Both the position numbers and the translations under genes were made by a program. Below, piece by piece: positions 1-64,000 of a stretch of DNA of 64,000 nucleotides. The notes beneath the pieces are model-generated. The model saw only the letters and a list, made by a program, of their open reading frames with translations. It was not told the origin of the DNA and did not search any database. Origin of the DNA: Clostridia bacterium (GTDB taxonomy: Bacteria > Bacillota > Peptococcia > DRI-13 > UBA5745); the NCBI GenBank assembly GCA_018434325.1, contig JAHDPO010000007.1:124001-188000 (forward strand), given 5' to 3'. How positions within the stretch are numbered: the stretch's first letter is position 1; every line of letters starts with the position of its first letter.

Positions 1-1383
1 CCCAGCAATGTTTATACGATTAAAACGCTCCAGGAAAACCTTGAAGATATCCTGACCAAAACGGAAAAAGATGCCCGGGATTTAATCGATAATCCCAGAA
101 TTACCTTTTCCCTGCGGGACAAAATCGTCGGCGGCCGGCTCCAGGTGGATCAAGGTGTTATTGCCGGCTGTGCCGGCGGCACTTATACCAATATCAGCGA
201 AGCGGCCCGCATCATCGGCAAAGGCCCTACAGGCCAGGGCGCCTACAGCCTCAGCGTTTACCCCTCCAGCCAGCCGGTAATGCTGGCGCTCACCAAAAAC
301 GGCGATCTCACTTCTTTGATGAGTGCCGGGGCCATTATCCGCAGCGCTTTCTGCGGCCCCTGCTTCGGCGCCGGCGATGTACCGGCCAATAACAGTCTTT
401 CCATTCGCCACACCACCAGAAACTTTCCCAGCCGGGAAGGCTCAAAGCCGGCTAACGGCCAAATTGCCTCGGTGGCCCTGATGGACGCCCGCTCCATTGC
501 CGCCACTTCCCTGAATCAAGGCCGGCTTACCGCGGCCACCGAGCTGGAATATGACGCCGCCATTCCCCCTTATACTTATGACAGCGCTCCTTATGACAGC
601 CGAGTCTACCAGGGCTTTGGCAAGCCCCAGCCTGAGGAAGCTCTGCGGCTGGGCCCCGGCATCACCGACTGGCCCGCCATGCCGGCGCTACCTCAGCATG
701 CCCTGATCTCCATCGTTTCGTTCATCAATGATCCGGTGACTACCACCGATGAGCTGATCCCCTCCGGCGAAACCTCTTCCTTCCGTTCCAATCCTTTGGG
801 CCTGGCGGAGTTTACCTTATCCCGTAAGGATCCGGATTATGTGGGCAAGGCCAAAGCCGTTCAGGCTCTGGAAGAAGCCCGCGGGGCGCTGACGGGAGAG
901 GCCGGCACTGCCGCTGCTGCGCAAGTAACAGCCGAAGCAAAAGAGCTGGAGGATCTGCTTGATTTAGTGCGGAAAGTGCCGGGCTTCGGCGAGACAGCCT
1001 GGCAGGAGCTGGCCATCAGCTCCGCCATCTACGCCAAGAAACCGGGCGACGGCTCCGCCAGAGAGCAGGCCGCCAGCTGCCAGCGGGTTTTGGGGGCCGG
1101 CGCCAATATCGCCGCCGAATACGCCACCAAACGCTACCGTTCCAACCTGCTCAATTGGGGCATGCTGCCTTTCCTCTATGAAGGCCAGCCGCCTTTCAGC
1201 AAAGGGGATAGCCTTTTCTTCCCCAATATCCGGGAGGCTGTGGCAGGGGATACTTCCGCCATCGAAGGCTGGCTCCTGGGGGAAACACCTCAAAGGCTCA
1301 TCTTCTCTATCGCTCCGTTAACCAAGGATGAAGCAGCCATTTTACAGGCCGGCTCTTTGATCAACTACAACCGGCAAGGATAG
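1..1383 (+). CDS. Aconitase-family hydratase (YbhJ-like), 5' truncated by window edge
   Basis: The frame is open from base 1, so the N-terminus lies outside the window and 460 residues of the C-terminal part are visible. Aconitase-family [4Fe-4S] features are present: a GCAGGTYTNIS segment with a cysteine at visible residue about 57, then CGPCFG with cysteines at about 118 and 121, matching the three cluster ligands of aconitases, and TTRNFPSREG, matching the family's substrate-binding arginine loop. It is probably a cytoplasmic hydro-lyase acting on a carboxylic acid. The divergent motifs fit the YbhJ-like branch better than AcnA, AcnB or LeuC, so the substrate cannot be stated. A strong terminator follows, so it ends its transcription unit. 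Confidence 0.82.
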   Translation, partial: PSNVYTIKTLQENLEDILTKTEKDARDLIDNPRITFSLRDKIVGGRLQVDQGVIAGCAGGTYTNISEAARIIGKGPTGQGAYSLSVYPSSQPVMLALTKNGDLTSLMSAGAIIRSAFCGPCFGAGDVPANNSLSIRHTTRNFPSREGSKPANGQIASVALMDARSIAATSLNQGRLTAATELEYDAAIPPYTYDSAPYDSRVYQGFGKPQPEEALRLGPGITDWPAMPALPQHALISIVSFINDPVTTTDELIPSGETSSFRSNPLGLAEFTLSRKDPDYVGKAKAVQALEEARGALTGEAGTAAAAQVTAEAKELEDLLDLVRKVPGFGETAWQELAISSAIYAKKPGDGSAREQAASCQRVLGAGANIAAEYATKRYRSNLLNWGMLPFLYEGQPPFSKGDSLFFPNIREAVAGDTSAIEGWLLGETPQRLIFSIAPLTKDEAAILQAGSLINYNRQG

Positions 1384-1428
1384 CCTTCTTCCGAATATCA
1401 AGAATACGCAAATCTGCATACTACAGAG

Positions 1429-1470
1429 GCTAAAGAAAAAGCGGCTCTTGCAAGCTGCTTTTTCTTTAGC
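1429..1470 (+). terminator. Rho-independent terminator after the hydratase
   Basis: An 18-bp stem with one mismatch (GCTAAAGAAAAAGC.. against ..GCTTTTTCTTTAGC) has a short loop and a T-rich 3' arm. The A-rich 5' arm means it could also act on the other strand. It lies about 45 bases after the hydratase stop. Confidence 0.85.
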
Positions 1471-1564
1471 CTGTATTTGCTAACATACCACGGCAGAGCA
1501 CCGTCCGGGCGCGGGAACAGCATTGCCACCGTCCTGCGAAAAATGTCTAATTTTGTAAACATTT

Positions 1565-1593
1565 TTGACTAGAACAAAATTTTCCTATATAAT
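1565..1593 (+). promoter_or_regulatory. Sigma-70-type promoter for the binding-protein/sensor operon
   Basis: TTGACT (1565-1570) and TATAAT (1588-1593) are separated by exactly 17 bases in an AT-rich stretch. The expected transcript start is about 50 bases before the solute-binding protein gene. Confidence 0.8.
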
Positions 1594-1651
1594 AAGTGCA
1601 GATTTTTATATTTAAACGATTTGCAGAATGACTATAGAAAGAGGTTGTCCG

Positions 1652-3154
1652 ATGATGAAACGAGCCCCTTTGTTTGGCCTTGCTTTTCTGCTGTTATGCG
1701 CCGGCCTGGCGGCCTGTTCTCCCTTTAGCAGCTCCGCCTCCCTTCCCCAGCTGAATCGAAAAGAGCCTGTGATTCTGGAAGTGTGGCATTATTATAACGG
1801 TCCCCAGAAAGCTGCCTTCGACGAGCTGGTAACCGCCTTTAACGAATCCGTCGGCCTGGAAGAAGGCATTGTTGTCCAGGGCTATGGTCAGGGCAATGTC
1901 ACCGACCTGATCAATGCCGTCATTGACGCCGCCAATAAAAAGGTGGGTGCGGGCAAGGTGCCGGATATTTTTGCCGCCTATGCGGATACCGCCTATGCCG
2001 TGGACCAGCTTGGCCTGGTGGCAAGCCTGGATACTTACCTGACAGAAGAAGAGCTGGCGGAATACCGGCCGGAATTCATTGAGGAAGGCCGGATTTCCCA
2101 GGACGGCGCCCTAAAAATTTTTCCTATTGCCAAATCCATTGAGCTGCTGTTTATAAATACCACCGACTGGACGCCCTTTGCCGCAGCCACCGGCTACCGG
2201 TTGGAGGATCTAGGCACCCTGGAGGGCCTGGCCCAAGCGGCGGAGGCCTATTATCTATGGACTGACGCCCAGACCCCGGAAATACCGGAGGACGGCAAGG
2301 CGCTCTTTGGCCGTGACGCCATGGCAAACTATTGCATCATCGGCAGCCAGCAGCTGGGTGTGGAGCTGTTTAGCGGTTATGGCGGACAAGGGGTCATTAC
2401 CACAGATAAAGCGGTGTTTCGCTCCCTCTGGGATCAGTATTACGTTCCCTTTATCAACGGCTACTACGGCGCCTTTGGCAGGTTCCGTTCCGATGATGCA
2501 AAAATCGGCAAGCTGATTTCCTTTGTGGGCTCCTCCACCAGCGTCGTCTATTTCCCGGATCGGGTCGCCGTCAGCGATGTGGAAAGCTACCCCATCGAGT
2601 GCTCCGTTTTGCCCGCCCCGATGTTTGCCGCCGGCAAGCAGGTGGCCATTCAGCAGGGAGCAGGCATGGCCGTTACCAAAAGCGATCCCAAAACGGAGTA
2701 TGCCGCCACCATTTTTCTAAAATGGTTTACGGAAGCAGAGCATAATATCCGGTTTGCTGTAAGCTCCGGGTATTTGCCTGTCAAACAAGATGCATTGCAG
2801 CTGGATAAAATTAACGAGGTTCTTGCCGGCTGGGAGGATCAAGCTACAGCAGAGCGCATGAGCCACACCTTTGCCGCTGCCCTGGAGCAGATCGGCAACA
2901 GCACCCTTTACGCCAGCAAAGCTTTTGAAGGAGGAACCCAGGCCCGCATGGTGCTGGAGCAGTCCTTAAACGATCAGGCCAAGGCCGACCGGGAAAAAGT
3001 GCTTGAACTCATGGCTCAGGGAATCAGCCGGGCCAGTGCGGTGGCGCAATTTAATACCGACGCCAATTTTGACGCCTGGCATGAGCAAATCTGCAAGCAG
3101 TTGATGGAAACCTTGCCGGCCGGCCCGCAAAACACCAAAAGCAGCGGAGACTGA
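1652..3154 (+). CDS. Extracellular solute-binding lipoprotein (family 1 type)
   Basis: The 500-residue product begins with basic residues, a hydrophobic stretch and the lipobox LAAC, so it is predicted to be anchored outside the membrane. The rest resembles ABC-transporter sugar-type binding proteins: an ILEVWHYYNGPQ start, a DIFAAYADTA strand, and a late block with WFTEAEHNIRFAV. The start at 1652 is chosen because an AGAAAGAGG ribosome site lies 7 bases upstream; an upstream ATG at 1628 would place that site inside the gene. No permease or ATPase gene is adjacent. The next gene, 32 bases on, is a membrane cyclic-di-GMP sensor, so this protein may present ligand to that sensor instead of feeding a transporter (inference). 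Confidence 0.85.
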   Translation: MMKRAPLFGLAFLLLCAGLAACSPFSSSASLPQLNRKEPVILEVWHYYNGPQKAAFDELVTAFNESVGLEEGIVVQGYGQGNVTDLINAVIDAANKKVGAGKVPDIFAAYADTAYAVDQLGLVASLDTYLTEEELAEYRPEFIEEGRISQDGALKIFPIAKSIELLFINTTDWTPFAAATGYRLEDLGTLEGLAQAAEAYYLWTDAQTPEIPEDGKALFGRDAMANYCIIGSQQLGVELFSGYGGQGVITTDKAVFRSLWDQYYVPFINGYYGAFGRFRSDDAKIGKLISFVGSSTSVVYFPDRVAVSDVESYPIECSVLPAPMFAAGKQVAIQQGAGMAVTKSDPKTEYAATIFLKWFTEAEHNIRFAVSSGYLPVKQDALQLDKINEVLAGWEDQATAERMSHTFAAALEQIGNSTLYASKAFEGGTQARMVLEQSLNDQAKADREKVLELMAQGISRASAVAQFNTDANFDAWHEQICKQLMETLPAGPQNTKSSGD

Positions 3155-3186
3155 TATCTGCCTGATGGGTTTTTAGGAGATAAATC

Positions 3187-6165
3187 ATGATAAAGCTTAG
3201 CTTGAAACGCCATTCCATCATAAAACGGATTACCCTGTCTCTGGCAGCGGTATTGACGTTGCAATCCCTGCTATTTGCAGCTTTTATCCTGCTTGGCGGC
3301 ACCGTAGAACAGCTGAACCAAAATGCACTGGATATCCTGAATGAGCGAGCTATTAATCGTAAGAACGATCTGGAAAATGAGATGATTGAGCGCTGGTCTA
3401 ACCTAATGCAAAGCCAGGAAGTCATCCAGGCCAAGGTAGCCCTTCATTTGTCTCAAACAGGCAGAACCTATGCGGACCTCTCCCCCGGCAACCAGCAGAC
3501 GGCAGACCTGCTTGCCCTCTTATCCGAGGAGCTCATCCAGCTAATGCGGCGCAATGTTGTCAGCGGTGCCTTTGTCCTGTTCCAGGGAGATACGGAGGCT
3601 GAAACAAAGACCGGCCTTTATCTGCGGAACCTAAGCCCCATCTCCAATCCCGGCAACAACTCGGCCTTGCTGCTGGAGCGCGGCCCTTCTAACTTGGGCC
3701 AACTCCTGAATATTCCCCTGGACTCAGGCTGGCAGCCGGTCTTTCGGGAGTCGGAGGATTTAGCCTTCTATCAGGCTCCTCTGGATGCGGCGAAAGCCCA
3801 TCCCGGTATACAAGCCAAGGATCTGGGCTATTGGAGCAGCCCTTTTTTGCTTAATAAAGACAACCGTCATTCCATTACCTATTCTCAGCCCCTATTAAGC
3901 CCTCAGGGTGAGCCCTACGGGGTGATAGGCGTTGAAGTAGCGCTGGACTACCTGCAGGCACAGCTGCCTTTTACGGAGCTAAACCAAGACAGAAACAGCG
4001 CCTATCTGCTTGCCACGACAAAGGACAACGGGCAAAGCTTTCAGCCTGTGGTTTCCTCCGGGCCGATTCTTAAAGCGTTGTTTGGAGAAACAACGGCCTT
4101 TACCTTCCATTCCTCCTCACGGTCCGGCGGCATAACCCAGGCCCAGACAGACCCGGAGCGCACCGGCGAGACGGTCTATGCCAGCATTCAATACTTCAAT
4201 CTGTATAATACCAATACTCCCTTTGAACAGCAGCGCTGGGCGCTCATCGCCATGAGCCGGAGCAGAGATTTGTTTCATTTCTCGGACAAAGTGGTCTCCT
4301 CGCTGCTGCTTTTTTCTGTTATCCTGCTGGTGCTGGGCGTGGGGATCGCTTGCTTCGTCGGCTATCTGGTGTCAAAGCCTATTCTGCTCCTGGCAAAGCA
4401 GGTCAGCACCCTTGATCCTGCTGTACCCGTTACCTTGCCGCCCATTCATGTCAGTGAGATCGACGACCTTTCCGCCGCTATTGAATCCCTGAGCAAAAAT
4501 GTGGCAGATAACGCCTCGCGCCTATCGCAAATCATCGCCATGACCGCCATCCCCATCGGCGCTTTCGATGTGAATCTGGCCGCTCAAATGGCCTATGTCA
4601 CCAAGGGCTTTTTGGAGCTGTTCCAGCTGACGAGCTGTGCGGAGCAAATGAGCGCGGCAACGCTTCTGGAGCACCTGGAAAGCCTGAAGCAGTACATCGA
4701 GGAGGAATCCTCTGCCGATCAAACCACGGTGTTTAAACTGACGGATAAAGACGGCGCCTTCCGCTGGATACGCCTGACAATGGTCAAAACCGAGCAGTCC
4801 ATCCTGGGGGTTGTGGTGGACGTCACTGCGGAGACCATAGAGAAGCGCCGCATCGAGTATGAACGTGATTACGACCTGTTGACGAGCCTGCCTAACCGCC
4901 GGGCTTTCCACGACCGGCTGACCCGGCTGGAAGCGGAGCCGGATCAAATCAAAATCGGCGCTCTGATCATGATGGACTTGGATAATCTGAAGCACATCAA
5001 CGACACCTACGGCCATGACTATGGGGATGAATACATCCGCCTGGCAGCATCAGTGCTGCGCAGCTACAGCGCCCACAGCGCGCTGGTTGCCCGGATGAGC
5101 GGCGACGAGTTTTATGTGTTTTTTTATGGTTACGAATCCAAGCCGACCCTAAAGCAAGTCATCTACGACATGCGGCGGAAGATGGATGAAACTTACCTGC
5201 TGCTGCCCGAGGGGAGGCGGTTGAAGCTGCGGGCCTCCGCCGGCATTGCCTGGTACCCGAAGGACAGCCGCTCCGTGTCGGAGCTCATCCGGTTTGCGGA
5301 CTTTGCAATGTATCAGGTAAAAACCGCCGTGAAAGGCGGAGTAAAGGATTTTGACCTGGGCAGCTACCAACGGGACGCCTTCCTGCTGTATAGCCGGGAA
5401 GAGCTTAACCGCTTGATTGATGAAAAGCTGGTTGACTTTGTTTTCCAGCCCATTGTCAGCTGTCAAACCGGGATGCCCATCGGCTACGAAGCGCTGATGC
5501 GCCCTCGTTCTAAAGCCTTGTCCCACCCTTTGGATGTGCTGCGCCTGGCCCGGGCTCAGTCGAAGCTATACCAAATCGAGCACCTGACCTGGTTTGCCGC
5601 AATGAAGGCCTTTGAAGCCCTGCCGGATATTCCTGAGGATCACCTCGTATTCATCAACTCCATCCCCAGCCAGGCCCTGTCCCTGGCGGACATTGCCCAG
5701 TTTGAGGCTTCTTTTGCCCCGATGCTAACTCGGTATGTGCTGGAACTGACGGAGCATGATGAGCTTAACCGCAAAAACAACCGCCTCAAACAAAAATCCA
5801 CCGGCCGGCATTCCGCCAAGCTTGCTCTGGACGACTTCGGGATGGGGCATAACAACGACGTCATCTTACTGGAGCTGCAGCCGGATTTTGTCAAGGTGGA
5901 CATGAATATTATCCGCAATATCCACCAAGACCCCAACCGCCGGGAGCTGTTCCGCAACCTGGCTCATTTCTGCCGGGAGCGGGGCATTCATGTCATTGCG
6001 GAAGGGGTGGAGACGGAAGCGGAAATGGAAGTTGTGGTGTCCCTGGGCGCGGATTTTGTGCAAGGCTATTACCTGGCCAAACCGGCCCTGCAGCCCTTGC
6101 CCATTCCGCCGGAACGGGCTCAGGCCTTGCGCAGGGCCTATGCAGAACGTAGCCAAAGGGTCTAG
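3187..6165 (+). CDS. Membrane sensor with HAMP, PAS, GGDEF and EAL domains
   Basis: This 992-residue protein is built to make and degrade cyclic di-GMP. A first membrane helix (about 13-37) and a second (about 369-398) bracket a large outside domain of the CACHE type. A HAMP linker (about 397-438), a PAS domain (about 448-555), a GGDEF domain and an EAL domain follow. The cyclase signature is SGDEF near residue 638, a one-residue variant of GGDEF that is often still active. The EAL part keeps YEALMRP (about 768), DDFGMG (about 882), KVD and AEGVET, so phosphodiesterase activity is plausible. It is probably co-transcribed with the binding lipoprotein before it. Net catalytic direction cannot be read from sequence. 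Confidence 0.9.
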   Translation: MIKLSLKRHSIIKRITLSLAAVLTLQSLLFAAFILLGGTVEQLNQNALDILNERAINRKNDLENEMIERWSNLMQSQEVIQAKVALHLSQTGRTYADLSPGNQQTADLLALLSEELIQLMRRNVVSGAFVLFQGDTEAETKTGLYLRNLSPISNPGNNSALLLERGPSNLGQLLNIPLDSGWQPVFRESEDLAFYQAPLDAAKAHPGIQAKDLGYWSSPFLLNKDNRHSITYSQPLLSPQGEPYGVIGVEVALDYLQAQLPFTELNQDRNSAYLLATTKDNGQSFQPVVSSGPILKALFGETTAFTFHSSSRSGGITQAQTDPERTGETVYASIQYFNLYNTNTPFEQQRWALIAMSRSRDLFHFSDKVVSSLLLFSVILLVLGVGIACFVGYLVSKPILLLAKQVSTLDPAVPVTLPPIHVSEIDDLSAAIESLSKNVADNASRLSQIIAMTAIPIGAFDVNLAAQMAYVTKGFLELFQLTSCAEQMSAATLLEHLESLKQYIEEESSADQTTVFKLTDKDGAFRWIRLTMVKTEQSILGVVVDVTAETIEKRRIEYERDYDLLTSLPNRRAFHDRLTRLEAEPDQIKIGALIMMDLDNLKHINDTYGHDYGDEYIRLAASVLRSYSAHSALVARMSGDEFYVFFYGYESKPTLKQVIYDMRRKMDETYLLLPEGRRLKLRASAGIAWYPKDSRSVSELIRFADFAMYQVKTAVKGGVKDFDLGSYQRDAFLLYSREELNRLIDEKLVDFVFQPIVSCQTGMPIGYEALMRPRSKALSHPLDVLRLARAQSKLYQIEHLTWFAAMKAFEALPDIPEDHLVFINSIPSQALSLADIAQFEASFAPMLTRYVLELTEHDELNRKNNRLKQKSTGRHSAKLALDDFGMGHNNDVILLELQPDFVKVDMNIIRNIHQDPNRRELFRNLAHFCRERGIHVIAEGVETEAEMEVVVSLGADFVQGYYLAKPALQPLPIPPERAQALRRAYAERSQRV

Positions 6166-6191
6166 TCCCGTGCTCGTTTGTCAGTGATATT

Positions 6192-6240
6192 AAAAAATCC
6201 AGTATATTGCATGGCTGCAAATACTGGATTTTTTCGTTTT
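6192..6240. terminator. Bidirectional terminator between sensor gene and MATE remnant
   Basis: A perfect 14-bp stem (AAAAAATCCAGTAT at 6192-6205, ATACTGGATTTTTT at 6221-6234) has a 15-base loop and A or T runs on both sides. It can end transcription from the left (sensor) and from the right (ABC operon). Confidence 0.85.
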
Positions 6241-6243
6241 TAT

Positions 6244-6545
6244 TTAGATGGTGGCGCTCTTTTCTTGCCTTTCCCTTAAGCCGTTAAACTCCTCTTTCAC
6301 CAGCAGCATCGTCCACAGCACAATGACGGCGTCAATGGCGAAGGATCCGTAATATACGCCGCTTACACCGATGAATTTCGGCAGAAGCAGCATCACCGGG
6401 ATATAAAATACGAACTGCCTTGCCATGCCGATGATCATGGCGGGCTTGCCCCCATCAACCAGGCCGCTGTTTTCATTTTTCCTTCCGCACGGATCACCAT
6501 GTTGCCCGCAAGCCCATAAATCCAGAAGAAAGCGCCTATGCTCAT
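6244..6545 (-). pseudogene. Remnant of a MATE-family efflux transporter
   Basis: Two pieces of a MATE exporter are fused in different frames. The 5' piece starts at an ATG overlapping the stop of the ABC gene and reads GLAGNMVIRAEGKMKTA, the conserved N..IRAEG block normally about 150-190 residues into a MATE protein. It then hits a stop. The 3' piece, in another frame (6244-6438), matches the C-terminal end: GMARQFVFYIPVMLLLPKF followed by a VYYGSFAIDAV helix. A full MATE gene is about 1.35 kb, so roughly 1 kb has been lost. The gene was once the last member of the AraC-ABC-ABC operon. The remaining 64-residue frame is unlikely to be functional. Confidence 0.75.
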
Positions 6546-8290
6546 GCTCCCTTCCGGCTCCAGCCCCGGCTGTTCTGCCGGGCGGTTACAAACTGCTTGT
6601 AAATACCATCCCGGGCCATCAGATCTTCATGGCTGCCTCGTTCCGCAACGCCGCCGTCGGCGATAACCAGTATTTGATCGGCGTGGCGAATGGTGTTCAG
6701 CCGGTGAGCGATGACCAGCAGGGTTTTGCCTTTACACAGCTCGCTGATGGCCTGCTGGATGTAGCTCTCGTTGTCGGCGTCCACGCTGGCGGTGGCTTCG
6801 TCCAAAATGACGATAGGGGCATCCTTCAGAATACAGCGGGCAATAGATATCCGCTGCTGCTCGCCGCCGGACAGGCTGGCTCCGCCCTCGCCTACCACGG
6901 TCTCAAAGCCTTCAGGCAGCGCCATGATGAAGTCGTAGCAGCGGGCTTTTTTTGCCGCTGCCATCACTTCTTCCCGGCTGGCAGAAGGCCTGCCCATGCT
7001 GATATTGTTGTAGATGGTATCCTGGAATAGGTAGATCCGCTGGAACACCATGCTGATGTGATCCATCAGCTCCCGCAGCGGGACGCTTCTTACATCCTGG
7101 CCCCGCACCAGAATCCGCCCGGATTTCACATCCCAAAAACGAGCCAAAAGGCTTGCTATGGTGGATTTGCCGCCGCCGGAAGGGCCTACCAGAGCCAGCA
7201 TCTGGTTTTCCTGTAAGTCGAAAGAGACCTCTTGCAGCACATCCTTATCCCCATAGGCGAAGCTCACTTTCTCAAAACGCACCTCGGGTGCAAAACTATG
7301 TTCGGGGATAGTATCCCGCCCCGTGTCCGGCAACTCCCGCTGATCAAATAATTCCTCAATGCGATCCATGCAGCTGTTCATCACCGTCAGCCGGGCGCTT
7401 TGCCCATACAGTGCTCTGAGGGGTCCGAACAAGTCGAAGACAAAGAGCATGATGCCCACCAGATAGGTCGCTTCCATCATCCCCCTCATATAGAGAAAGA
7501 CGGCAAGGCTGATGACCAGGACAGTGCCAAGGCCATAGATCAGGTTCAGTCCCCGCTGCCAGGGGGTGTGGTTTTCTTCAAATTCCAGACTGGTACGGCA
7601 GATATCCTTGAAACTGTCGCTGAGGGTTTTGGATTTCTCACCCAGCAGATTGTATGTCTTGATGATGCCGATGCCCTCGGTGAAGTCGAGAACCGATTCC
7701 GTCAGATTTTCCAGCTGTGCCTGCCGGATATCGGAATCCTCCATTGCCTCCTTTTTGAGTCCCTTGCCTACCAACAGAATCAGCAGGAGCACGCCAAGGC
7801 CTGACAGCCCCAGCCAGGGATTGAAAAAGAAGAGGAATACCAGCAAAAATCCCTGGGAAAAGATATAGCTCATCAGATCGGCCAGCACGGTCATGCAGTT
7901 TTCCTCGATGAATACCATGTCCGTGGAGAGCACCGAGCTGATCTTGCCGATGTTGCCCTCAGTAAAGTAGCCCATAGGCATCTTGCGCAGATGAGCACCA
8001 AGCTCCATGCGCTTATCGGCAAAGAGCAGGAAGCCTGCCGCCGATTGCAGCCGGTCGGCAATGTTTTGAAACAACATTTGCAGAAGCAAAATGACAACTA
8101 AGGCAATGCCGATTTGCAGGCAAAGCTCCGCAGTGGCCCTGCCGTGGTAAAAGGCGGCCAGGACAAAAAAGCCAAGGCCGATGGGAGCGTTTTTCAAAAG
8201 CCCCTTCAAAAACGAAAATACAAAGGCCCAGGCTATCCTGCTCCGGTATTTACCGGAGGCGTTAAAAATGCGGCGCATTAAAGCGATCAT
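6542..8290 (-). CDS. ABC half-transporter (fused permease-ATPase), second of a pair
   Basis: The 582-residue product is an exporter-fold half-transporter: about six membrane helices in the first 300 residues, then an ATPase with Walker A GPSGGGKST (about 370), signature LSGGEQQR (about 475) and Walker B IVILDEATASVD (about 497). The start at 8290 is set by an ATGA overlap with the preceding gene, implying translational coupling and a heterodimer. Pairs like this beside an AraC regulator resemble the YbtP/YbtQ or IrtA/IrtB group, which imports siderophores despite the exporter fold. The substrate here is unknown; iron or heme chelate is an inference from the operator upstream. Confidence 0.85.
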   Translation of the reverse strand: MIALMRRIFNASGKYRSRIAWAFVFSFLKGLLKNAPIGLGFFVLAAFYHGRATAELCLQIGIALVVILLLQMLFQNIADRLQSAAGFLLFADKRMELGAHLRKMPMGYFTEGNIGKISSVLSTDMVFIEENCMTVLADLMSYIFSQGFLLVFLFFFNPWLGLSGLGVLLLILLVGKGLKKEAMEDSDIRQAQLENLTESVLDFTEGIGIIKTYNLLGEKSKTLSDSFKDICRTSLEFEENHTPWQRGLNLIYGLGTVLVISLAVFLYMRGMMEATYLVGIMLFVFDLFGPLRALYGQSARLTVMNSCMDRIEELFDQRELPDTGRDTIPEHSFAPEVRFEKVSFAYGDKDVLQEVSFDLQENQMLALVGPSGGGKSTIASLLARFWDVKSGRILVRGQDVRSVPLRELMDHISMVFQRIYLFQDTIYNNISMGRPSASREEVMAAAKKARCYDFIMALPEGFETVVGEGGASLSGGEQQRISIARCILKDAPIVILDEATASVDADNESYIQQAISELCKGKTLLVIAHRLNTIRHADQILVIADGGVAERGSHEDLMARDGIYKQFVTARQNSRGWSRKGA

Positions 8291-10038
8291 AGGGCTTCTG
8301 CCTCCTTTGCAGCACTGACTTTCCATTGGGCGCTGCCCTCGGCAGCCCGCCAAAGCTTTTGATAGGCGTGGCAGCTTGCCAGCAATTCTGCATGGGTTCC
8401 CACAGCGGCCAGGTTTCCTCCATCCAATACGCAAATCTGATCGGCCCCTGCGACGGAAGGGAGCCGGTGAGCGATGACAATGACCGTCTTGCCCCAAATC
8501 ACTTCGGCAATGGCCGCGTTCATCTTTTCCTCGTTTTCCGGATCCATAAAAGCCGTAGCTTCATCCAACACCACGATAGGAGCGTTCTTCAGGATGGCCC
8601 GGGCCAGGGAAATCCGCTGGCGCTCCCCGCCTGAAAGCTGTTTACCGCTATCCCCCGCCATGGTGTGAATGCCTCGGTCAAGACGAGCCAGAAACTCGTT
8701 GCATTGGGCCTTCTCAGCGGCGGCCAGGACTTCTGCATCCGTTGCCCCCGGTTTGCCTAAGCGGATATTCTCCAGAAGGCTTATATTGAAAAGGAATTGC
8801 TCCTGGGCCACATAGGAAATTTGCTCATTAAGAGCTTCCAGGCTCATCTGCCGGATATCCTGGTCCCCGATTTTGACGGCGCCGCCGGTCACATCATAAA
8901 AATGCACCAGCAGCTTGGCCAGGGTGGATTTACCGCTGCCCGATTCGCCCACCAGGGCAGTCAGGCTGCCTTCGGGGATATCCAGCGTAACGTCGTGGAG
9001 TACCTGAATTTCTTTGTAGGCAAAACAGACATTCTCAAAGCTGACGCCGTGGTCCTTGCCGGTAAAGGGAGCCTCAGACTGGGTGAGGGGCGCTTCGTTC
9101 ATCATCTGCTCCAGATTGGAGACGGTGTAGTCGATCCGCACCATGGTGGGAAAAAAGTTCATTACCCGCAGCAGAGGCGCGCTAATGCCGAAGGACATGC
9201 AGAGCACCAGCGCCAGATCAGGCAGGGTGGAGTACCCCTGCAGCACAAAATAAGCGCCCACCGGCAGCACAAAGAGGGCCACACAAGGCACCAGACTGTT
9301 GTAAATGGCCATCCAGGGCCAGCAAACCTTATACCAGGCCAGGGTGAAGTCCCGGTAATTCTTGATGTCATTCTCATACCGGTGGTAAGATTCACCATCC
9401 CGGTTGAAGACCTTGACCACCTCCATGCCATTGATGTATTCCACAATGGTTCGGTTCATCTTCTGGGCCGAGGCGTAATAATCTCTCATTTTGCTGGTGC
9501 CGCTTTGGTACATTGCCATCATGGCAAGGGCTCCCAGGGGCAATGAGGCCAGAGCCAGCAGGGCCAGCTTCCAGTCGGCTGCAAACATGCCCAGAAAGAC
9601 CAGCACCGGGATGGCAATATTGGCAATCCCCTCGGGTATAGCGTGGGCTAAAGGCAATTCTATGGTTTCAATATCATCGATAAACATTTTCTTAATGGCG
9701 CCCACGCCCTTTTCCTGAATCACGCCCAGAGGCAGCCCCTCCATTTTGCCTTGAAGGGAAATGCGCAGATTCTTCAGCGTGTTGTAAGCCGCGTTGTGAG
9801 AAAGCGCCAGGCCCCAAATATAGAACACCGCATACAACACCGTGCAAAGCGCAATGGCGGCTATGCGCCGGATCACATATCCTGCCGTAATGGCTTCGCC
9901 CATAAGCAATGGGCGGATGATTTGGTAAATGAACCAAAAGGGCAATACCTGCATGATCATGCCCGTCAGCATGGCAGCAATAGCTTTGTAGGTTGTCTTG
10001 CGGTACTCACCGGCATATCCTAACACCCGTTTAAACAA
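8287..10038 (-). CDS. ABC half-transporter (fused permease-ATPase), first of a pair
   Basis: The 583-residue half-transporter has an N-terminal membrane domain and a C-terminal ATPase with Walker A GESGSGKST (about 368), signature LSGGERQR (about 471) and Walker B IVVLDEATAFMD (about 488). The start is placed at a TTG (10038): a GAGGAGG ribosome site lies 6-7 bases before it, and the upstream ATG at 10065 would put that site inside the coding region and overlap the operator palindrome. It overlaps the second half-transporter by 4 bases. A shared GTTAG-N6-CTAAC operator sits immediately upstream. It probably forms a heterodimeric YbtPQ/IrtAB-like transporter with its partner. Confidence 0.85.
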   Translation of the reverse strand: MFKRVLGYAGEYRKTTYKAIAAMLTGMIMQVLPFWFIYQIIRPLLMGEAITAGYVIRRIAAIALCTVLYAVFYIWGLALSHNAAYNTLKNLRISLQGKMEGLPLGVIQEKGVGAIKKMFIDDIETIELPLAHAIPEGIANIAIPVLVFLGMFAADWKLALLALASLPLGALAMMAMYQSGTSKMRDYYASAQKMNRTIVEYINGMEVVKVFNRDGESYHRYENDIKNYRDFTLAWYKVCWPWMAIYNSLVPCVALFVLPVGAYFVLQGYSTLPDLALVLCMSFGISAPLLRVMNFFPTMVRIDYTVSNLEQMMNEAPLTQSEAPFTGKDHGVSFENVCFAYKEIQVLHDVTLDIPEGSLTALVGESGSGKSTLAKLLVHFYDVTGGAVKIGDQDIRQMSLEALNEQISYVAQEQFLFNISLLENIRLGKPGATDAEVLAAAEKAQCNEFLARLDRGIHTMAGDSGKQLSGGERQRISLARAILKNAPIVVLDEATAFMDPENEEKMNAAIAEVIWGKTVIVIAHRLPSVAGADQICVLDGGNLAAVGTHAELLASCHAYQKLWRAAEGSAQWKVSAAKEAEAL

Positions 10039-10064
10039 ATGAAACCCTCCTCGCTGAATAATCA

Positions 10065-10086
10065 TTAGTTAGCATAGGCTAACCAG
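10065..10086. promoter_or_regulatory. GTTAG-N6-CTAAC operator before the ABC pair (copy 1)
   Basis: The core GTTAGCATAGGCTAAC (10068-10083) is a near-perfect dyad between the AraC gene and the ABC pair. On the minus strand a possible -35 (TAGACA) and -10 (TAACTA) flank or overlap it, which fits a repressor site. Four more copies occur in this window. Confidence 0.7.
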
Positions 10087-10099
10087 ATGTCTAAAAAAA

Positions 10100-10555
10100 T
10101 TAAACGACGGATTTTCGGTATTCGCTTGGCGTAATCCCAATCACATCTTTAAAGGCAGAGGAAAACTTGCTGGGGTTTTCGTATCCCACCAAAGCTGCCA
10201 CCTGGCCGATGCTGCAGCCTTCACGCCGCAGCAATACGGCGGCGGCATTCATGCGATAGGTCCGCATATAGCTGTAAATGGATACGCCATATACAGCCTT
10301 GAAGCATTGCTTCATAGCCGTCAGGCCGATGCTGAACATAGACGAGAGCTCTTCCAGCGTATAATGGCGATAAAGATTCTCTTCCAAAAAGCTTTTTAGT
10401 TTTCTGATTTTTTCTATCTGGGTTTTCTGAAAATAAAGTTTCGGCCGGCTTTGCTCCTCTGCATTACATACCGGCCCCGGCATGTTCTGAAGCATCTTCA
10501 TACCACCTGTCTTTCCTGACCGCACCGGTTTTAGGTTTTCCTTGATCCAATGCAA
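10100..10555 (-). CDS. Short AraC-family transcription regulator (DNA-binding domain only)
   Basis: The 151-residue protein consists almost entirely of an AraC-type double helix-turn-helix. LKSFLEENLYRHYTLEELS begins the first HTH, and the second ends with VGYENPSKFSSAFKDVIGI, the family's most conserved block. YbtA-like regulators of siderophore ABC operons are normally about 300 residues with an N-terminal ligand domain. Here the frame is closed by a stop about 25 bases upstream of the first usable codon, so that domain is absent. The start is uncertain: a TTG at 10555 sits only 2 bases from AAGGAGG, and an internal ATG about 19 codons later also has an AGGTGG before it. It probably controls the adjacent ABC pair and is itself under the shared palindrome. 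Confidence 0.75.
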   Translation of the reverse strand: MHWIKENLKPVRSGKTGGMKMLQNMPGPVCNAEEQSRPKLYFQKTQIEKIRKLKSFLEENLYRHYTLEELSSMFSIGLTAMKQCFKAVYGVSIYSYMRTYRMNAAAVLLRREGCSIGQVAALVGYENPSKFSSAFKDVIGITPSEYRKSVV

Positions 10556-10574
10556 TACCTCCTTATTAAAACCG

Positions 10575-10598
10575 AATAGTTAGTATATGCTAACTATT
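10575..10598. promoter_or_regulatory. GTTAG-N6-CTAAC operator before the AraC gene (copy 2)
   Basis: AATAGTTAG (10575-10583) and CTAACTATT (10590-10598) are perfect 9-bp arms around six bases. On the minus strand a TTGACT lies just upstream and the expected -10 region falls inside the palindrome, 20 bases before the AraC ribosome site. Binding there would block transcription. Confidence 0.72.
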
Positions 10599-10725
10599 GA
10601 GTCAAAAAAATACCCTTTCTATTATTGGGCATCCTTTATTTTACCAGAAAACTGCATAACCTGCTACTCCGTTTGGACAAAATTGCTCCAAACGGACGGC
10701 GAATTATCGGCCTCAAATAGCACGC

Positions 10726-10757
10726 AAAAAGAAGACCGCCCTTTGAAAGGCGGCCTC
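10726..10757 (-). terminator. Terminator after adenine deaminase gene
   Basis: On the minus strand GGCCGCCTTTCAAAGGGCGG forms a tight hairpin followed by TCTTCTTTTT. It lies about 40 bases after the deaminase stop. Confidence 0.85.
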
Positions 10758-10795
10758 GCAATAAGATATTCCTCTACTTAATAAGCTTGCTAAGG

Positions 10796-12562
10796 CTAAG
10801 CTTCCAAAACTTCCAAAATAGGATCAATGATTTTTTGCTGCATGACGTCGATGAAGCCGTAATCGGTGACGGCGTAATCGGGTATAGCCGCCAGACAAAT
10901 GAAGCAAAGGAACATGAACGGAATGGGAATCTCTGTGCCCATGGCTTTGGCAACCCGGTTTAGCTCCCGTTTTTTCTCCGTCAATTCCTTTAAGGGTAGA
11001 TCGCTGAGCAGGCCGCAGACGGGGTAGGCCAATTCCGCCGCTACCTCGCCGCCTTGCACGATAACCTGGCCGCCGTTTAATTCCACTACCCGGTTGACGG
11101 CTGCCGCCATATCCTCGAAATTGTCGCCCATAACGATGACGTTGTGGTTGTCGTGGCCCACGGAGGAGGCCAGAGCGCCGCCCCGCAGCTTGAAGCCGCC
11201 CATGAAGGCCCGGCCGATATTGCCGTTTTTGCCGTAACGCTCCACCTGAGCGATGTACAGCACATCCTGATCGGGGTCGCATTGCACTACCTGATCCTTG
11301 ACGGCCAGCTCCACATCCCGGCGGATTGTAAAGGGAATATGCGGCAAGGTATCCATGACCAGGGCCCGGACTTTTTTGGCTCCTGCCGGCGCTTTGATCT
11401 GGAAGCTCTCCGGAGTAACAGGAGCAAAGAGGCGGAGTGTATTCAGCAGGCAGGGAGCGTGCTCTGCCCGGGGATAATCCACCAGCAAAGCACCGTCTTC
11501 GGCAACCAGCCGGCCGCCGGCAACTACGGTTTTGACCTGGAAATCCTCAGGGCCGGAGGTGATGTTGATATCGGCCCGGCGTCCCGGAGCTAAGCCGCCG
11601 ATTTCCCGCTCCAGACCGAAGGCCCGGGCGGCGTTCAGCGTGACCATTTGAATAGCCGTGACAAAGCCGGCACCCAGCTTCAGGGCAGTGCGCACCGCAT
11701 CATCCAGATGGCCCCGCTCTTCCAAATCGATGGCATGGAGATCGTCGGTGACGATGCTGACCATGGAAGTGTCCAGCTTCCTGTCAAGGACGGCTTGCAG
11801 CAGCACCGGCATATTGCGGGCGGCGGAGCCTTCCCGCATCATCAGATGGCAGCCGTTACGCAACCGTTCCAGCACGTCCTCTTCGCAGTGGGATTCGTGA
11901 TCGGTGGAAACGCCGGCGGCAATACAGGCGCTCATATTGGGGCCCAGCATTTCCGGCAGATGACCTTGCAGGGATTTGCCCATGGCCTTGGCAGCATCCA
12001 GTGAGTCCATCAGATCAGGGAATTCCGCCAGAATATAAGGGCCGACGCATTCGCTGAGTCCCACGGCATCGGGCCGGGCTAAAGCTTTCTTGATGATCTC
12101 GGTATTGAAGCTGCCGCCGCTGGTCTCCAGATTGGGCGAAAAGGGCACATGGGAAGGCACGACGAAATACAGCTTCAAATCGGTAGCCTTGGCCTCTTCC
12201 AGGACGGCTTCAATACCCTCCAGGCCGGCCACAACACCGATTTCATGGAGGTCCGTCATGATAGCGGTGGTGCCATGGGACAGTACGGCGCCGGCAAAAT
12301 TTCGGATGGAAAGGGAGGCACTCTCAGGATGGATGTGACCGTCAATAAAGCCCGGCGTGATATACTGGCCCTGGGCATCGAGAACCTTTGTATCCGGTCC
12401 GATGCAATAGTCCACATCACCGATGGCAGCGATGGTATCGCCGCAAACGGCCACGCCCCCCGGATAGATTTCCCCGGAATAGACGTTGACGATCCGGCCG
12501 TTTTTGACCACCAGGTCGGCAGGCCGGCTGCCTTTGGCCACGGATAGCAGTTGATGATTCAT
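10796..12562 (-). CDS. ade: Adenine deaminase or close paralogue
   Basis: The 588-residue amidohydrolase follows the adenine deaminase layout: metal site DGHIHPESAS (about 76), a DLHEIG block, PSHVPFSP, TDDLHAIDL, and the family-specific C-terminal domain with GHDNHNVIVMGDN, NRVVELNGGQ and PFMFLCFICL. Adenine deaminase converts adenine to hypoxanthine in purine salvage. Several active-site blocks deviate from the textbook form (HIHPESA for HIHIESS), so a related purine or pterin substrate is possible. The start is the second ATG (12562), which is 7 bases from GAGGAGG; the first ATG is only 1 base away. It lies 50 bases after the other deaminase and is probably in its operon. Confidence 0.8.
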   Translation of the reverse strand: MNHQLLSVAKGSRPADLVVKNGRIVNVYSGEIYPGGVAVCGDTIAAIGDVDYCIGPDTKVLDAQGQYITPGFIDGHIHPESASLSIRNFAGAVLSHGTTAIMTDLHEIGVVAGLEGIEAVLEEAKATDLKLYFVVPSHVPFSPNLETSGGSFNTEIIKKALARPDAVGLSECVGPYILAEFPDLMDSLDAAKAMGKSLQGHLPEMLGPNMSACIAAGVSTDHESHCEEDVLERLRNGCHLMMREGSAARNMPVLLQAVLDRKLDTSMVSIVTDDLHAIDLEERGHLDDAVRTALKLGAGFVTAIQMVTLNAARAFGLEREIGGLAPGRRADINITSGPEDFQVKTVVAGGRLVAEDGALLVDYPRAEHAPCLLNTLRLFAPVTPESFQIKAPAGAKKVRALVMDTLPHIPFTIRRDVELAVKDQVVQCDPDQDVLYIAQVERYGKNGNIGRAFMGGFKLRGGALASSVGHDNHNVIVMGDNFEDMAAAVNRVVELNGGQVIVQGGEVAAELAYPVCGLLSDLPLKELTEKKRELNRVAKAMGTEIPIPFMFLCFICLAAIPDYAVTDYGFIDVMQQKIIDPILEVLEA

Positions 12563-12612
12563 GTACATACCTCCTCATTTTTCTTATTTGCTGTTGTGCA
12601 GTCCTTGGTTGT

Positions 12613-13974
12613 TTAAACTTTTACTACCGGGAAACGATCAGGTATCCGGATATTGGCCCGGTCATAAATGGCCGCTCCCCGCCGGCAGGCCTCTTGCAAA
12701 ATGGCATCCTCGTCGAGAGTCAGAATCTTTCTGTCCCGCATCAGCCACCTGCCGTCGCACATGGTGGCCTCCACATTTTCCGAGCGCATGGCCGTAACTA
12801 ATGAAGCGATGGGATCGTTAACGGGCATCATGGAGGGGCCGTAGGGATTGATGATGATCAGATCCGCCTTTTTGCCGGCTTCCAGAGAGCCGTAAAGCTG
12901 CTCATCCAGCAAGGCCCGGGCCCCGTTTTTGGTAACCATCCTCAAAATATCCTCGGAAGGCACTACGGTAGAATCCAGCCGCCAGCCTTTATGGATCAAT
13001 GAGGTGAGCCACATTTCATCAATGATGTTCATGCGGTTGCTGGAGGAGGCGCCATCGGTGCCAATAGTGACGCAGATGCCTTCATCCAGCATCCGGGGAA
13101 TTTTGGCAAAGCCTAACACCCGCATGGCGGAAGCCGGATTGTGGCTGACCTTGACGTCCCGCTTTTTGAATAAGGCCACTTCTTCATTGGTCAGCCAGAC
13201 GCTGTGGACGGCCAGCAGGTTTTTGTCGAGAACCCCCAGCTTCTCTAAATGGGTCACCGTGGGCTCGCCGTATTTCTCCATGGTGTAGTCGATTTCACTT
13301 TTGGCTTCAGCCACGTGCATGTGGACGCCTACGCCGTGGCGGTCGGCTAATTCCTTGGTGCGAACAATCAAATCGTCGGTATTGTTAAAAATAGTGCGCA
13401 GGCCAAACCAGACCTGTACCCGGCCCTCGGCGGTATTATGGAAGCGCTGAAAATCCGCCAGCTGCTGTTCCAGCTCTTCATCCGCGGTTTTTTGCCAGAT
13501 TGCCGGCAGTCCCGTGCCGCAATCCATGACCGACTTGGCCAGCTTTGCCCGCAGGCCGGCTTCCGTCACCGCCCGGGCCATGCCGGACACGAACTGGCCC
13601 CCCGGCTCGGCAAAGGAAGTGACGCCGGAGCGGATCAGCTCAAGGCAGCACATTAAGGTAGATACATAGGAATCCTCTTCCGTCATATTGCTTTCATAAG
13701 GCCACATCCGTTTGTGCAGCCAGGTGATGAAATCCACGTCGTCGCCGACGCCCCGAGAAATCTGCTGGGAAGTATGGACGTGGGTATTGACGAAGCCGGG
13801 CAGCACATATTTGCCTTTTAAATCGACTATCTCAGCCTCGGGAGAAACCATTTCCGGATCAATGGCCCCGACAGCTGTAATCCGGTCGTTCTCAATGAGC
13901 AGGCCGCCGCCGTCGTAGACTGTCTCGTCTTGACCCATCGTCACAATATAGCCATTTTTCAAATAAGTCTGCAT
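12613..13974 (-). CDS. mtaD: Amidohydrolase: 5'-methylthioadenosine/S-adenosylhomocysteine deaminase type
   Basis: The 453-residue protein has the MtaD/TrzA/SsnA pattern. NTHVHTSQQ carries the first metal histidines (65, 67), followed by a WLHKRMWPYE block, HVAEAKSE with the third histidine region, LAVHSVWLT, and TDGASSSNRMN with the catalytic aspartate. Members deaminate adenosine derivatives or guanine, so the exact substrate is not fixed by sequence. It is the first gene after a MerR-type promoter and is followed at once by an adenine deaminase, so the operon looks like a purine-base and nucleoside deamination route. The ribosome site AAGGAGG precedes the ATG. Confidence 0.8.
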   Translation of the reverse strand: MQTYLKNGYIVTMGQDETVYDGGGLLIENDRITAVGAIDPEMVSPEAEIVDLKGKYVLPGFVNTHVHTSQQISRGVGDDVDFITWLHKRMWPYESNMTEEDSYVSTLMCCLELIRSGVTSFAEPGGQFVSGMARAVTEAGLRAKLAKSVMDCGTGLPAIWQKTADEELEQQLADFQRFHNTAEGRVQVWFGLRTIFNNTDDLIVRTKELADRHGVGVHMHVAEAKSEIDYTMEKYGEPTVTHLEKLGVLDKNLLAVHSVWLTNEEVALFKKRDVKVSHNPASAMRVLGFAKIPRMLDEGICVTIGTDGASSSNRMNIIDEMWLTSLIHKGWRLDSTVVPSEDILRMVTKNGARALLDEQLYGSLEAGKKADLIIINPYGPSMMPVNDPIASLVTAMRSENVEATMCDGRWLMRDRKILTLDEDAILQEACRRGAAIYDRANIRIPDRFPVVKV

Positions 13975-14002
13975 GACATCCCTCCTTAACTATGCTATGA
14001 TC

Positions 14003-14033
14003 AGTTTACAACCTATAATAATTATAGGTTCAA
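14003..14033 (-). promoter_or_regulatory. MerR-type promoter with 19-bp spacer and palindromic operator
   Basis: On the minus strand TTGAAC (14028-14033) and TAAACT (14003-14008) are 19 bases apart, the over-long spacer typical of MerR-activated promoters. A perfect 21-bp palindrome (10-bp arms AACCTATAAT and ATTATAGGTT around one base, 14010-14030) fills the spacer. The promoter points into the deaminase operon, with the MerR gene divergent. Confidence 0.85.
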
Positions 14034-14075
14034 GCCCTGTTTCATTTTTATTTTTGTTTATTTGGAGGTGGCGCC

Positions 14076-14855
14076 GTGAAAGAATACTTGACAATCGGAG
14101 AAATGGCGGAGATTTTTCGCATGGATGTTCAGCTTTTGCGCCATTATGACGCCAAGGGTCTGCTGGTTCCTTCCCGGCGCAATGCCGCCAATGGCCGGCG
14201 CTTTTATTATTTCGACCAGGTCTATCCTTTAGCCACCATCCGCTATCTGCGGAAGCTGGGCTATTCTTTAGATAAGATCAATAAGTTTTTATATGCTGAC
14301 GACGTCAATAAGAATGTGGACGCCTTGGCCGAGCAGACGGTTATTTTGCGGCAGCGTTGTGAAGAATTGATGGATACCATCAACATTATTCAAAAAAAGC
14401 TGGATTTCATTGAGGCAGAGAGCCAATTCACCAAAAAAAACAGCTTCCGGATTAAGACCTATCCTCAGCGGCAGTTTATCCATATCGGCGATGAAATCAA
14501 TTTGTTCACCCATGAGCTGTTTTACTTTTATCCCACGGTGGGTTTTTATCAGGGAGAGCGCAAATGGTTTGGCGCTTATCTTTTTGATGAGTTTGCCGAG
14601 GAGGCTTCCAGGCTGGCTCTTTATCAAGAGGCGGAGAAAGCCCTCATTCCCGCTGTCATCCCCGGCGGCCGGTATCTATGCGGCTACCATTACGGGCCTT
14701 ATCATACGATCCAGGAAAGCATTGAAAAGCTTTATGCAGCCGGCCAGGAGTACATGCTTGAGGAATGCGTGGTGACCCTGAATATTATCGACCAGTTTGT
14801 GGAGGGCCATCCGGCCAATTACATTACGGCTTTGGAGGTTCTGATCAAGGAGTAA
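14076..14855 (+). CDS. MerR-family regulator with GyrI-like effector domain
   Basis: The 259-residue protein opens with a MerR winged helix (YLTIGEMAEIFRMDVQLLRH, then YFDQVYPLATIRYLRKLGYS) and a dimerisation coiled coil (about 70-115). A C-terminal GyrI/BmrR-like ligand domain (about 120-255) contains IPGGRYLCGYHYGPYHTI. The GTG start has GGAGGTG 5 bases upstream. It is divergent from the deaminase operon, and the palindrome in the shared 100-bp gap is its likely operator. BmrR-type members respond to small organic ligands, so a purine or nucleoside effector is an inference from the target genes. Confidence 0.88.
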   Translation: MKEYLTIGEMAEIFRMDVQLLRHYDAKGLLVPSRRNAANGRRFYYFDQVYPLATIRYLRKLGYSLDKINKFLYADDVNKNVDALAEQTVILRQRCEELMDTINIIQKKLDFIEAESQFTKKNSFRIKTYPQRQFIHIGDEINLFTHELFYFYPTVGFYQGERKWFGAYLFDEFAEEASRLALYQEAEKALIPAVIPGGRYLCGYHYGPYHTIQESIEKLYAAGQEYMLEECVVTLNIIDQFVEGHPANYITALEVLIKE

Positions 14856-14938
14856 CCGCATCGAAGCAGAAAATGACAAAGCTAAATTTATATAGTAAAA
14901 TGGAAATAATAGATGATATCATGCGAAAGGAGTACGCC

Positions 14939-15559
14939 ATGGCATTAGAAAATAAATTGGGTATAAGCGATTCCGCTGAACTGGCCCGCGTTGAAGAAAA
15001 AGTCAGCAAAGCAAAAGCTCTGGAATTGTTTGAAAAGGGCTTATTAAATACCTTTGAAATCGGTACTTTTGATGGATTAGCAAAAATCCACAGCTACCTT
15101 TTTGATGAAATTTATGACTTTGCAGGTAAAATGCGCAGCGTAAATATAGCGAAAGGTCATTTTCGCTTTACTCCCGTGATGTATTTGGAGGCCGCACTCC
15201 ATAATATTAGCCGGATGCCCCAGACAACCTTTGAGGAAATTATCGAAAAGTATGTCGAGATAAATGTGGCTCATCCCTTCCGCGAAGGTAACGGCCGCAG
15301 TACAAGAATATGGCTTGATGCAATTTTAAAGAAGGAAATTAAGCAGGTTATTGACTGGAGCAAGGTAGATAAAGAAGATTACATTCTTGCCATGGAACGC
15401 AGCCCTATCAAAGATATCGAGATAAAGGTGCTGCTCAAAAACGCGCTGACAGACAAGATAAATGATAGAACAGTCTATATAAAAGGCATTGACGCCAGCT
15501 ATCATTATGAGGGGTATAATCTCTATAAAACAGAAGATCTCGATAAAAATAAATCCTAG
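14939..15559 (+). CDS. Fic/DOC-family protein (probable AMP transferase)
   Basis: The 206-residue protein carries the complete Fic core HPFREGNGRSTR (about 112-123), with the catalytic histidine and the GNGR anion-binding loop, plus the flap region GTFDGLAKIHSYLFDEIYDF upstream. Such proteins transfer AMP or related groups to target proteins. The start at 14939 is favoured because AAAGGAG ends 6 bases before it; the frame is open further upstream, so longer forms are possible. No separate small antitoxin gene is visible next to it, and no clear inhibitory [S/T]xxxE[G/N] helix was seen. A terminator follows. It looks like a single-gene insertion between the MerR gene and the DUF438 operon. Confidence 0.88.
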   Translation: MALENKLGISDSAELARVEEKVSKAKALELFEKGLLNTFEIGTFDGLAKIHSYLFDEIYDFAGKMRSVNIAKGHFRFTPVMYLEAALHNISRMPQTTFEEIIEKYVEINVAHPFREGNGRSTRIWLDAILKKEIKQVIDWSKVDKEDYILAMERSPIKDIEIKVLLKNALTDKINDRTVYIKGIDASYHYEGYNLYKTEDLDKNKS

Positions 15560-15566
15560 AACCTAT

Positions 15567-15606
15567 TTCCACCTCGTCATCTTATGAGGTGGAATTTATT
15601 TTCAAC
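15567..15606 (+). terminator. Terminator after the Fic gene
   Basis: TTCCACCTC (15567-15575) pairs with GAGGTGGAA (15586-15594) and is followed by TTTATTTT. Confidence 0.8.
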
Positions 15607-15724
15607 TAAACGCACCCTTGTATAGTGTAAATGGGGCCGCTTCCGGAAACGTCGCCGATGAAAGCCGGCGGCGAGGGTTGAACTGTAGTGGCAGACAGAG
15701 AAATTGACCAAACAGGGGGCTATT

Positions 15725-15829
15725 TGTACAAAAATTACGTTTGTATGCAATTAGCGGAGGCCGGGTGAGCAAAAATTACGTTTGTATGTGAAATGCAAAG
15801 GGGAAATCTGCATACAAACGGAAAAATTG
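15725..15829. repeat. Three copies of a dispersed TGTACAAAAATT..GTTTGTATG repeat
   Basis: Two direct copies (TGTACAAAAATTACGTTTG.. at 15725-15747, CAAAAATTACGTTTGTATG at 15770-15788) and one inverted copy (CATACAAACGGAAAAATTG at 15811-15829) lie in a 435-bp gap without genes. Downstream of the second copy, GTGAAATGCA and GGGGAA also match the copies at 45 kb. I see no gene in 15607-15953; the rest of the gap holds the promoter and operator described next. Confidence 0.7.
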
Positions 15830-15953
15830 AACAGAAACTGCCCTGGCTTCGGGAGGTCACTGCCCCTGCCGCTAAGACCTCGGCCTGGATTCACACTCTC
15901 GGTGAAGAATCGCTTGATGGAATATCTTTTATACCTTATCAGCACAGTAGGCA

Positions 15954-16011
15954 TTGACCGAACCTATCCACTATGGTATACTTTCCCTACGATGGTTAGC
16001 CATTGCTAACC
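15954..16011 (+). promoter_or_regulatory. Promoter plus GTTAG-N6-CTAAC operator (copy 3) for DUF1858/DUF438 operon
   Basis: TTGACC (15954-15959) and TATACT (15977-15982) are 17 bases apart. The palindrome GGTTAGCCATTGCTAACC (15994-16011) begins about 5 bases after the expected transcript start, a classic position for a repressor. The DUF1858 gene starts 30 bases later after AAAGGAGGG. Confidence 0.78.
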
Positions 16012-16041
16012 AAAGAGTTATAGAAAAGGAGGGCCTGCAAA

Positions 16042-16281
16042 ATGGCGGATAAAACACTTGATCTCAACCGGACAGTCCATGAATTATGCACTGCTGATCC
16101 GGGTATCCTTCCTTTATTGGCTGCTGCCGGATTCACGGAGATTACCAGGCCCGGTATGCTGGCAACCGCCGGCCGGTTTATGACTATTCCCAAAGGCGCC
16201 GCTCTGAAAAAGCTGGATCTGGAAATGATAAAACGTATGTTTGAAAAACAAGGCTACATCGTGAAGGAGGAGACAAAATGA
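16042..16281 (+). CDS. Small DUF1858-type protein
   Basis: The 79-residue protein shows the DUF1858 pattern: an N-terminal strand and helix TLDLNRTVHELCTADPGIL, then LAAAGFTEITRPGML, a leucine-rich ending and a KRMFEKQGY tail. DUF1858 domains have no established biochemical role; they often occur fused or next to DUF438 or hybrid-cluster-type redox proteins. Here the stop overlaps the start of the DUF438 gene by 4 bases (ATGA), so the two are coupled. It is under the operator-bearing promoter upstream. Confidence 0.75.
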   Translation: MADKTLDLNRTVHELCTADPGILPLLAAAGFTEITRPGMLATAGRFMTIPKGAALKKLDLEMIKRMFEKQGYIVKEETK

Positions 16282-17501
16282 CTGCAGAAATCAATAATCG
16301 AGAATACCGCCAACAGGTTTTAGCAGAGCTGATCAGAGAGCTGCATGACGGCAAAAACGTGGACGAAGTCAAAGAAAAGTTTGCCGCTGTTTTCGGCAAC
16401 GTATCTGCCGAGGAAATTGCTCAGGCCGAGCAGGCTCTGATCGAGGGAGGTTTGCCGGTAGCCGAAGTGCAGCGTCTTTGCGACGTCCATGCCGCGGTAT
16501 TCAAAGGCTCCATTAGCGAGATTCACCGGCCTGCGGATCCATCCCTTATTCCCGGTCATCCCGCCCATACATTGAAAGCAGAAAACCGGGCCATCGAAAA
16601 GCAGATTGAAAACATACGAGAAAAACTGGCGCTTCCCGCCGGCCCCGATAAAGCTCAGGCTTTGCAAGGCGAAGTGGCAAAGCTGGCGGCAATCGACTGC
16701 CATTACACGAAGAAAGAAAACCTTTTCTTCCCCTACATGGAGCAGTATGGCATCACCGCACCGCCTAAAGTCATGTGGGGGGTAGACGATGAGATCCGCC
16801 AAGCGCTCAAGGCCGTCAGAGCTAAATTGGCGGAAAGCGATATTCCCCTGCCGGAAGTGCTGGAAGCCCTGCTGAACAAGATCACTGAGATGATCTTTAA
16901 AGAAGAAAACATTATGCTGCCCATGCTGCTGGAAAACCTGACTCAGGATGAGTGGAAGATCATCGCCGGCGAAAGCCCCGAGCTGGGCTATTGTCTGATT
17001 GATAATGTACCTCTCTGGCAGCCGGCAGCAGATCAGGAGGCTCAGGCAGTGCGGCAGGAGCAGCAACAATCGCCGGCTCCCGGCATGATCACCTTGCCTA
17101 CGGGCATGCTGAAAGTGGAAGAGCTGACCCAGCTGCTGGACACCCTGCCCATCGATATCACCTTTGTGGACAAGGATGACACGGTGAAATACTTTTCTCA
17201 AAATGCCGAGCGGATCTTCCCCCGCACGAAAGCCATCATTGGCCGCCAAGTATCCAATTGCCATCCGCCGGCCAGCGTCCACATCGTGGAAAAGCTGGTG
17301 GAGGATTTTAAGGCGGGGCGTAAAGACCAGGAGGATTTCTGGATCAAGATGGGCGATAAATATATCCTGATCCGCTATTTTGCTCTGCGCAGCGACGCCG
17401 GCGAGTATTTGGGCGTGCTGGAAGTAACACAGAATATCCGGCCCCTTCAAGATATTCAGGGCGAAAAACGTTTGGTTAGCGATGAGGGTTCCGGCCATTG
17501 A
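16278..17501 (+). CDS. DUF438 / hemerythrin-like / PAS protein
   Basis: The 407-residue soluble protein has an N-terminal DUF438 helical domain (about 1-80). A hemerythrin-like bundle (about 90-240) has metal-type residues in HPAHTLKAEN, HYTKKENLFFPYME and EENIMLPMLLE. A C-terminal PAS domain (about 280-395) contains DITFVDKDDTVKYFSQ. Hemerythrin-type di-iron bundles bind oxygen or nitric oxide, so a redox-stress or NO role is plausible but not shown. Its start overlaps the DUF1858 gene. The operator upstream is shared with an ABC-transporter operon and a flavodoxin operon, which favours metal or redox control. A terminator follows. Confidence 0.85.
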   Translation: MTAEINNREYRQQVLAELIRELHDGKNVDEVKEKFAAVFGNVSAEEIAQAEQALIEGGLPVAEVQRLCDVHAAVFKGSISEIHRPADPSLIPGHPAHTLKAENRAIEKQIENIREKLALPAGPDKAQALQGEVAKLAAIDCHYTKKENLFFPYMEQYGITAPPKVMWGVDDEIRQALKAVRAKLAESDIPLPEVLEALLNKITEMIFKEENIMLPMLLENLTQDEWKIIAGESPELGYCLIDNVPLWQPAADQEAQAVRQEQQQSPAPGMITLPTGMLKVEELTQLLDTLPIDITFVDKDDTVKYFSQNAERIFPRTKAIIGRQVSNCHPPASVHIVEKLVEDFKAGRKDQEDFWIKMGDKYILIRYFALRSDAGEYLGVLEVTQNIRPLQDIQGEKRLVSDEGSGH

Positions 17502-17527
17502 CGACGGCTGAACAGCTATACCTTGAT

Positions 17528-17570
17528 AAAGATGGCTCCAGGCGGCAACCGACCGCAGGGGCCATCTTTT
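17528..17570 (+). terminator. Terminator after the DUF438 gene
   Basis: AAAGATGGCTCC (17528-17539) pairs with GGGGCCATCTTT across a GC-rich loop and ends in TTTT. Confidence 0.75.
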
Positions 17571-17589
17571 AAGGTGCTGGCCATTTTTA

Positions 17590-17736
17590 CGCAAAATTGC
17601 AAGTTTAAAGTGTGTCGTTCCTTTGGAATAGTGGGCATCTTCTCATTACGGCACTAAATACATCCGAATGCAGCCAAATATGGCCTAAAATGATGTGTAC
17701 CCCATATCAAGGACATTTTAAACTTGCAATTTTGCG
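17590..17736. repeat. 147-bp element bounded by 23-bp inverted repeats
   Basis: The left arm (17590-17612) reads CGCAAAATTGCAAGTTTAAA plus three bases. The right arm (17714-17736) is its reverse complement with one mismatch: CATTTTAAACTTGCAATTTT plus GCG. About 100 bases with no gene lie between. It has the form of a very small inverted-repeat element, or a large cruciform or RNA hairpin, inside the 443-bp gap between the DUF438 and flavodoxin genes. Confidence 0.65.
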
Positions 17737-17768
17737 CATTTTCCAGAGTTTCCATCTAAAAACTTGCT

Positions 17769-17808
17769 ATTAAAATGAAAAGAGGCGGTCAGCCGCAGCC
17801 GCCGCCTC
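17769..17808 (-). terminator. Terminator downstream of flavodoxin
   Basis: On the minus strand GAGGCGG ... CCGCCTC forms a GC-rich hairpin followed by TTTTCATTTTAAT. It lies about 135 bases after the flavodoxin stop. The stretch between (17813-17944) holds no gene, only loose repeats of an AAGGGTTT-like motif on the plus strand. Confidence 0.75.
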
Positions 17809-17944
17809 CTTCCAAAGGATGGATAAGAGGATTAAGGGTTTGTGAAGAGATGTAAAGGGTTTAAGTAAAAGGGTTAGGATAAAAGGGGTTGGACACGTGT
17901 TGTAAAGGGAGAGAGCTATTAAGGGGGGTTTCTTTATGGGGCTA

Positions 17945-18364
17945 TCAAAATTCCGCAAAGGCAGCGCCAAACTCTTTACAAGCAGCATCATCCGGCGCCT
18001 CCTGCTGAATAAAGCCTTCACCGTACACATTGGCTCCTGCGGCTTTCGTACGATCCTGCCAGGTACGCATCCACTCACCGTCGCCCCAGCCGTAGGAGCC
18101 GAAAAGGGCGACTTTTTTGCCGGCCAGCTTGCCTTCAATGGCAGCAAAGAAAGGTTCAAACTCTGATTCTTCCAATTCCTCCGCTCCCATGCTGGGGCAG
18201 CCGAAAGCGAATTTTTCATATTGATCAAGGACGTCGGCGCCCACCTGGTCAACGCTAAACAGGACGGCGGCAGCTCCTTTTTCTTTTATGCCGGCTTCAA
18301 TTCCTTTAGCCATGGCTTCCGTATTGCCTGTACCGCTCCAAAAAATAATTGCAGTAGTCATCAA
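17945..18364 (-). CDS. Flavodoxin
   Basis: The 139-residue protein has the flavodoxin fold. The FMN phosphate loop WSGTGNTEAMA lies near residue 10, an aromatic flavin-contact loop FGSYGWGDGEWM near 90, and a short-chain C-terminus. Flavodoxin replaces ferredoxin as a low-potential electron carrier when iron is scarce. It is the second gene after a DUF3793 gene (gap about 50 bases), and that operon carries two GTTAG-N6-CTAAC palindromes at its promoter. Two tandem ATGs begin it after a GAGGAGG site. Confidence 0.92.
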   Translation of the reverse strand: MMTTAIIFWSGTGNTEAMAKGIEAGIKEKGAAAVLFSVDQVGADVLDQYEKFAFGCPSMGAEELEESEFEPFFAAIEGKLAGKKVALFGSYGWGDGEWMRTWQDRTKAAGANVYGEGFIQQEAPDDAACKEFGAAFAEF

Positions 18365-18414
18365 AATCTCCTCCTCTATTTCTATGCTTGCTTATCATTC
18401 ATAGCTTTTATTCT

Positions 18415-18963
18415 TTAACTTGCCAAAGCTGGCAGTCCCTCTGTAAAAATACTGCCGCCGTTTTCAATGTGACGGAGCAAGGTGCTGCGGCAACGGGCGT
18501 ATTCGGCAAACAGAGCCGCTGCTTCCTCTACGTCGCCAAAGACCTTCCATTGGCCGCAGAGCTTGCAATCTTCTCTGCATTCCATAAAACCGATGACATC
18601 CTCCGGCGGATATCCCAGAAAAAAACCGATCTCATGGGGAAAATCCTTGGATTCATGAAAGCGCTGCCGCAAAAAGCTCAACAAATCCCGCCAATGGCTT
18701 TCCACAGGATAGCCCATTTCTTTGAGGGGCCGGCGTACCTCCTGGCAGTCCAGAGCGGCGCCAAGCATATCCGGGTGATAAATAAGGGTTAATGGCGTTT
18801 CATTGCGCCAGCGCAAGCGAAAAATATGAAAGCCTCTCTGCCGCAGCAACTGCCAGGGGCAATTCTTCGGCAGATTCTTTTCTGCCAGCAGCGCAGCCGG
18901 CTTCTTGCAAAACAATACCGGTGCACAGTGATGAGCTAAAAGTGTTTCAAACTGCCGGTCCAA
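18415..18963 (-). CDS. DUF3793-family protein upstream of flavodoxin
   Basis: The 182-residue protein matches DUF3793: HHCAPVLFCKKPAALL near the start, a central IYHPDMLGAAL, and the conserved FPHEIGFFLGYPPEDVIGF with a downstream CKLCGQWKVF. The function is unknown; in Clostridia the family often neighbours flavodoxin and ferrous-iron transport genes. The start is a TTG preceded by GAGGAGGG at 7 bases. The conserved cysteines could bind metal (inference). It is the first gene of the flavodoxin operon. Confidence 0.82.
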   Translation of the reverse strand: MDRQFETLLAHHCAPVLFCKKPAALLAEKNLPKNCPWQLLRQRGFHIFRLRWRNETPLTLIYHPDMLGAALDCQEVRRPLKEMGYPVESHWRDLLSFLRQRFHESKDFPHEIGFFLGYPPEDVIGFMECREDCKLCGQWKVFGDVEEAAALFAEYARCRSTLLRHIENGGSIFTEGLPALAS

Positions 18964-19068
18964 GCTGCTTCCCTCCTCTGGTTTGAACGGGTCGCCGGCT
19001 GAATTTGACAGCGACCAGGTTTAAGTAGTACGGATTTACCTAATGGTACGGATTTTCACCAGACTATA

Positions 19069-19084
19069 GTTAGTTATAGCTAAC
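19069..19084. promoter_or_regulatory. GTTAG-N6-CTAAC operator (copy 4), leader of DUF3793-flavodoxin operon
   Basis: GTTAGTTATAGCTAAC is the same dyad, located about 50 bases downstream of copy 5 in the direction of transcription. The two together could allow cooperative repression. Confidence 0.68.
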
Positions 19085-19130
19085 CAAAGGTTAAAAAAAT
19101 ATAGGGTTAACCTTATTAAGTTTTATTTCT

Positions 19131-19184
19131 TAGTTAGCATTAGCTAACTATCTGTAGTATAAATCCTCTCTCTCAAAAAGTCAA
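19131..19184 (-). promoter_or_regulatory. Promoter plus GTTAG-N6-CTAAC operator (copy 5) for DUF3793-flavodoxin
   Basis: On the minus strand TTGACT (19179-19184) and TATACT (19156-19161) are 17 bases apart. The perfect 20-bp palindrome TAGTTAGCATTAGCTAACTA (19131-19150) covers the expected transcript start, the same geometry as at the DUF1858 promoter. Confidence 0.8.
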
Positions 19185-19261
19185 GACTTAATCTTCGATT
19201 TTTTGAGCCTTTTTTGTCCTCACTTTTAAGCTCCTTTTGGCCTGTCTTTGAGGCGCCTTTT

Positions 19262-19798
19262 TTACCCGGCTATAGCCTGAAAGCGGCAGACTCTGTCGCC
19301 GTTGGCCCAGCAGTCAATTTCCCGCACATGGTACGGCTTGCCGGTATAGGCCTCAAGAATGCCGGCAATAAAGCCTTCATCATAATAACAAACAGTTTCA
19401 TCGGTAATCGGCAGGCCGCTGCAATCCAGGTCCTCGGCTACAGTAAGAACGATTTCTCCCGTCGCTTCATTAAAATCTTCCATACGCAAAATACCGATTC
19501 TTAATTCCTTCAGCGTCTTTTGCAGGCTGGCCACGAAGGTATTAAATTCAACAGCCAGGTCCAATACGTGCCCGGCAAATTCTCTGCCCGCCAAATAGCC
19601 GGCCTGGCGGAAATGGTCGTTGGCCTTTTCATTGCCGTAGGCCTTGCTTAGCACATCCAGCATGGTATACTGCATCAAACGGTAAACCAGCACAGGCATT
19701 TCCTCACCCAAAGTCTCACGGCCTTTTTTGATATCGCCCAGGCTCTCCCAGGTAAAGGTATTGTGGTTAGGCTCCTGTCTTTGTATGGCAGCGGTCAT
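19262..19798 (-). CDS. V4R-domain (4-vinyl reductase-like) small-molecule sensor protein
   Basis: The 178-residue protein carries a V4R domain: MQYTMLDVLSKAYG, an AGYLAGREFAGHVL helix, and the C-terminal signature YHVREIDCWANGDRVCRF with two cysteines. V4R domains are ligand- or metal-binding modules seen in signalling and heme-associated proteins; the ligand here is unknown. The start is put at 19798 because AGGAGGG lies 9 bases upstream; the earlier ATG at 19825 would sit inside the preceding gene. It follows a GGDEF/HD-GYP sensor gene by 14 bases, suggesting it supplies input to cyclic-di-GMP signalling (inference). Confidence 0.8.
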   Translation of the reverse strand: MTAAIQRQEPNHNTFTWESLGDIKKGRETLGEEMPVLVYRLMQYTMLDVLSKAYGNEKANDHFRQAGYLAGREFAGHVLDLAVEFNTFVASLQKTLKELRIGILRMEDFNEATGEIVLTVAEDLDCSGLPITDETVCYYDEGFIAGILEAYTGKPYHVREIDCWANGDRVCRFQAIAG

Positions 19799-19812
19799 AT
19801 CAGCGATCCCTC

Positions 19813-22584
19813 CTATAGCAGACATTCTTCTTCACTGGTGATGATTTCGATTAAAAGACTGGCCGTCAGCGGATCAAACTGCTTGCCCGCATTTCTTCTT
19901 AGCTCCATCAGAGCTTCCTTCTTGCTCATGGCCTGACGGTAGACGCGATGATTGGTCATAGCGTCAAAAGCGTCTACCACCGCAAGGATGCGGCAGGCAA
20001 GGGGGATTTCTTCTTCCCTTAACCCCCGCGGATAGCCTTGACCATCCCAGCGCTCGTGATGGGATAAGATCAGATCCGCGATTGAAGCCAGTTCCGGCGT
20101 GGCCTGGGCAATCCGGTAACCGATTTCCGGGTGGCACTTCATCTCATCCCATTCCTCAGGCGTAAGCAGGCCGGGTTTTTGCAGGATACTGGGATTGATG
20201 CTGACTTTGCCGATATCATGCAGCAGGGCCAGCAAAGAAAGCTCATCCATCTCTTTGGAGGAAAGCCGCAGCTCCTTGCCGATTGCGTGGCAATAGGTTT
20301 CAAGCCGTTTGGAATGGGCCTCGGTTTCGTTGCTCTTTTCGTAGAGGGTAGCCAGCAGCGTACTGATAATGGCATTGCGGTAGCTCTTGCCTTCCAATAG
20401 CTTTTGCTGGTACATATTTTTCTCGCCCTGCAGCATGGCGGCCCGGATGCTGCCTTCCTCCCGGTCCTTGCAGGCGCAGCCAAGGGACAAGCTAAGAGTC
20501 AAGCTGCTGCCCTCAATGAAGATTGGGGTATCCTTGATTTCTCTGATGACCCTTTCCGCCGTCTCCAGACTTGTGCCGGGCATCAGGATCATAAATTCAT
20601 CGCCGCCCCAGCGGGCGGCCACAGCCTCTGCCTTGCAGTGGCTTTTCATGAGATCCGCCACATTCTTCAACAGAGCATCACCGGCTTTATGGCCGAATAC
20701 GTCATTGGTGATTTTCAGGCCGTTAACGTCAGCTATGATCACGGCAACCGGCAGGTGTTCCGGCCCCTCCAGGCGGGCTATCGCTTCTTCAAGGTAATGT
20801 CGGTTATAAAGGCCGGTCAAAGCGTCGTGGTAGCTTAAATATTCGATTTGTCTGTTGTGCTCTTTTTCGTCGCTGACATCCCGAAATACCATCACGACGC
20901 CAAAGGTTTTCCCGTCATCCGCTATAATAGGGGCGGCGCTGTCGGCAATAGGGATATATTCTCCCCGGCGGTTTTCCAGCTCCGTATGGTTGGCCAGGCC
21001 GATAATCAGCCCGCTGTCCAGCACCTTCTGTATGGGATTCTCCACCGGCTCGCCTGTCTCTTCATTGCGCAGGACAAAGACCTCTGCAAAGGATTTACCC
21101 ATGGCTGTGTCCTTATCCCAGCCCGTTATTTGCTCGCCTATGTTATTTAAACCGGTAATCAAGCCCAGATTATCTGTTGTAACCACACCGTCGCCGATGG
21201 ATTGCAGGGTTGTCCGCAAAAGCTCCTTTTCCTGCAACAGCTGATTGCGATAACTCTCCCGGTCCGTAACATCAAAAAATATGGCATAAAATAATCTGCT
21301 TTCGCCGTCCCGGATCACGGAGGCATAAACATCAAACAGCCTGGTTTCCCCGCTCTTAAGGCGGTGAGGGGCAGCTGAAAACAGCAATCCGCCCTTTGAT
21401 TCGGCATTGATCCTTTCAGCCAATATTTCGGCAGGCAGCAGGTTGAAGTGATTAATATTTTGCCCCAGGACTTCTTCTCTTGCATAGCCGAAATAATTTA
21501 ATATAGCAGGATTGGTCTCCAGAATGATACCGGTTACGGCGTCAAAAACAATCTTGAGGGCGCTGTGCTGGTCGAACATGGCCTTAAGGCGCTGGGCCAG
21601 CAGGTGGCTGCGCAGCTGCTCTTCCTCCAGCTTCCTCCTGCTGAAAAGCAGCATAATGAATACGGCGCAAACCAGTGCGGCAGTCAGCAAGATGGCTGCG
21701 GCGCCGGTGCGAATCACGCTTAAAAATACCTGTTCCGAATGCAGCAGCACATCGGGCCCCCGCACAAAAGAAACCAGACGCCAGCTGTTATGCTCCAATT
21801 CAGCCGCCGACACGAAATAGACCTCGCCATTACGGATAAAGGTGGCGCTGTCGATATCCGGGCTGTCGATAATTGCAGCAATCCGGTCAATATCCTCCGG
21901 GCTTAAGCCATAAGCAGCCAAATTGGCAAAGAGATTGCCGGACTGCTCCGGAGCATAGGTATTAAAAAAGATATCGCCATCGCCGGTAATAAAACTGCTT
22001 TGAACGTCCTGATAAACGGCGCTTTCTCTAGCCCCCGCCAGCAGGCCCTCCACCTGTATATGAGTATATAGGGCAGCCCCGGAGTGGCCTTGCTCATCCA
22101 GGGGGATGATAACGGAAAAATACTGTCCCGCCAAAGACTGATCCCGGCAAAAAGCGCCTACCAGTTTTTCGCCCCGCAGCAGCCGGCTATAAGCGTCTTC
22201 TCCATCGAGAGGAACCAGTGCAGACAGCGCTCCCGCCGCCACTTCTTCGCCGGAGGCATAAGAAATAACATAGGCAGGATTAGCACTGTTCAGCTCATCC
22301 AAAAAGGCCCGGTATTCATTATCATCGGCCAACCGAAGCATAGCTCCTGCCATTTCCATGGCGTCGCTTGCAGCGGTGATAGCCTGATCGATTTGCAAAA
22401 CATTGCTCCGAATATGAATGTTCAGACTGTCGGTGATCATCTGCTGAAACTCCTCATCCAGATGCCGCTTTTCCTGGACGAAAAGCAACAGGATGGCCGC
22501 CGCAAATACGAGGATAGATAGCACCAGCACACCAACCGACCTTTTCCTCAATATCGGACCAATCTTTTCCTTTATACTCCCCAA
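19813..22584 (-). CDS. Membrane sensor with two PAS, GGDEF and HD-GYP domains
   Basis: The 923-residue protein has a first membrane helix (about 16-36), a large outside sensor region, a second helix (about 288-310), two PAS domains (about 345-440 and 455-560), and a GGDEF domain with intact GGDEF near 659. A C-terminal HD-GYP domain has HDIGK near 790 and HHERWDGQGYP near 849. HD-GYP enzymes hydrolyse cyclic di-GMP, so both synthesis and breakdown sites look intact. The start is a TTG with GAAGGGA upstream. The V4R gene follows by 14 bases. This is the second large cyclic-di-GMP enzyme in the first 23 kb. Confidence 0.9.
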   Translation of the reverse strand: MGSIKEKIGPILRKRSVGVLVLSILVFAAAILLLFVQEKRHLDEEFQQMITDSLNIHIRSNVLQIDQAITAASDAMEMAGAMLRLADDNEYRAFLDELNSANPAYVISYASGEEVAAGALSALVPLDGEDAYSRLLRGEKLVGAFCRDQSLAGQYFSVIIPLDEQGHSGAALYTHIQVEGLLAGARESAVYQDVQSSFITGDGDIFFNTYAPEQSGNLFANLAAYGLSPEDIDRIAAIIDSPDIDSATFIRNGEVYFVSAAELEHNSWRLVSFVRGPDVLLHSEQVFLSVIRTGAAAILLTAALVCAVFIMLLFSRRKLEEEQLRSHLLAQRLKAMFDQHSALKIVFDAVTGIILETNPAILNYFGYAREEVLGQNINHFNLLPAEILAERINAESKGGLLFSAAPHRLKSGETRLFDVYASVIRDGESRLFYAIFFDVTDRESYRNQLLQEKELLRTTLQSIGDGVVTTDNLGLITGLNNIGEQITGWDKDTAMGKSFAEVFVLRNEETGEPVENPIQKVLDSGLIIGLANHTELENRRGEYIPIADSAAPIIADDGKTFGVVMVFRDVSDEKEHNRQIEYLSYHDALTGLYNRHYLEEAIARLEGPEHLPVAVIIADVNGLKITNDVFGHKAGDALLKNVADLMKSHCKAEAVAARWGGDEFMILMPGTSLETAERVIREIKDTPIFIEGSSLTLSLSLGCACKDREEGSIRAAMLQGEKNMYQQKLLEGKSYRNAIISTLLATLYEKSNETEAHSKRLETYCHAIGKELRLSSKEMDELSLLALLHDIGKVSINPSILQKPGLLTPEEWDEMKCHPEIGYRIAQATPELASIADLILSHHERWDGQGYPRGLREEEIPLACRILAVVDAFDAMTNHRVYRQAMSKKEALMELRRNAGKQFDPLTASLLIEIITSEEECLL

Positions 22585-22619
22585 ATCAAACTTCCCTTCA
22601 ACAACTGATTCCGGTTGGT

Positions 22620-23648
22620 CTATTTTACCATAAAATCGGCAAGGGTGTCGACGAAATAATCCAGATCCTCCCGGGCTATCTCATTTGAAGTCACAAAACG
22701 AAAGCCCCGCTGGCCGCCCTCATTGATTTTAATACCTTTCTCCAGCAGCTTTGCCGGCAGTGCTTCGATAATCTCCGGAGAGCGGTTCAGCTTGCAAAAT
22801 ACCATATTGATCTGTACGGAATCCGCTTCGACTTCAACTCCCTCCAGTTCAGCCAGCCTCTTTGCCAGATATTTGGCATTGTCGTGATCCGCCGGCAAAC
22901 GCTTGATCATTTCTTCCAAAGCGATAATGCCGGCCGCCGCCAAAATGCCGCATTGCCGCATACCGCCGCCCAGCATTTTACGGTATTTTCTGGCCTTGGC
23001 TATGGTAGCCTGATCACCGGCCAGCAAAGAGCCCACCGGCGCAGCCAGGCCTTTGGAAAGACAGCAGGACAAGGTATCGCAGTTTTTAGCGATTTCCTTG
23101 ACGTCAACCCCAAGGGCTGCGGCGGCGTTAAACACCCGGGCTCCATCCAAATGCAGGGCGATCCCCCGCTGGCCGGCCAGGCTGTAAATCTCCTCCATTA
23201 CCTCCACAGGAACTAACCGGCCGTTCCCCAAGGCGTTTTCCAGGCAGATGAGGGCTGTCCGGGGTTGGTGGATGTCTTGGGGACGAATGGCCTGCTCGAT
23301 CATAGCCGGATCATAGATGCCCCCGGGAAAGGATAAGGCTCTCAGATTGGCGCCGGACAATACCGCTACCGCCCCCACTTCATGTACAAAAATATGGCAG
23401 TCGGCGCTGAGAATCACCTCGTCTCCCCGGCTGGTATGGCACATCACACCGATCTGGTTGGCCATGGTGCCCGAAGGCAGAAACAAAGCCGCTTCTTTGC
23501 CCAGCATAGACGCCCCCAGCTCTTCCAGGCGGTTTACCGTAGGATCATCTCCATAAACGTCGTCACCCACCGCAGCAGTATACATGGCCTCCCGCATCTG
23601 CTGAGTGGGCTGGGTCACCGTATCGCTTCTTAAATCAATATATCTCAT
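22620..23648 (-). CDS. ltaE: Low-specificity threonine aldolase
   Basis: The 342-residue PLP enzyme has [18 protein letters not shown] at the start, [23 protein letters not shown], and the lysine motif [12 protein letters not shown] (lysine near 194). It cleaves threonine or allo-threonine to glycine and acetaldehyde. The start is the ATG at 23648, with GAAGGAG and GGGAG upstream; an upstream in-frame ATG lacks a site. It ends about 35 bases before the next gene's start, and it has its own promoter overlapping the terminator of dapF. Confidence 0.9.
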
Positions 23649-23676
23649 TTTCTCCCGTCTCCTTCCGTCTCGTTTC

Positions 23677-23706
23677 ATTATACCAAAAAGAGGTCTTCAG
23701 CGGCAA
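23677..23706 (-). promoter_or_regulatory. Promoter for threonine aldolase, overlapping the dapF terminator
   Basis: TATAAT (23677-23682) and a weaker -35 TTGCCG (23701-23706) are 18 bases apart on the minus strand. The -35 falls in the loop side of the dapF terminator hairpin, and the transcript would start about 20 bases before the gene. Confidence 0.55.
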
Positions 23707-23730
23707 CCTCCGGTCGCTGCTAAGACCCCT
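23685..23730 (-). terminator. Terminator after dapF
   Basis: On the minus strand a hairpin with arms GGGGTCTTAGCAGCG and CGCTGAAGACCTC is followed by TTTTT. It separates dapF from ltaE. Confidence 0.75.
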
Positions 23731-23761
23731 TTCCCTATGCTTCACTATACTTTATGTCTGT

Positions 23762-24631
23762 TTATTTCTGCCGGAGCTTTTCAATCTGTGCCATAATCCA
23801 AGGGCTGTATTCGCCGTCACAGATGAACTCGGCTTTACCTTCCATTACTACGTCATATTCGGGACTGAGACTGATCTGCAGGATACCGCCTTCCGCCGTC
23901 ACCTGAACCTGAGAATCGAGCAGGCCCAAGAGGTTGCCGGCCACCACGGAAGCACAGCTGCCGGTGCCGCAGGCCAGGGTATGATGGGCGCCTCGCTCCC
24001 AGGTTTTGATTTTAATATGATTGCGGCCGACCACTTGAATGAAATTGATATTCATTCCTTCCGGAAATACCGGATGCCATTCCATCTGGCTGCCTAAATC
24101 ATCTATATCAAAATTATCCAGATCATCCACCACAATTACGCAATGGGGCACGCCCAGGCGCATGACCGTCACCATCAGCAGCCGCCCTCCCACTTCCAGA
24201 GGTTCCAGCATCACTGGGTCTCCCAAAAGGGTAGTGGGTACTTTTTTGCTGTCAAACTGGGGCCGGCCGATGGCCACTGTGATCGTATCTACCTTGCCCT
24301 GCTGATCCAGCTTAAGCTCAATGTTTTTTATGCCGTCGGAAGTCTCCACGCTAAATAAAGGCTGCTTAACCAGACCCTTTTCGTAGACAAATTTAGCAAA
24401 GCAGCGGCTGCCGTTGCCGCACATTTCACCTGCCGTGCCGTCGGAGTTGTAATAAACCATTCTCACATCGGCGGTCTCGCTGGGCAATGCCACCATGATG
24501 CCGTCGCCGCCCACGCCGAAGTGGCGGTCGCAGACAACCTTGGCTAAGGAGCTGTAATCCGGCAGCTCCTGGTGGAAGCCATCAAACAGGGAAAAGTCAT
24601 TGCCGGCCCCATGCATTTTTGAAAATTTCAT
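23762..24631 (-). CDS. dapF: Diaminopimelate epimerase
   Basis: The 289-residue protein begins MKFSKMHGAGNDF and has both catalytic cysteine motifs: MCGNGSRCFAKF (about 71) and ACGTGSCASV (about 220). It converts LL- to meso-diaminopimelate for lysine and peptidoglycan. A meso-DAP dehydrogenase gene lies 5 kb away, beyond a liv operon, so the organism may use two DAP routes. It is downstream of livF by about 60 bases, a gap that holds a 17-bp tandem duplication. Confidence 0.95.
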   Translation of the reverse strand: MKFSKMHGAGNDFSLFDGFHQELPDYSSLAKVVCDRHFGVGGDGIMVALPSETADVRMVYYNSDGTAGEMCGNGSRCFAKFVYEKGLVKQPLFSVETSDGIKNIELKLDQQGKVDTITVAIGRPQFDSKKVPTTLLGDPVMLEPLEVGGRLLMVTVMRLGVPHCVIVVDDLDNFDIDDLGSQMEWHPVFPEGMNINFIQVVGRNHIKIKTWERGAHHTLACGTGSCASVVAGNLLGLLDSQVQVTAEGGILQISLSPEYDVVMEGKAEFICDGEYSPWIMAQIEKLRQK

Positions 24632-24650
24632 TGCAGGTTCCTTCCTCTCT

Positions 24651-24684
24651 TGCCTTAAAGATCTTGGTGCCTTAAAGATCTTGA
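24651..24684. repeat. 17-bp tandem duplication between dapF and livF
   Basis: TGCCTTAAAGATCTTGG (24651-24667) is repeated immediately with one change at the last base. It lies in the 62-base gap upstream of dapF and probably arose by slippage. Confidence 0.75.
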
Positions 24685-24693
24685 TACTAAACC

Positions 24694-25419
24694 TTAGACG
24701 TGCTCGATAGCTTTTGCTTTTACGCCCAGATAAGCTTCCTGAACCCGAGGATCGTTGAGCAGTTCTTCGCCGGTGCCGGACAGAGTAATCTTGCCGGTCT
24801 CCAATACATAGGCATTATCGGAGATCTCCAAAGCCTGGAAAGCGTTTTGCTCCGCCAGCAATATGGTCATACCCTGGCTTTTCAGCTCGGAAATGATATC
24901 AAAAACCTGCTGGATAATCAAAGGGGCTAAGCCCAGGGAAGGTTCATCCATCAGGAGAATCTTCGGCCGGCTCATCAGGCCTCTGGCGATGGCCACCATT
25001 TGCTGCTCGCCGCCGGATAAGGTACCGGCGTATTGCTTCAGCCTCTCCCTAATAATGGGGAAAAGGTTCATCATTTTCTCCATATCCTGCTGGATGCCAT
25101 CCTTATCTTTCCGCAAATGGGCGCCCATCAGCAAATTCTCTCTTACGGTAAGGTTGGCATAAAGGCGGCGGCGCTCCGGCACCAGGCTGATGCCCTGGGA
25201 TAGCACCCGGTGGGCTTCTTTCTCCAGAGGTTTGCCTTCATAAGTGATGCCGCCGGTTTTTGATTTCAAAACGCCGGCTATGGTCATCATCAGGGTGGAT
25301 TTACCGGCGCCGTTAGCGCCTACCAGGGAGACGACCCTACCGGGCTCTACCACCATCGTCACATCCCGTAGGGCATGGATACGGCCGTAAAATACGTTGA
25401 TTTGATCAATATTAAGCAC
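24694..25419 (-). CDS. livF: Branched-chain amino acid ABC transporter ATPase LivF
   Basis: The 241-residue ATPase has Walker A GANGAGKST, signature LSGGEQQM and Walker B ILLMDEPSLGLAP, with the LivF-type opening MLNIDQINVFYGRIHAL. It powers uptake with LivG. It starts at a GTG, overlaps the end of livG by 8 bases, and is the last gene of a five-gene operon. Substrate range of such systems runs from leucine and valine to amides and urea, so the assignment is to family only. Confidence 0.93.
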   Translation of the reverse strand: MLNIDQINVFYGRIHALRDVTMVVEPGRVVSLVGANGAGKSTLMMTIAGVLKSKTGGITYEGKPLEKEAHRVLSQGISLVPERRRLYANLTVRENLLMGAHLRKDKDGIQQDMEKMMNLFPIIRERLKQYAGTLSGGEQQMVAIARGLMSRPKILLMDEPSLGLAPLIIQQVFDIISELKSQGMTILLAEQNAFQALEISDNAYVLETGKITLSGTGEELLNDPRVQEAYLGVKAKAIEHV

Positions 25420-26206
25420 CTTTGCGTCCCTCCCCCAGGTAGGCCTTCAACACCGCAGGATTGGCCTGAATTTCTTCGGGATTGCCCTCGGCCAATTCTC
25501 GGCCGAAATTGATCACATATAAATGATCGCAAATCTCCATAACCAGATCCATATGGTGTTCAATCAAAAACACCGTCAGATTAAGCTTCTGCTGGATATC
25601 CCTGATCAAGTGGCTTAACTCCATAGATTCCTCCGGGTTCATGCCGGCGGCGGGCTCATCAAGCAGCAGCAGTTCCGGCTCTAAAGCCAAGGCCCTGGCA
25701 ATCTCCAGCTTACGCTGTAAGCCGTAGGGCATGGCGCTGGCTTGCTTATAGGCATAATCGGCAATGCCGACCAGTTCCAGATAATGCATGGCCTTCTGCC
25801 GCAGTTCTTTTTCGCCGCGCTTTACCTTGCCGGGAATAAAGGGCCAGTTGAGGAAAAAGGTTGAAGCCAAATTGTACATGGGATTTTTTAAATCCAGGGC
25901 CGTTACCACATTTTCCAGAGCCGACAGATTCTTAAACAGCCGGATATTTTGGAAGGTCCGGGCAATGCCCAGCTTGACGATCTCATCCGGCGGCCGGCCG
26001 GTGATATCCTGTCCCTTATAAATAACTTGTCCTCTGGTGGGCTGATAGACGCCGGTAATTAGGTTAAATACCGTAGTTTTGCCGGCGCCGTTGGGGCCGA
26101 TGATACCCATGATCTCTCCGGATTTGATATTGAAGGTCAGATCCTCCACCGCCACGATGCCGCCAAAGCTTTTGCTGAGGTTTTTAATTTCCAGGCTGAT
26201 GCTCAT
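25412..26206 (-). CDS. livG: Branched-chain amino acid ABC transporter ATPase LivG
   Basis: The 264-residue ATPase has Walker A GPNGAGKTT, the LivG-type signature MPYGLQRKLEIARAL and Walker B LLLLDEPAAGMNP. The C-terminus has the family's FGRELAEGNPEEI block. Its ATG overlaps the livM stop by 4 bases (ATGA), so the two are coupled. Confidence 0.94.
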   Translation of the reverse strand: MSISLEIKNLSKSFGGIVAVEDLTFNIKSGEIMGIIGPNGAGKTTVFNLITGVYQPTRGQVIYKGQDITGRPPDEIVKLGIARTFQNIRLFKNLSALENVVTALDLKNPMYNLASTFFLNWPFIPGKVKRGEKELRQKAMHYLELVGIADYAYKQASAMPYGLQRKLEIARALALEPELLLLDEPAAGMNPEESMELSHLIRDIQQKLNLTVFLIEHHMDLVMEICDHLYVINFGRELAEGNPEEIQANPAVLKAYLGEGRKGA

Positions 26207-27084
26207 GAGACCGTCCCCCCTTTATCCTGTTTTGTTCCTAAATTGCGGAAGTAGCGGATGATCCCGTTAATTGAGAACTCCCGGTAGCCCATGATGCCTT
26301 GGGGACGCAGAACCATGATGGCCACCAGCAAGGCGCCGTAAGCTACTAAACGCCACATTTCGGCTACCCGCAGCACCTCAGGCACCATAACAAAGATGAA
26401 TGCCGCGATGATCGGCCCGGTGATGCTGCCCATACCGCCGGCCACTACCGTAGCCGTAAGCAAAGTGGATTGGACGTTGGTAAACATATTAGGCTGGATA
26501 AAACGGATATGGTGGGCCATTAAAGCGCCGCCGATACCGGCACAGGCCGCACTGAAAAACAAAGACCGCAGCCGGACCTGAAACAGGTTGATACCGGCCA
26601 TTTCCGCCGCAATATGATCTTCCCGGATAGCAATAGCCATACGGCCATAACGGGAGAAAATGAAGTTTTTCGTGAAGAACACCACGATGACAAAGATCAG
26701 GAAAACCGTAGGCAAAACGGAAAAGCGGGCTAAGCCGGCCATGCCGCGGGCGCCGTTGGTGATGGGCAGGTTCTCTAAAAGCACACGCATAGCCTCACCG
26801 AAGCCCAGTGTGGCAATAGTAAAATAGTCGCTGCGCAGCTTGGCCCGCAGTGTGGGAATCCCGATGACCAGGCTGACTAAGCCGGCCATCAATGCTGCCA
26901 TCGGTAAAGCGATAAAGAAAGGTATGCCGAAGGTTTTGGTGGCAATAGCGCAGGTATAAGCACCTACGGCCATAAAAGCAGCATGACCCAAAGACATTAA
27001 GCCTGTAAAACCGGTAAACACCGCCAGTCCTACGGCAGAAATAGCGTTGATCATACATAAAATAAGAATTCCTTGTATGTACAT
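26203..27084 (-). CDS. livM: Branched-chain amino acid ABC permease LivM
   Basis: The 293-residue membrane protein has about eight helices and the LivM landmarks GFTGLMSLGHAAFMAVGAY near the start and an AADRIREDH-type loop written here as AIREDHIAAEMAGIN. It forms the channel with LivH. It overlaps livG by 4 bases and follows livH by 11 bases. Confidence 0.93.
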   Translation of the reverse strand: MYIQGILILCMINAISAVGLAVFTGFTGLMSLGHAAFMAVGAYTCAIATKTFGIPFFIALPMAALMAGLVSLVIGIPTLRAKLRSDYFTIATLGFGEAMRVLLENLPITNGARGMAGLARFSVLPTVFLIFVIVVFFTKNFIFSRYGRMAIAIREDHIAAEMAGINLFQVRLRSLFFSAACAGIGGALMAHHIRFIQPNMFTNVQSTLLTATVVAGGMGSITGPIIAAFIFVMVPEVLRVAEMWRLVAYGALLVAIMVLRPQGIMGYREFSINGIIRYFRNLGTKQDKGGTVS

Positions 27085-27095
27085 GAGCTACCTCC

Positions 27096-27980
27096 TTAAA
27101 CCTTTTCTTCCAGGTATTTGCCAAAAAGACCTGATGGCATAAATACCAGGAAAATAATGAGGGTGCCAAAGCTGAATACGTCCCTCAGCGTGGAGGACAC
27201 ATATACGGAAACAAAAGACTCCAAAACGCCCAGGATGATGCCGCCTACTACGGCGCCGGGCAGGCTGCCCAAGCCGCCGATCACCGCCGCCACGTAAGCC
27301 TTATTGGTGATCCAGCCCATATTGGGGTAAGCCATATACTTTATGCCCAGGAAAACGCCGGAGATACCGGCAAACAAACCTGCCAGGATGAAAACCAGTC
27401 CAATAACGGCGCCCAGATTGACACCGTTAATCTCCGCCACTGTAGAGTCGTAAGATGCGGCCCGGATGGAGATGCCTGTCCTGGTATGCTGGATAAAGTA
27501 ATTCAAAATATAGATAGCAATGATCGAAAAGATAATAGCAAACAAATCCATTTTGCCCAGTGAGGCGCCAAAAATCTTTATGGTAGGTACGGCAAAGATT
27601 TGAGGATAAGCATTGTATTGGGAGCCGATGGTAGCGTACACCATGTTTTCCAGAAAAATCGATGTACCCATGGCGCTGATCATAAAGTAAAGAGGCGGCG
27701 CATGCCGTTTGCGCAAAGAGCTGTAAGCTACACGTTCATTGAAAAAGCTGAGGGTGCCGGCGCCGACCATGGCTAAAAAGAGGGCTATACCCATGCCCAC
27801 ATGGAGCTTGCTCATGGCGAAATAACCCATAAAAGATGCCAGCATGATCACCATACCGTAAGCAAAGTTGCTGAAGTTCAATATACTGAAAATCAGGGAG
27901 TAGCCTACAGCCATCAAAGAATAAATGCCGCCGATAGCCAGTCCGGTAATCAGAGTCTGAAAGATCAAGGAAAAATTCAT
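27096..27980 (-). CDS. livH: Branched-chain amino acid ABC permease LivH
   Basis: The 294-residue membrane protein opens with ITGLAIGGIYSLMAVGYSL and NFSNFAYGMVIMLASF, both LivH hallmarks, and ends with a typical GLFGKYLEEKV tail. It pairs with LivM. A hairpin with a T-run lies just upstream, between it and livK, so its expression is probably lower than that of the binding protein. Confidence 0.93.
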   Translation of the reverse strand: MNFSLIFQTLITGLAIGGIYSLMAVGYSLIFSILNFSNFAYGMVIMLASFMGYFAMSKLHVGMGIALFLAMVGAGTLSFFNERVAYSSLRKRHAPPLYFMISAMGTSIFLENMVYATIGSQYNAYPQIFAVPTIKIFGASLGKMDLFAIIFSIIAIYILNYFIQHTRTGISIRAASYDSTVAEINGVNLGAVIGLVFILAGLFAGISGVFLGIKYMAYPNMGWITNKAYVAAVIGGLGSLPGAVVGGIILGVLESFVSVYVSSTLRDVFSFGTLIIFLVFMPSGLFGKYLEEKV

Positions 27981-28009
27981 TAGGGAACATCTCCCTCCTT
28001 TTCTTGGCT

Positions 28010-28043
28010 AAAAACCCCGGATGGCCGCCAAGGCGGCCATCCG
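28010..28043 (-). terminator. Intra-operon hairpin between livK and livH
   Basis: A near-perfect stem (GGATGGCCGCC at 28019-28029, GGCGGCCATCC at 28032-28042, plus one outer pair) with a 2-base loop is followed on the minus strand by GGGGTTTTT. It looks like a leaky terminator or a 3'-end stabiliser that lets livK be made in excess of the permease. Confidence 0.75.
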
Positions 28044-28085
28044 AATCGCTCCCTTGGTAAGGAACCTGGGGCTTAAGAATGGAAC

Positions 28086-29291
28086 TTATTTCGCAGTTAC
28101 GCCTTTATGGAAGACAAACTTGCCGTCTTTAACCGTCTCGATAACGGCGGGCTTGCCAATAGGATTGTGGCTGGCGGGATCGATAGTCAGCTTGCCGGTG
28201 AGCACCTGGACGTCTTTGCAGTCGTTCAGCCACTCGGCGATAGCTGTAGGATCGGTGCTGCCCGTAGCTTTGATAGCTTCGACAACAGCCAGCAGGCCAT
28301 CTACGGCCAATACAGGGTTAGGCATGGTCGGAGCTTTGCCCCATTTAGCGGTGTAATCTTTTACCCATTGGGCAATGGCGGGGTCTTCCAGGCTGGCGAT
28401 ATTAACGAAATATCCGCCCTCGGTGGCAGCGCCGCCCAATTGAACCAACTCGTCACTGGCCCAGGCATCGCCGCCCAGGAAGTAGCATTCCATACCCAGC
28501 TCACGAGCCTGCTTCATGGCCAGACCGGCTTCTTTTTGCATGGTGGGGATGAAAAGCAACTCAGCGCCGGCATCCTTGATCTTGGACAGCTGGGCTTTGT
28601 ATTCCAGCTCGTCGCTGCGGAAGGACTCTTCAGCCACGATGGTGCCGCCATTGGCCGTGAAAGTCTCAATAAAATACTTGGCCAAATAGGTGGAGTAGTC
28701 GGAGCCTACGTCCTTCAGTACGCCGGCTTTGGTGACCTTCAGATCTTCCAGAGCAAAGGTGGCAGCTACAGAACCTTGATAAGGATCGATGAAGCAGGCC
28801 CGGAAGATGTATTTCAAGGGTTCGGTCTGGCCTTCGGGCACAGTCAGCTTCTCATTAGTGGCTGTGGTGCCGATCATCGGGATTTTGGCTTCTTCAAAGA
28901 CAGCGGAAGCGGCGATACCCACGCCGGATTGGGCAGGTCCGATAACGGCAACAACGCCGTCTTGAACCAAGCGGTTGGCTACGTTGACGCCTTCAGCCTG
29001 CTCAGCCTTGTTATCATAGGCGATGAGTTTCAGAGGTCTGCCCAGGACGCCGCCGGCGGCATTGATCTTCTCAATTTCCATGTCCAGAGCATTTTTCTCC
29101 GATTGGCCCCAAAGAGCAGAGCCGCCGGTCAGAGCTACTTCGTGACCGATCAGGATAGGCTGAGCCTCGGCAGAACCGCCGGAAGCGCCGCCTGAACCTG
29201 CCGGCGGAGTAGCAGTGCCGCCACAAGCGGCCAAAGAGACTACCAGGATTGCCATTAACAACAGAGATACCGTCTTCTTGATTCTTTTCAT
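28086..29291 (-). CDS. livK: Branched-chain amino acid ABC transporter binding lipoprotein LivK
   Basis: The 401-residue protein has a lipoprotein signal ending in SLAACGG, then a Gly/Ser linker and a type-I binding-protein fold: ILIGHEVALTGGSALWGQ, NAAGGVLGRPLKLIAYDN, and VAVIGPAQSGVGIAAS. It captures the substrate outside the membrane. The start at 29291 is chosen because GAGGGAGGG lies 7 bases before it; a TTG 18 bases upstream is too close to that site. It is the first gene of livKHMGF. No clear promoter could be called in the 117-base gap to ddh. Confidence 0.92.
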   Translation of the reverse strand: MKRIKKTVSLLLMAILVVSLAACGGTATPPAGSGGASGGSAEAQPILIGHEVALTGGSALWGQSEKNALDMEIEKINAAGGVLGRPLKLIAYDNKAEQAEGVNVANRLVQDGVVAVIGPAQSGVGIAASAVFEEAKIPMIGTTATNEKLTVPEGQTEPLKYIFRACFIDPYQGSVAATFALEDLKVTKAGVLKDVGSDYSTYLAKYFIETFTANGGTIVAEESFRSDELEYKAQLSKIKDAGAELLFIPTMQKEAGLAMKQARELGMECYFLGGDAWASDELVQLGGAATEGGYFVNIASLEDPAIAQWVKDYTAKWGKAPTMPNPVLAVDGLLAVVEAIKATGSTDPTAIAEWLNDCKDVQVLTGKLTIDPASHNPIGKPAVIETVKDGKFVFHKGVTAK

Positions 29292-29426
29292 TCGTTTACC
29301 CTCCCTCAAAGTTTAGCGAACGGCATATACGCTATAAAGTATTCGTTCTGTTTTGTAATCTTCCTTCTTTTCTTTTATAAAAAGAAATATTTTCCGAAAT
29401 TAACCGATGTTATTGCTTAATTATAA

Positions 29427-30380
29427 TTATAAACTGCTTTCCCTTAAAGAATTGCTATCCTTTATTGATAGATAGCCGATAGGTACATCAAAAGCCGTCA
29501 CCGCACCCCGGCGGCCGTCTTTATACAAACGCCAGGCCGCCCGGCAAAAACTGAGCATGACGCTGGAAGTAAATTCGGGATTGCATTCCAGCTTGACAAA
29601 AAACTCCATCAGTTCTTTATTGGAGTCTTCTCCGGTAATACCGGACCGAATGACAAAACCGCCGTGGGGTAAAGCGCTGTGTTCTTTCTGGAAGCTTGCC
29701 ATATCCACAAAAGTAACCGTCGTGTCGTAAGGCTCAAAGTAGTTGGGCATGGTGACGATTTGCTTTTCCAGCTCCGCCAGATCCGCACCTTTCTCGGCTA
29801 CGACGTAACATTCTCTTTTGTGCATCTGACGCGGAGTATACTCTTTCATATCCCCTTTGCGAACCTCTTCTAAAGTAGCTTCCACAGGGATTGTGTATTC
29901 TCTGGCATCCAAAACACCCGGCAGGCGGCGCATAGCTTCGCTGTGACCCTGGCTGACCCCTCTGCCCCAGAAAGTATAAGTTTTACCTGCGGGCACCGCC
30001 GCTTCCATCATGGCCCGCATAATGGAAAACAATCCGGGATCCCAGCCGGTGGATATCATAGACAGCTTATCAGATTGACGGGCAGCCTGATCCACGGCGG
30101 CAAAATACTCCGGTATCTTGGCGTGAGTGTCGAAAGTGTCCACGGTATTGAACAGCTTGGCTATTTCAGGAGTTTGTTGGGGGAGATCCGTAGCTGAGCC
30201 GATGCATAAAAGCATGATATCGATCTTGCCAATATACTCCTTCATTTCTTCCAATTGATTTGGAGTTTGCACGGCGAAAATCTTGACCAGCTCGAAATCC
30301 GGATTATACTTGACAGCTTTTTCCGCACCTTTGCCCAGATTGCCGTAGCCAACAATCCCTATCCTGATTTTTTCTGTCAT
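29427..30380 (-). CDS. ddh: meso-Diaminopimelate D-dehydrogenase
   Basis: The 317-residue oxidoreductase has an N-terminal NADP fold (IRIGIVGYGNLGKGAEKAV) and the family blocks CIGSATDLPQQTPEIA, FDTHAKIPEY, STGWDPGLFS, GRGVSQGHSEAMRRLPGV and MPNYFEPYDTTV. It makes meso-DAP from tetrahydrodipicolinate in one step, or runs in reverse. The enzyme is restricted to some bacteria, and having it together with dapF nearby suggests overlapping pathways. It is separated by 45 bases from the small membrane-protein genes upstream. Confidence 0.95.
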   Translation of the reverse strand: MTEKIRIGIVGYGNLGKGAEKAVKYNPDFELVKIFAVQTPNQLEEMKEYIGKIDIMLLCIGSATDLPQQTPEIAKLFNTVDTFDTHAKIPEYFAAVDQAARQSDKLSMISTGWDPGLFSIMRAMMEAAVPAGKTYTFWGRGVSQGHSEAMRRLPGVLDAREYTIPVEATLEEVRKGDMKEYTPRQMHKRECYVVAEKGADLAELEKQIVTMPNYFEPYDTTVTFVDMASFQKEHSALPHGGFVIRSGITGEDSNKELMEFFVKLECNPEFTSSVMLSFCRAAWRLYKDGRRGAVTAFDVPIGYLSIKDSNSLRESSL

Positions 30381-30425
30381 TCCTAGTCCTCCCCCGATTT
30401 AAGTAAAATTTGATGTGCCTGATCA

Positions 30426-30707
30426 CTATTTTTCTCTTTGGCGAATCACCTCTTTGCCTATGATATCCATCATGGTACGAGATATATCTGCTCGGGCCTC
30501 GTGGGACCCGCCAAGCAGCACGCCGGTAAAGAAGGCTGCCCCTAACGATATATAGGGATGCTTTACCATATAATCTTTCAATGTCAGCTGCTGCGCCTTG
30601 GCAGCCAGCCGGTCCTTGGCCAGATTCAGCTCTGCTTTGGCCTCCTCGGCGGAAACCAGCCTCTCTTCTGTCTCCTTATCTACTTGAGGCTTTTGCTGCC
30701 CATCCAT
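30426..30707 (-). CDS. Small YqjK/YqjD-like membrane-associated protein
   Basis: The 93-residue protein has a charged helical first half (KETEERLVSAEEAKAELNLA) and a short hydrophobic stretch HPYISLGAAFFTGVLLGG, then a polar tail. The start at 30707 follows AGGAGG at 8-9 bases and overlaps the preceding gene by 28 bases, so a longer reading from 30902 is rejected. It is the third of three small genes resembling the yqjD-yqjE-yqjK set of enterobacteria. Function is unknown; DUF883-type tails of this kind are found in ribosome- or envelope-associated proteins. Confidence 0.6.
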   Translation of the reverse strand: MDGQQKPQVDKETEERLVSAEEAKAELNLAKDRLAAKAQQLTLKDYMVKHPYISLGAAFFTGVLLGGSHEARADISRTMMDIIGKEVIRQREK

Positions 30708-30955
30708 AAGAAAGCACCTCCTGCCGCCAAAATCAATAGGGATGTGGCCAGCCCCGCGCCTACGGGGCCGATGGCTTGAGCTAAAGCGGTGAAACAAGTC
30801 CAGGCCAAAAGCAATAGTCCTATGGCCAGCATCAATATGCCTATGCCAAACCACCCCAGGCCTTTGATGGTTTTTGACGCCGTAAGCCGCAAAAGCTGCC
30901 ATTCTTTTTCTAAAATTTCTAGCAAATTAAGAAAGTATGCTGTAATTTCTGCCAT
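30680..30955 (-). CDS. Small two-helix membrane protein (YqjE/phage-holin-like superfamily)
   Basis: The 91-residue protein has a basic N-terminal amphipathic part (EKEWQLLRLTASKTIKGLG) and two membrane helices (about 33-55 and 63-85). This is the layout of the YqjE or holin-like family often found next to YqjD-type proteins. It overlaps the following small gene and sits 70 bases after the DUF883-like gene. A role in envelope stress or membrane organisation is inference only. Confidence 0.65.
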   Translation of the reverse strand: MAEITAYFLNLLEILEKEWQLLRLTASKTIKGLGWFGIGILMLAIGLLLLAWTCFTALAQAIGPVGAGLATSLLILAAGGAFLWMGSKSLK

Positions 30956-31025
30956 AATGTCCCCCTTATTCTTCGTAAAGCCTAATAATACGCCAAGATC
31001 AGAGCTTACGGATCTGGGCTGGCTG

Positions 31026-31328
31026 CTACCTGTGTTCCAGGGCCCGGCTTACGAGATAGCCGGCGCCGAAGGCGGCCAGCAAAAGGGGTACGGGGTTTTC
31101 TGCCATTTGGCGGCTGAGGCTTTCGGTAAGCTTTTCCGTGCCGGGAGCCAATTGTTCTTTCATCTGGCCCACGGCTGCATTCAGCTTGCCGGTCATGTCC
31201 TTCAGCAAGGCGTCAACAGACTTTTCTTCTTCTTTTGGTTCATCGCTGCGGTATTCCACCAGGGAGTCCCGCAGGATCTTGTTTTCGGCACGCAGGTTCT
31301 CCAATTCCTGCATCAATATATCTTCCAT
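31026..31328 (-). CDS. DUF883/YqjD-like membrane-tethered protein
   Basis: The 100-residue protein starts with a coiled coil (MQELENLRAENKILRDSL), continues with a polar helical middle containing DMTGKLNAAVGQMKEQL, and ends in a single hydrophobic helix with a basic end (NPVPLLLAAFGAGYLVSR). This is the ElaB/YqjD layout, in which the C-terminal helix anchors the protein in the membrane. AAGGAGG precedes the start. It is the first of three small genes in a likely operon. Confidence 0.65.
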   Translation of the reverse strand: MEDILMQELENLRAENKILRDSLVEYRSDEPKEEEKSVDALLKDMTGKLNAAVGQMKEQLAPGTEKLTESLSRQMAENPVPLLLAAFGAGYLVSRALEHR

Positions 31329-31366
31329 CGCAATCGCCTCCTTTTTCCATTATTATAACGCCTCAG

Positions 31367-31397
31367 AAGAAAAATTTCGACGGTGGAAATTTTTCTT
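31367..31397. terminator. Hairpin after the sigma-54 activator gene
   Basis: AAGAAAAATTTC (31367-31378) and GAAATTTTTCTT (31386-31397) form a perfect 12-bp stem with a 7-base loop and T-rich arms in both directions. A second inverted pair, CAATCGCCTC (31331-31340) and GAGGCGATTG (31416-31425), encloses it and includes the ribosome site of the DUF883-like gene. Confidence 0.65.
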
Positions 31398-31492
31398 TCC
31401 TGCATGCGTTTCAACGAGGCGATTGCCTAGTGATGATAGCTTAATCTTAAAGTATCGGATATTGCCGCAGACGTCCTCGTTATAACGCAGAA

Positions 31493-33298
31493 TTATTCAA
31501 TGAGGCCATGCTTTTTTAATTTGTTATAAAATGTGGTTCTGGCAATATTCAGCACCTTGGCCGCTTCCGCCCGATTGCCTTTCGTCAGCTCCAAGGCTGC
31601 GGTAATCGATTCTTTCTCGGCCTGGCCGGAAGCCTCCCGCAAAGGCAGCATACTGCGTTCCTGAAATTTCTTGCCCAAAAAATTGATGAAACGCTTGGGC
31701 AGGTCTTCCAGAGTGATGGTCTGAGACTCCGCCATATTGACGGCGCTTTCCAGGACATTTTCTAATTCCCGGATGTTGCCCGGCCAATCATAAAGATAAA
31801 AAATGTATTTTACGTCTTCGTCGATCTGCCTGACCATCTTGCCCACTTTTTTGCTGATTACGGGCAGGAAGTAGTCGACGAGATTCCAGATATCTTCTTT
31901 ATGCTCCCGCAGAGGAGCCAGTTCCAGGGTAATCACATTCAGCCGGTAGAACAAGTCTGCCCGGAATTTGCCTGTCCTGACCTGTTCCTCCAGATCCTGA
32001 TGGGTGGCGGCAATGATCCTGACGTCAATTTCAATAGGAGCAACCGCCCCTACGGGATAAACGCGGTTTTCCTGAAGCACCTGAAGAATTTTGGCCTGAA
32101 GCTCCAAATTCATGTCGCCGATCTCGTCAAGAAAGATAGTACCGCCGTTGGCAGACATGAAGCGGCCGATTTTGCCCTTGCCGCTGGCGCCGGTAAAAGA
32201 ACCGGCTTGATAGCCGAAGAGCTCGCTTTCCAAAAGAGACGGCGGGATGGCCGCCATATTGATGGCCACAAAATTTTTATCGGAGCGGGAGCTGTTGTCG
32301 TGGATGGCTTTGGCAAATACGCCTTTGCCGGTGCCGCTTTCCCCCAGCAGCAAAACGGTGGATTTTGATTGAGATATCTTGGCGGCCATTCTGACTGTGG
32401 ATTGCAGGAGCTTGGAAGAGCCTACGATAGAGGAGAAAGCCTGCTCGTATTTTTCATTTTCCTGGATAATGGCCTGATACTGTTTGACCTCCGTCAAATC
32501 GTTGAAAATCAATACTGCGCCGCCATCATCATCGGCGTTGACCGTAGCCAGAAAATAGACGAGACTGACCTGTACTTCAATATTTTCTACATAATCCTGC
32601 TCTTTATGCATAACGGCCCGGATCGCCTGGAGGCATTTTTGATCGGGGAAAAAATCCATGAAGTTTTTCCCTTTGTAGCCGAGAGGATCATAAAACTGGC
32701 CTTTGGCAGCCCAGGCTTTGCCTCTCAGAATATCGCCAAAGCTCTCATTTCTTAAGGTATAGCCCCTATCCTGGTAGAAAGCGATCTCTTTCGTATCCCT
32801 TTCCAGAATCACCATCATGGCATTATGGGTTTGATAACGCATTTCAAGGTGGCATTGGCCTACGCTGATCGTCAGAGTATTGTGTATTTCATTGATCTGC
32901 AAATTGGCTTCTATATCCTTTGTAATGCCGCAGGAAAGGTCGATAAGGAAATCGGAAGCCATGTAACGGGCCAGCTTGACGGCAGCGGAACCGGCGGGGG
33001 CTCCCATAGCGCCCACTGCCAATATCCCGTCGCCCTTCTCAATGTTGCGGATGTCCACACCGATGCAGCTCAGATCCTGCTTCATCAGAACATCATCTTC
33101 AAAGTCCACGTAATTGCAGGCTACCAAAACCAAATCCCCCGGTTTAATTATGCCGGCAGGATGACCGGGTCCCTGGTTACTGCTGATCCCCATCATCTTC
33201 ATAAAAGGGATATTGGCATAGGTGATATTCAGATCTCGATCCAAGTAGACAATACCTTCGGCAATCAGATCCAGAAGCTTCGCTAACTTTTTTTCCAT
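31493..33298 (-). CDS. Sigma-54-dependent transcription activator (PAS, AAA+, Fis-type HTH)
   Basis: The 601-residue protein has an N-terminal PAS (LIAEGIVYLDRDLNITYANI), a middle region unlike a receiver domain, a second PAS-like part, then the AAA+ core. Core motifs are Walker A GESGTGKGVF (about 317), the sigma-54 contact loop as GSFTGA (about 363, a tolerated form of GAFTGA) and Walker B GGTIFLDEIGD. The C-terminus is a Fis-type HTH, NRAEAAKVLNIARTTFYNKL. The start at 33298 has AGGTGAGGG upstream. Its own upstream region carries a sigma-54 promoter and two dyad sites, so it probably activates itself. Targets elsewhere are unknown. Confidence 0.93.
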   Translation of the reverse strand: MEKKLAKLLDLIAEGIVYLDRDLNITYANIPFMKMMGISSNQGPGHPAGIIKPGDLVLVACNYVDFEDDVLMKQDLSCIGVDIRNIEKGDGILAVGAMGAPAGSAAVKLARYMASDFLIDLSCGITKDIEANLQINEIHNTLTISVGQCHLEMRYQTHNAMMVILERDTKEIAFYQDRGYTLRNESFGDILRGKAWAAKGQFYDPLGYKGKNFMDFFPDQKCLQAIRAVMHKEQDYVENIEVQVSLVYFLATVNADDDGGAVLIFNDLTEVKQYQAIIQENEKYEQAFSSIVGSSKLLQSTVRMAAKISQSKSTVLLLGESGTGKGVFAKAIHDNSSRSDKNFVAINMAAIPPSLLESELFGYQAGSFTGASGKGKIGRFMSANGGTIFLDEIGDMNLELQAKILQVLQENRVYPVGAVAPIEIDVRIIAATHQDLEEQVRTGKFRADLFYRLNVITLELAPLREHKEDIWNLVDYFLPVISKKVGKMVRQIDEDVKYIFYLYDWPGNIRELENVLESAVNMAESQTITLEDLPKRFINFLGKKFQERSMLPLREASGQAEKESITAALELTKGNRAEAAKVLNIARTTFYNKLKKHGLIE

Positions 33299-33320
33299 AA
33301 TCGCCCTCACCTTATCTTAG

Positions 33321-33342
33321 ACTTATGCAGGATTTATGCCAA
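33321..33342 (-). promoter_or_regulatory. Sigma-54 (-24/-12) promoter of the activator gene
   Basis: On the minus strand TTGGCATAAATCCTGCAT has GG and GC exactly 10 bases apart, the strict sigma-54 spacing. It lies about 25 bases upstream of the activator's ribosome site. Confidence 0.78.
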
Positions 33343-33379
33343 GTCAACACTGGCCTGATTCCTAAACACAGGTTTAAGA

Positions 33380-33420
33380 AATGTACACTTTTCTGACATT
33401 GTGTACATTTTTCTGTACAC
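33380..33420. promoter_or_regulatory. Paired enhancer-like dyads upstream of the sigma-54 promoter
   Basis: Two adjoining sites of similar sequence occur: AATGT..ACATT (33380-33400) and the stronger GTGTACA-N6-TGTACAC (33401-33420). They begin about 40 bases upstream of the -24 element, a usual enhancer position for a sigma-54 activator, and are the likely binding sites of the adjacent regulator. Confidence 0.65.
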
Positions 33421-33469
33421 TTTGCACTTACACAATATCACAAAATGCCTGCTTTTTCAATGGCTGGAA

Positions 33470-33513
33470 AAAGAAAGCAGAGGGCTGCTCCTTTATTGAG
33501 GAGCGCCCCCTGC
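33470..33513 (-). terminator. Terminator after the EamA gene
   Basis: On the minus strand a long GC-rich stem (GCAGGGGGCGCTCC against GGAGCAGCCCTCTGC) is followed by TTTCTTTTT. It insulates the sigma-54 activator from the pyc-EamA unit upstream. Confidence 0.85.
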
Positions 33514-33545
33514 ATCCGAATTCCTGATTCGATTGCAGATTAGTA

Positions 33546-34442
33546 TTACTGCTCTGCCTTAGCCGTCTCCGGCGCCTTGCCTAAATTTAAGAGCGTTACT
33601 GCCGAAAAGATCATGGCAATACCCAGCACCTGAACGAGGCCCAGCCGGTCGCCTTGGGTAACCACGCCCAAAAAGGCGGCAATCACCAGTTCCACCGACA
33701 CCAGCAGGGAGGCCCGGCCGCTTTCCATCTGCGACAAGCCTTTGGTGTAAGCGACGTAAGGCAACGTACAGGAAGCCACAGCCAGGGCTAAGAGAGAGGC
33801 TATAGCCGGCGGCGTATTCAGTAGAAAAATAGCCCGGTCCGGACGGGCGAAAGGAAACATGGCCACTGCCGCAAAAAACAAGGTATAAAAGCTTACCGTA
33901 TCCGAAGAACGGCGGGCCAGAGGATACTTGCCCAGAATGCTGTATAGAGCATAAGCAAAGCCGGCGGCAAAGCCAAAGATAATGCCTTGCAAAGGCAAAG
34001 CCGAAAGCTCCGTCTGCAAAGCCCCCGTCACCAGAAAGCAGCCGGCCAAAGTAAAGCCGGTGGCCAAAAGTTTCGGCTTGGTCAGAGGCTCTTTAAACAT
34101 CAGCCGGGAAAGCAGCACCACAAAACAAGGCGAGGTATAAAGCAAAGCCACCGCCATGGAAACCGAGGTCAGAGAAATGGCTCTGAAATACATAATATTG
34201 AAGAAAACCAAGCTGCAGACGCCGGTGCCAAAGTAAAGGGGAACATCCTGCCAGCTGATGGGCGGCAGCTTTCGCTCCTTAGCCACATAATAGATAAAGG
34301 CGGCCAGACTGGCCAGTACCAGGCGCAGGCCCACGGCTTCCAAGGGGCTTACCCCCGCCCTTTCTATGCCTTTATAAAACACACCCGTAAAAGCCCAGGA
34401 CACGGCGGCTATTAAAATATAGATATCTGCTTTCTTAAACAA
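33546..34442 (-). CDS. EamA/DMT-family membrane transporter
   Basis: The 298-residue protein has about ten membrane helices in two EamA repeats. The first starts with ILIAAVSWAFTGVFYKGIE and the second with GIIFGFAAGFAYALYSIL. The family exports amino acids, nucleosides or other metabolites; the substrate cannot be told. It follows pyruvate carboxylase by 33 bases and may be co-transcribed with it. A strong terminator follows. Confidence 0.88.
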   Translation of the reverse strand: MFKKADIYILIAAVSWAFTGVFYKGIERAGVSPLEAVGLRLVLASLAAFIYYVAKERKLPPISWQDVPLYFGTGVCSLVFFNIMYFRAISLTSVSMAVALLYTSPCFVVLLSRLMFKEPLTKPKLLATGFTLAGCFLVTGALQTELSALPLQGIIFGFAAGFAYALYSILGKYPLARRSSDTVSFYTLFFAAVAMFPFARPDRAIFLLNTPPAIASLLALAVASCTLPYVAYTKGLSQMESGRASLLVSVELVIAAFLGVVTQGDRLGLVQVLGIAMIFSAVTLLNLGKAPETAKAEQ

Positions 34443-34475
34443 TCAGGCAATCCGTACCAGCTGCCTGCCGGAAAG

Positions 34476-37400
34476 TTAGCCTAAGATCAGCAACAACTCC
34501 CCGGATCTGACGCTGGCCCCTTCTTTAACATTTATTGTCTTGACGACGCCGGCCAAGGGGGCGGCAATACTGACTTCCATCTTCATGGCCTCAATGATAG
34601 CCAGAGACTGGCCGGCCTCCACTTTTTGGCCTTCCTTGACCAAAAGCTTGGAAACGGCTCCCGGCAGGCTGGAACCTACTTCTTTAGGATCATTGACATT
34701 GGCCATAATGATCCTTTCCCGGGCAACGGCCTTCAAGGAATCGTCGGGCACCGCCACTTCCCGGCGGATGCCGTTGAGCTCAAAAATCATATTGCGGGTA
34801 CCGTCGTCGTTGGCTTCTCCCTTGGAAACGTATTTGATCATCAGGGTTTTGCCGTCTTCGATGGTCAGCTCCGTCGTCTCGCCGGGCACCATGCCCATGA
34901 AGAATACGGAAGTCTCCATACGGCTGACGTCGGCGTTTTCCTGGCGATGCTTAATGTACTCTTCAAATACCTTGGGATATAAGCACCAGCTGACGATCTC
35001 CCGCTGCGTAGGAGCATGGTTCAATTTTTCTTCCAATAATTTGGTGACCCCGGCAAAATCCGCCGGCGGCAAAAGCTCGCCGGGCCGGCAGGTGATAGCC
35101 TCCTGGCCTTTTAAGACCACTTCCTGCAGGTCCTTGGGGAACCCGCCGGCCGGCTGACCCATCATGCCTTTGAAATACGTGATTACGGAATCGGGGAAAG
35201 CCAGGTTGCGGCCCTCTTCCACGAGGTTATCCTTGCCAAGGCTGTTTTGCACCATGAAGATAGCCATATCCCCCACCATTTTGGAAGAAGGCGTCACCTT
35301 GATGATGTCGCCCAGCACCTCATTGACCTCCCGGTATTTTTCCTTGACCTCATCAAAGCGGTGGCCCAGGCCCAGGCTCTCTACCTGAGGCTTCAGGTTG
35401 CTGTACTGGCCGCCGGGAATCTCATAACGGTAAATATCGGGATTGGGCGCCTTCAGGTCCGATTCAAACTGGCGATACATGGGCCGCACATCTTCCCAGT
35501 AATTGCTGAGCTTAGCTAATTCCAAAGAATCAAAGCCCGTATCCCGGGGGCCGCCGGCTAAAGCTGCCGCCAGGGAGTTGAAGGAAGGCTGGCTGGTCAG
35601 AGAGGACATGCTGCCGATGGCGCAGTCCACAATATCCACGCCGGCTTCCACCGCCATCATGTAGGCGGCAATTTGGTTGCCGCTGGTATCATGGCTATGG
35701 AGATGGATGGGAATGGCCAGTTCGTTCTTCAAAGCTTTGATCAGCTTGCCTGCAGCATAGGGTTTGAGCAGCCCCGCCATATCCTTAATGCAAAGCTGGT
35801 GTACGCCCCGGCGTTCCAGTTCTTTACCCATCTTGACATAATAGGACAAGGGATATTTATCCCGCTTCGGATCATCAATATCGCCGGTGTAGCAGATGGT
35901 GCCTTCAGCCATTTTGCCGGTTTTCAGAACCTCTTCTATGGCCAGCTCCATGCCCGGCAGCCAGTTGAGACAGTCAAAAATACGGAATACGTCAATACCG
36001 CTTTCGGCAGCCTCCCGGATAAAAGCCCGGATCACATTGTCAGGATAGTTGGTATAGCCTACGGCATTGGCTCCCCGCAACAGCATTTGAAATAAAATGT
36101 TGGGTATGCGCCGCCGCAGCTCATCCAGCCGCACCCAGGGAGACTCCCGCAAAAAGCGGTAGCTGACGTCAAAAGTGGCGCCCCCCCACATCTCTAAAGA
36201 AAAAGCATCCTTTAAAATGTGGGCGGTGGCAGGAGCAATTGTCAGCATATCTCTGGTCCGCATCCTGGTAGCCAGGAGGGATTGATGGGCGTCCCGCATA
36301 GTGGTATCGGTGATCAGCACCCGTTTTTGCTCCAATACCCAACGGGCTACCGCCGCCGGCCCCTGGCTGTCCAGCATTTGCTTCAGTCCGTCCTGAGGCG
36401 GCGTCTCCGGCACTTCGGGAATCCGCAGCTTATCAAAATTAGGTTTGCTGGTAATCTTATCTTTGAGAATTTTTTCACCCATGCGGCGCAGCACTTTCGT
36501 CGCCCGGTCCTGGGGCTGCTCGATCTCAAAAAGAGCCGGCGTCTCATCGATAAATTTCGTATGGCATTGGCCGCTTTGAAATTCCGGACTCCTCAAAATA
36601 TTGCTGATGAAGGCAATATTCGTTTTGACGCCCCGGATGCGGATCTCGCTGATGGAGCGCAGAGACTTGTTGATGGCGCCTTTGAAAGTACGGTCAAGGG
36701 TGGTGATCTTTACCAGCAGGCTGTCATAGTAAGGAGTAATCACCGCTCCGGCAAAGGCGTTGCCTGCATCCAGGCGGACGCCGAAGCCGCCGCCGCTGCG
36801 GTAAGTGGTGATTTTTCCTGTGTCCGGCAGAAAGTTGTTTCTGGGATCCTCAGTGGTGACCCGGCACTGGATGGCATAGCCCCGCATCTCCACAGAATCC
36901 TGAGAGGCAATGCCGATTTCCTCGGAATCCAGGGCATAACCCTGGGCAATCAGCACCTGAGCCTGCACAATATCGATACCGGTGACCATCTCTGTCACCG
37001 TATGCTCCACCTGAATCCGGGGATTCATCTCAATGAAGAAGTATTCTCCCCGGGCATCCACCAAAAACTCCACAGTGCCGGCATTGACATAGCCTACGGC
37101 TTTAGCAATAGCTACCGCATCCCGGCATAAAGCCTGCCGGATGCTTTGAGCCACGGAAAAAGCCGGCGCATACTCCACGACTTTCTGATAACGGCGCTGG
37201 ACGGAACAATCCCTTTCATAAAGGTGAATCACGTTGCCGTAACTATCGGCCAAAATCTGCACTTCGATATGCTTGGGATTGACCAGGTATTTTTCAATAA
37301 AGATATCGTCGTTGCCGAAGGCTTTTTTGGCCTCCGTCTTTACCATATCAAAAGCTGCCTCCAGCTCATCCGGCGTATTGACCAGCCGCATGCCCCGGCC

Positions 37401-37904
37401 GCCGCCGCCGGCAGAAGCTTTAAGGATTACGGGGTAACCATATTGGGCCGCCAGCTCCTTGGCTTCCGCCGCGGAAACAAGAGGTGCCTTGCCGCCGGGA
37501 ATAATCGGAACGCCGCAAGCCTCCGCCACTTTTTTGGCGCTGATCTTATCCCCCACTTTTTCCAGCACATCTGCCGGCGGGCCAATAAAGGTAATGCCTG
37601 CTTTCTCACAGGCCCGGGCAAACTGAGGATTTTCCGATAAAAAGCCGTAGCCGGGATGGATGGCGTCGACCTTTTTCTTCTGGGCCAGGGCGATGATGCG
37701 GCCGATATCCAAATAGGCTGCCAGGGGGCTGATATTTTCGCCGATCAGGTAGGACTCATCTGCTTTTGAGCGAAAGAGGCTTAGGGCATCCTCTTTCGAG
37801 TGAATAGCTAAGGTTTTCAGACCCAACTCGTTGCAAGCCCTGAATATGCGGACAGCAATTTCACCCCGGTTTGCCGCCATTACTTTTTCCATTTTCTTGA
37901 TCAT
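34476..37904 (-). CDS. pyc: Pyruvate carboxylase
   Basis: The 1142-residue, single-chain enzyme has a biotin carboxylase/ATP-grasp part (about 1-450, with MAANRGEIAVRIFRAC and an ASAGGGGRGMR loop), a carboxyltransferase part (DTTMRDAHQSLLATRMRTRD), a PYC/OADA domain, and a C-terminal biotin-carrier domain with EAMKMEVS (lysine near 1108). It makes oxaloacetate from pyruvate and bicarbonate. The length matches the usual about 1145 residues. The start at 37904 has GGAGG 7 bases upstream; the frame runs 127 codons further upstream into the aspartokinase gene but that stretch has no homology. Oxaloacetate feeds aspartate, so its position after aspartokinase makes metabolic sense. Confidence 0.96.
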   Translation of the reverse strand: MIKKMEKVMAANRGEIAVRIFRACNELGLKTLAIHSKEDALSLFRSKADESYLIGENISPLAAYLDIGRIIALAQKKKVDAIHPGYGFLSENPQFARACEKAGITFIGPPADVLEKVGDKISAKKVAEACGVPIIPGGKAPLVSAAEAKELAAQYGYPVILKASAGGGGRGMRLVNTPDELEAAFDMVKTEAKKAFGNDDIFIEKYLVNPKHIEVQILADSYGNVIHLYERDCSVQRRYQKVVEYAPAFSVAQSIRQALCRDAVAIAKAVGYVNAGTVEFLVDARGEYFFIEMNPRIQVEHTVTEMVTGIDIVQAQVLIAQGYALDSEEIGIASQDSVEMRGYAIQCRVTTEDPRNNFLPDTGKITTYRSGGGFGVRLDAGNAFAGAVITPYYDSLLVKITTLDRTFKGAINKSLRSISEIRIRGVKTNIAFISNILRSPEFQSGQCHTKFIDETPALFEIEQPQDRATKVLRRMGEKILKDKITSKPNFDKLRIPEVPETPPQDGLKQMLDSQGPAAVARWVLEQKRVLITDTTMRDAHQSLLATRMRTRDMLTIAPATAHILKDAFSLEMWGGATFDVSYRFLRESPWVRLDELRRRIPNILFQMLLRGANAVGYTNYPDNVIRAFIREAAESGIDVFRIFDCLNWLPGMELAIEEVLKTGKMAEGTICYTGDIDDPKRDKYPLSYYVKMGKELERRGVHQLCIKDMAGLLKPYAAGKLIKALKNELAIPIHLHSHDTSGNQIAAYMMAVEAGVDIVDCAIGSMSSLTSQPSFNSLAAALAGGPRDTGFDSLELAKLSNYWEDVRPMYRQFESDLKAPNPDIYRYEIPGGQYSNLKPQVESLGLGHRFDEVKEKYREVNEVLGDIIKVTPSSKMVGDMAIFMVQNSLGKDNLVEEGRNLAFPDSVITYFKGMMGQPAGGFPKDLQEVVLKGQEAITCRPGELLPPADFAGVTKLLEEKLNHAPTQREIVSWCLYPKVFEEYIKHRQENADVSRMETSVFFMGMVPGETTELTIEDGKTLMIKYVSKGEANDDGTRNMIFELNGIRREVAVPDDSLKAVARERIIMANVNDPKEVGSSLPGAVSKLLVKEGQKVEAGQSLAIIEAMKMEVSIAAPLAGVVKTINVKEGASVRSGELLLILG

Positions 37905-38037
37905 AGGGTTCCTCCGCTTTCTGGGTTTCAAGTTTTCTATTAATAATAGCCGGGACTTTCCTCTTACGCAATAGTCCCATTGTATACTTGCATGTATTAT
38001 TATGTTTTTTGAGGAAGGATAATTATTCTTTGTTTGC

Positions 38038-39174
38038 TCAGGCTCTTTGCAACGGCGCCCGATATAAAGCCAGAATTGCCTCTTTCGCTTTATGAGGGGC
38101 GACGGCCCAGGCGCCGCCGTTAGGCACCTCGAAGTAACCTTCCCTAATAATGCCGTGAGCATCCAAAGCCGCCGCCACCAGCTGGGGCGATATGCCGGAG
38201 TCAGGGGCCCATTGGAGGGTGATAACGCCCACCTCTTTGATTTGACAGTCCGGCCGCAGCCCTTCGGTCTTATCCGGCTCGGCAATTACCGACGTGCGCT
38301 GGGGATGACGGCGGTAAAACCATTCATTGCAGGCAAAAGCCGCCAGCTCTTCCCGGGGGTCCTCGGGCAGGGAGGCCATGATCATATTATTCATCAGGGC
38401 CATACCATAGAGGCCGCCGGGGGCCTCGCCTTTTTCGCCGATCAGCGTACCGGCGTCCTCGCTAAAGGTAGAACGAACCCAGAAAGGACGATTGAATTTG
38501 ATGGCGGTGGAAACTGCCCGGGGATGGATAACCTTCGCTCCGGTCATGGCCAGAATGTACATGGGAGAAAAATCGATGGAAGACAAAAAAGGGGCTGAGG
38601 GAATCAGCCGGGGATCGGTAAAGGCCACCCCCGGCACATCGGTATAAATCTCCACATTGTCGGCTTCCAGGGCGCCGCCTAAAGCGATGGCCGTAATATC
38701 GCTGCCGCCCCGGCCCAGAGTCACCAGGTCAAAGTCTTCGCTATAGCCTTGAAAGCCGGTAACGATAGCTACCGCCCCTTTGGCAATGATTCCTTTTAAA
38801 TAGGCGGTGTCCACCCCTTGAACGATGCCGTTGGTAAAACTGCCGTCGGTGCGGATGCCGGCCTGCAAACCGGTAACCGGCACTGCCGGATAGCCTTTGG
38901 CTGCCAGGTCCTCCGCCACCAGGCAGGCGGAGATGATCTCACCGCAGGCTGCCAGCAAATCCTTGGTGCGAGCCGCCGGCCGGGGCGAGACTTCCTTCAG
39001 CATATCTAAAAACGTATCGGTAGCATAAGGGTCACCCCGCCGGCCCATGGCGGAAACCACAACTACCACGTCATTGCCCGCTTCTTTTTCTTTGATGATT
39101 TTTTCCAGCACCTGCTGCCGCCGCTCTTTCGTGCTGACGGAGGTGCCGCCAAACTTCTTAATAATCAATGCCAT
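38038..39174 (-). CDS. lysC: Aspartokinase
   Basis: The 378-residue enzyme opens with LIIKKFGGTSVSTKERR and has the kinase blocks VTGFQGYSEDFDLVTLGRGGSD and EIYTDVPGVAFTDPR. A short C-terminal regulatory part of ACT type contains VGVITLQWAPDSGISPQLV. It phosphorylates aspartate, the first step to lysine, DAP, threonine and methionine. The start at 39174 has GGGAG about 9 bases upstream. It has a strong own promoter and a leader hairpin. Pyruvate carboxylase follows at 133 bases. Confidence 0.9.
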   Translation of the reverse strand: MALIIKKFGGTSVSTKERRQQVLEKIIKEKEAGNDVVVVVSAMGRRGDPYATDTFLDMLKEVSPRPAARTKDLLAACGEIISACLVAEDLAAKGYPAVPVTGLQAGIRTDGSFTNGIVQGVDTAYLKGIIAKGAVAIVTGFQGYSEDFDLVTLGRGGSDITAIALGGALEADNVEIYTDVPGVAFTDPRLIPSAPFLSSIDFSPMYILAMTGAKVIHPRAVSTAIKFNRPFWVRSTFSEDAGTLIGEKGEAPGGLYGMALMNNMIMASLPEDPREELAAFACNEWFYRRHPQRTSVIAEPDKTEGLRPDCQIKEVGVITLQWAPDSGISPQLVAAALDAHGIIREGYFEVPNGGAWAVAPHKAKEAILALYRAPLQRA

Positions 39175-39200
39175 TTTGCTAAACTCCCATCTTGATTTGC

Positions 39201-39247
39201 AAAAGGAAAGTCCGCTATTCGGGGACTGTAATCCCTCAATAGCGGAC
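39201..39247 (-). promoter_or_regulatory. Leader hairpin with T-run before lysC (possible attenuator)
   Basis: On the minus strand GTCCGCTATT and AATAGCGGAC (39238-39247 and 39210-39219) form a perfect 10-bp stem, with a nested GGGA..TCCC pair, followed by TTTCCTTTT. It lies between the promoter and the lysC ribosome site. The leader is too short for a lysine riboswitch, so control by another route is possible. Confidence 0.6.
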
Positions 39248-39261
39248 AAAGTCTACGAAAG

Positions 39262-39289
39262 ATTATACGCTTTTCAGTAGATTTGTCAA
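39262..39289 (-). promoter_or_regulatory. Consensus sigma-70 promoter of lysC
   Basis: On the minus strand TTGACA (39284-39289) and TATAAT (39262-39267) are perfect consensus boxes 16 bases apart. The -35 is only 5 bases from the direct repeat that borders the toxin-antitoxin cassette. Confidence 0.85.
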
Positions 39290-39294
39290 TAATA

Positions 39295-39325
39295 AAGTTG
39301 CCTTTATTGGCCGCCCTTGAGCTGG
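39295..39325. repeat. 31-bp direct repeat, left border of the toxin-antitoxin cassette
   Basis: The 31 bases starting AAGTTGCCTTTATTGGCCGC and ending in CTTGAGCTGG recur at 39970-40000 with a single mismatch. The other copy is the 3' end of the DUF815 gene, so this one is a detached copy of that gene's tail. Confidence 0.9.
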
Positions 39326-39333
39326 TTGTTAGC

Positions 39334-39564
39334 TCATGCAACCATATTAGCATACTCAAAAATTGCAACATCACGTACAATGAATTTTACTTGCTTCACA
39401 ATATCTTCAAGCTTTGTAGCAACCTCATCGCTATAATAAGTCTCTCCACATTGTGAACATTCTTCACAGGGGACATTGCGAATAATGATAATGCAATTAG
39501 CTAAAGTAACGATGTGATCTGTCTTACTTTCATTAAGTGTGCCCTTGCAAAAAAAGCAATTCAT
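39334..39564 (-). CDS. YgiT-type zinc-finger antitoxin
   Basis: The 76-residue protein has two zinc-type pairs, CFFC near the start and CEECSQCGETYYSDEV, the YgiT/MqsA N-terminal zinc-finger signature. It lacks the HTH that full MqsA carries. The start overlaps the stop of the DUF4258 gene by 4 bases, and the pair is a typical toxin-first module in which this protein would neutralise the toxin. AT-rich codon use contrasts with the neighbours. Confidence 0.82.
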   Translation of the reverse strand: MNCFFCKGTLNESKTDHIVTLANCIIIIRNVPCEECSQCGETYYSDEVATKLEDIVKQVKFIVRDVAIFEYANMVA

Positions 39565-39896
39565 TTTTTATCCCCCTTTCTCCTCGTCTTGAGATCCAAT
39601 TGCCATTCACCGATATCCGGATAATAGGCTGTAATCAGCCAAATAAAACCGCCACCACATCCTACAACGACATGTAAAGGATGACCACCTACATCCAAAC
39701 CAAGCACTAAACAGCTTGGGTATGGATAATCTGTGGGGTATTCCTCAATAATCTCACCGTTCATGATACTTCGGCGCACATCAGATGGATTTATATTACG
39801 TTTCTGTAATCTCATTAAAATATGGGCTGTCCATTTTATTTTGCCACTATTACATAGTTTACGTAAATCATCTATGAATAATTCCAAATCATTCAC
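39561..39896 (-). CDS. DUF4258 toxin (MqsR/RelE-like)
   Basis: The 111-residue protein fits DUF4258: the helix WTAHILMRLQKRNINPSDV, then MNGEIIEEYPTDYPYPSCL, LHVVVG and a final TAYYPDIGEWQLDLKTRR. DUF4258 members pair with YgiT-type antitoxins and are taken to be RNA-cleaving toxins; activity is not shown here. The ATG follows an AAGGCGG-type site within a small CAGAAGGCGG tandem repeat. The gene lies between 31-bp direct repeats and is AT-rich, so it is probably an acquired cassette. Confidence 0.82.
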   Translation of the reverse strand: MNDLELFIDDLRKLCNSGKIKWTAHILMRLQKRNINPSDVRRSIMNGEIIEEYPTDYPYPSCLVLGLDVGGHPLHVVVGCGGGFIWLITAYYPDIGEWQLDLKTRRKGDKK

Positions 39897-39969
39897 CGCC
39901 TTCTGCCGCCTTCTGCAAAGAAAGTATCATAAAAATGAAAACGCTTATCTGCAAATTTTTCCCGCGGCT

Positions 39970-40000
39970 AAGTTGCCCTTATTGGCCGCCCTTGAGCTGG
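39970..40000. repeat. 31-bp direct repeat, right border of the toxin-antitoxin cassette
   Basis: This copy contains the last codons and stop of the DUF815 gene on the minus strand, so it is likely the original sequence. The cassette plus one repeat copy is 675 bases long. Confidence 0.9.
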
Positions 40001-41379
40001 AGTTCGCCGGTGAGGTGATCCACAAACTGCCGGGCTGTCCGGGGCGATCTCAGGTTTTGCCTAATCTCCCATTCCAAAGCCCGCCGCTCCAAAGCTTCCT
40101 TACTGATGGGCAGCTGACGATCAGCCGCCAGCTCCTCCACGATACGCAGATAGCCCTTTTGATCCGGAGACAGGAAGGTGATGGTCATACCAAAGCGGTC
40201 GGCCAAAGACAATTTCTCCTGAAGAGTATCGCCGGTCCGCAGATCTTCGTCGCCTACAATCTGGCGATCCTGGAATTTTTCCGGCAAAAGGTGGCGGCGA
40301 TTGGATGTGGCATAAATTAATACGTTGTCGGGCTTTACGGCAATACCGCCTTCCAACACTGCCTTTAGCGCCGCATACTGGCCGTCTTGCTCCAAAAAGC
40401 TTAGGTCGTCAATAAAGATAATGAAGCGCAGGCCTCTCTCCTTTAACTCTTCTAAAAGGTAAGGCAGATCCGGCAGCTGAGCCTTCGTCATCTCCACAAG
40501 GCGCAGGCCCTTGGGACCGTATTCATTAAGCAGGGCTTTTACTGCCGAGGATTTGCCGGTACCCCGGTCGCCGTAAAGCAAAACGTTGTTGGCCGGCAAG
40601 CCCGCCAAAAACTGCTGGGTATTTTGGATGAGCTTTTGATGCTCGCTTTCATAGCCGGAAAGCTGTGCAAAACGTATAGGGTCCCGACTGATTACGGGAA
40701 TCATGGCGTCAGCAGGGCGCCATTCTGCCGGTCCATTAGCAGCCGCCTGAAGCCTTTGCCAACGGAAAGCATAATAACGGCCCAGCCGGCCGGCCCCATT
40801 TCTCCTATAATATTCCGCCAATATGCTGCCGCCCTCTTCCCAGGGCTTGTTCGAAAGAAAATAGTGCCATGCTTCTTTGCGTTCTTCCGGCGGCTGCGGT
40901 TTTTGGCTGCACAAGCCCGGCAAATTCCAGGAAGGCAAGGCCGATTCCGGTATGGCAAGCCTTGAAGCGACTAATTTAGCCAGCTCCTGCTGGCTGATCC
41001 GGGCCGCCTCGCCCAGAACTTTTAAGTCTCTGGCGGTCAGGCCGATGATTTCAGAGGTCATCTGATCGGACTGAAGTTTCTCCGGCAAAATACGGCCTTT
41101 TTCTGACCATAAGCTAAAAAGGTTTTCTTGATGCAACAGCTCCATTACCATCAGGGCGGTCCAGCCTTCGCCCTGAAAAGTCCAGGGCAAACGATCCAGA
41201 CTGCTTAGCATCTGCTCCGCCAGCTGGCAATATTCTTTCAGCAGCTCCTGCTTATCGGTAATGGTTGAGGAGGCCAGCTGCCAAACCCGGCGAAAGGCGT
41301 TAATCAGCGGTGAGGATACCATCTCCCGGTACAGCACCAGTCCATCTAAATCAAGAAAAGCCTTTTTCTGCTCAATCAT
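39979..41379 (-). CDS. DUF815-type AAA ATPase
   Basis: The 466-residue protein has an N-terminal helical part and a C-terminal ATPase with Walker A LYGDRGTGKSSAVKALLNE (about 275) and Walker B LRFIIFIDDLSFLEQD, plus YATSNRRHLLPEKF, all features of DUF815. Role unknown; the family resembles AAA proteins that remodel other proteins or DNA complexes. The start at 41379 is the second of two ATGs, the first being too close to GGGGAGGT. It overlaps the upstream phospholipase-like gene by 8 bases. Its 3' end was duplicated when the toxin-antitoxin cassette arrived. Confidence 0.85.
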   Translation of the reverse strand: MIEQKKAFLDLDGLVLYREMVSSPLINAFRRVWQLASSTITDKQELLKEYCQLAEQMLSSLDRLPWTFQGEGWTALMVMELLHQENLFSLWSEKGRILPEKLQSDQMTSEIIGLTARDLKVLGEAARISQQELAKLVASRLAIPESALPSWNLPGLCSQKPQPPEERKEAWHYFLSNKPWEEGGSILAEYYRRNGAGRLGRYYAFRWQRLQAAANGPAEWRPADAMIPVISRDPIRFAQLSGYESEHQKLIQNTQQFLAGLPANNVLLYGDRGTGKSSAVKALLNEYGPKGLRLVEMTKAQLPDLPYLLEELKERGLRFIIFIDDLSFLEQDGQYAALKAVLEGGIAVKPDNVLIYATSNRRHLLPEKFQDRQIVGDEDLRTGDTLQEKLSLADRFGMTITFLSPDQKGYLRIVEELAADRQLPISKEALERRALEWEIRQNLRSPRTARQFVDHLTGELQLKGGQ

Positions 41380-42124
41380 TCTCTCCATACCTCCCCGGCC
41401 AATAGCCGGCTCTTTGCTCCATCGCATCAGCCATAAATCCCGGCTGATTAACAGGCCAGTAATTCTCCCATTCGTAAGCAACTTTACGGGCATGTCTTCT
41501 CGTTCTGCTCCGCTCCCGCAGTATGCCTTCAGCATCCTTGCCGCTGTTGAACAGCCCCTTGCAACGGATTTTTTTCTCCATATAAATCCGCTCAATAAGC
41601 CGCTCGCAAACCTTGAGCGAGACATAATAAATGAAACCCGCATCCCTGACGGGATCGCTGGTGCTTTGCTGACGATATTGCTTCATCACCAGCCGCAGGT
41701 ATTCATCGAGCCTCAGGCCCACGTCGGAGGGCAAGCCCGGATCCTGGCCCTTTGATTTCCATAGAGCTTGGTACAGCTCATTTTCATAGCGGAAATGAGG
41801 CGCCGGTTTTTGAAACAGAATAGGATCGCAATGGGCATAGGTGAAAAAATCGGCGGTATAGTGGCAAACCACACCCAGCCGGTAGCTGAGAATATACATA
41901 GGCGGCTGCATATGCCGGCTATGAAACATCAATATCCTGCATTGCCGCAGGAACATCGGCAAGCTTTCCTGGAAAGTATGGGGATATTTTTTCATCCAGC
42001 GGGGGGTTAGATCCGGACGGATATTCCCATAATAGAACATATCCGAGCGCAGCTGGACGCCGTATTTATCCCTGATATGCTGCTCAAGAGCCATAGCCAA
42101 AAGTAAATGAGATTGCATATTCAT
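41372..42124 (-). CDS. Zinc-dependent phospholipase C-like protein
   Basis: The 250-residue protein matches the zinc-dependent phospholipase C-like family: QSHLLLAMALEQHI with the first histidine, YYGNIRPDLTPRW, the conserved RLGVVCHYTADFFTYAHCD with the H..AD..H pattern, and EYLRLVMKQYRQ. Members hydrolyse phospholipids or have unknown roles in anaerobes. No signal peptide is visible, so it is probably cytoplasmic. The start at 42124 has AAGGAGAG 10 bases upstream. The following ATPase overlaps it, suggesting a shared job. Confidence 0.78.
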   Translation of the reverse strand: MNMQSHLLLAMALEQHIRDKYGVQLRSDMFYYGNIRPDLTPRWMKKYPHTFQESLPMFLRQCRILMFHSRHMQPPMYILSYRLGVVCHYTADFFTYAHCDPILFQKPAPHFRYENELYQALWKSKGQDPGLPSDVGLRLDEYLRLVMKQYRQQSTSDPVRDAGFIYYVSLKVCERLIERIYMEKKIRCKGLFNSGKDAEGILRERSRTRRHARKVAYEWENYWPVNQPGFMADAMEQRAGYWPGRYGEND

Positions 42125-42293
42125 GGTCGGGCATCTCTCCTTCGGACACAATCCGCTATCCATATTTATCAGGGTGCGGACGTTCCTTTTTATCACGTTA
42201 ACATAATCTTTATTATATCACTTTTTGGCCGGGGAAAATACCTGTTATATTGCTGCCGGCAGAAATAAATTGTAATCTATTGCCTATTTGCTC

Positions 42294-42347
42294 TTGATTT
42301 TTTTAGGTTTTTTTGGCATAATTAATTTATAGTCAGGAAAGGTCAAA
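42294..42347 (+). promoter_or_regulatory. clpB promoter with a CtsR-like box
   Basis: TTGATT (42294-42299) and CATAAT (42317-42322) are 17 bases apart. Just downstream, AGTCAGGAAAGGTCAAA (42331-42347) resembles the CtsR tandem heptad (GGTCAAA twice, 3 bases apart), but only the second heptad is exact. No CIRCE element was seen. Confidence 0.5.
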
Positions 42348-42380
42348 TATATACACTCTTTAGTATCGGAGGTGCGAAAT

Positions 42381-44966
42381 ATGAATACGAATCAATATAC
42401 GCAAAAATCCCGGGAAGCCATAGAGGCCGCCCAAAATTTAGCTCTGGAAAACCACCAGCAGCAAGTGGTTTCCGTCCATCTGCTGACGGCTCTGCTGACT
42501 CAGGAGGGCGGCCTGATTCCCCGTCTCCTGGAGCATAGCCATATAAACGTGGGGCAGCTGCAGCAAAAGGCGGAGCAGCTCATTGGCAAAATTCCTGCCG
42601 TTCATGGCTACGAAAGCAGCCTTTCTATGGATTCCGGCCTGGCCAGAGCCTTGATCAAGGCAGAGAAAACAGCCGCAGAAATGAAGGACAGCTACATCAG
42701 TACGGAGCATCTCTTCCTGGGCCTGCTTCAGGAAGGGGATAAGGACGTCAAGGATTTATTGAAAAATCAAGGCATTACCAAAGAAGCCTTCCTGGCCGCT
42801 TTGAAGCAGGTTCGGGGCAGCCGTCCCATAGACAGCGAAAACCCGGAAGGCACTTATGAGGCTTTGGAGAAATACGGCCAGGATTTAACCAAGCTGGCGG
42901 CGGAAGGAAAATTAGACCCCGTCATCGGCCGGGATGAAGAAATCCGCCGGGCCATGGAAATCCTCTGCCGCCGTACCAAGAATAATCCGGTGCTCATCGG
43001 CGAGCCCGGCGTGGGCAAAACCGCCATTGTGGAGGGCCTGGCCCGCCGTATCGAAGCCGGCGACGTGCCCGAGACCCTGAAAAATAAGCGGCTGATCTCC
43101 CTGGATATGGGGGCCTTGATTGCCGGCGCCAAATACAGAGGAGAATTTGAAGAAAGGCTGAAAGCCGTATTAAAAGAAGTCTCCTCTTCCGAAGGGGCTG
43201 TCATCCTTTTTATCGACGAGCTGCATACCGTAGTGGGCGCCGGCGCCGCCGAGGGTGCCATGGATGCCGGCAACCTGTTAAAACCCATGCTGGCCCGGGG
43301 CGAGCTGAAGGCCATCGGCGCCACCACTTTGGACGAATATCGCAAGCATATCGAAAAGGATGCCGCTTTGGAACGCCGCTTCCAGCCGGTGATGGTCAAT
43401 CCGCCTTCCGTGGAAGATACCATTTCTATCCTGCGGGGCCTCAAAGAGCGCTACGAAGTTCACCACGGCGTCCGCATCAAGGACAGCGCCTTAGTGGCGG
43501 CGGCCACCTTATCGGATCGCTATATCGCCGACCGCTTCCTGCCGGATAAAGCCATCGACTTGATGGACGAAGCCGCCGCCCATCTGCGGACGGAAATAGA
43601 CAGCATGCCTACGGAGCTGGATGAGATTACCCGTAAGGTCATGCAGTTGGAAATCGAAGAAGCGGCGCTAAAAAAAGAAACGGACCACATCTCCATGGAA
43701 CGGCTGCAAAAACTGCAAGCCCAGCTGGCCGATTTGAAAAACGAAGCCGCCGCCATGAAGGCCCAGTGGGAGACCGAAAAAGAAGCCATTGGCAAGACTC
43801 AGAGCATCAAGCAGGAAATTGAAGACGTTAAATTGCAAATTGAGCGGGCGGAGCGCAATTACGACCTGGAAAAAGCCGCAGCCTTGAAATACGGCCGGCT
43901 CATCGAGCTGACGAAACAATTGCAGGCCGAGGAGACGAAGCTGGCAGAGAAGGCTCAGGCTTCTTCCCTGTTGCGGGAAGAGGTGGGCGAAGGCGATATT
44001 GCCGAAGTCGTCAGCCGCTGGACGGGCATTCCTCTTTCTAAACTGATGGAAGGGGAGCGGGAAAAGCTCCTGCACCTGGACCAGCTGCTGCACCAGCGGG
44101 TAATCGGCCAGGAGGAAGGCGTTCAGGCCGTAGCCGACGCCGTGCTGCGGGCCCGGGCCGGCATCAAGGACCCCCGCCGTCCCATCGGCAGCTTCATCTT
44201 CCTGGGTCCTACCGGCGTGGGCAAAACGGAACTGGCCAAAGCGCTGGCCCTGGCCCTCTTCGACGATGAGCGCAGCATGGTGCGGCTGGATATGTCGGAG
44301 TATATGGAAAAGCATGCCGTCTCCCGGCTGGTGGGCGCCCCTCCCGGCTACATCGGCTACGACGAAGGCGGCCAGCTGACAGAAGCGGTAAGGCGTCATC
44401 CCTACTGCGTCCTGCTGCTGGATGAGATCGAAAAAGCCCACGGCGACGTTTTCAATATCTTACTGCAAGTTCTTGACGACGGCCGGCTCACCGATTCCAA
44501 AGGCCGCACCGTTGACTTCAAAAACACGGTGATCATCATGACCTCCAACATCGGCAGCCAGGAAATCCTGGAAGCCAAAGGCCGCTACGAGGACATCAAG
44601 GAGCGGGTCAGCAGCCTTCTCCGCCATTATTTCCGGCCGGAGTTTCTCAACCGGGTGGACGAAATCGTGGTTTTCCACGCCTTGCAGGAAAAGCAAGTCA
44701 AAGATATTGCCGGCCTGCTGCTTAAGGAAATGGACCGGCGGCTGCAAGAAACGGCCAGGATCAGCTTATCCTGGAGCGATGAAGCTCTGGCGGAGCTGGC
44801 CCGCCGGGGTTACGACCCGGCCTTCGGCGCCCGGCCCCTCAAGCGCTTGATTCAGCAGGCTTTGGAAACGCCGCTGTCCCGGCTGATGATCCAGGATGCG
44901 GTGAAGCCGGGCCAGGAAGTCAAGCTGGTCATGGATGAAGGCCGGCTGGCCGTGAAGCCGGCATAA
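42381..44966 (+). CDS. clpB: ClpB disaggregase chaperone
   Basis: The 861-residue protein has the N-terminal Clp repeat domain (1-150), a first AAA+ module with [15 protein letters not shown] (about 206), a long coiled-coil middle domain (about 410-525) that distinguishes ClpB from ClpC, and a second AAA+ module with [15 protein letters not shown] (about 610) and the C-terminal [11 protein letters not shown] sensor. It resolubilises aggregated proteins with DnaK. The start at 42381 has GGAGGTG 7 bases upstream. It is alone in its unit. The last two sense codons fall in a 10-bp tandem repeat. Confidence 0.97.
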
Positions 44967-45002
44967 GCCGGCATAAGCCGGGTAAGCCGGTGTAAGCCGG
45001 CA
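44955..45002. repeat. Five 9-10-bp tandem repeats across the clpB stop codon
   Basis: The unit AAGCCGGCAT is present five times with small changes, starting in the clpB codons for Lys-Pro-Ala. Each unit carries a TAA or near-stop, so the array does not extend the protein much. Confidence 0.85.
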
Positions 45003-45218
45003 CCCCTGCACTTTGCTTTGTCCTTTAACCGCTATAGCGTCAAAAATAGCACAATAGATAGCACAATAGAATCCCCCGCCAGGCTGACCAATGTCAGTTT
45101 AGATAAGGATCAAAGGAAAAAATGGAAAGTGGCAGGATAGTTACCGCCTGTGCCCTGGGGGCAGTGACCGCCTGTGGCTGGGGAGCAGTGATCCTTAGGC
45201 GGTTCTGTCCTACGGGCT

Positions 45219-45314
45219 CAATCCTGCAGATTCAATCCTGCAGATTCAATCTGCTATCCGCAGATCCTGGGGCGCAGATGTTCTGCTATCCGCAGATCCT
45301 GGGGCGCAGATGTA
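45219..45314. repeat. Nested tandem repeats inside the MITE-like element
   Basis: A 14-bp unit AATCCTGCAGATTC occurs twice in tandem, followed by two copies of a 32-bp unit beginning CTGCTATCCGCAGATCCTGG (45251-45282 and 45283-45314) that differ only in the last base. A looser repeat of ACCGCCTGTG..TGGGG.GCAGTGA lies at about 45147-45192. Confidence 0.8.
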
Positions 45315-45533
45315 CAATTTTTGCGTTTGTATGTGTTTTCCGGATTCGGCCTGTACAATTTTTGCGTTTGTGGGTGAATTGCAGCAGCAGCAGAGGCCTA
45401 TTTTAGCCAAATCGAGGTCTGTTTTGTGCAATTTCTTCGGTTGTGAGGGAATACTTCCCCTGCATTTCACCTACAAACGCAATTTTTGTACACCCTGCCC
45501 CGGCCAATTGACCACAACCGCAATTTTTGTACA
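45311..45533. repeat. Four or five copies of the dispersed TGTACAAAAATT-type repeat
   Basis: Two plus-strand copies (TGTACAATTTTTGCGTTTGT at 45311 and again at 45352) and two minus-strand copies (CTACAAACGCAATTTTTGTA at 45471 and ACCACAACCGCAATTTTTGT at 45511) face each other, with a weaker copy at about 45425. TGCATTTCAC next to the copy at 45471 matches the flank of the copies near 15.78 kb, so homology extends to about 35 bases. Confidence 0.72.
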
Positions 45534-45826
45534 AGCCACCGCCGCTAAGGGTCCGCTAACAGCATACCGGGAGTCATCGCTGTATTGTTCTATTGACGCG
45601 GCGCCGGCCAATGCTCTATGAATTCGCCAACTTTTTGCTTATCTAAATGACATTGGTCAAGGCTGACGGGGGATTTTCTATAGCAAACTATTGAAGATCA
45701 GCCTAATTTCCCTTAAAATTAAACTATACATGCAGAGGCAGAGTTAAGGGCCTTGCTCTTTTGGCAGTGAATAGAAGTTTTAAGTGGTTTGGCACTTGTA
45801 ATATCAATATTTCAGGAGATGTGATT

Positions 45827-46005
45827 ATGAAAAATGATAATCGTTTGAAGTAATATATGAACAAAACCGTTCTCTTGGGACAGTGGCAATTAAGATAATT
45901 CGTGATAAAGAGACGGGCGTACAATATTTGTTTAGTAAAGAAGGATATGCGGGCGGGCTGACCGCTCTGCTTGACAAAGACGGAAAACCCATTATTGGTG
46001 AATAA
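45827..46005 (+). pseudogene. Frameshifted DUF6440-family small gene
   Basis: After AGGAG, an ATG reads MKNDNR and then hits a stop, while the next frame continues FEVIYEQNRSLGTVAIKI, IRDKETGVQYLF, GYAGGLTALLDKDGKPII and a stop at 46003. Joined by one extra base in the run CGTTTGAAG, this gives a 59-60-residue protein matching DUF6440. The shift is therefore a one-base loss, or a sequencing or assembly error. A terminator follows, so the unit is otherwise complete. Confidence 0.72.
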
Positions 46006-46031
46006 TATTATATTGTTCATATAATGACTTA

Positions 46032-46056
46032 AGGGGCGCAACCGCGCCCCTATTTT
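46032..46056 (+). terminator. Terminator after the DUF6440 gene
   Basis: AGGGGCGCAACCGCGCCCCT is a compact GC hairpin followed by ATTTTAT. Confidence 0.8.
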
Positions 46057-46091
46057 ATACCCATTTATCCCTATCGCCTGCCGTCGCTCAG

Positions 46092-47135
46092 CTAGCCCAG
46101 CAGCTTTTGCCGCAGGGGCAGCAGGCTGGCCAGTTCCTGGCCGGACTCCGCAAATTCCAGCTTGATGGCGTTGTCCTTGCAGAAATCCCGGAGCATCTCC
46201 AAATATATTTGCTGACAGACGATCAGAGTTTTCGGTCGGCCGTAGCTTAGAATATAATCGGCTAAGGCTTTGAATATGGCGGTGGGCCCGTCTTCTTCGG
46301 GGGACAGCATGTTATTGTTGACCAAAGTTCCTCGCTGCCGGTCTCCCAAAAGCAGCATCCGGGGATAAAACAAAAGGCCCTCGTCGCCGGCCGCGGCAGT
46401 GCCGGCAGGACTGCCGCCTTCCCCTTTCTCCGACTCTGACATGGTTACCGGCCGGGGCAGGTAAAACATATCCAGCTCCAGCACAGCCTCATTCTTCGGC
46501 TTTTGCCGCAGCTCCTTGACCAGCTCCGCCTCATCTATGGATAAAGAAGGATAATCCAGAGGCGGAATATAGGCGTCTTCCTCCTTGGTCAGCCACATAT
46601 TGGCTTGCGCATCGTAATAGCGCAGCAGGGTTTTGCCGGCGGCAAAATCGACGGTTACCTTCCGTTCAATATAATTGCGGATAGCCCTGTTGGCATGCTT
46701 CATTACCCGGCCTAAGAACCCGGCTTCTTCCTCTCGCAGCATCCGGGGCAGATAGCCGGGCCAGCGGACTTCCCAGACAAAATCTATCCCCTGCTCCTCT
46801 TGACCCGGCTCTGCGGGCGCCTGGGCTTCTTCCACAAAGGTCAGGCGCAATTCCTTTTGTTCATAAAGGAGACGCCGGGTATCCTCCCCCTCGCTTGTGG
46901 CCAAACGATAAAAAGCCATTAAGGCCTCTATACCGGGCAGAATCCGCAAAGCTTGCACTTCCGTATTTTTACCAAAAATACAGCAGAAAACCGGCTCGCT
47001 AGCTTCCGGCAAATCAATAGCGATCATCTCCATCTCCGCCAGGTGCTGCCAAGGCTTTAGCTCCTGAAACTCCCGCGTTAAATGCAACAGCTCCTGCCAT
47101 GGCTTTTTCTCAATCTCCGTTTCGATTACAGTCAT
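46092..47135 (-). CDS. Conserved hypothetical protein (possibly DUF7309/DUF6930-like)
   Basis: I do not recognise this 347-residue protein with certainty. The opening WQELLHLTREFQELKPWQHL, a strand FCCIFGKNTEVQALRILPG and the closing PKTLIVCQQIYLEMLRDFC resemble the two-part DUF7309/DUF6930 proteins that often carry SEC-C or plasmid-style partners. It is soluble, acidic and has no signal peptide. It follows the ttcA-like gene by only 4 bases and is probably made with it. The middle has a low-complexity Gly/Ala/Glu linker (about 235-255). Confidence 0.6.
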   Translation of the reverse strand: MTVIETEIEKKPWQELLHLTREFQELKPWQHLAEMEMIAIDLPEASEPVFCCIFGKNTEVQALRILPGIEALMAFYRLATSEGEDTRRLLYEQKELRLTFVEEAQAPAEPGQEEQGIDFVWEVRWPGYLPRMLREEEAGFLGRVMKHANRAIRNYIERKVTVDFAAGKTLLRYYDAQANMWLTKEEDAYIPPLDYPSLSIDEAELVKELRQKPKNEAVLELDMFYLPRPVTMSESEKGEGGSPAGTAAAGDEGLLFYPRMLLLGDRQRGTLVNNNMLSPEEDGPTAIFKALADYILSYGRPKTLIVCQQIYLEMLRDFCKDNAIKLEFAESGQELASLLPLRQKLLG

Positions 47136-47139
47136 GCTT

Positions 47140-48051
47140 CTACTCCTTTTCCTCTTGGGTCTTACTTTCCCGGGGCCGCCAAAAAGCTAAGTTTTTTTGG
47201 CGCAGCTCCTTGCGGTCAACGACGGCGGGCCAGAGATGCTGGCGTTTGCCTTCCCGCATACCGGATACCAGGTGATCAAAGACCAGCGGATTTTCTTTAC
47301 ACAGCGCGCTAATCAATTCCTTCACTCTGGTGCGCTGGGTATAACCGTCCAGGGGACAGGGGCTGGGGGGAATCCGGATACCCAGCTTATTGACGGCGCC
47401 GATGATATCCCGCTCCCGAATGTAGGCAAAGGGCCGGATCACCGTTACTTCCGTCCTGTCCAAAAAAGTTTTGGGCATAAAAGTACCCAGCTGACCGGAA
47501 TACAGCAGCCCCATTAGATAGGTTTCCACCGCATCATCGAGATGATGGGCAAAGGCAACCTTATTGAAGCCTCTTTCCCTGGCGTAATTATGGATGAGGG
47601 CCCGCCGCCAGTAAGCGCAGCGGGAGCAGGAGTTCTGCTCTTCGTTATGCAAAATATCCTGGGACATATCCAGACGCTCTACTTGAAAAGCCAAACCCGC
47701 CGCCGCCGCTCTGGCCGCTAGAAAGCTATAGTCCGACTCTGCCTCGGATTTAAAACCCAAATCGATATGCATGGCTGCCAATTCCACAGGCCAGGGCAGA
47801 TGCCTTACCAAATGGGCCAGGGCGTACATCAGCAGCGTACTGTCCTTGCCGCCGGAAAGGCCCACCAATACCCGGTCCCCAGGCTCCAGCAAATCAAATT
47901 CCACAATGGCCTTGCGCATGCCTTTAATAATCACCTGAGGAATTTCCGGCTCCTGAAAGCCTTCCAAATCCGGAGCCGGCCAGTTATATAGAAGAGGCTC
48001 CCGCCGGCCTGTGTCGATTTCCGCCCAAAGGCGGTCCGTTGATTCTGTCAT
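47140..48051 (-). CDS. ttcA: tRNA 2-thiocytidine-type PP-loop sulfurtransferase (TtcA family)
   Basis: The 303-residue protein has the PP-loop VGLSGGKDSTLLMYAL, the cysteine pair CSRCAYWRR, AHHLDDAVETYLMGLLY and a later PSPCPLDG, the arrangement of TtcA-type enzymes with an iron-sulfur cluster. TtcA thiolates cytidine 32 of tRNA; other members of the superfamily act at other sites, so the exact target is inferred. It lies near two other RNA methyltransferase genes on the same strand. Confidence 0.82.
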   Translation of the reverse strand: MTESTDRLWAEIDTGRREPLLYNWPAPDLEGFQEPEIPQVIIKGMRKAIVEFDLLEPGDRVLVGLSGGKDSTLLMYALAHLVRHLPWPVELAAMHIDLGFKSEAESDYSFLAARAAAAGLAFQVERLDMSQDILHNEEQNSCSRCAYWRRALIHNYARERGFNKVAFAHHLDDAVETYLMGLLYSGQLGTFMPKTFLDRTEVTVIRPFAYIRERDIIGAVNKLGIRIPPSPCPLDGYTQRTRVKELISALCKENPLVFDHLVSGMREGKRQHLWPAVVDRKELRQKNLAFWRPRESKTQEEKE

Positions 48052-48131
48052 CTGATCCTTCTTTCTGTTTAAGATTTACTGTCGATAGCACCCGCCAGGC
48101 TATAGCCGCCGCGCCAAAAGCGCAAAGCAGG

Positions 48132-49532
48132 CTAATACAAACGCCAGCCGGCAGGATATTCGTTTTTTAAATAATCTCCCGTTTGCTTGCCAAAGCCAAG
48201 AGGATAACCGGCTAAGGTCACGAGAGTCCAGCCGGGCTCCCCTTCCACCATCAGGGTTTCTCCCCGTAAATAGCGCTCAACCAAATCATCCTGAGGCAGC
48301 AAATCCAGCCTTCGTTTCATTTGAGCGGCAGGGATTCCCATCGCTAAAGGCTGACTGGGAGAAAAACGGCCGTTCTTAATCATGCCCAAATACCAGCCGG
48401 GCCGGCCCAGCTTAAGACCCGCCAAATCCGGCAGACCGGCAGGAGTCTGATAAACATGGCCGTCATATAAGGCAAAAGGCCCCGGCAGCGGGTGAGTGAA
48501 GTTTTCCGCCATGAATTCGCTAAAAGGAGCTAAGGCCGCCGCCTGCGGCCCCGGGGCAATAGCTGCTGCCAAAGCAGCCGGCTCATCTGCCGCCGCCTTT
48601 TTCTCCAGCAGGGCCAGAAATTGGCCCTCGCCCTCTATTAAATGAGGCCAGAGCTGGCGGCAGCCGGCCAGTTGGCCGCCGGCCTGCCAGCCTTCATAAA
48701 CAGGCAAGTCTGCAAGGCTAAAATCACGGTGCCTATCCAGGAAAGCGGCCACCGCCTCCTCGTTTTCTAGGGGATTAAAGGTGCAGGTTGAATAAAGCAG
48801 CCGCCCGCCGGCTGCCAGCATGTTTGCCGCCTGATCCAGGATTTGGTCCTGCATCTGCCGGCAAACCTGGCCGTTGAAAGACTGCCAGCTTTTTAAAGCT
48901 TTGGCGTCCTTGCGCAGCATGCCTTCGCCGGAGCAAGGGGCATCCACCAGTATCCTGTCAAAAAAAGCAGGGAAAGCGTTGGCCAGCCGGGCCGGCTCTT
49001 CATTGGTGACAATATAGTTGGTGGCTCCCCAATGCTCCAGATTCCAAATCAGCGGCTTAATCCGCTTGGGGCTGTTATCGTTGGCCACCAGCAGTCCCTT
49101 GCCGGCTAAGGCTGCCGCCAGCTGGGTGGTCTTGCCGCCGGGAGCGGCGCAAAGATCCAGCACCCGTTCACCGGGCTTTACGCCCAAGGCCGCCGCCGGC
49201 GCCATAGCGCTGGGCTCCTGCAAATAATAGAGGCCCGCCTGATAATAGGGCAGCTTGCCCGGCCGTTCTTCCCGGGGATAGACGTAGCCGCCGGCCGCCC
49301 AGGGGATGGGCTCCAGAGCAAAGGGCAGCAAATCCCGCAATGCCTCGGCAGAAGCTTTGTCGGTATTGAAGCGCAGCCCTCCCCGGGGCTCCTCCTGCAG
49401 GCAGGCCAAAAAAGCGTCTAAACCTTCAGGGCCCAGCTGGCCGGCCAGACGTTCTGCCAAGGGCTGCGGCAGCGCCGCCGTTTTAATTGAGCCTTTGTTT
49501 GCGTTCTTCCCTTTGCCTTTACTTTTTCCCAT
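48132..49532 (-). CDS. rsmF: rRNA cytosine-C5 methyltransferase (RsmF/NOL1-NOP2-sun type)
   Basis: The 466-residue enzyme has a lysine-rich start, a SAM fold with RVLDLCAAPGGKTTQLAAAL, and the two catalytic cysteine motifs DAPCSGEGM and YSTCTFNPLENE. A C-terminal RsmF-type and PUA-like extension contains GWYLGMIKNGRFSPSQPLA. It methylates a cytidine of 16S rRNA; the exact position is not fixed by sequence. It overlaps trmB by 14 bases. Confidence 0.88.
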   Translation of the reverse strand: MGKSKGKGKNANKGSIKTAALPQPLAERLAGQLGPEGLDAFLACLQEEPRGGLRFNTDKASAEALRDLLPFALEPIPWAAGGYVYPREERPGKLPYYQAGLYYLQEPSAMAPAAALGVKPGERVLDLCAAPGGKTTQLAAALAGKGLLVANDNSPKRIKPLIWNLEHWGATNYIVTNEEPARLANAFPAFFDRILVDAPCSGEGMLRKDAKALKSWQSFNGQVCRQMQDQILDQAANMLAAGGRLLYSTCTFNPLENEEAVAAFLDRHRDFSLADLPVYEGWQAGGQLAGCRQLWPHLIEGEGQFLALLEKKAAADEPAALAAAIAPGPQAAALAPFSEFMAENFTHPLPGPFALYDGHVYQTPAGLPDLAGLKLGRPGWYLGMIKNGRFSPSQPLAMGIPAAQMKRRLDLLPQDDLVERYLRGETLMVEGEPGWTLVTLAGYPLGFGKQTGDYLKNEYPAGWRLY

Positions 49533-50163
49533 TCCATGCCTCTAATCGGTAAATTGGCTGCTCCAATTGCAGGAAGCGCCTTTCGTATTCGGTGGCCACA
49601 TTGCCCTCAAAACCGGAATTATGCAGATCCCTGCTGATTTTGCTCAGAGACCAGCCGGCCTTCACAAACTCATCCACAGAAAAATCGAAGAGCTTTTCCT
49701 GATCGGTTTTAAAATGTATTTGACCGCCGGGCTTTAATATCCGGCTGTAAATGTCCAGCTTACTCTTATGAGTAAGACGGCGGTCCTTGTGGCGCAGCTT
49801 CGGCCAGGGATCACTGAAATTCAAATAGATCCGCTCAACTTGACTCTCGCCGAAATACTGCTCCAGCTCCTTGGCGTCCACCGGCAAAAACCGCAGGTTA
49901 GACAAGGGGCGCTGCTGATTCTTTCTGACGGCAATATATAAGATAGTAGGTATTCTCTCTATGCCCACAAAATTAATACCGGTATGGCGGGCAGCCATGC
50001 CCATGAGAAAGTCGCCTTTACCCATGCCGATCTCCAAATGCAGAGGCCTTTCCTCTCCAAAAATTTCCTGCCAGTGATGGCGGCAGAGCTCAGGACCGGA
50101 ATCGAGCACACCCGGCATTTTGGGCAGTTCCGCTTCCCCTTGCCAATTTCTCCTCAGCCTCAT
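49519..50163 (-). CDS. trmB: tRNA (guanine-N7)-methyltransferase
   Basis: The 214-residue enzyme has the TrmB blocks LHLEIGMGKGDFLMGMAARH, NFVGIERIPTILY, IYLNFSDPWPKLRHKDRRLT and a final FKTDQEKLFDF. It methylates G46 of tRNA. The start at 50163 has GAGGAGG 5 bases upstream, so the longer hydrophobic extension from 50268 is rejected. It is first in a unit with the rsmF-like gene. Confidence 0.93.
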   Translation of the reverse strand: MRLRRNWQGEAELPKMPGVLDSGPELCRHHWQEIFGEERPLHLEIGMGKGDFLMGMAARHTGINFVGIERIPTILYIAVRKNQQRPLSNLRFLPVDAKELEQYFGESQVERIYLNFSDPWPKLRHKDRRLTHKSKLDIYSRILKPGGQIHFKTDQEKLFDFSVDEFVKAGWSLSKISRDLHNSGFEGNVATEYERRFLQLEQPIYRLEAWNGKK

Positions 50164-50262
50164 AAAATCCTCCTCAATAAAGTATATATCAGCGAAAAAT
50201 GATGTATTTCCTAGAAAAAACAGAAAACAATCAGATAGAAATAAAACCCCTAAAAAAATTAT

Positions 50263-50291
50263 TTGCAATTATCATTCAAATGTTATATACT
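50263..50291 (+). promoter_or_regulatory. Promoter of the zinc-ribbon gene
   Basis: TTGCAA (50263-50268) and TATACT (50286-50291) are 17 bases apart. The transcript would carry a leader of about 110 bases before the ATG. The leader has GC-rich inverted bits (for example CCGTGGGAGCC facing GGTGGCTCCCACGG) but matches no riboswitch I know. Confidence 0.7.
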
Positions 50292-50405
50292 GGTAGCGTA
50301 CATCGTTTTCTTGCGGTTGGCAAAAGATCTATTCTCTCCTAGGGTTAGATTTTGGTGGCTCCCACGGAAAACGGCGCGACTATCTATCTTTCAGGAGGAA
50401 TTGCA

Positions 50406-50681
50406 ATGGAAGACAAAACTCTGGTATGTAAAGACTGCGGCGAGGAATTTGTATTTAGTACGGCTGAACAGGAATTTTATGCGGAAAAAGGTTTTCAGAA
50501 TGAACCCGCCCGCTGCCCTGTTTGTCGCCGGGCCCGTAAGCAGGCTGCCAACGAAAGTCGGGGCGAGCGTCAGTATTATACTGTAAACTGCTCCGCTTGC
50601 GGTGTGGAAACTCAAGTTCCCTTCAAGCCTACGGGTGTTCGCCCTGTTTACTGCCGGGACTGCTATCAAAAGAATCAGTAG
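50406..50681 (+). CDS. Small protein with four CxxC motifs (zinc-ribbon type)
   Basis: The 91-residue protein has two zinc-binding halves: CKDC..CPVC and CSAC..CRDC, separated by a charged stretch (ARKQAANESRGERQYYT). This two-ribbon pattern is common in small Clostridia proteins of unknown role, sometimes seen next to cold-shock or ribosome genes. The start at 50406 has AGGAGGAAT upstream. It stands alone between a promoter with long leader and a terminator. Confidence 0.82.
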   Translation: MEDKTLVCKDCGEEFVFSTAEQEFYAEKGFQNEPARCPVCRRARKQAANESRGERQYYTVNCSACGVETQVPFKPTGVRPVYCRDCYQKNQ

Positions 50682-50713
50682 ATCAATCTGCCAACCTTTG
50701 ATCAGATAGCAGC

Positions 50714-50744
50714 AAAGCCCTTTCTACGGAAAGGGCTTTTTTTG
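50714..50744 (+). terminator. Terminator after the zinc-ribbon gene
   Basis: AAAGCCCTTTC pairs with GAAAGGGCTTT and is followed by a T-run. The A-rich left side means it can also stop the MFS gene coming from the right. Confidence 0.88.
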
Positions 50745-50816
50745 TTGCCCTTTTTGCTCCTTTTGTCTTAGACGCCTTATACTAATCTGCCTGCCGCTGC
50801 TTTAGACGGCGCCGCT

Positions 50817-52037
50817 TCACGCCATTTCTTCCCCGTCATCTGAAAAATCCTTTTCGATACCGCCGGGATTCCTCTTTTGCCATTGCCAGAGATAAACGCC
50901 GGCCAGGCAGAAGAAAAGGGCGGCGGCTATAAAGGGTACCCGGTAATTGATTTCACCTAAATTGCCGCCAATGACCGGGCCGATAATAAAACCGGTGGAG
51001 GCAATGGAATTGACCAGGCTAAACACCCGCCCCCGCTTCTCATCGGGAGCATTGATCGCCACCAGCACGTTGGAGGCAACGGTAATACCTGATTGGAAAA
51101 AGCCATAGATGAAACGCTGGATCACCAAAAACAGGAGGCCCGAGGCCAGACCTTGCAGCAAAGTGGTGCCGCCGGCAAGCAGCAGGCAAGAAACCAGAAT
51201 CACAGCGTAGCTAATATGATATTTGCGGCCGTGGAGCTTATTGATCAGGGGAGAGCCTAATGCCAGGGAAACGGCGCTGATGGAATATACTACGCCTACC
51301 ATCAGCTGGGCTCGCTCTGCCTGCAATCCCGCCACAAAAAGCGGCAGGATGGGCAGTATCATCTGATTGCACATATTTAAGGTAAATAAGCAGAAGATGG
51401 GAGTACGAATGCCGGGATCGGCCAGAACTTCTTTGACATCCTGCCAAAAAGGCGACAAAACCACATTGGCCGGGATGGGTTGTTCTTCCGTACCGAAAAA
51501 AGCCGCCAAACCCACAATGAGCATGATGACGCCGCCAAAATACAGCGAATAGGTGATGCCTAAGCTTTCCACCAGGGCGCCGCCGACAACAGGGCCCAGA
51601 ACCGTTCCCACGGCTACCGCCATGTTCAGCGTCCCCAAAGCATAACCCACGGCATAGCTGGGGGTAGTGGAGGAAAGCAGTATGTTGGATGCGGGGATAA
51701 AGCCCATTAAGGCGCCGTTGAGGGCTCTCACTGCCAGTAAGGCCCAAATGCTGCGGCAATTGGCGATCATGAAATAAGATAGGCCGATACCCAGGCCGGA
51801 GCGGAGCAAAAGCATGCGTTTGCCGGAACGGTCGGCCATGCTGCCCCAAATAGGCTGTACGATAACATAGGTAAAATAGACCATCATGCTCATCATGCCG
51901 GACCAAAAGGACAAATTCTCCGTAACACCGGCGTTTTGCTGGAGGATTACCGGCATGAAAGGTATAACCATATTAAAGCCTATATTAGCAAAAAAGTTGC
52001 AGAAGCACAGCACATATAAATTCTTCCGCCAATTCAA
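50817..52037 (-). CDS. MFS transporter (multidrug-efflux type)
   Basis: The 406-residue protein has about twelve membrane helices and the major-facilitator loop GSMADRSGKRMLLLRSG between helices 2 and 3, with a repeat-type NKLHGRKYHISYAV in the second half. GPVVGGALVES is the efflux-type motif C in helix 5, so it is likely an exporter by proton exchange. The start is a TTG. It lies 20 bases after the unknown transporter gene and is probably co-transcribed. Confidence 0.88.
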   Translation of the reverse strand: MNWRKNLYVLCFCNFFANIGFNMVIPFMPVILQQNAGVTENLSFWSGMMSMMVYFTYVIVQPIWGSMADRSGKRMLLLRSGLGIGLSYFMIANCRSIWALLAVRALNGALMGFIPASNILLSSTTPSYAVGYALGTLNMAVAVGTVLGPVVGGALVESLGITYSLYFGGVIMLIVGLAAFFGTEEQPIPANVVLSPFWQDVKEVLADPGIRTPIFCLFTLNMCNQMILPILPLFVAGLQAERAQLMVGVVYSISAVSLALGSPLINKLHGRKYHISYAVILVSCLLLAGGTTLLQGLASGLLFLVIQRFIYGFFQSGITVASNVLVAINAPDEKRGRVFSLVNSIASTGFIIGPVIGGNLGEINYRVPFIAAALFFCLAGVYLWQWQKRNPGGIEKDFSDDGEEMA

Positions 52038-52057
52038 GGAGATCAGACCTTTCTCAT

Positions 52058-53470
52058 TTAAATCCGGGGAATAATCTGAGCAAATACCAGAATCAAAAAG
52101 ATGCTGTAAATAATATTATGCCTGGCCATACCTTCCCAGGGATTAAGACCGTTTAATGCCGATATGGTAAGGCCCACGGCAAAAAAAGGCGAGGTCGTAA
52201 CGGCCACACTATAGCCCAAAAGATAAGTGTAGGCAAGGTCAAGAGGGCTCAAGGCCAATACCTCCGGCCGCAAAGCTGCCGCCAGGGCAATAATGGTGAT
52301 TACGGGATGAATCCCCAGCAAAGCCAAAATCAGAAACAAGAAGGCGATCATCATGACGGCCAGCGATGGATGAGCCGGATTCTGAGGCAGCAGCTTATTG
52401 ATCAGATACTCGCCGATGCCGGAATATTCGATAGCCTTACCGAAAAAACCGACGGAAGAAAACATCACCACCTGATTGACGACTCCTCCTAAGGTTTTTT
52501 CTTTATACTTTTGCCATTTTGCCTGATAGAGGCGGCCTTTGCCTTTGATCATAGCGATAAAAGGCGGATAAATGAAAGCGGATAAAGAAATGATTGCCAG
52601 CACCGGCAAACTGGTAAAGTGATTCAACAGAGCCACTAAGGCTACTAATCCGCCGTAAACGGCCAGCAGCTCCATCAGTGCCTGCTTATCCTGCCGGGGC
52701 AGCTTGGCTTCGGCAAAGGAACCGGCGCCGGGAGAAGCCGCCGCAGCGTCAGAAGGATCGGCAAAAGCAATTTGCTGCCGGCCTTTTTTGCCGCCGGCTA
52801 TATAGAAAAAAACAGCGATGAAGGGTAATTGAAACAAAGAAAGCAAAACACCTTTGGGCGCCAGGGCCAGCCAGGATATGCCCGTATAGGTGACCACTGT
52901 AGCCACGGACATATGGCAGGGAGCCCAATAGCTCATGGACAGGTTGCCGCGGCTGAGAGCCTGAGCCATCTGGATGTCATTGCCGTAATGATCTTGATAG
53001 GGCCGCAGCAATTGATGCATCAGGGTCATGCCCCCCAGATTCATCACCGCCCCCAAAAAACCGGCAAAGACCGAAGCCAGCGTAAAAAACCACCAGCTTT
53101 GGCGGACATACAGATGAAAAAGCTTTTCCATGGCCCCTACATAATCGTTGTAGTCCAATAAAATATTATATAGAGGCAAGGCAATGAAAAGAGCCACCAG
53201 GCCGCCGTTGGACGTAAAGGCCAGCAGCCATTTGGCGGGACCGCCGCCGGAGAAAAAAAGCAGGATTATACCCAGCACATAAAGACTGCCGCTGACCAGG
53301 ATGTTGCTGCGGCTGGCCAAAGGAAAGGCCAGCAAAACCGCCAACAACAGCAAAAAACCGAAAAGCGCCTGAAAAAAGGTACCGCTAAAGACAGTCCAGC
53401 CCAAATAGACCACCGCAAGCAAAAGATAAAGGGGCGAGCGCAAAACAGCCCCTTTCTCAATTAACCCCAT
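52058..53470 (-). CDS. Polytopic membrane protein, possible ion-transporter-superfamily permease
   Basis: The 470-residue protein has about 10-12 membrane helices split by a hydrophilic loop (about 230-265). The segment LLGIHPVITIIALAAAL and the arrangement of two halves recall citrate/arsenite-type (ion transporter superfamily) permeases, but no family can be named firmly. The start at 53470 has AGGAG 10 bases upstream. It overlaps the end of the UPF0182 gene by 14 bases, so the two are translated together. Role unknown. Confidence 0.65.
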   Translation of the reverse strand: MGLIEKGAVLRSPLYLLLAVVYLGWTVFSGTFFQALFGFLLLLAVLLAFPLASRSNILVSGSLYVLGIILLFFSGGGPAKWLLAFTSNGGLVALFIALPLYNILLDYNDYVGAMEKLFHLYVRQSWWFFTLASVFAGFLGAVMNLGGMTLMHQLLRPYQDHYGNDIQMAQALSRGNLSMSYWAPCHMSVATVVTYTGISWLALAPKGVLLSLFQLPFIAVFFYIAGGKKGRQQIAFADPSDAAAASPGAGSFAEAKLPRQDKQALMELLAVYGGLVALVALLNHFTSLPVLAIISLSAFIYPPFIAMIKGKGRLYQAKWQKYKEKTLGGVVNQVVMFSSVGFFGKAIEYSGIGEYLINKLLPQNPAHPSLAVMMIAFLFLILALLGIHPVITIIALAAALRPEVLALSPLDLAYTYLLGYSVAVTTSPFFAVGLTISALNGLNPWEGMARHNIIYSIFLILVFAQIIPRI

Positions 53471-56297
53471 GGCTATCCAACTCCTCAAGAATTCTTGTCA
53501 TTTCTTCCTGGATGGCTCCGTAAGCCGCCCAATCGCCTTTGGTCATAGCGGCCTTGCCGGCTTTTTGCAATTCGATAAGCCGTGTCAGACTTTGGCGAAG
53601 CTCAACGGGTATGGCTTCGTTGGCAGCCCAGGAATCGGCGCCGGCGCCGTTCTCTTCATCTGCCGGCGTTGTGACCGCGCCGCCGCCCGGTAAAACCGGC
53701 TCCTCCTCCTGGCTTATGCCGGCCGCCGCCGTGTCCCCATAACCGGGAAACAGTTGAGCTAAAGCCTCTTCCAGGCTGGCAGCCATGACGATCCGGTCAT
53801 TATAATAGACGAACAGCCGCAATAGCTGAGGATAGCGGTTTTTGTCGGAGGATAAATATAAGGGCTCCACATAAAGCAAAGCGTCATCCACAGGATAAAC
53901 CAGCATATTACCCCGGATCAGGGTGCTGCCCCCTTGTCCCCAAAGGCTCAGCTGGCCGGAGATCACCGGATCCTGATCGATTTGGGATTCCACCTGCATA
54001 GGCCCCATGATCTGGCTACCCTTGGAAAAGGTGTAAAGCAACAGCTTGCCGTAGTTTTCGCCGTCACTGCGTCCGGCCAGCCAGGCTACCATATTGTCCC
54101 GGCCATAGGGGGTAAAATTGCGCAGCAGCACAAACTCCGGCTCTTCTTCTCCCGGCAGGCGGCTGATGGTGTAATAGGGCTCCTGCTCTTTGCGCTCTGA
54201 ACCAATGATCTGATCAGCAAAAGACCAGCGGTCTTCCCGGTTGTAAAACACCACCGGGCTGCTCATATGGTAATCCTGAAGCATCCGGCTTTGAATCTGA
54301 AACATAGCTTCCGGATAACGGACGTGGCTTTTCAGATCTTCCGGCATAGCTTCGCCGGGCTTGAATAATCCCGGATAAATCTTGGCATAAGTGGCGGCGA
54401 TGGGATCATCACCATCAAAAATATAATAATTTACTTCGCCGCTATAAGCATCCACCGTGATTTTTACGCTGTTGCGCAAATAATTCATCTGGGAAGCGTC
54501 ATAAGCCTGGGAGTAGGGGTAACGGCTGGTATGAGTATAAGCGTCCAGCATGTAAACCATACCCCCCTCGTCGGTAAGGACAATATAAGGGTCATGATCA
54601 TAGCTTAAAAAAGGCGCAATCCTGGCCGCCCGGTCAACAACATTGCGGGTTTCCAGGTAAAGGCTCTCCCCTGTGATATAGCCGGAAAACAAATAGCGGT
54701 ATTCCATGTCCCGCAAGGAAAGCAGCAAGCGATTAAGGAAGGTCATGGGGATGCCCCCTTCCCCTTCATAAAAATAATCCTTGTTCTGCTCGCCGTCGGT
54801 ATAATCCAGTTCCGCCAGCTGCGTTTTGACAATCACGTTGTTGGCTGTCATTTCTCCATAATAAATGCGGGGCTGGCTGATTTTCAGCTGTCGGCTCACC
54901 GGCGGTATATCTTTGATCAGGTAATCCGGCAAGCCGGTAGCCGTCACTTTATTGGCGGGGCTCATAGCCAGGCCAAAACCATGGGTATATTGGAACAGCC
55001 GGTTATTAAAGTTTTGGGATTGCTCGGGCAGCTTTGACTGATCCATTTCCCGGGCAGCCACCATTACCTGTGTATATTTGTCGTCAATAATATAACGGTC
55101 TACGTCCACATCGGAAAAATTGTAATAGCGCCGCAGCTCCTGCTGCTGGCTGTAGGTGGTATGAGTGGCCCCTTGATCCAGAATGCGGATATGCTCAATA
55201 ACATCCCGGTTGGCTGTCAGCTCTTCCAAAGATAAAAGGCCTACGGGATATTCCCGCTCTTCCAGATTATTCAGATGGTAGGCCCGGTTGGTAAACTCGA
55301 TATTACGCTGGATATAGGGCTGCTCCCGGGAAATCTCGTTAGGATCCACCACAAATTGCTGATAGAAGCCGGGAATCACCTCTTGCAGCAGGAAGCTGAG
55401 GAGCAGATAGCAAACGAAAGCCACAGCGGCTTGCTTCAGGTAGCGGCGGCTTCTCAGCATCACCACCAAACCGATGATCAGAGAAATCGCCGCTAAGAGG
55501 TACGCAGCCGGCAGCCTGACGGCTACATCCGTGGCCCCGGCGCCGCCTACTATGCCGCCTTGGTCATACATGAGGCGAAATACGCCCAGCAGCACCGAAG
55601 CCGATTGCAGCATAATCAGGATTCCCAACAAAAAGCCGCAATGGCTCCAGCCTTTCCAATGAGGAAAAAAGCCGCCTTTTTTCAGCTTGGAAAAAGGCTG
55701 GCCATCGATCCTGAAAAATTTGCCGTCTCCTTCATCCACTTCCACGGCAGGCCTTGAAGAGGCGCCGCCTTCGCTTGCCGCCTTGCCGGAATGGTCCCCC
55801 ATAATCCCCGGCAGCAGGTAGATCAGCAAGGTGGCCAACAGGTGCAGGGTCAGCAAGGTACCCAGCAATCCCTGAACCAGCTCCAGAAAAGGCAAACGAA
55901 AAACGTAAAAGCCGATATCCAGTCCAAATTGCGGATCGACAGCGCCAAAAGCCGTGGAATTTAACGCTTGCAGCACCATGAACCAGACGTCGCCGGCCTC
56001 GACCCAAATAATCAGCGCAAACAAGGCCGCCAATATAGCCGCCATCATTTTTTTGCGGTGATGGCCGGCCCGGCTAAGAGCCAGATGGAGATTGAAATAA
56101 CTGACCAGAAAAATCAAGCCGAATATACCCAGCCCCACCGCCCCTTTCCATAGGAGGGAGCGCCAGAAAACCGGCATATAATCAACGCTGGCAAACCATT
56201 GCTGATCTAAGCGGAAACGGATCAAAACCCCGGAAATAAAAAGCAGGACTGCCAGGAATCCCGCTATCGTCCAAAGCCAAGGCTTTTTCTGATTCAT
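53457..56297 (-). CDS. UPF0182-family large membrane protein
   Basis: The 946-residue protein has about seven membrane helices in the first 320 residues, then a large extracytoplasmic region rich in UPF0182 landmarks: YIQRNIEFTNRAYHL, GYITGESLYLETRNV, DPYIVLTDEGGMVYMLDAYT and a C-terminal acidic linker with a coiled coil. The family is widespread in Actinobacteria and anaerobic Firmicutes and has no known function. Its ATG overlaps the preceding stop (TAATG), and it overlaps the transporter gene after it. Confidence 0.9.
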   Translation of the reverse strand: MNQKKPWLWTIAGFLAVLLFISGVLIRFRLDQQWFASVDYMPVFWRSLLWKGAVGLGIFGLIFLVSYFNLHLALSRAGHHRKKMMAAILAALFALIIWVEAGDVWFMVLQALNSTAFGAVDPQFGLDIGFYVFRLPFLELVQGLLGTLLTLHLLATLLIYLLPGIMGDHSGKAASEGGASSRPAVEVDEGDGKFFRIDGQPFSKLKKGGFFPHWKGWSHCGFLLGILIMLQSASVLLGVFRLMYDQGGIVGGAGATDVAVRLPAAYLLAAISLIIGLVVMLRSRRYLKQAAVAFVCYLLLSFLLQEVIPGFYQQFVVDPNEISREQPYIQRNIEFTNRAYHLNNLEEREYPVGLLSLEELTANRDVIEHIRILDQGATHTTYSQQQELRRYYNFSDVDVDRYIIDDKYTQVMVAAREMDQSKLPEQSQNFNNRLFQYTHGFGLAMSPANKVTATGLPDYLIKDIPPVSRQLKISQPRIYYGEMTANNVIVKTQLAELDYTDGEQNKDYFYEGEGGIPMTFLNRLLLSLRDMEYRYLFSGYITGESLYLETRNVVDRAARIAPFLSYDHDPYIVLTDEGGMVYMLDAYTHTSRYPYSQAYDASQMNYLRNSVKITVDAYSGEVNYYIFDGDDPIAATYAKIYPGLFKPGEAMPEDLKSHVRYPEAMFQIQSRMLQDYHMSSPVVFYNREDRWSFADQIIGSERKEQEPYYTISRLPGEEEPEFVLLRNFTPYGRDNMVAWLAGRSDGENYGKLLLYTFSKGSQIMGPMQVESQIDQDPVISGQLSLWGQGGSTLIRGNMLVYPVDDALLYVEPLYLSSDKNRYPQLLRLFVYYNDRIVMAASLEEALAQLFPGYGDTAAAGISQEEEPVLPGGGAVTTPADEENGAGADSWAANEAIPVELRQSLTRLIELQKAGKAAMTKGDWAAYGAIQEEMTRILEELDSHGVN

Positions 56298-56638
56298 TAC
56301 ATCTCCTTTTCCATCGTTCCGGTCCGTTCTTCGATTTCCTGTTCGCTAAGACCGGATTTTTTCAGCTTGTAATCAATAGCTTTTGTCCAGAAGCTGCTTT
56401 TCTCCTGAATCTTTTTGAATTTCTTGGCGTCGTTATCCTTGCGTTTTTGGCGGGTAGAGGCGTTGCCGGACATGATCGAAGTGATGATTTTTGCCTGAAA
56501 CAGCTCTTCTTCCGTCAAGTTCTCAAAGTCCAGCTGCAATTTCTCCATGACCTTTTTATAGTATTCCAGAAATTCCTCCGTAGAAATCTCCGTGTCCATT
56601 TTTACGTATTCTTTCATTTTACCGAATAAATTTTCCAT
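56297..56638 (-). CDS. Small charged helical protein upstream of UPF0182
   Basis: I do not recognise this 113-residue protein. It is helical, rich in Lys and Glu (TEEFLEYYKKVMEKLQLDFE), has no membrane segment, and ends in KKSGLSEQEIEERTGTMEK. Its stop overlaps the start of the UPF0182 gene, so it is likely its partner. AGGGAGAG lies upstream of its start. Confidence 0.6.
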   Translation of the reverse strand: MENLFGKMKEYVKMDTEISTEEFLEYYKKVMEKLQLDFENLTEEELFQAKIITSIMSGNASTRQKRKDNDAKKFKKIQEKSSFWTKAIDYKLKKSGLSEQEIEERTGTMEKEM

Positions 56639-56667
56639 GCTGCTAATCTCTCCCTTTTCTTTTGTAA

Positions 56668-56726
56668 GTTTATTTATTTCTTTTGTTCGTTTATTTCTTT
56701 TGTTCGTTTATTTCTTTCGTTTATTC
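56668..56726. repeat. AT-rich 17-bp tandem repeats downstream of map
   Basis: The unit GTTTATTTCTTTTGTTC occurs about three and a half times between map and the next gene. The last part overlaps the map stop. It could be slippage product or an unstructured spacer. Confidence 0.75.
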
Positions 56727-57476
56727 CGGCTGCAAGGTGGTTACGATGGTACCGCCTTCCATCACGATGATGGTATGCTCAAATTGCACCACATAAAAAC
56801 CGGTTGGCACCACGAGAGCCCATTCATCGTAACCGCCGTCCTTCACCAGCTCCGGCCCTTCGGATATAAAAGGCTCCAAAGCCAGAACCTGACCCGGGTT
56901 GATTTTGCCCCGCTCATACTTGCTATAATAATTCAATATAGTTTCCGGCGCCTCGTGGAGCTTGCGGCCCAGACCGTGACCACAAAGATTCTTGATCATC
57001 GTAAGGCCGTTGGCTTTCGCTACCTGCTCGACCGCCTTACCGATCTCATTGATTTTGCCGCCGGGCTTGGCTGCCGCAATGGCTGCCGCTCTGGCTTCCA
57101 GGCCCACCCGGCAAAGCTTCAGCACTCTTTCATCCTCCAGCTCCACAGGTATGCTCATGCCATTATCGCCGTAATAGCCGTTTAGCTCAATGGAAACGTC
57201 GATATTGACCAAATCACCGGCTTTAATCTCCCGGGAACCGGGAATACCATGGGCTACCTCCGGCAAAATGCTGATGCAGGTGGCGCCGGGAAAATTGTAG
57301 CTTACCTTCGGCGCCGATTTGGCGCCATAGCGGACCATCATCTCTTCGCCTATTTTATCGAGTTGACCGGTAGTGATGCCCGGACGAATTCGCTTGGCCA
57401 TCTTATGTAAAATTTCTGCGGCAACCTTACCTGCTTCTATTATGCCTTTTAAATCTTGATCCGTTTTTACTATCAT
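56721..57476 (-). CDS. map: Methionine aminopeptidase type I
   Basis: The 251-residue enzyme has the metal ligands in NIDVSIELNGYYGDNGM (two aspartates), CGHGLGRKLHE (histidine), LALEPFISEG (glutamate) and a final QFEHTIIV (glutamate side). It removes the initiator methionine. The start at 57476 gives MIVKTDQDLKGI, the usual opening. It lies in one direction with the small helical gene and UPF0182. Confidence 0.95.
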   Translation of the reverse strand: MIVKTDQDLKGIIEAGKVAAEILHKMAKRIRPGITTGQLDKIGEEMMVRYGAKSAPKVSYNFPGATCISILPEVAHGIPGSREIKAGDLVNIDVSIELNGYYGDNGMSIPVELEDERVLKLCRVGLEARAAAIAAAKPGGKINEIGKAVEQVAKANGLTMIKNLCGHGLGRKLHEAPETILNYYSKYERGKINPGQVLALEPFISEGPELVKDGGYDEWALVVPTGFYVVQFEHTIIVMEGGTIVTTLQPE

Positions 57477-57589
57477 GCTTGCTCCGCCTTCTCTGAATTT
57501 GCCTGCCTATTAGAGTATTATAACCCTTTGGTAAAGAAATTTCCAGTACGGAAGTTGCTCTTGTTCTGTTTGCCGTTGCATTCCTTCCT

Positions 57590-57634
57590 AAAAAGAACTG
57601 CTTTCCTTTGGATATTTCAGCCAAAGAAAAGCAG
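57590..57634 (-). terminator. Terminator after rubrerythrin
   Basis: On the minus strand CTGCTTTTCTTTGG pairs with CCAAAGGAAAGCAG and is followed by TTCTTTTT. Confidence 0.85.
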
Positions 57635-57677
57635 CTCATTTATTTAAGATATAGGCGCCACGCTATGGCCGAAAATT

Positions 57678-58217
57678 TTAGTAGTTTAAGCAGCGTTTCT
57701 CAAAGAAAGATTTGGGATGATCGCAAACGGGGCAAACCTCGGGAGCTTTTTTGCCGAAATGGATATTACCGCAATTTCTGCAGATCCAAAGGATTTCATC
57801 CTCTGATTCAAAAATAATGCCATTTTTCACTTTATCCAGAAGTCTCAGGTATCTTTCTTCGTGATCTTTCTCGATTTTGCCTACGCCTTCGAACAAAAAT
57901 GCAATCTTGTCGAAGCCTTCTTCTTTAGCCTCTTTGGCAAAAGTGGCATACATGTCTGTCCACTCATAATTTTCGCCGCTGGCAGCATCCTGGAGATTGA
58001 CGTCCGTAGAGGGCATGCCGCCATGAAGCAGCTTGAACCAAATATAGGCGTGAGCCTTTTCATTGCGGGAAGTCTCTTCAAAAATATCAGCCACTTTTTC
58101 CAAACCTTCTTTTTTAGCCATTGCAGCATAGTAAAGATACTTGGTGTGGGCCTGGCTTTCGCCGGCAAAGGCTGTCATCAAATTTTGTTCCGTCTTGGTT
58201 CCCTTTAACTCTTTCAT
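57678..58217 (-). CDS. rbr: Rubrerythrin
   Basis: The 179-residue protein has an N-terminal di-iron four-helix bundle with E..H-type ligands in [30 protein letters not shown] and [15 protein letters not shown], and a C-terminal rubredoxin-like site [15 protein letters not shown]. It reduces hydrogen peroxide in anaerobes. The start at 58217 gives [13 protein letters not shown], the usual rubrerythrin opening. A consensus promoter with a palindrome over its -10 lies upstream, and a terminator follows, so it is a single-gene unit. Confidence 0.95.
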
Positions 58218-58300
58218 TACAAATAAAACCCCTTTCAATTTATGTTGCTTTTATTAACCTGCTATTGCCCTTTCATTAAATTAGAGCATGGCAATAAAAC

Positions 58301-58347
58301 AGTAATTATTACTATTAATAGTATATCAGGTTTTACGAATTTGTCAA
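58301..58347 (-). promoter_or_regulatory. rbr promoter overlapped by compound palindrome (PerR/Fur-like)
   Basis: On the minus strand TTGACA (58342-58347) and TATACT (58320-58325) are 16 bases apart. AGTAATTATTACT (58301-58313) and TACTATTAATAGTA (58310-58323) are perfect palindromes that share bases and cover the -10 and start. AT-rich dyads of this kind resemble PerR boxes, which fits a peroxide-defence gene. Confidence 0.65.
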
Positions 58348-58361
58348 TATCCAAATCAGGT

Positions 58362-59594
58362 TTAACGCCGTCCGGCGCCGCCGCCCCGGCTGGAGCCACC
58401 GCCGCCGCTGCGTCCGCCGCCAAAGCCGCCGGAAGAACGACCGCCGCCGCCGAAACCCCCGAAGCCGCCAGAGGACCGGCCGCCGCCAAAGCTGCCGGAG
58501 GAGCGTCCGCTGCTGCCGGAAGAGGGCTTACTGCCGCCACCGAGACCGCCGAAACCGCCAAAACCGCCGAAGCCGCCGCTGCTGCGTCCGGCGCCGCCGC
58601 CCCGGCTGGAACCGCCGCCGCCTGTACGTCCGCTGAAACCGCCAAAACCGCCGCCGCTACTGCCACTGCCGCCACTGCTGCCGCCGGCAGGAGGCTTAGG
58701 GCCGCCTTTTGTGCCGGGGCTGCGGACAGGTCTGGGCGGGGGCATGCCGACAGGCGGCCGGTAATGAAAAGGCCTTCTGCCGCCGAAGATGATGGGACGG
58801 AAAATCGTCCGCCCGCCCCCCATATAGGGGCGGTGGCCATAAGTTCTGGGATAGCGGGGCCGGCGGCTGAATAAGTAGAATGCAATAATGATCACGATTA
58901 CAATAATCAGCGCCCAATTGATTCTGGGCCCGCTGCGGTAAACCGGCGGCTGATAGGCAGGATTGGGCGGCGTATAGCCGCTGCTGCCCCGGTCATTGGC
59001 GCCGGTGGAACCGGTAGAGCCTGTAGAACCGGGCTGAGAAGCATTGCCTTGCAAAGTCACGCCGTAAATGCGCTCCAGCCGCTCCAGGCTGGCATTGAAG
59101 AATTTGCGGACGCCGGCGTCATAATCACCGGCGGCAAAATCCTCTTCCAGAAAATCGTAAAGATATTCATCCAGCATACTGCTGCTAAACTGCTTTTCCA
59201 GGCCGGCTCCTTGCAGAGCATAGTAATTTTCCTCGCCGATCACTAAGAGCAGCAAAACGCCGTTGTCCTTCTCGGCAGAACCGATCTGCCACTCGTTAAA
59301 TAAACTGTAAGCATAATCCTCTATCTCGGCGCCGCCCAGGAAATCCACAGTAACCACAATGATCTCAGCGCCGCAGGCCTCAGTAAGGGCTACATTGGCT
59401 TCGTTGATGTAGTTGATCGTATCTCCTTTAATCACATCAGCGAAATCCGCCACATAGCCGTATTCGTCCTTATATTCCGGCACAGCCACCGCTGCATAAG
59501 CCGGCTGCAAAAAGGCAAACAAGAAAAACAGCGTCAAAGCGGCGGCTGCCAGCCTCTTGCCCGTGACTGCAATATCGTTTCCATTCATGCCCAT
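58362..59594 (-). CDS. TPM-domain protein with glycine/serine-rich tail (YgcG-like)
   Basis: The 410-residue protein has a signal peptide ending in PAYAAVAVPEYKD, a TPM domain (about 40-175: YGYVADFADVI, IIVVTVDFLGG, NGVLLLLVIGEENYYALQG), a single membrane helix (INWALIIVIVIIIAFYLFS, about 228-246), and a long C-terminal tail made of GGGFGGFSG-type repeats with Ser and Arg. TPM proteins are thought to sit in the envelope, and some have phosphatase or chaperone roles. It follows a LemA gene, a frequent partner. Two ATGs two codons apart leave the start uncertain by 6 bases. Confidence 0.85.
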   Translation of the reverse strand: MGMNGNDIAVTGKRLAAAALTLFFLFAFLQPAYAAVAVPEYKDEYGYVADFADVIKGDTINYINEANVALTEACGAEIIVVTVDFLGGAEIEDYAYSLFNEWQIGSAEKDNGVLLLLVIGEENYYALQGAGLEKQFSSSMLDEYLYDFLEEDFAAGDYDAGVRKFFNASLERLERIYGVTLQGNASQPGSTGSTGSTGANDRGSSGYTPPNPAYQPPVYRSGPRINWALIIVIVIIIAFYLFSRRPRYPRTYGHRPYMGGGRTIFRPIIFGGRRPFHYRPPVGMPPPRPVRSPGTKGGPKPPAGGSSGGSGSSGGGFGGFSGRTGGGGSSRGGGAGRSSGGFGGFGGFGGLGGGSKPSSGSSGRSSGSFGGGRSSGGFGGFGGGGRSSGGFGGGRSGGGGSSRGGGAGRR

Positions 59595-59648
59595 CGCCTG
59601 CTTCCGTTTTTATTTTTGCCCATTGCGTTTCTTGTTATCTTAGAAGTG

Positions 59649-60206
59649 CTACTGAAACAGCTCCAGAGGCTTCACTCCGGTAAGACCGCCTAATAAACCG
59701 GCCGGGAAAGCCGACAGCTTTTTATTAAAATCTGCCGCTACCTTATTATACGGGTCATGGCTGATGGTGTCGCCCCTTGAGCGAAATTCCGTATATATCC
59801 TCTGGGGATATTTTTCGTCCTGGGCCGAAAGCTTCGCCGCATTCAGTACCTGGTATAAATCCTTGACAGCGCTTTCCAAAGCTTTGTCGGCCTCGGCCTT
59901 CTTCGCTACGGAGCCTGCCGCCGCCGCATCAGCCCTTGCTTTGATCACCTGCTGAATTACCGCATTATCCTCAGGCAGGTATTTGCGGGCAATGACGACC
60001 ATATTATATGCAGCGGCATCTCTTTCGCTCAAATCTCCCTGAATGCCTATACCGTCGCCTTTAATGCCCGCAGCAAACACAGCCGCCGCCTCTTCTCTCA
60101 TTCCATTGAGAGTATTGTGGCTGCCGATTAAAGTGCCGGCTATGATCATCAAAAGCATAGCGACAAAAGCAAAGCTGTTTTTTCGCCAAATACTCAATGC
60201 TATCAC
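59649..60206 (-). CDS. LemA-like membrane protein
   Basis: The 185-residue protein has one N-terminal membrane helix (SFAFVAMLLMIIAGTLIGSH) and a mostly helical outside part with AYNMVVIARKYLPED, in the style of LemA proteins, though more diverged than typical. LemA and TPM genes commonly occur together; their function is unknown. It lies 15 bases after the TelA gene and about 55 bases before the TPM gene. Confidence 0.7.
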   Translation of the reverse strand: MIALSIWRKNSFAFVAMLLMIIAGTLIGSHNTLNGMREEAAAVFAAGIKGDGIGIQGDLSERDAAAYNMVVIARKYLPEDNAVIQQVIKARADAAAAGSVAKKAEADKALESAVKDLYQVLNAAKLSAQDEKYPQRIYTEFRSRGDTISHDPYNKVAADFNKKLSAFPAGLLGGLTGVKPLELFQ

Positions 60207-60221
60207 CCTTACCCTAAATTC

Positions 60222-61376
60222 CTATCTGTTGACTTCCAATAATTTTTGCTTCAGCTGGCCCTCGATCTTGCCCAGCTCGGCTTCCGCCTGACGGCGCCTG
60301 GTTCTGCCGTCATTTTGAATCTTCAAGACTTCGTCCAAAGTCTCAATGAGCCTTTGATTCGTATGCTGAAGGGTCTCAATATCCACGATACCCCGCTCCG
60401 ACTCCTTGGCCGTCTCAATGGTGCCCATTTTCAGCTTGTCGGCATTCTTCTTCAGCAGCTCATTGGTCATATCGCTGACTTCCCGCTGCGCTTCCATGGC
60501 TTTTTGGCTGTGGGCCATACCCAGGGCCAGGACCATCTGGCTTTTCCATAGGGGAATCGTATTAACCAGGCTGGACTGAATTTTCTCAGCCATCAACGTA
60601 TCGTTGTTTTGGACCAGGCGGATCTGCGGAGCCATTTGGATGGATACCACCCGGGTCAGCTCCAGATCGTGGATTTTTTTCTCGAAACGATCGCAGAGAT
60701 TAGCAAAATCATTGGCGTTTTGAGCATCCTCCGGCAAACCGCTGGCCTTAGCCTTGGCCACAAACTCCGGTAAAGTCACTTCTTTGGCTTCCTTCAAAGC
60801 CTTTTTGCCGGCCAAAATATACATAGCCAGCTCTTTGAGGTAGACAAGATTCGTGCTGTACATTTCGTCCAGCATAGCCACGTCTTTCAAGAGCTGAATT
60901 TGGTGGCGCTCCAGGGACTGGGCAATCTTGTCCACATTGGCTTCTGCCTTATCATACTTCACTTTTAACATCTGGATCTTATTGGAGCCTTTTTTGAAAA
61001 AGCTTAAAAAGCCGCTTTCTTTTTCGTCGATCTCAAAGCCCCGCAGCTCCATCACCAGGCTGGTGATCATGTCGCCGGTTTCGCCCAAGTCCTTCGTCCG
61101 GACATTGGCTAAAGCCGTCTCCGAAAAGCCGGCTATCTTGCGCTGAGCAGCGCCGCCATACTGCAGTATCTGGTTGGCATTGGTCACATCGATCTTGCCG
61201 GCAAACTCCAATACCTGCTGTTGTTCAACGGGGGTGAGGCTGCTCATGTCCAGCACGGCAGACTCGGCCCGGACCTCCTGAGGCCGGGTCTCGGCTGCGG
61301 AATCCAGGGTCAAAGCAGCGGCAACCGGTGATAATACTTCTCCTTCTAAGGTTAAGCTGAGTTTTTCTTCGGTCAT
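60222..61376 (-). CDS. TelA-family (toxic anion resistance) protein
   Basis: The 384-residue soluble, largely coiled-coil protein matches TelA: TPVEQQQVLEFAGKIDVTN, KIAGFSETALANVRTKDLG, MITSLVMELRGF, then helical blocks ending in QMVLALGMAHSQKAMEAQR and NADKLKMGTIETAKES. The family name comes from tellurite resistance, but the physiological role is unclear. It follows the XpaC gene by about 60 bases; XpaC-TelA pairs are common in Firmicutes. Confidence 0.9.
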   Translation of the reverse strand: MTEEKLSLTLEGEVLSPVAAALTLDSAAETRPQEVRAESAVLDMSSLTPVEQQQVLEFAGKIDVTNANQILQYGGAAQRKIAGFSETALANVRTKDLGETGDMITSLVMELRGFEIDEKESGFLSFFKKGSNKIQMLKVKYDKAEANVDKIAQSLERHQIQLLKDVAMLDEMYSTNLVYLKELAMYILAGKKALKEAKEVTLPEFVAKAKASGLPEDAQNANDFANLCDRFEKKIHDLELTRVVSIQMAPQIRLVQNNDTLMAEKIQSSLVNTIPLWKSQMVLALGMAHSQKAMEAQREVSDMTNELLKKNADKLKMGTIETAKESERGIVDIETLQHTNQRLIETLDEVLKIQNDGRTRRRQAEAELGKIEGQLKQKLLEVNR

Positions 61377-61439
61377 ATTCGTTGTCCCCTCCCATTTCCT
61401 TTCAATCTAAGGCTAACCCATGCTTTCAGCTTGTTAAGG

Positions 61440-62120
61440 CTAAAGCTTTAATTCCGGTATTTCTTCGCCTTTTTCGCCTTTAAGCTCGTCGGGAATCAGC
61501 CCCTCCTGGGTCAGCATCCCCTGCAAAACCGTAATGTCCGTGGAAATATCCAGAGCCTCATCCTGGTATAAGCCATCCAATTGATTGCGGAAAGCCTTCA
61601 AAACCGTATCCATGACGCCCTCGATTTTTTTCATGGTTTCCTGGATCTTTTGGCCCTGAACCTGCTGCTCCTCCATATTGTAATAGGATTTCAGCAGCTT
61701 CAATACCACCGGCAAATAGTATTCCAAAGAACGCCGGATTACGGGAGCCTTCTGAGGCCGGCGGATCACTTCTTTGAAGATACGGAGGCAAACCTCCTCC
61801 AGGCTGGTAATCTGAGCCGACAGCTCCGGATCGCCGATCCTGTCGTTAATAAAGCGAATGTCTTTAAGCAAAGCCTGGCCCTGGGCCACCATCTCATCAG
61901 CCTGGCGGCTGCCGGAGGAAGCGAAGACCTCTTCTACCTCCACCAATTCCCGCTGAGGACGAAAGACCTTATTGCCCACAAAAAAGGCGGCAGCGGAAAG
62001 GGCGGCGGCGATGAGGATATCCGTCAGCCGGTAAAAAGGCAAAAGCAGGCTGTAGACCAGCCAGCAAAAACCCGCCAAATAATAAGGTATAGGTGATTTT
62101 TTAATCACTTCTTTTTTCAT
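61440..62120 (-). CDS. XpaC-like protein
   Basis: The 226-residue protein has a basic start, two membrane helices (about 12-50), then a helical cytoplasmic part with ELSAQITSLEEVCLRIFKEV, RRSLEYYLPVVLKLLKSYY and EEQQVQGQKIQETMKKIEGV, the pattern of the XpaC family (5-bromo-4-chloroindolyl phosphate hydrolysis protein). The start at 62120 has AAGGAGATT 7 bases upstream. It heads an XpaC-TelA-LemA-TPM row. Confidence 0.85.
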   Translation of the reverse strand: MKKEVIKKSPIPYYLAGFCWLVYSLLLPFYRLTDILIAAALSAAAFFVGNKVFRPQRELVEVEEVFASSGSRQADEMVAQGQALLKDIRFINDRIGDPELSAQITSLEEVCLRIFKEVIRRPQKAPVIRRSLEYYLPVVLKLLKSYYNMEEQQVQGQKIQETMKKIEGVMDTVLKAFRNQLDGLYQDEALDISTDITVLQGMLTQEGLIPDELKGEKGEEIPELKL

Positions 62121-62222
62121 CGCAGGCAATCTCCTTATTCCAATCAACCTTCCTCTAATACTATAAATCATTTAGGGCCTTTTCGCAATTAAGATTCGAT
62201 TAAAATTCAACGTAAAGGGCAG

Positions 62223-63623
62223 TTAGCCTTTGCGGAGGAAACTGCGGCTCATCCGGATCACAACCCCGGAAAGAGCAATTAACGCCAGCATATTGGGCAG
62301 AGCCATCAGGCCGTTTAGCGTATCGGCAATATCCCAGGCCAGTTCCAGCCGGATCACCGCAGAAACCATAATGCAGAGTACAAAGACCAGGCGGTAAAGT
62401 CCCAAACCTCTGCCGCCGGTAAGAAACTCAAAACAGCGCTGGCCATAAAGCGACCAGCTGAGCACCGTGGAAAAGGCAAAAAGGCAGATGGATACCGTTA
62501 CAAAAATAATACCGAAAGGACCAAAAGCCCTTTGATAAGCTGCAATGGTTAAAGGAGCGCCGTCCAGTGAGCCCGGTCCGGTAAAAGCGCCGGAAGACAG
62601 GATCACCAGAGCCGTCATGGTGCAAATCACGATGGTATCCATGAACACCTCAAAAATACCCCATAGGCCCTGCTTTACGGGGCTATCCGTATCAGCGGCG
62701 GCATGGGCTATCGGGGCGGAGCCCAGACCGGCTTCATTGGAAAAAACACCCCGGGCCACGCCGTAACGCATGGCCTTGGCCATGGTATAGCCCAAAGCGC
62801 CGCCGGCGGCCGAGGGCAGCGTAAAGGCCTGACTGAAAATACTGGTCAAAGCCGGTCCCAGCTGCTGCCGGTGCACAATCAAAGCGACTATAGAACCGGC
62901 GATATAAACTATGCTCATGAACGGCACCAGTTTTTCACTGATGCTGCCGATTCTTTTCATGCCGCCCAGAATTGCCATGCCTGCCAGTATGGCCAAAAGT
63001 ACGCCCACCCCGAATTTGAAAAAGGAGAACTCCCCCGGCAAAGCTATCCGGGATAAAAGACCCAATTCAGCCAGGGCCGTTTCTAGTGAGGAGGCGATAG
63101 CATTAACCTGGGTCATATTGCCGATACCAAAAGCAGCCAAAGCCCCAAATAAGGAAAAAAGCGCTGCCAGCCAGCCAAAACCCCGGCCCATGCCGCCGGT
63201 TATGTAATGCATGGGGCCTCCTACCCACTCCCCCCGGGCATTTCTTTTTCTATATTGTAAAGAAAGCAGGATTTCCGCATACTTCGTCATCATACCGAAG
63301 AAAGCCGATACCCACATCCAAAAAATTGCTCCGGGCCCGCCGGCCACGATAGCCGTAGCCACCCCCACCATATTGCCGGTGCCGACGGTGGCCGCCAAAG
63401 CCGTAGTCAAGGCCTGAAAAGGCGTTACCGCGCCGTAGCCGGCTTTACGGCGGGAGAAAAGCTGGCCAAAGGTCCCGCTCATCCATAAGCCGATTTTGGT
63501 AACCTGAAAAAATTTCAACCGAAAGGTATAATAAACGCCGATGCCCACCAAAAGGGCCAGCATGGCCGGTCCCCAAACAATACTATTCACTCTCTCGTTG
63601 AGCGCCGCAATCTGATCCGCCAC
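62223..63623 (-). CDS. Sodium:alanine/glycine symporter (AGCS family)
   Basis: The 466-residue protein has about eleven membrane helices and AGCS signatures: FQALTTALAATVGTGNMVGV, GGPGAIFWMWVSAFFGM, GGPMHYITGGMGR and GVFSNEAGLGSAPIAHAAA. It takes up alanine or glycine with sodium. The start is a GTG with AAGGTGGGG upstream. It stands between the XpaC row and a partial ABC transporter, all on the same strand. Confidence 0.93.
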   Translation of the reverse strand: MADQIAALNERVNSIVWGPAMLALLVGIGVYYTFRLKFFQVTKIGLWMSGTFGQLFSRRKAGYGAVTPFQALTTALAATVGTGNMVGVATAIVAGGPGAIFWMWVSAFFGMMTKYAEILLSLQYRKRNARGEWVGGPMHYITGGMGRGFGWLAALFSLFGALAAFGIGNMTQVNAIASSLETALAELGLLSRIALPGEFSFFKFGVGVLLAILAGMAILGGMKRIGSISEKLVPFMSIVYIAGSIVALIVHRQQLGPALTSIFSQAFTLPSAAGGALGYTMAKAMRYGVARGVFSNEAGLGSAPIAHAAADTDSPVKQGLWGIFEVFMDTIVICTMTALVILSSGAFTGPGSLDGAPLTIAAYQRAFGPFGIIFVTVSICLFAFSTVLSWSLYGQRCFEFLTGGRGLGLYRLVFVLCIMVSAVIRLELAWDIADTLNGLMALPNMLALIALSGVVIRMSRSFLRKG

Positions 63624-63726
63624 TAAATCCCCACCTTTCCTTTTCCCTCAGAATTTCCCTCAAGGGCTCCTTAAATAAGCCATTGTTCTATTGTATTACC
63701 ATCTTCGGTAATTCATACTAAAAAGC

Positions 63727-64000
63727 TTATTCCACCAATCCTCTGCGGAATTGACTGTTGTACATATCGGCATAAACGCCCTGCCTTTCCAGCAGCCCCT
63801 GATGGCTGCCCTGCTCCACAATACGGCCGCCGTCAACCACCAAAATTTGATCGGCATTTTTAATCGTCGACAGACGGTGGGCAATGACAAAGCTGGTTCG
63901 CCCCGCCATCAGCTCCAGCAGGGCTTTTTGGATTTTGATTTCCGTGCCGGTATCTACGGAGGAAGTGGCTTCGTCCAGGATCAGGATCGCCGGATGCGTC
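63727..64000 (-). CDS. ABC transporter (fused ATPase) C-terminus, cut by window edge
   Basis: About 91 residues of the end of an ATPase domain are visible on the minus strand: Walker [17 protein letters not shown], then [20 protein letters not shown] with the switch histidine, and [19 protein letters not shown]. This is the multidrug/lipid exporter-type half-transporter ending. The membrane domain and Walker A lie beyond base 64000. Confidence 0.9.

Follow-up and report, generated by a model that had tools for sequence, protein, structure and literature searches.

MITEs of insertion sequence (IS) families are a known kind of bacterial mobile element, and although an autonomous partner in the same genome is common, it is not strictly required of them, because partner transposases are often lost. 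IS231A, of the IS4 family, prefers special DNA, transposon ends included, and makes duplications of 10–12 bp. The short interspersed palindromes of the REP/BIME and Correia/RUP/BOX type, which lie between genes, are much shorter or have other terminal inverted repeats (TIRs). Members of the IS4 subgroup share the end signature -AATR--------WTW---- and direct repeats of 10–13 bp (De Palmenaer et al. 2008, PMC2266710, Table 1); that paper describes some elements of the subgroup as markedly target-specific, and its text makes no mention of terminators as targets. The Bacillus mobile insertion cassette MIC231, cited there together with the insertion sequence IS231, is an IS4-family non-autonomous cassette with a passenger gene, and the IS231 subgroup has CAT ends. 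The BrickBuilt MITE of Porphyromonas gingivalis (PMC4596501), present in 10–20 copies, combines a minisatellite with long stem-loops between genes; its TIRs are of the IS5 type, and in the described case the neighbouring terminator is undisrupted.

The element described here lies in a window of 64,000 nucleotides (the whole stretch of DNA that was analysed) and resembles each of these systems in part. Its ends, CAATGTCATTTAGWTAAG, carry the -AATR...WTW signature of the IS4 subgroup, its duplications of about 10 bp lie close to the range of that subgroup, and an intact element with the same TIR encodes a DDE_Tnp_1 protein, but unlike the IS of that subgroup it has no transposase itself. Like MIC231 it is a non-autonomous cassette, with CAATG ends and no gene; like BrickBuilt it has a minisatellite and long stem-loops and sits between genes; and its IS4-type ends and duplications set it apart from the REP/BIME and Correia/RUP/BOX palindromes. 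We assign a probability of about 0.86 to the reading that it belongs, as a non-autonomous element of MITE type, to the IS4 subgroup of the IS4 family and favours terminator hairpins as its target. This choice of target, and the presence of a parasite of its own, are what is unusual. The features of the locus are as follows.

42372–44966, plus strand: gene with the split terminator, an open reading frame of 864 aa whose sequence suggests clpB.
45046–45057 and 45058–45069, no strand assigned: 12-bp tandem duplication, ATAGCACAATAG twice, in host DNA outside the element.
45071–45088, plus strand: 5' arm of the predicted, split clpB Rho-independent terminator; the rejoined flanks fold, and the structure is intact in the sister genome.
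45089–45107, plus strand: left TIR, CAATGTCAGTTTAGATAAG, with one inserted G relative to the 18-bp consensus; multicopy, and fitting the IS4-subgroup end signature.
45139–45186, plus strand: 24-bp tandem repeat in two imperfect copies.
45222–45313, plus strand: minisatellite stretch, including an exact 32-bp repeat present twice (45250–45313), with separate matches in the own genome (query 183–274).
45310–45536, plus strand: 227-bp palindromic core with five boxes TGTACAATTTTTGCGTTTGT, recurring with a sharp 225-bp extent in dozens of copies.
45638–45655, minus strand: right TIR, CTTATCTAAATGACATTG, 18/18 to the consensus CAATGTCATTTAGATAAG.
45656–45679, plus strand: 3' arm and T-tract of the predicted clpB terminator, GTCAAGGCTGACGGGGGATTTTCT, from the rejoined flanks and the comparison with the sister genome.

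The first-pass annotation had placed a 616-bp element at 45066–45681 with TIRs of about 44 bp. The element is real, but its borders are narrower. A query of 45040–45710 against the own genome (G000) returned many more copies, the best at 89–93% identity over most of their length and the range of copies at 73–96%, with E-values down to 1e-222, a recurrence beyond chance. Matches of the longest copies end at query 50–52 and 613–617, that is, at 45089–45091 and 45652–45656; the mobile unit is therefore the 567 bp from 45089 to 45655, the only part that recurs elsewhere. The true TIR is 18–19 bp long, and, searched as a pattern, it matched 15 times forward and 18 times in reverse, a control pattern 5 and 0 times. 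We rejected the 44-bp TIR since the outer parts, 45071–45088 and 45656–45679, do not recur with other copies and are unsplit in the sister genome; they are the arms of the clpB terminator, and the repeats had looked so long because the true TIRs stack on them.

Other elements of that annotation held up. Inverted ends, inner tandem repeats (of 24 and 32 bp) and opposing motifs are all present, though the motif, put at 20–35 bp, measures about 20 bp; this box occurs five times, three forward and two opposed. As it had also stated, no transposase lies inside: a check of the open reading frames within 45089–45655 found neither a transposase nor any credible gene. The 12-bp tandem outside the left end is likewise there; its counterpart in the sister genome is a single related copy. 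Minisatellite units also form element-free arrays elsewhere, at L028 (about 1500–1630), just upstream of a gene resembling an ANTAR-type regulator, and at L035 (about 1300–1500).

One sign of mobility is an empty site. In a genome of the same genus (G004), the clpB orthologue is 98% identical over the last 320 aa, and the orthologous sequence beyond it, AATAGAAATCCCCCGCCGGGCTGCCGCTGAAAATATGCTTCAGCTAGCCTGACGGGGGATTTCTAT, lacks the element and folds into a terminator-like hairpin that is unsplit (−43 kcal/mol, z −8.6). In the window, the host DNA directly outside the element, ATCCCCCGCCAGGCTGAC and GTCAAGGCTGACGGGGGATTTTCT, does not recur with other copies on either side, and when the flanks are rejoined they form a hairpin followed by the T-tract ATTTTCT. 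As judged from the sequences, the element has split what is predicted to be the host's own clpB Rho-independent terminator. The 5' arm ends in CCAGGCTGAC (45079–45088), the left copy of an imperfect target duplication whose right copy is CAAGGCTGAC (45658–45667); the two agree at 9/10, two bases off, and this duplication is not fully separable from the symmetry of the terminator arms. Downstream of clpB in G004 (L216, reverse strand, 2680–2990) lies a further palindrome, whose paired boxes, GAGCAAAAATGCAGGTTTGTTAG, are spaced 43–44 bp apart; its architecture is that of the MITE core, its sequence another, and its family has 90 matching stretches in G004 and is nearly absent from G000.

Duplications are clearer at other copies. 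They match at 10/10 in L196, 9/10 in L007, 8/8 in L002 and L003, 7/7 in L201 and, after allowing for nested insertions, 9/10 in L006, so that six copies show duplications of 7–10 bp that are perfect or have one mismatch: 10 bp in the clearest copies, 7–9 bp recognisable in others. A TIR-bounded, multicopy unit of less than 1 kb with such duplications, no transposase gene and an empty orthologous site is a bacterial MITE, as the proposal of a non-autonomous transposable element had anticipated. Its TIR is neither unique nor fixed at one place in all relatives: among 60 genomes searched (the own genome and relatives), clear copies occur in the own genome, where they are numerous, and in the one sister species G004, and two others gave short, weak matches only. 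A plasmid search found no relative.

Does the element choose terminators, or do terminators merely spare it? The target set comprised 11 two-ended copies in G000 and G004; the final statistic excludes L069, a site of low quality, and L010, an end of which is degenerate. A purpose-written script predicted the terminators, and stricter thresholds were adopted because a loose criterion had a background of 35% (139/400). At the rejoined insertion point, 8 of the 11 sites carry a hairpin and T-tract at ΔG ≤ −14 kcal/mol, against 9.9% of 900 random intergenic window positions (p = 1.1e-6); at −17 kcal/mol the figures are 7/11 and 4.4%. L006, L029 and L063 are not in strong terminators. L007 and L005 are model cases, the insertion lying at the foot of the 3' arm, directly before the T-tract, and most of the one-ended copies examined in the own genome border such structures (L008, L009, L011, L012, L015 and L020, for example). 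The excess could reflect survivorship, insertion being random and only insertions between genes at gene ends being tolerated, and the copies whose surroundings were examined do occupy intergenic or gene-end positions, with convergent genes on either side of the clpB copy. Yet the control positions were themselves intergenic, the insertions fall within a few bases of an arm or loop, and in some orthologous regions each species received an insertion of its own, so we regard survivorship as an unlikely explanation. Four orthologous intergenic regions are occupied in both species (L011/L286, L027/L241, L030/L204 and L021/L039) by elements that differ in subfamily, position or orientation, which indicates that the same gene ends were hit repeatedly, as repeated targeting predicts.

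Two further readings concern the core, the best-kept part of the element, which matches 44 stretches of G000 and 37 of G004, mostly with the same sharp limits and often without recognisable TIRs. Its boxes begin at about 45311, 45352 and 45425 (forward) and end at 45492 and 45533 (opposed), with 41 bp between the members of each outer pair. In L034 and L037, TGTACAAAAATTGCG replaces TGTACAATTTTTGCG in the first box: TTT has flipped to AAA within an otherwise conserved box, which frees the pairing of the opposed boxes from the usual TTT/TTT mismatch. Conservation of the core at full length and about 70–95% identity in dozens of copies, even where TIRs are gone, would suit a structured non-coding RNA gene, be it the whole unit or its core. 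A transcript could indeed fold on itself, as had been suggested, since both strands beat shuffles (z −7.2 and −5.4), and paired cells reach 94.6% against 92.5% in pair shuffles. However, substitutions to G.U and to A.C are about equally frequent (71 and 63 cells), giving no sign of a transcribed strand; compensated cells are more numerous on an alternative, non-hairpin pairing of the boxes (43, axis 311) than on the hairpin axis (30); the covariation that a structured RNA family should show, specific to one fold and strand, was not found among the core copies; and no Rfam family exceeded its gathering score, all matches being far below threshold. On these substitution patterns, a DNA motif in repeated copies explains the boxes better than an RNA fold under selection; the long self-complementary RNA proposed at first as a function is thus not borne out, and an RNA gene is the least probable of the alternatives. 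Only slightly less improbable is a host-maintained regulatory or nucleoid-binding array, a five-box protein site for which TIR mobility would be secondary. Such an array would fit the retention of every one of the five boxes and the many copies in which the core has outlasted the TIRs, but there is no known binding protein, the different subfamilies at orthologous sites point to turnover rather than host retention, and only one of the relatives searched has clear copies.

Returning to the MITE itself, its ends serve as a target in turn. Flanks of L006, L017, L031 and L270 share a palindrome of 130–133 bp bounded by GATTCGGGTGTCAAAAG; these 17-bp TIRs are the same throughout the complete copies, apart from two differing positions at the right end of L270. 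In every complete case found, this second element lies inside the TIR of the MITE, in the order CAATGTCAT, element, ATGTCATTTAGATAAG, and ATGTCAT is duplicated (7 bp); both ends of L006 carry such an insertion. When G000 and G004 were searched by pattern, all exact or one-mismatch ends of the second element adjoined a MITE or core copy, and truncated second elements (L284, L286, L287 and L289) also lie beside such copies. A longer TIR of about 78 bp, considered for L006, L017 and L031, was dropped, as the 130-bp element has its own duplication. The sequences suggest a target-specific parasite of the MITE that lands almost only in MITE ends. We speculate, tentatively and with more doubt than belief, on a nest of three, in which terminators would receive the IS4-type MITE, the TIR of the MITE would receive the 130-bp element with its 7-bp ATGTCAT, and the core would be a protein-binding array needed for transposition.

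Which transposase moves the MITE? Intact relatives were sought with a TIR scan of GTDB contigs, and full-length elements with the same TIR exist in other genera: one in Blautia (L110) of 1612 bp, with a 444-aa transposase matching PF01609 (DDE_Tnp_1, E = 1.9e-26), and one in Pedobacter (L153) of 1447 bp, with a 10-bp duplication and a 444-aa open reading frame without a Pfam match. The same scan returned many small two-ended elements. Those of 76–180 bp with the same IS4-type TIR (L097, L133, L101, L105, L129 and others) occur in many Clostridia and Bacteroidetes, and several of those in Clostridia adjoin a TGTGAATAGTAAC-like motif. Terminator preference is weaker in other taxa: same-TIR elements in other phyla are not generally in hairpins (median rank 0.275), and we gave up the idea that it is a trait of all same-TIR elements, as hairpins account for only part of the 20 sites examined in other taxa. 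In the own genome (98% complete, 70 contigs), searches found neither a PF01609 protein nor a good match to the Blautia transposase, and the single PF01609 protein of G004 was rejected as a partner on a scan of its surroundings (L190), where no good TIR match was found. Several contigs of the own genome end inside copies of the element. The partner may have been lost, may lie in an assembly gap or may be too divergent to detect; as far as the assembly shows, the family is orphaned in its own genome.

We propose the following model. An IS4-type DDE transposase, supplied in trans, would recognise the 18-bp ends and insert the element by cut-and-paste through staggered cuts about 10 bp apart. Rho-independent terminator hairpins would be its favoured targets, usually at the loop or at the 3' arm adjoining the T-tract, and the attraction would probably be the hairpin or the bendable DNA of GC stem and T-tract, beyond survival alone. 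In the window, such an insertion would have split the clpB terminator, and the TIRs abut its arms and look too long because of this split. The terminator is probably weakened, its T-tract now lying 567 bp further on, presumably at little cost, given that the neighbouring gene is convergent.

Our search of the open literature turned up no paper on the targeting of terminators by an IS or MITE, no account of an IS4-type MITE with terminators as its main target, and none of a second element confined to the TIRs of such a MITE; this absence concerns a limited, open literature and is no proof of novelty. If IS4-type elements do choose terminator hairpins, this would be a safe-haven strategy, gene ends being ubiquitous and insertion there rarely lethal, and it would tie mobile elements directly to changed transcription read-through between genes. 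A large transposase family would also gain a target rule that can be tested (a GC stem with a T-tract), and the second element, landing only in MITE ends, would add a bacterial example of a parasitised parasite.
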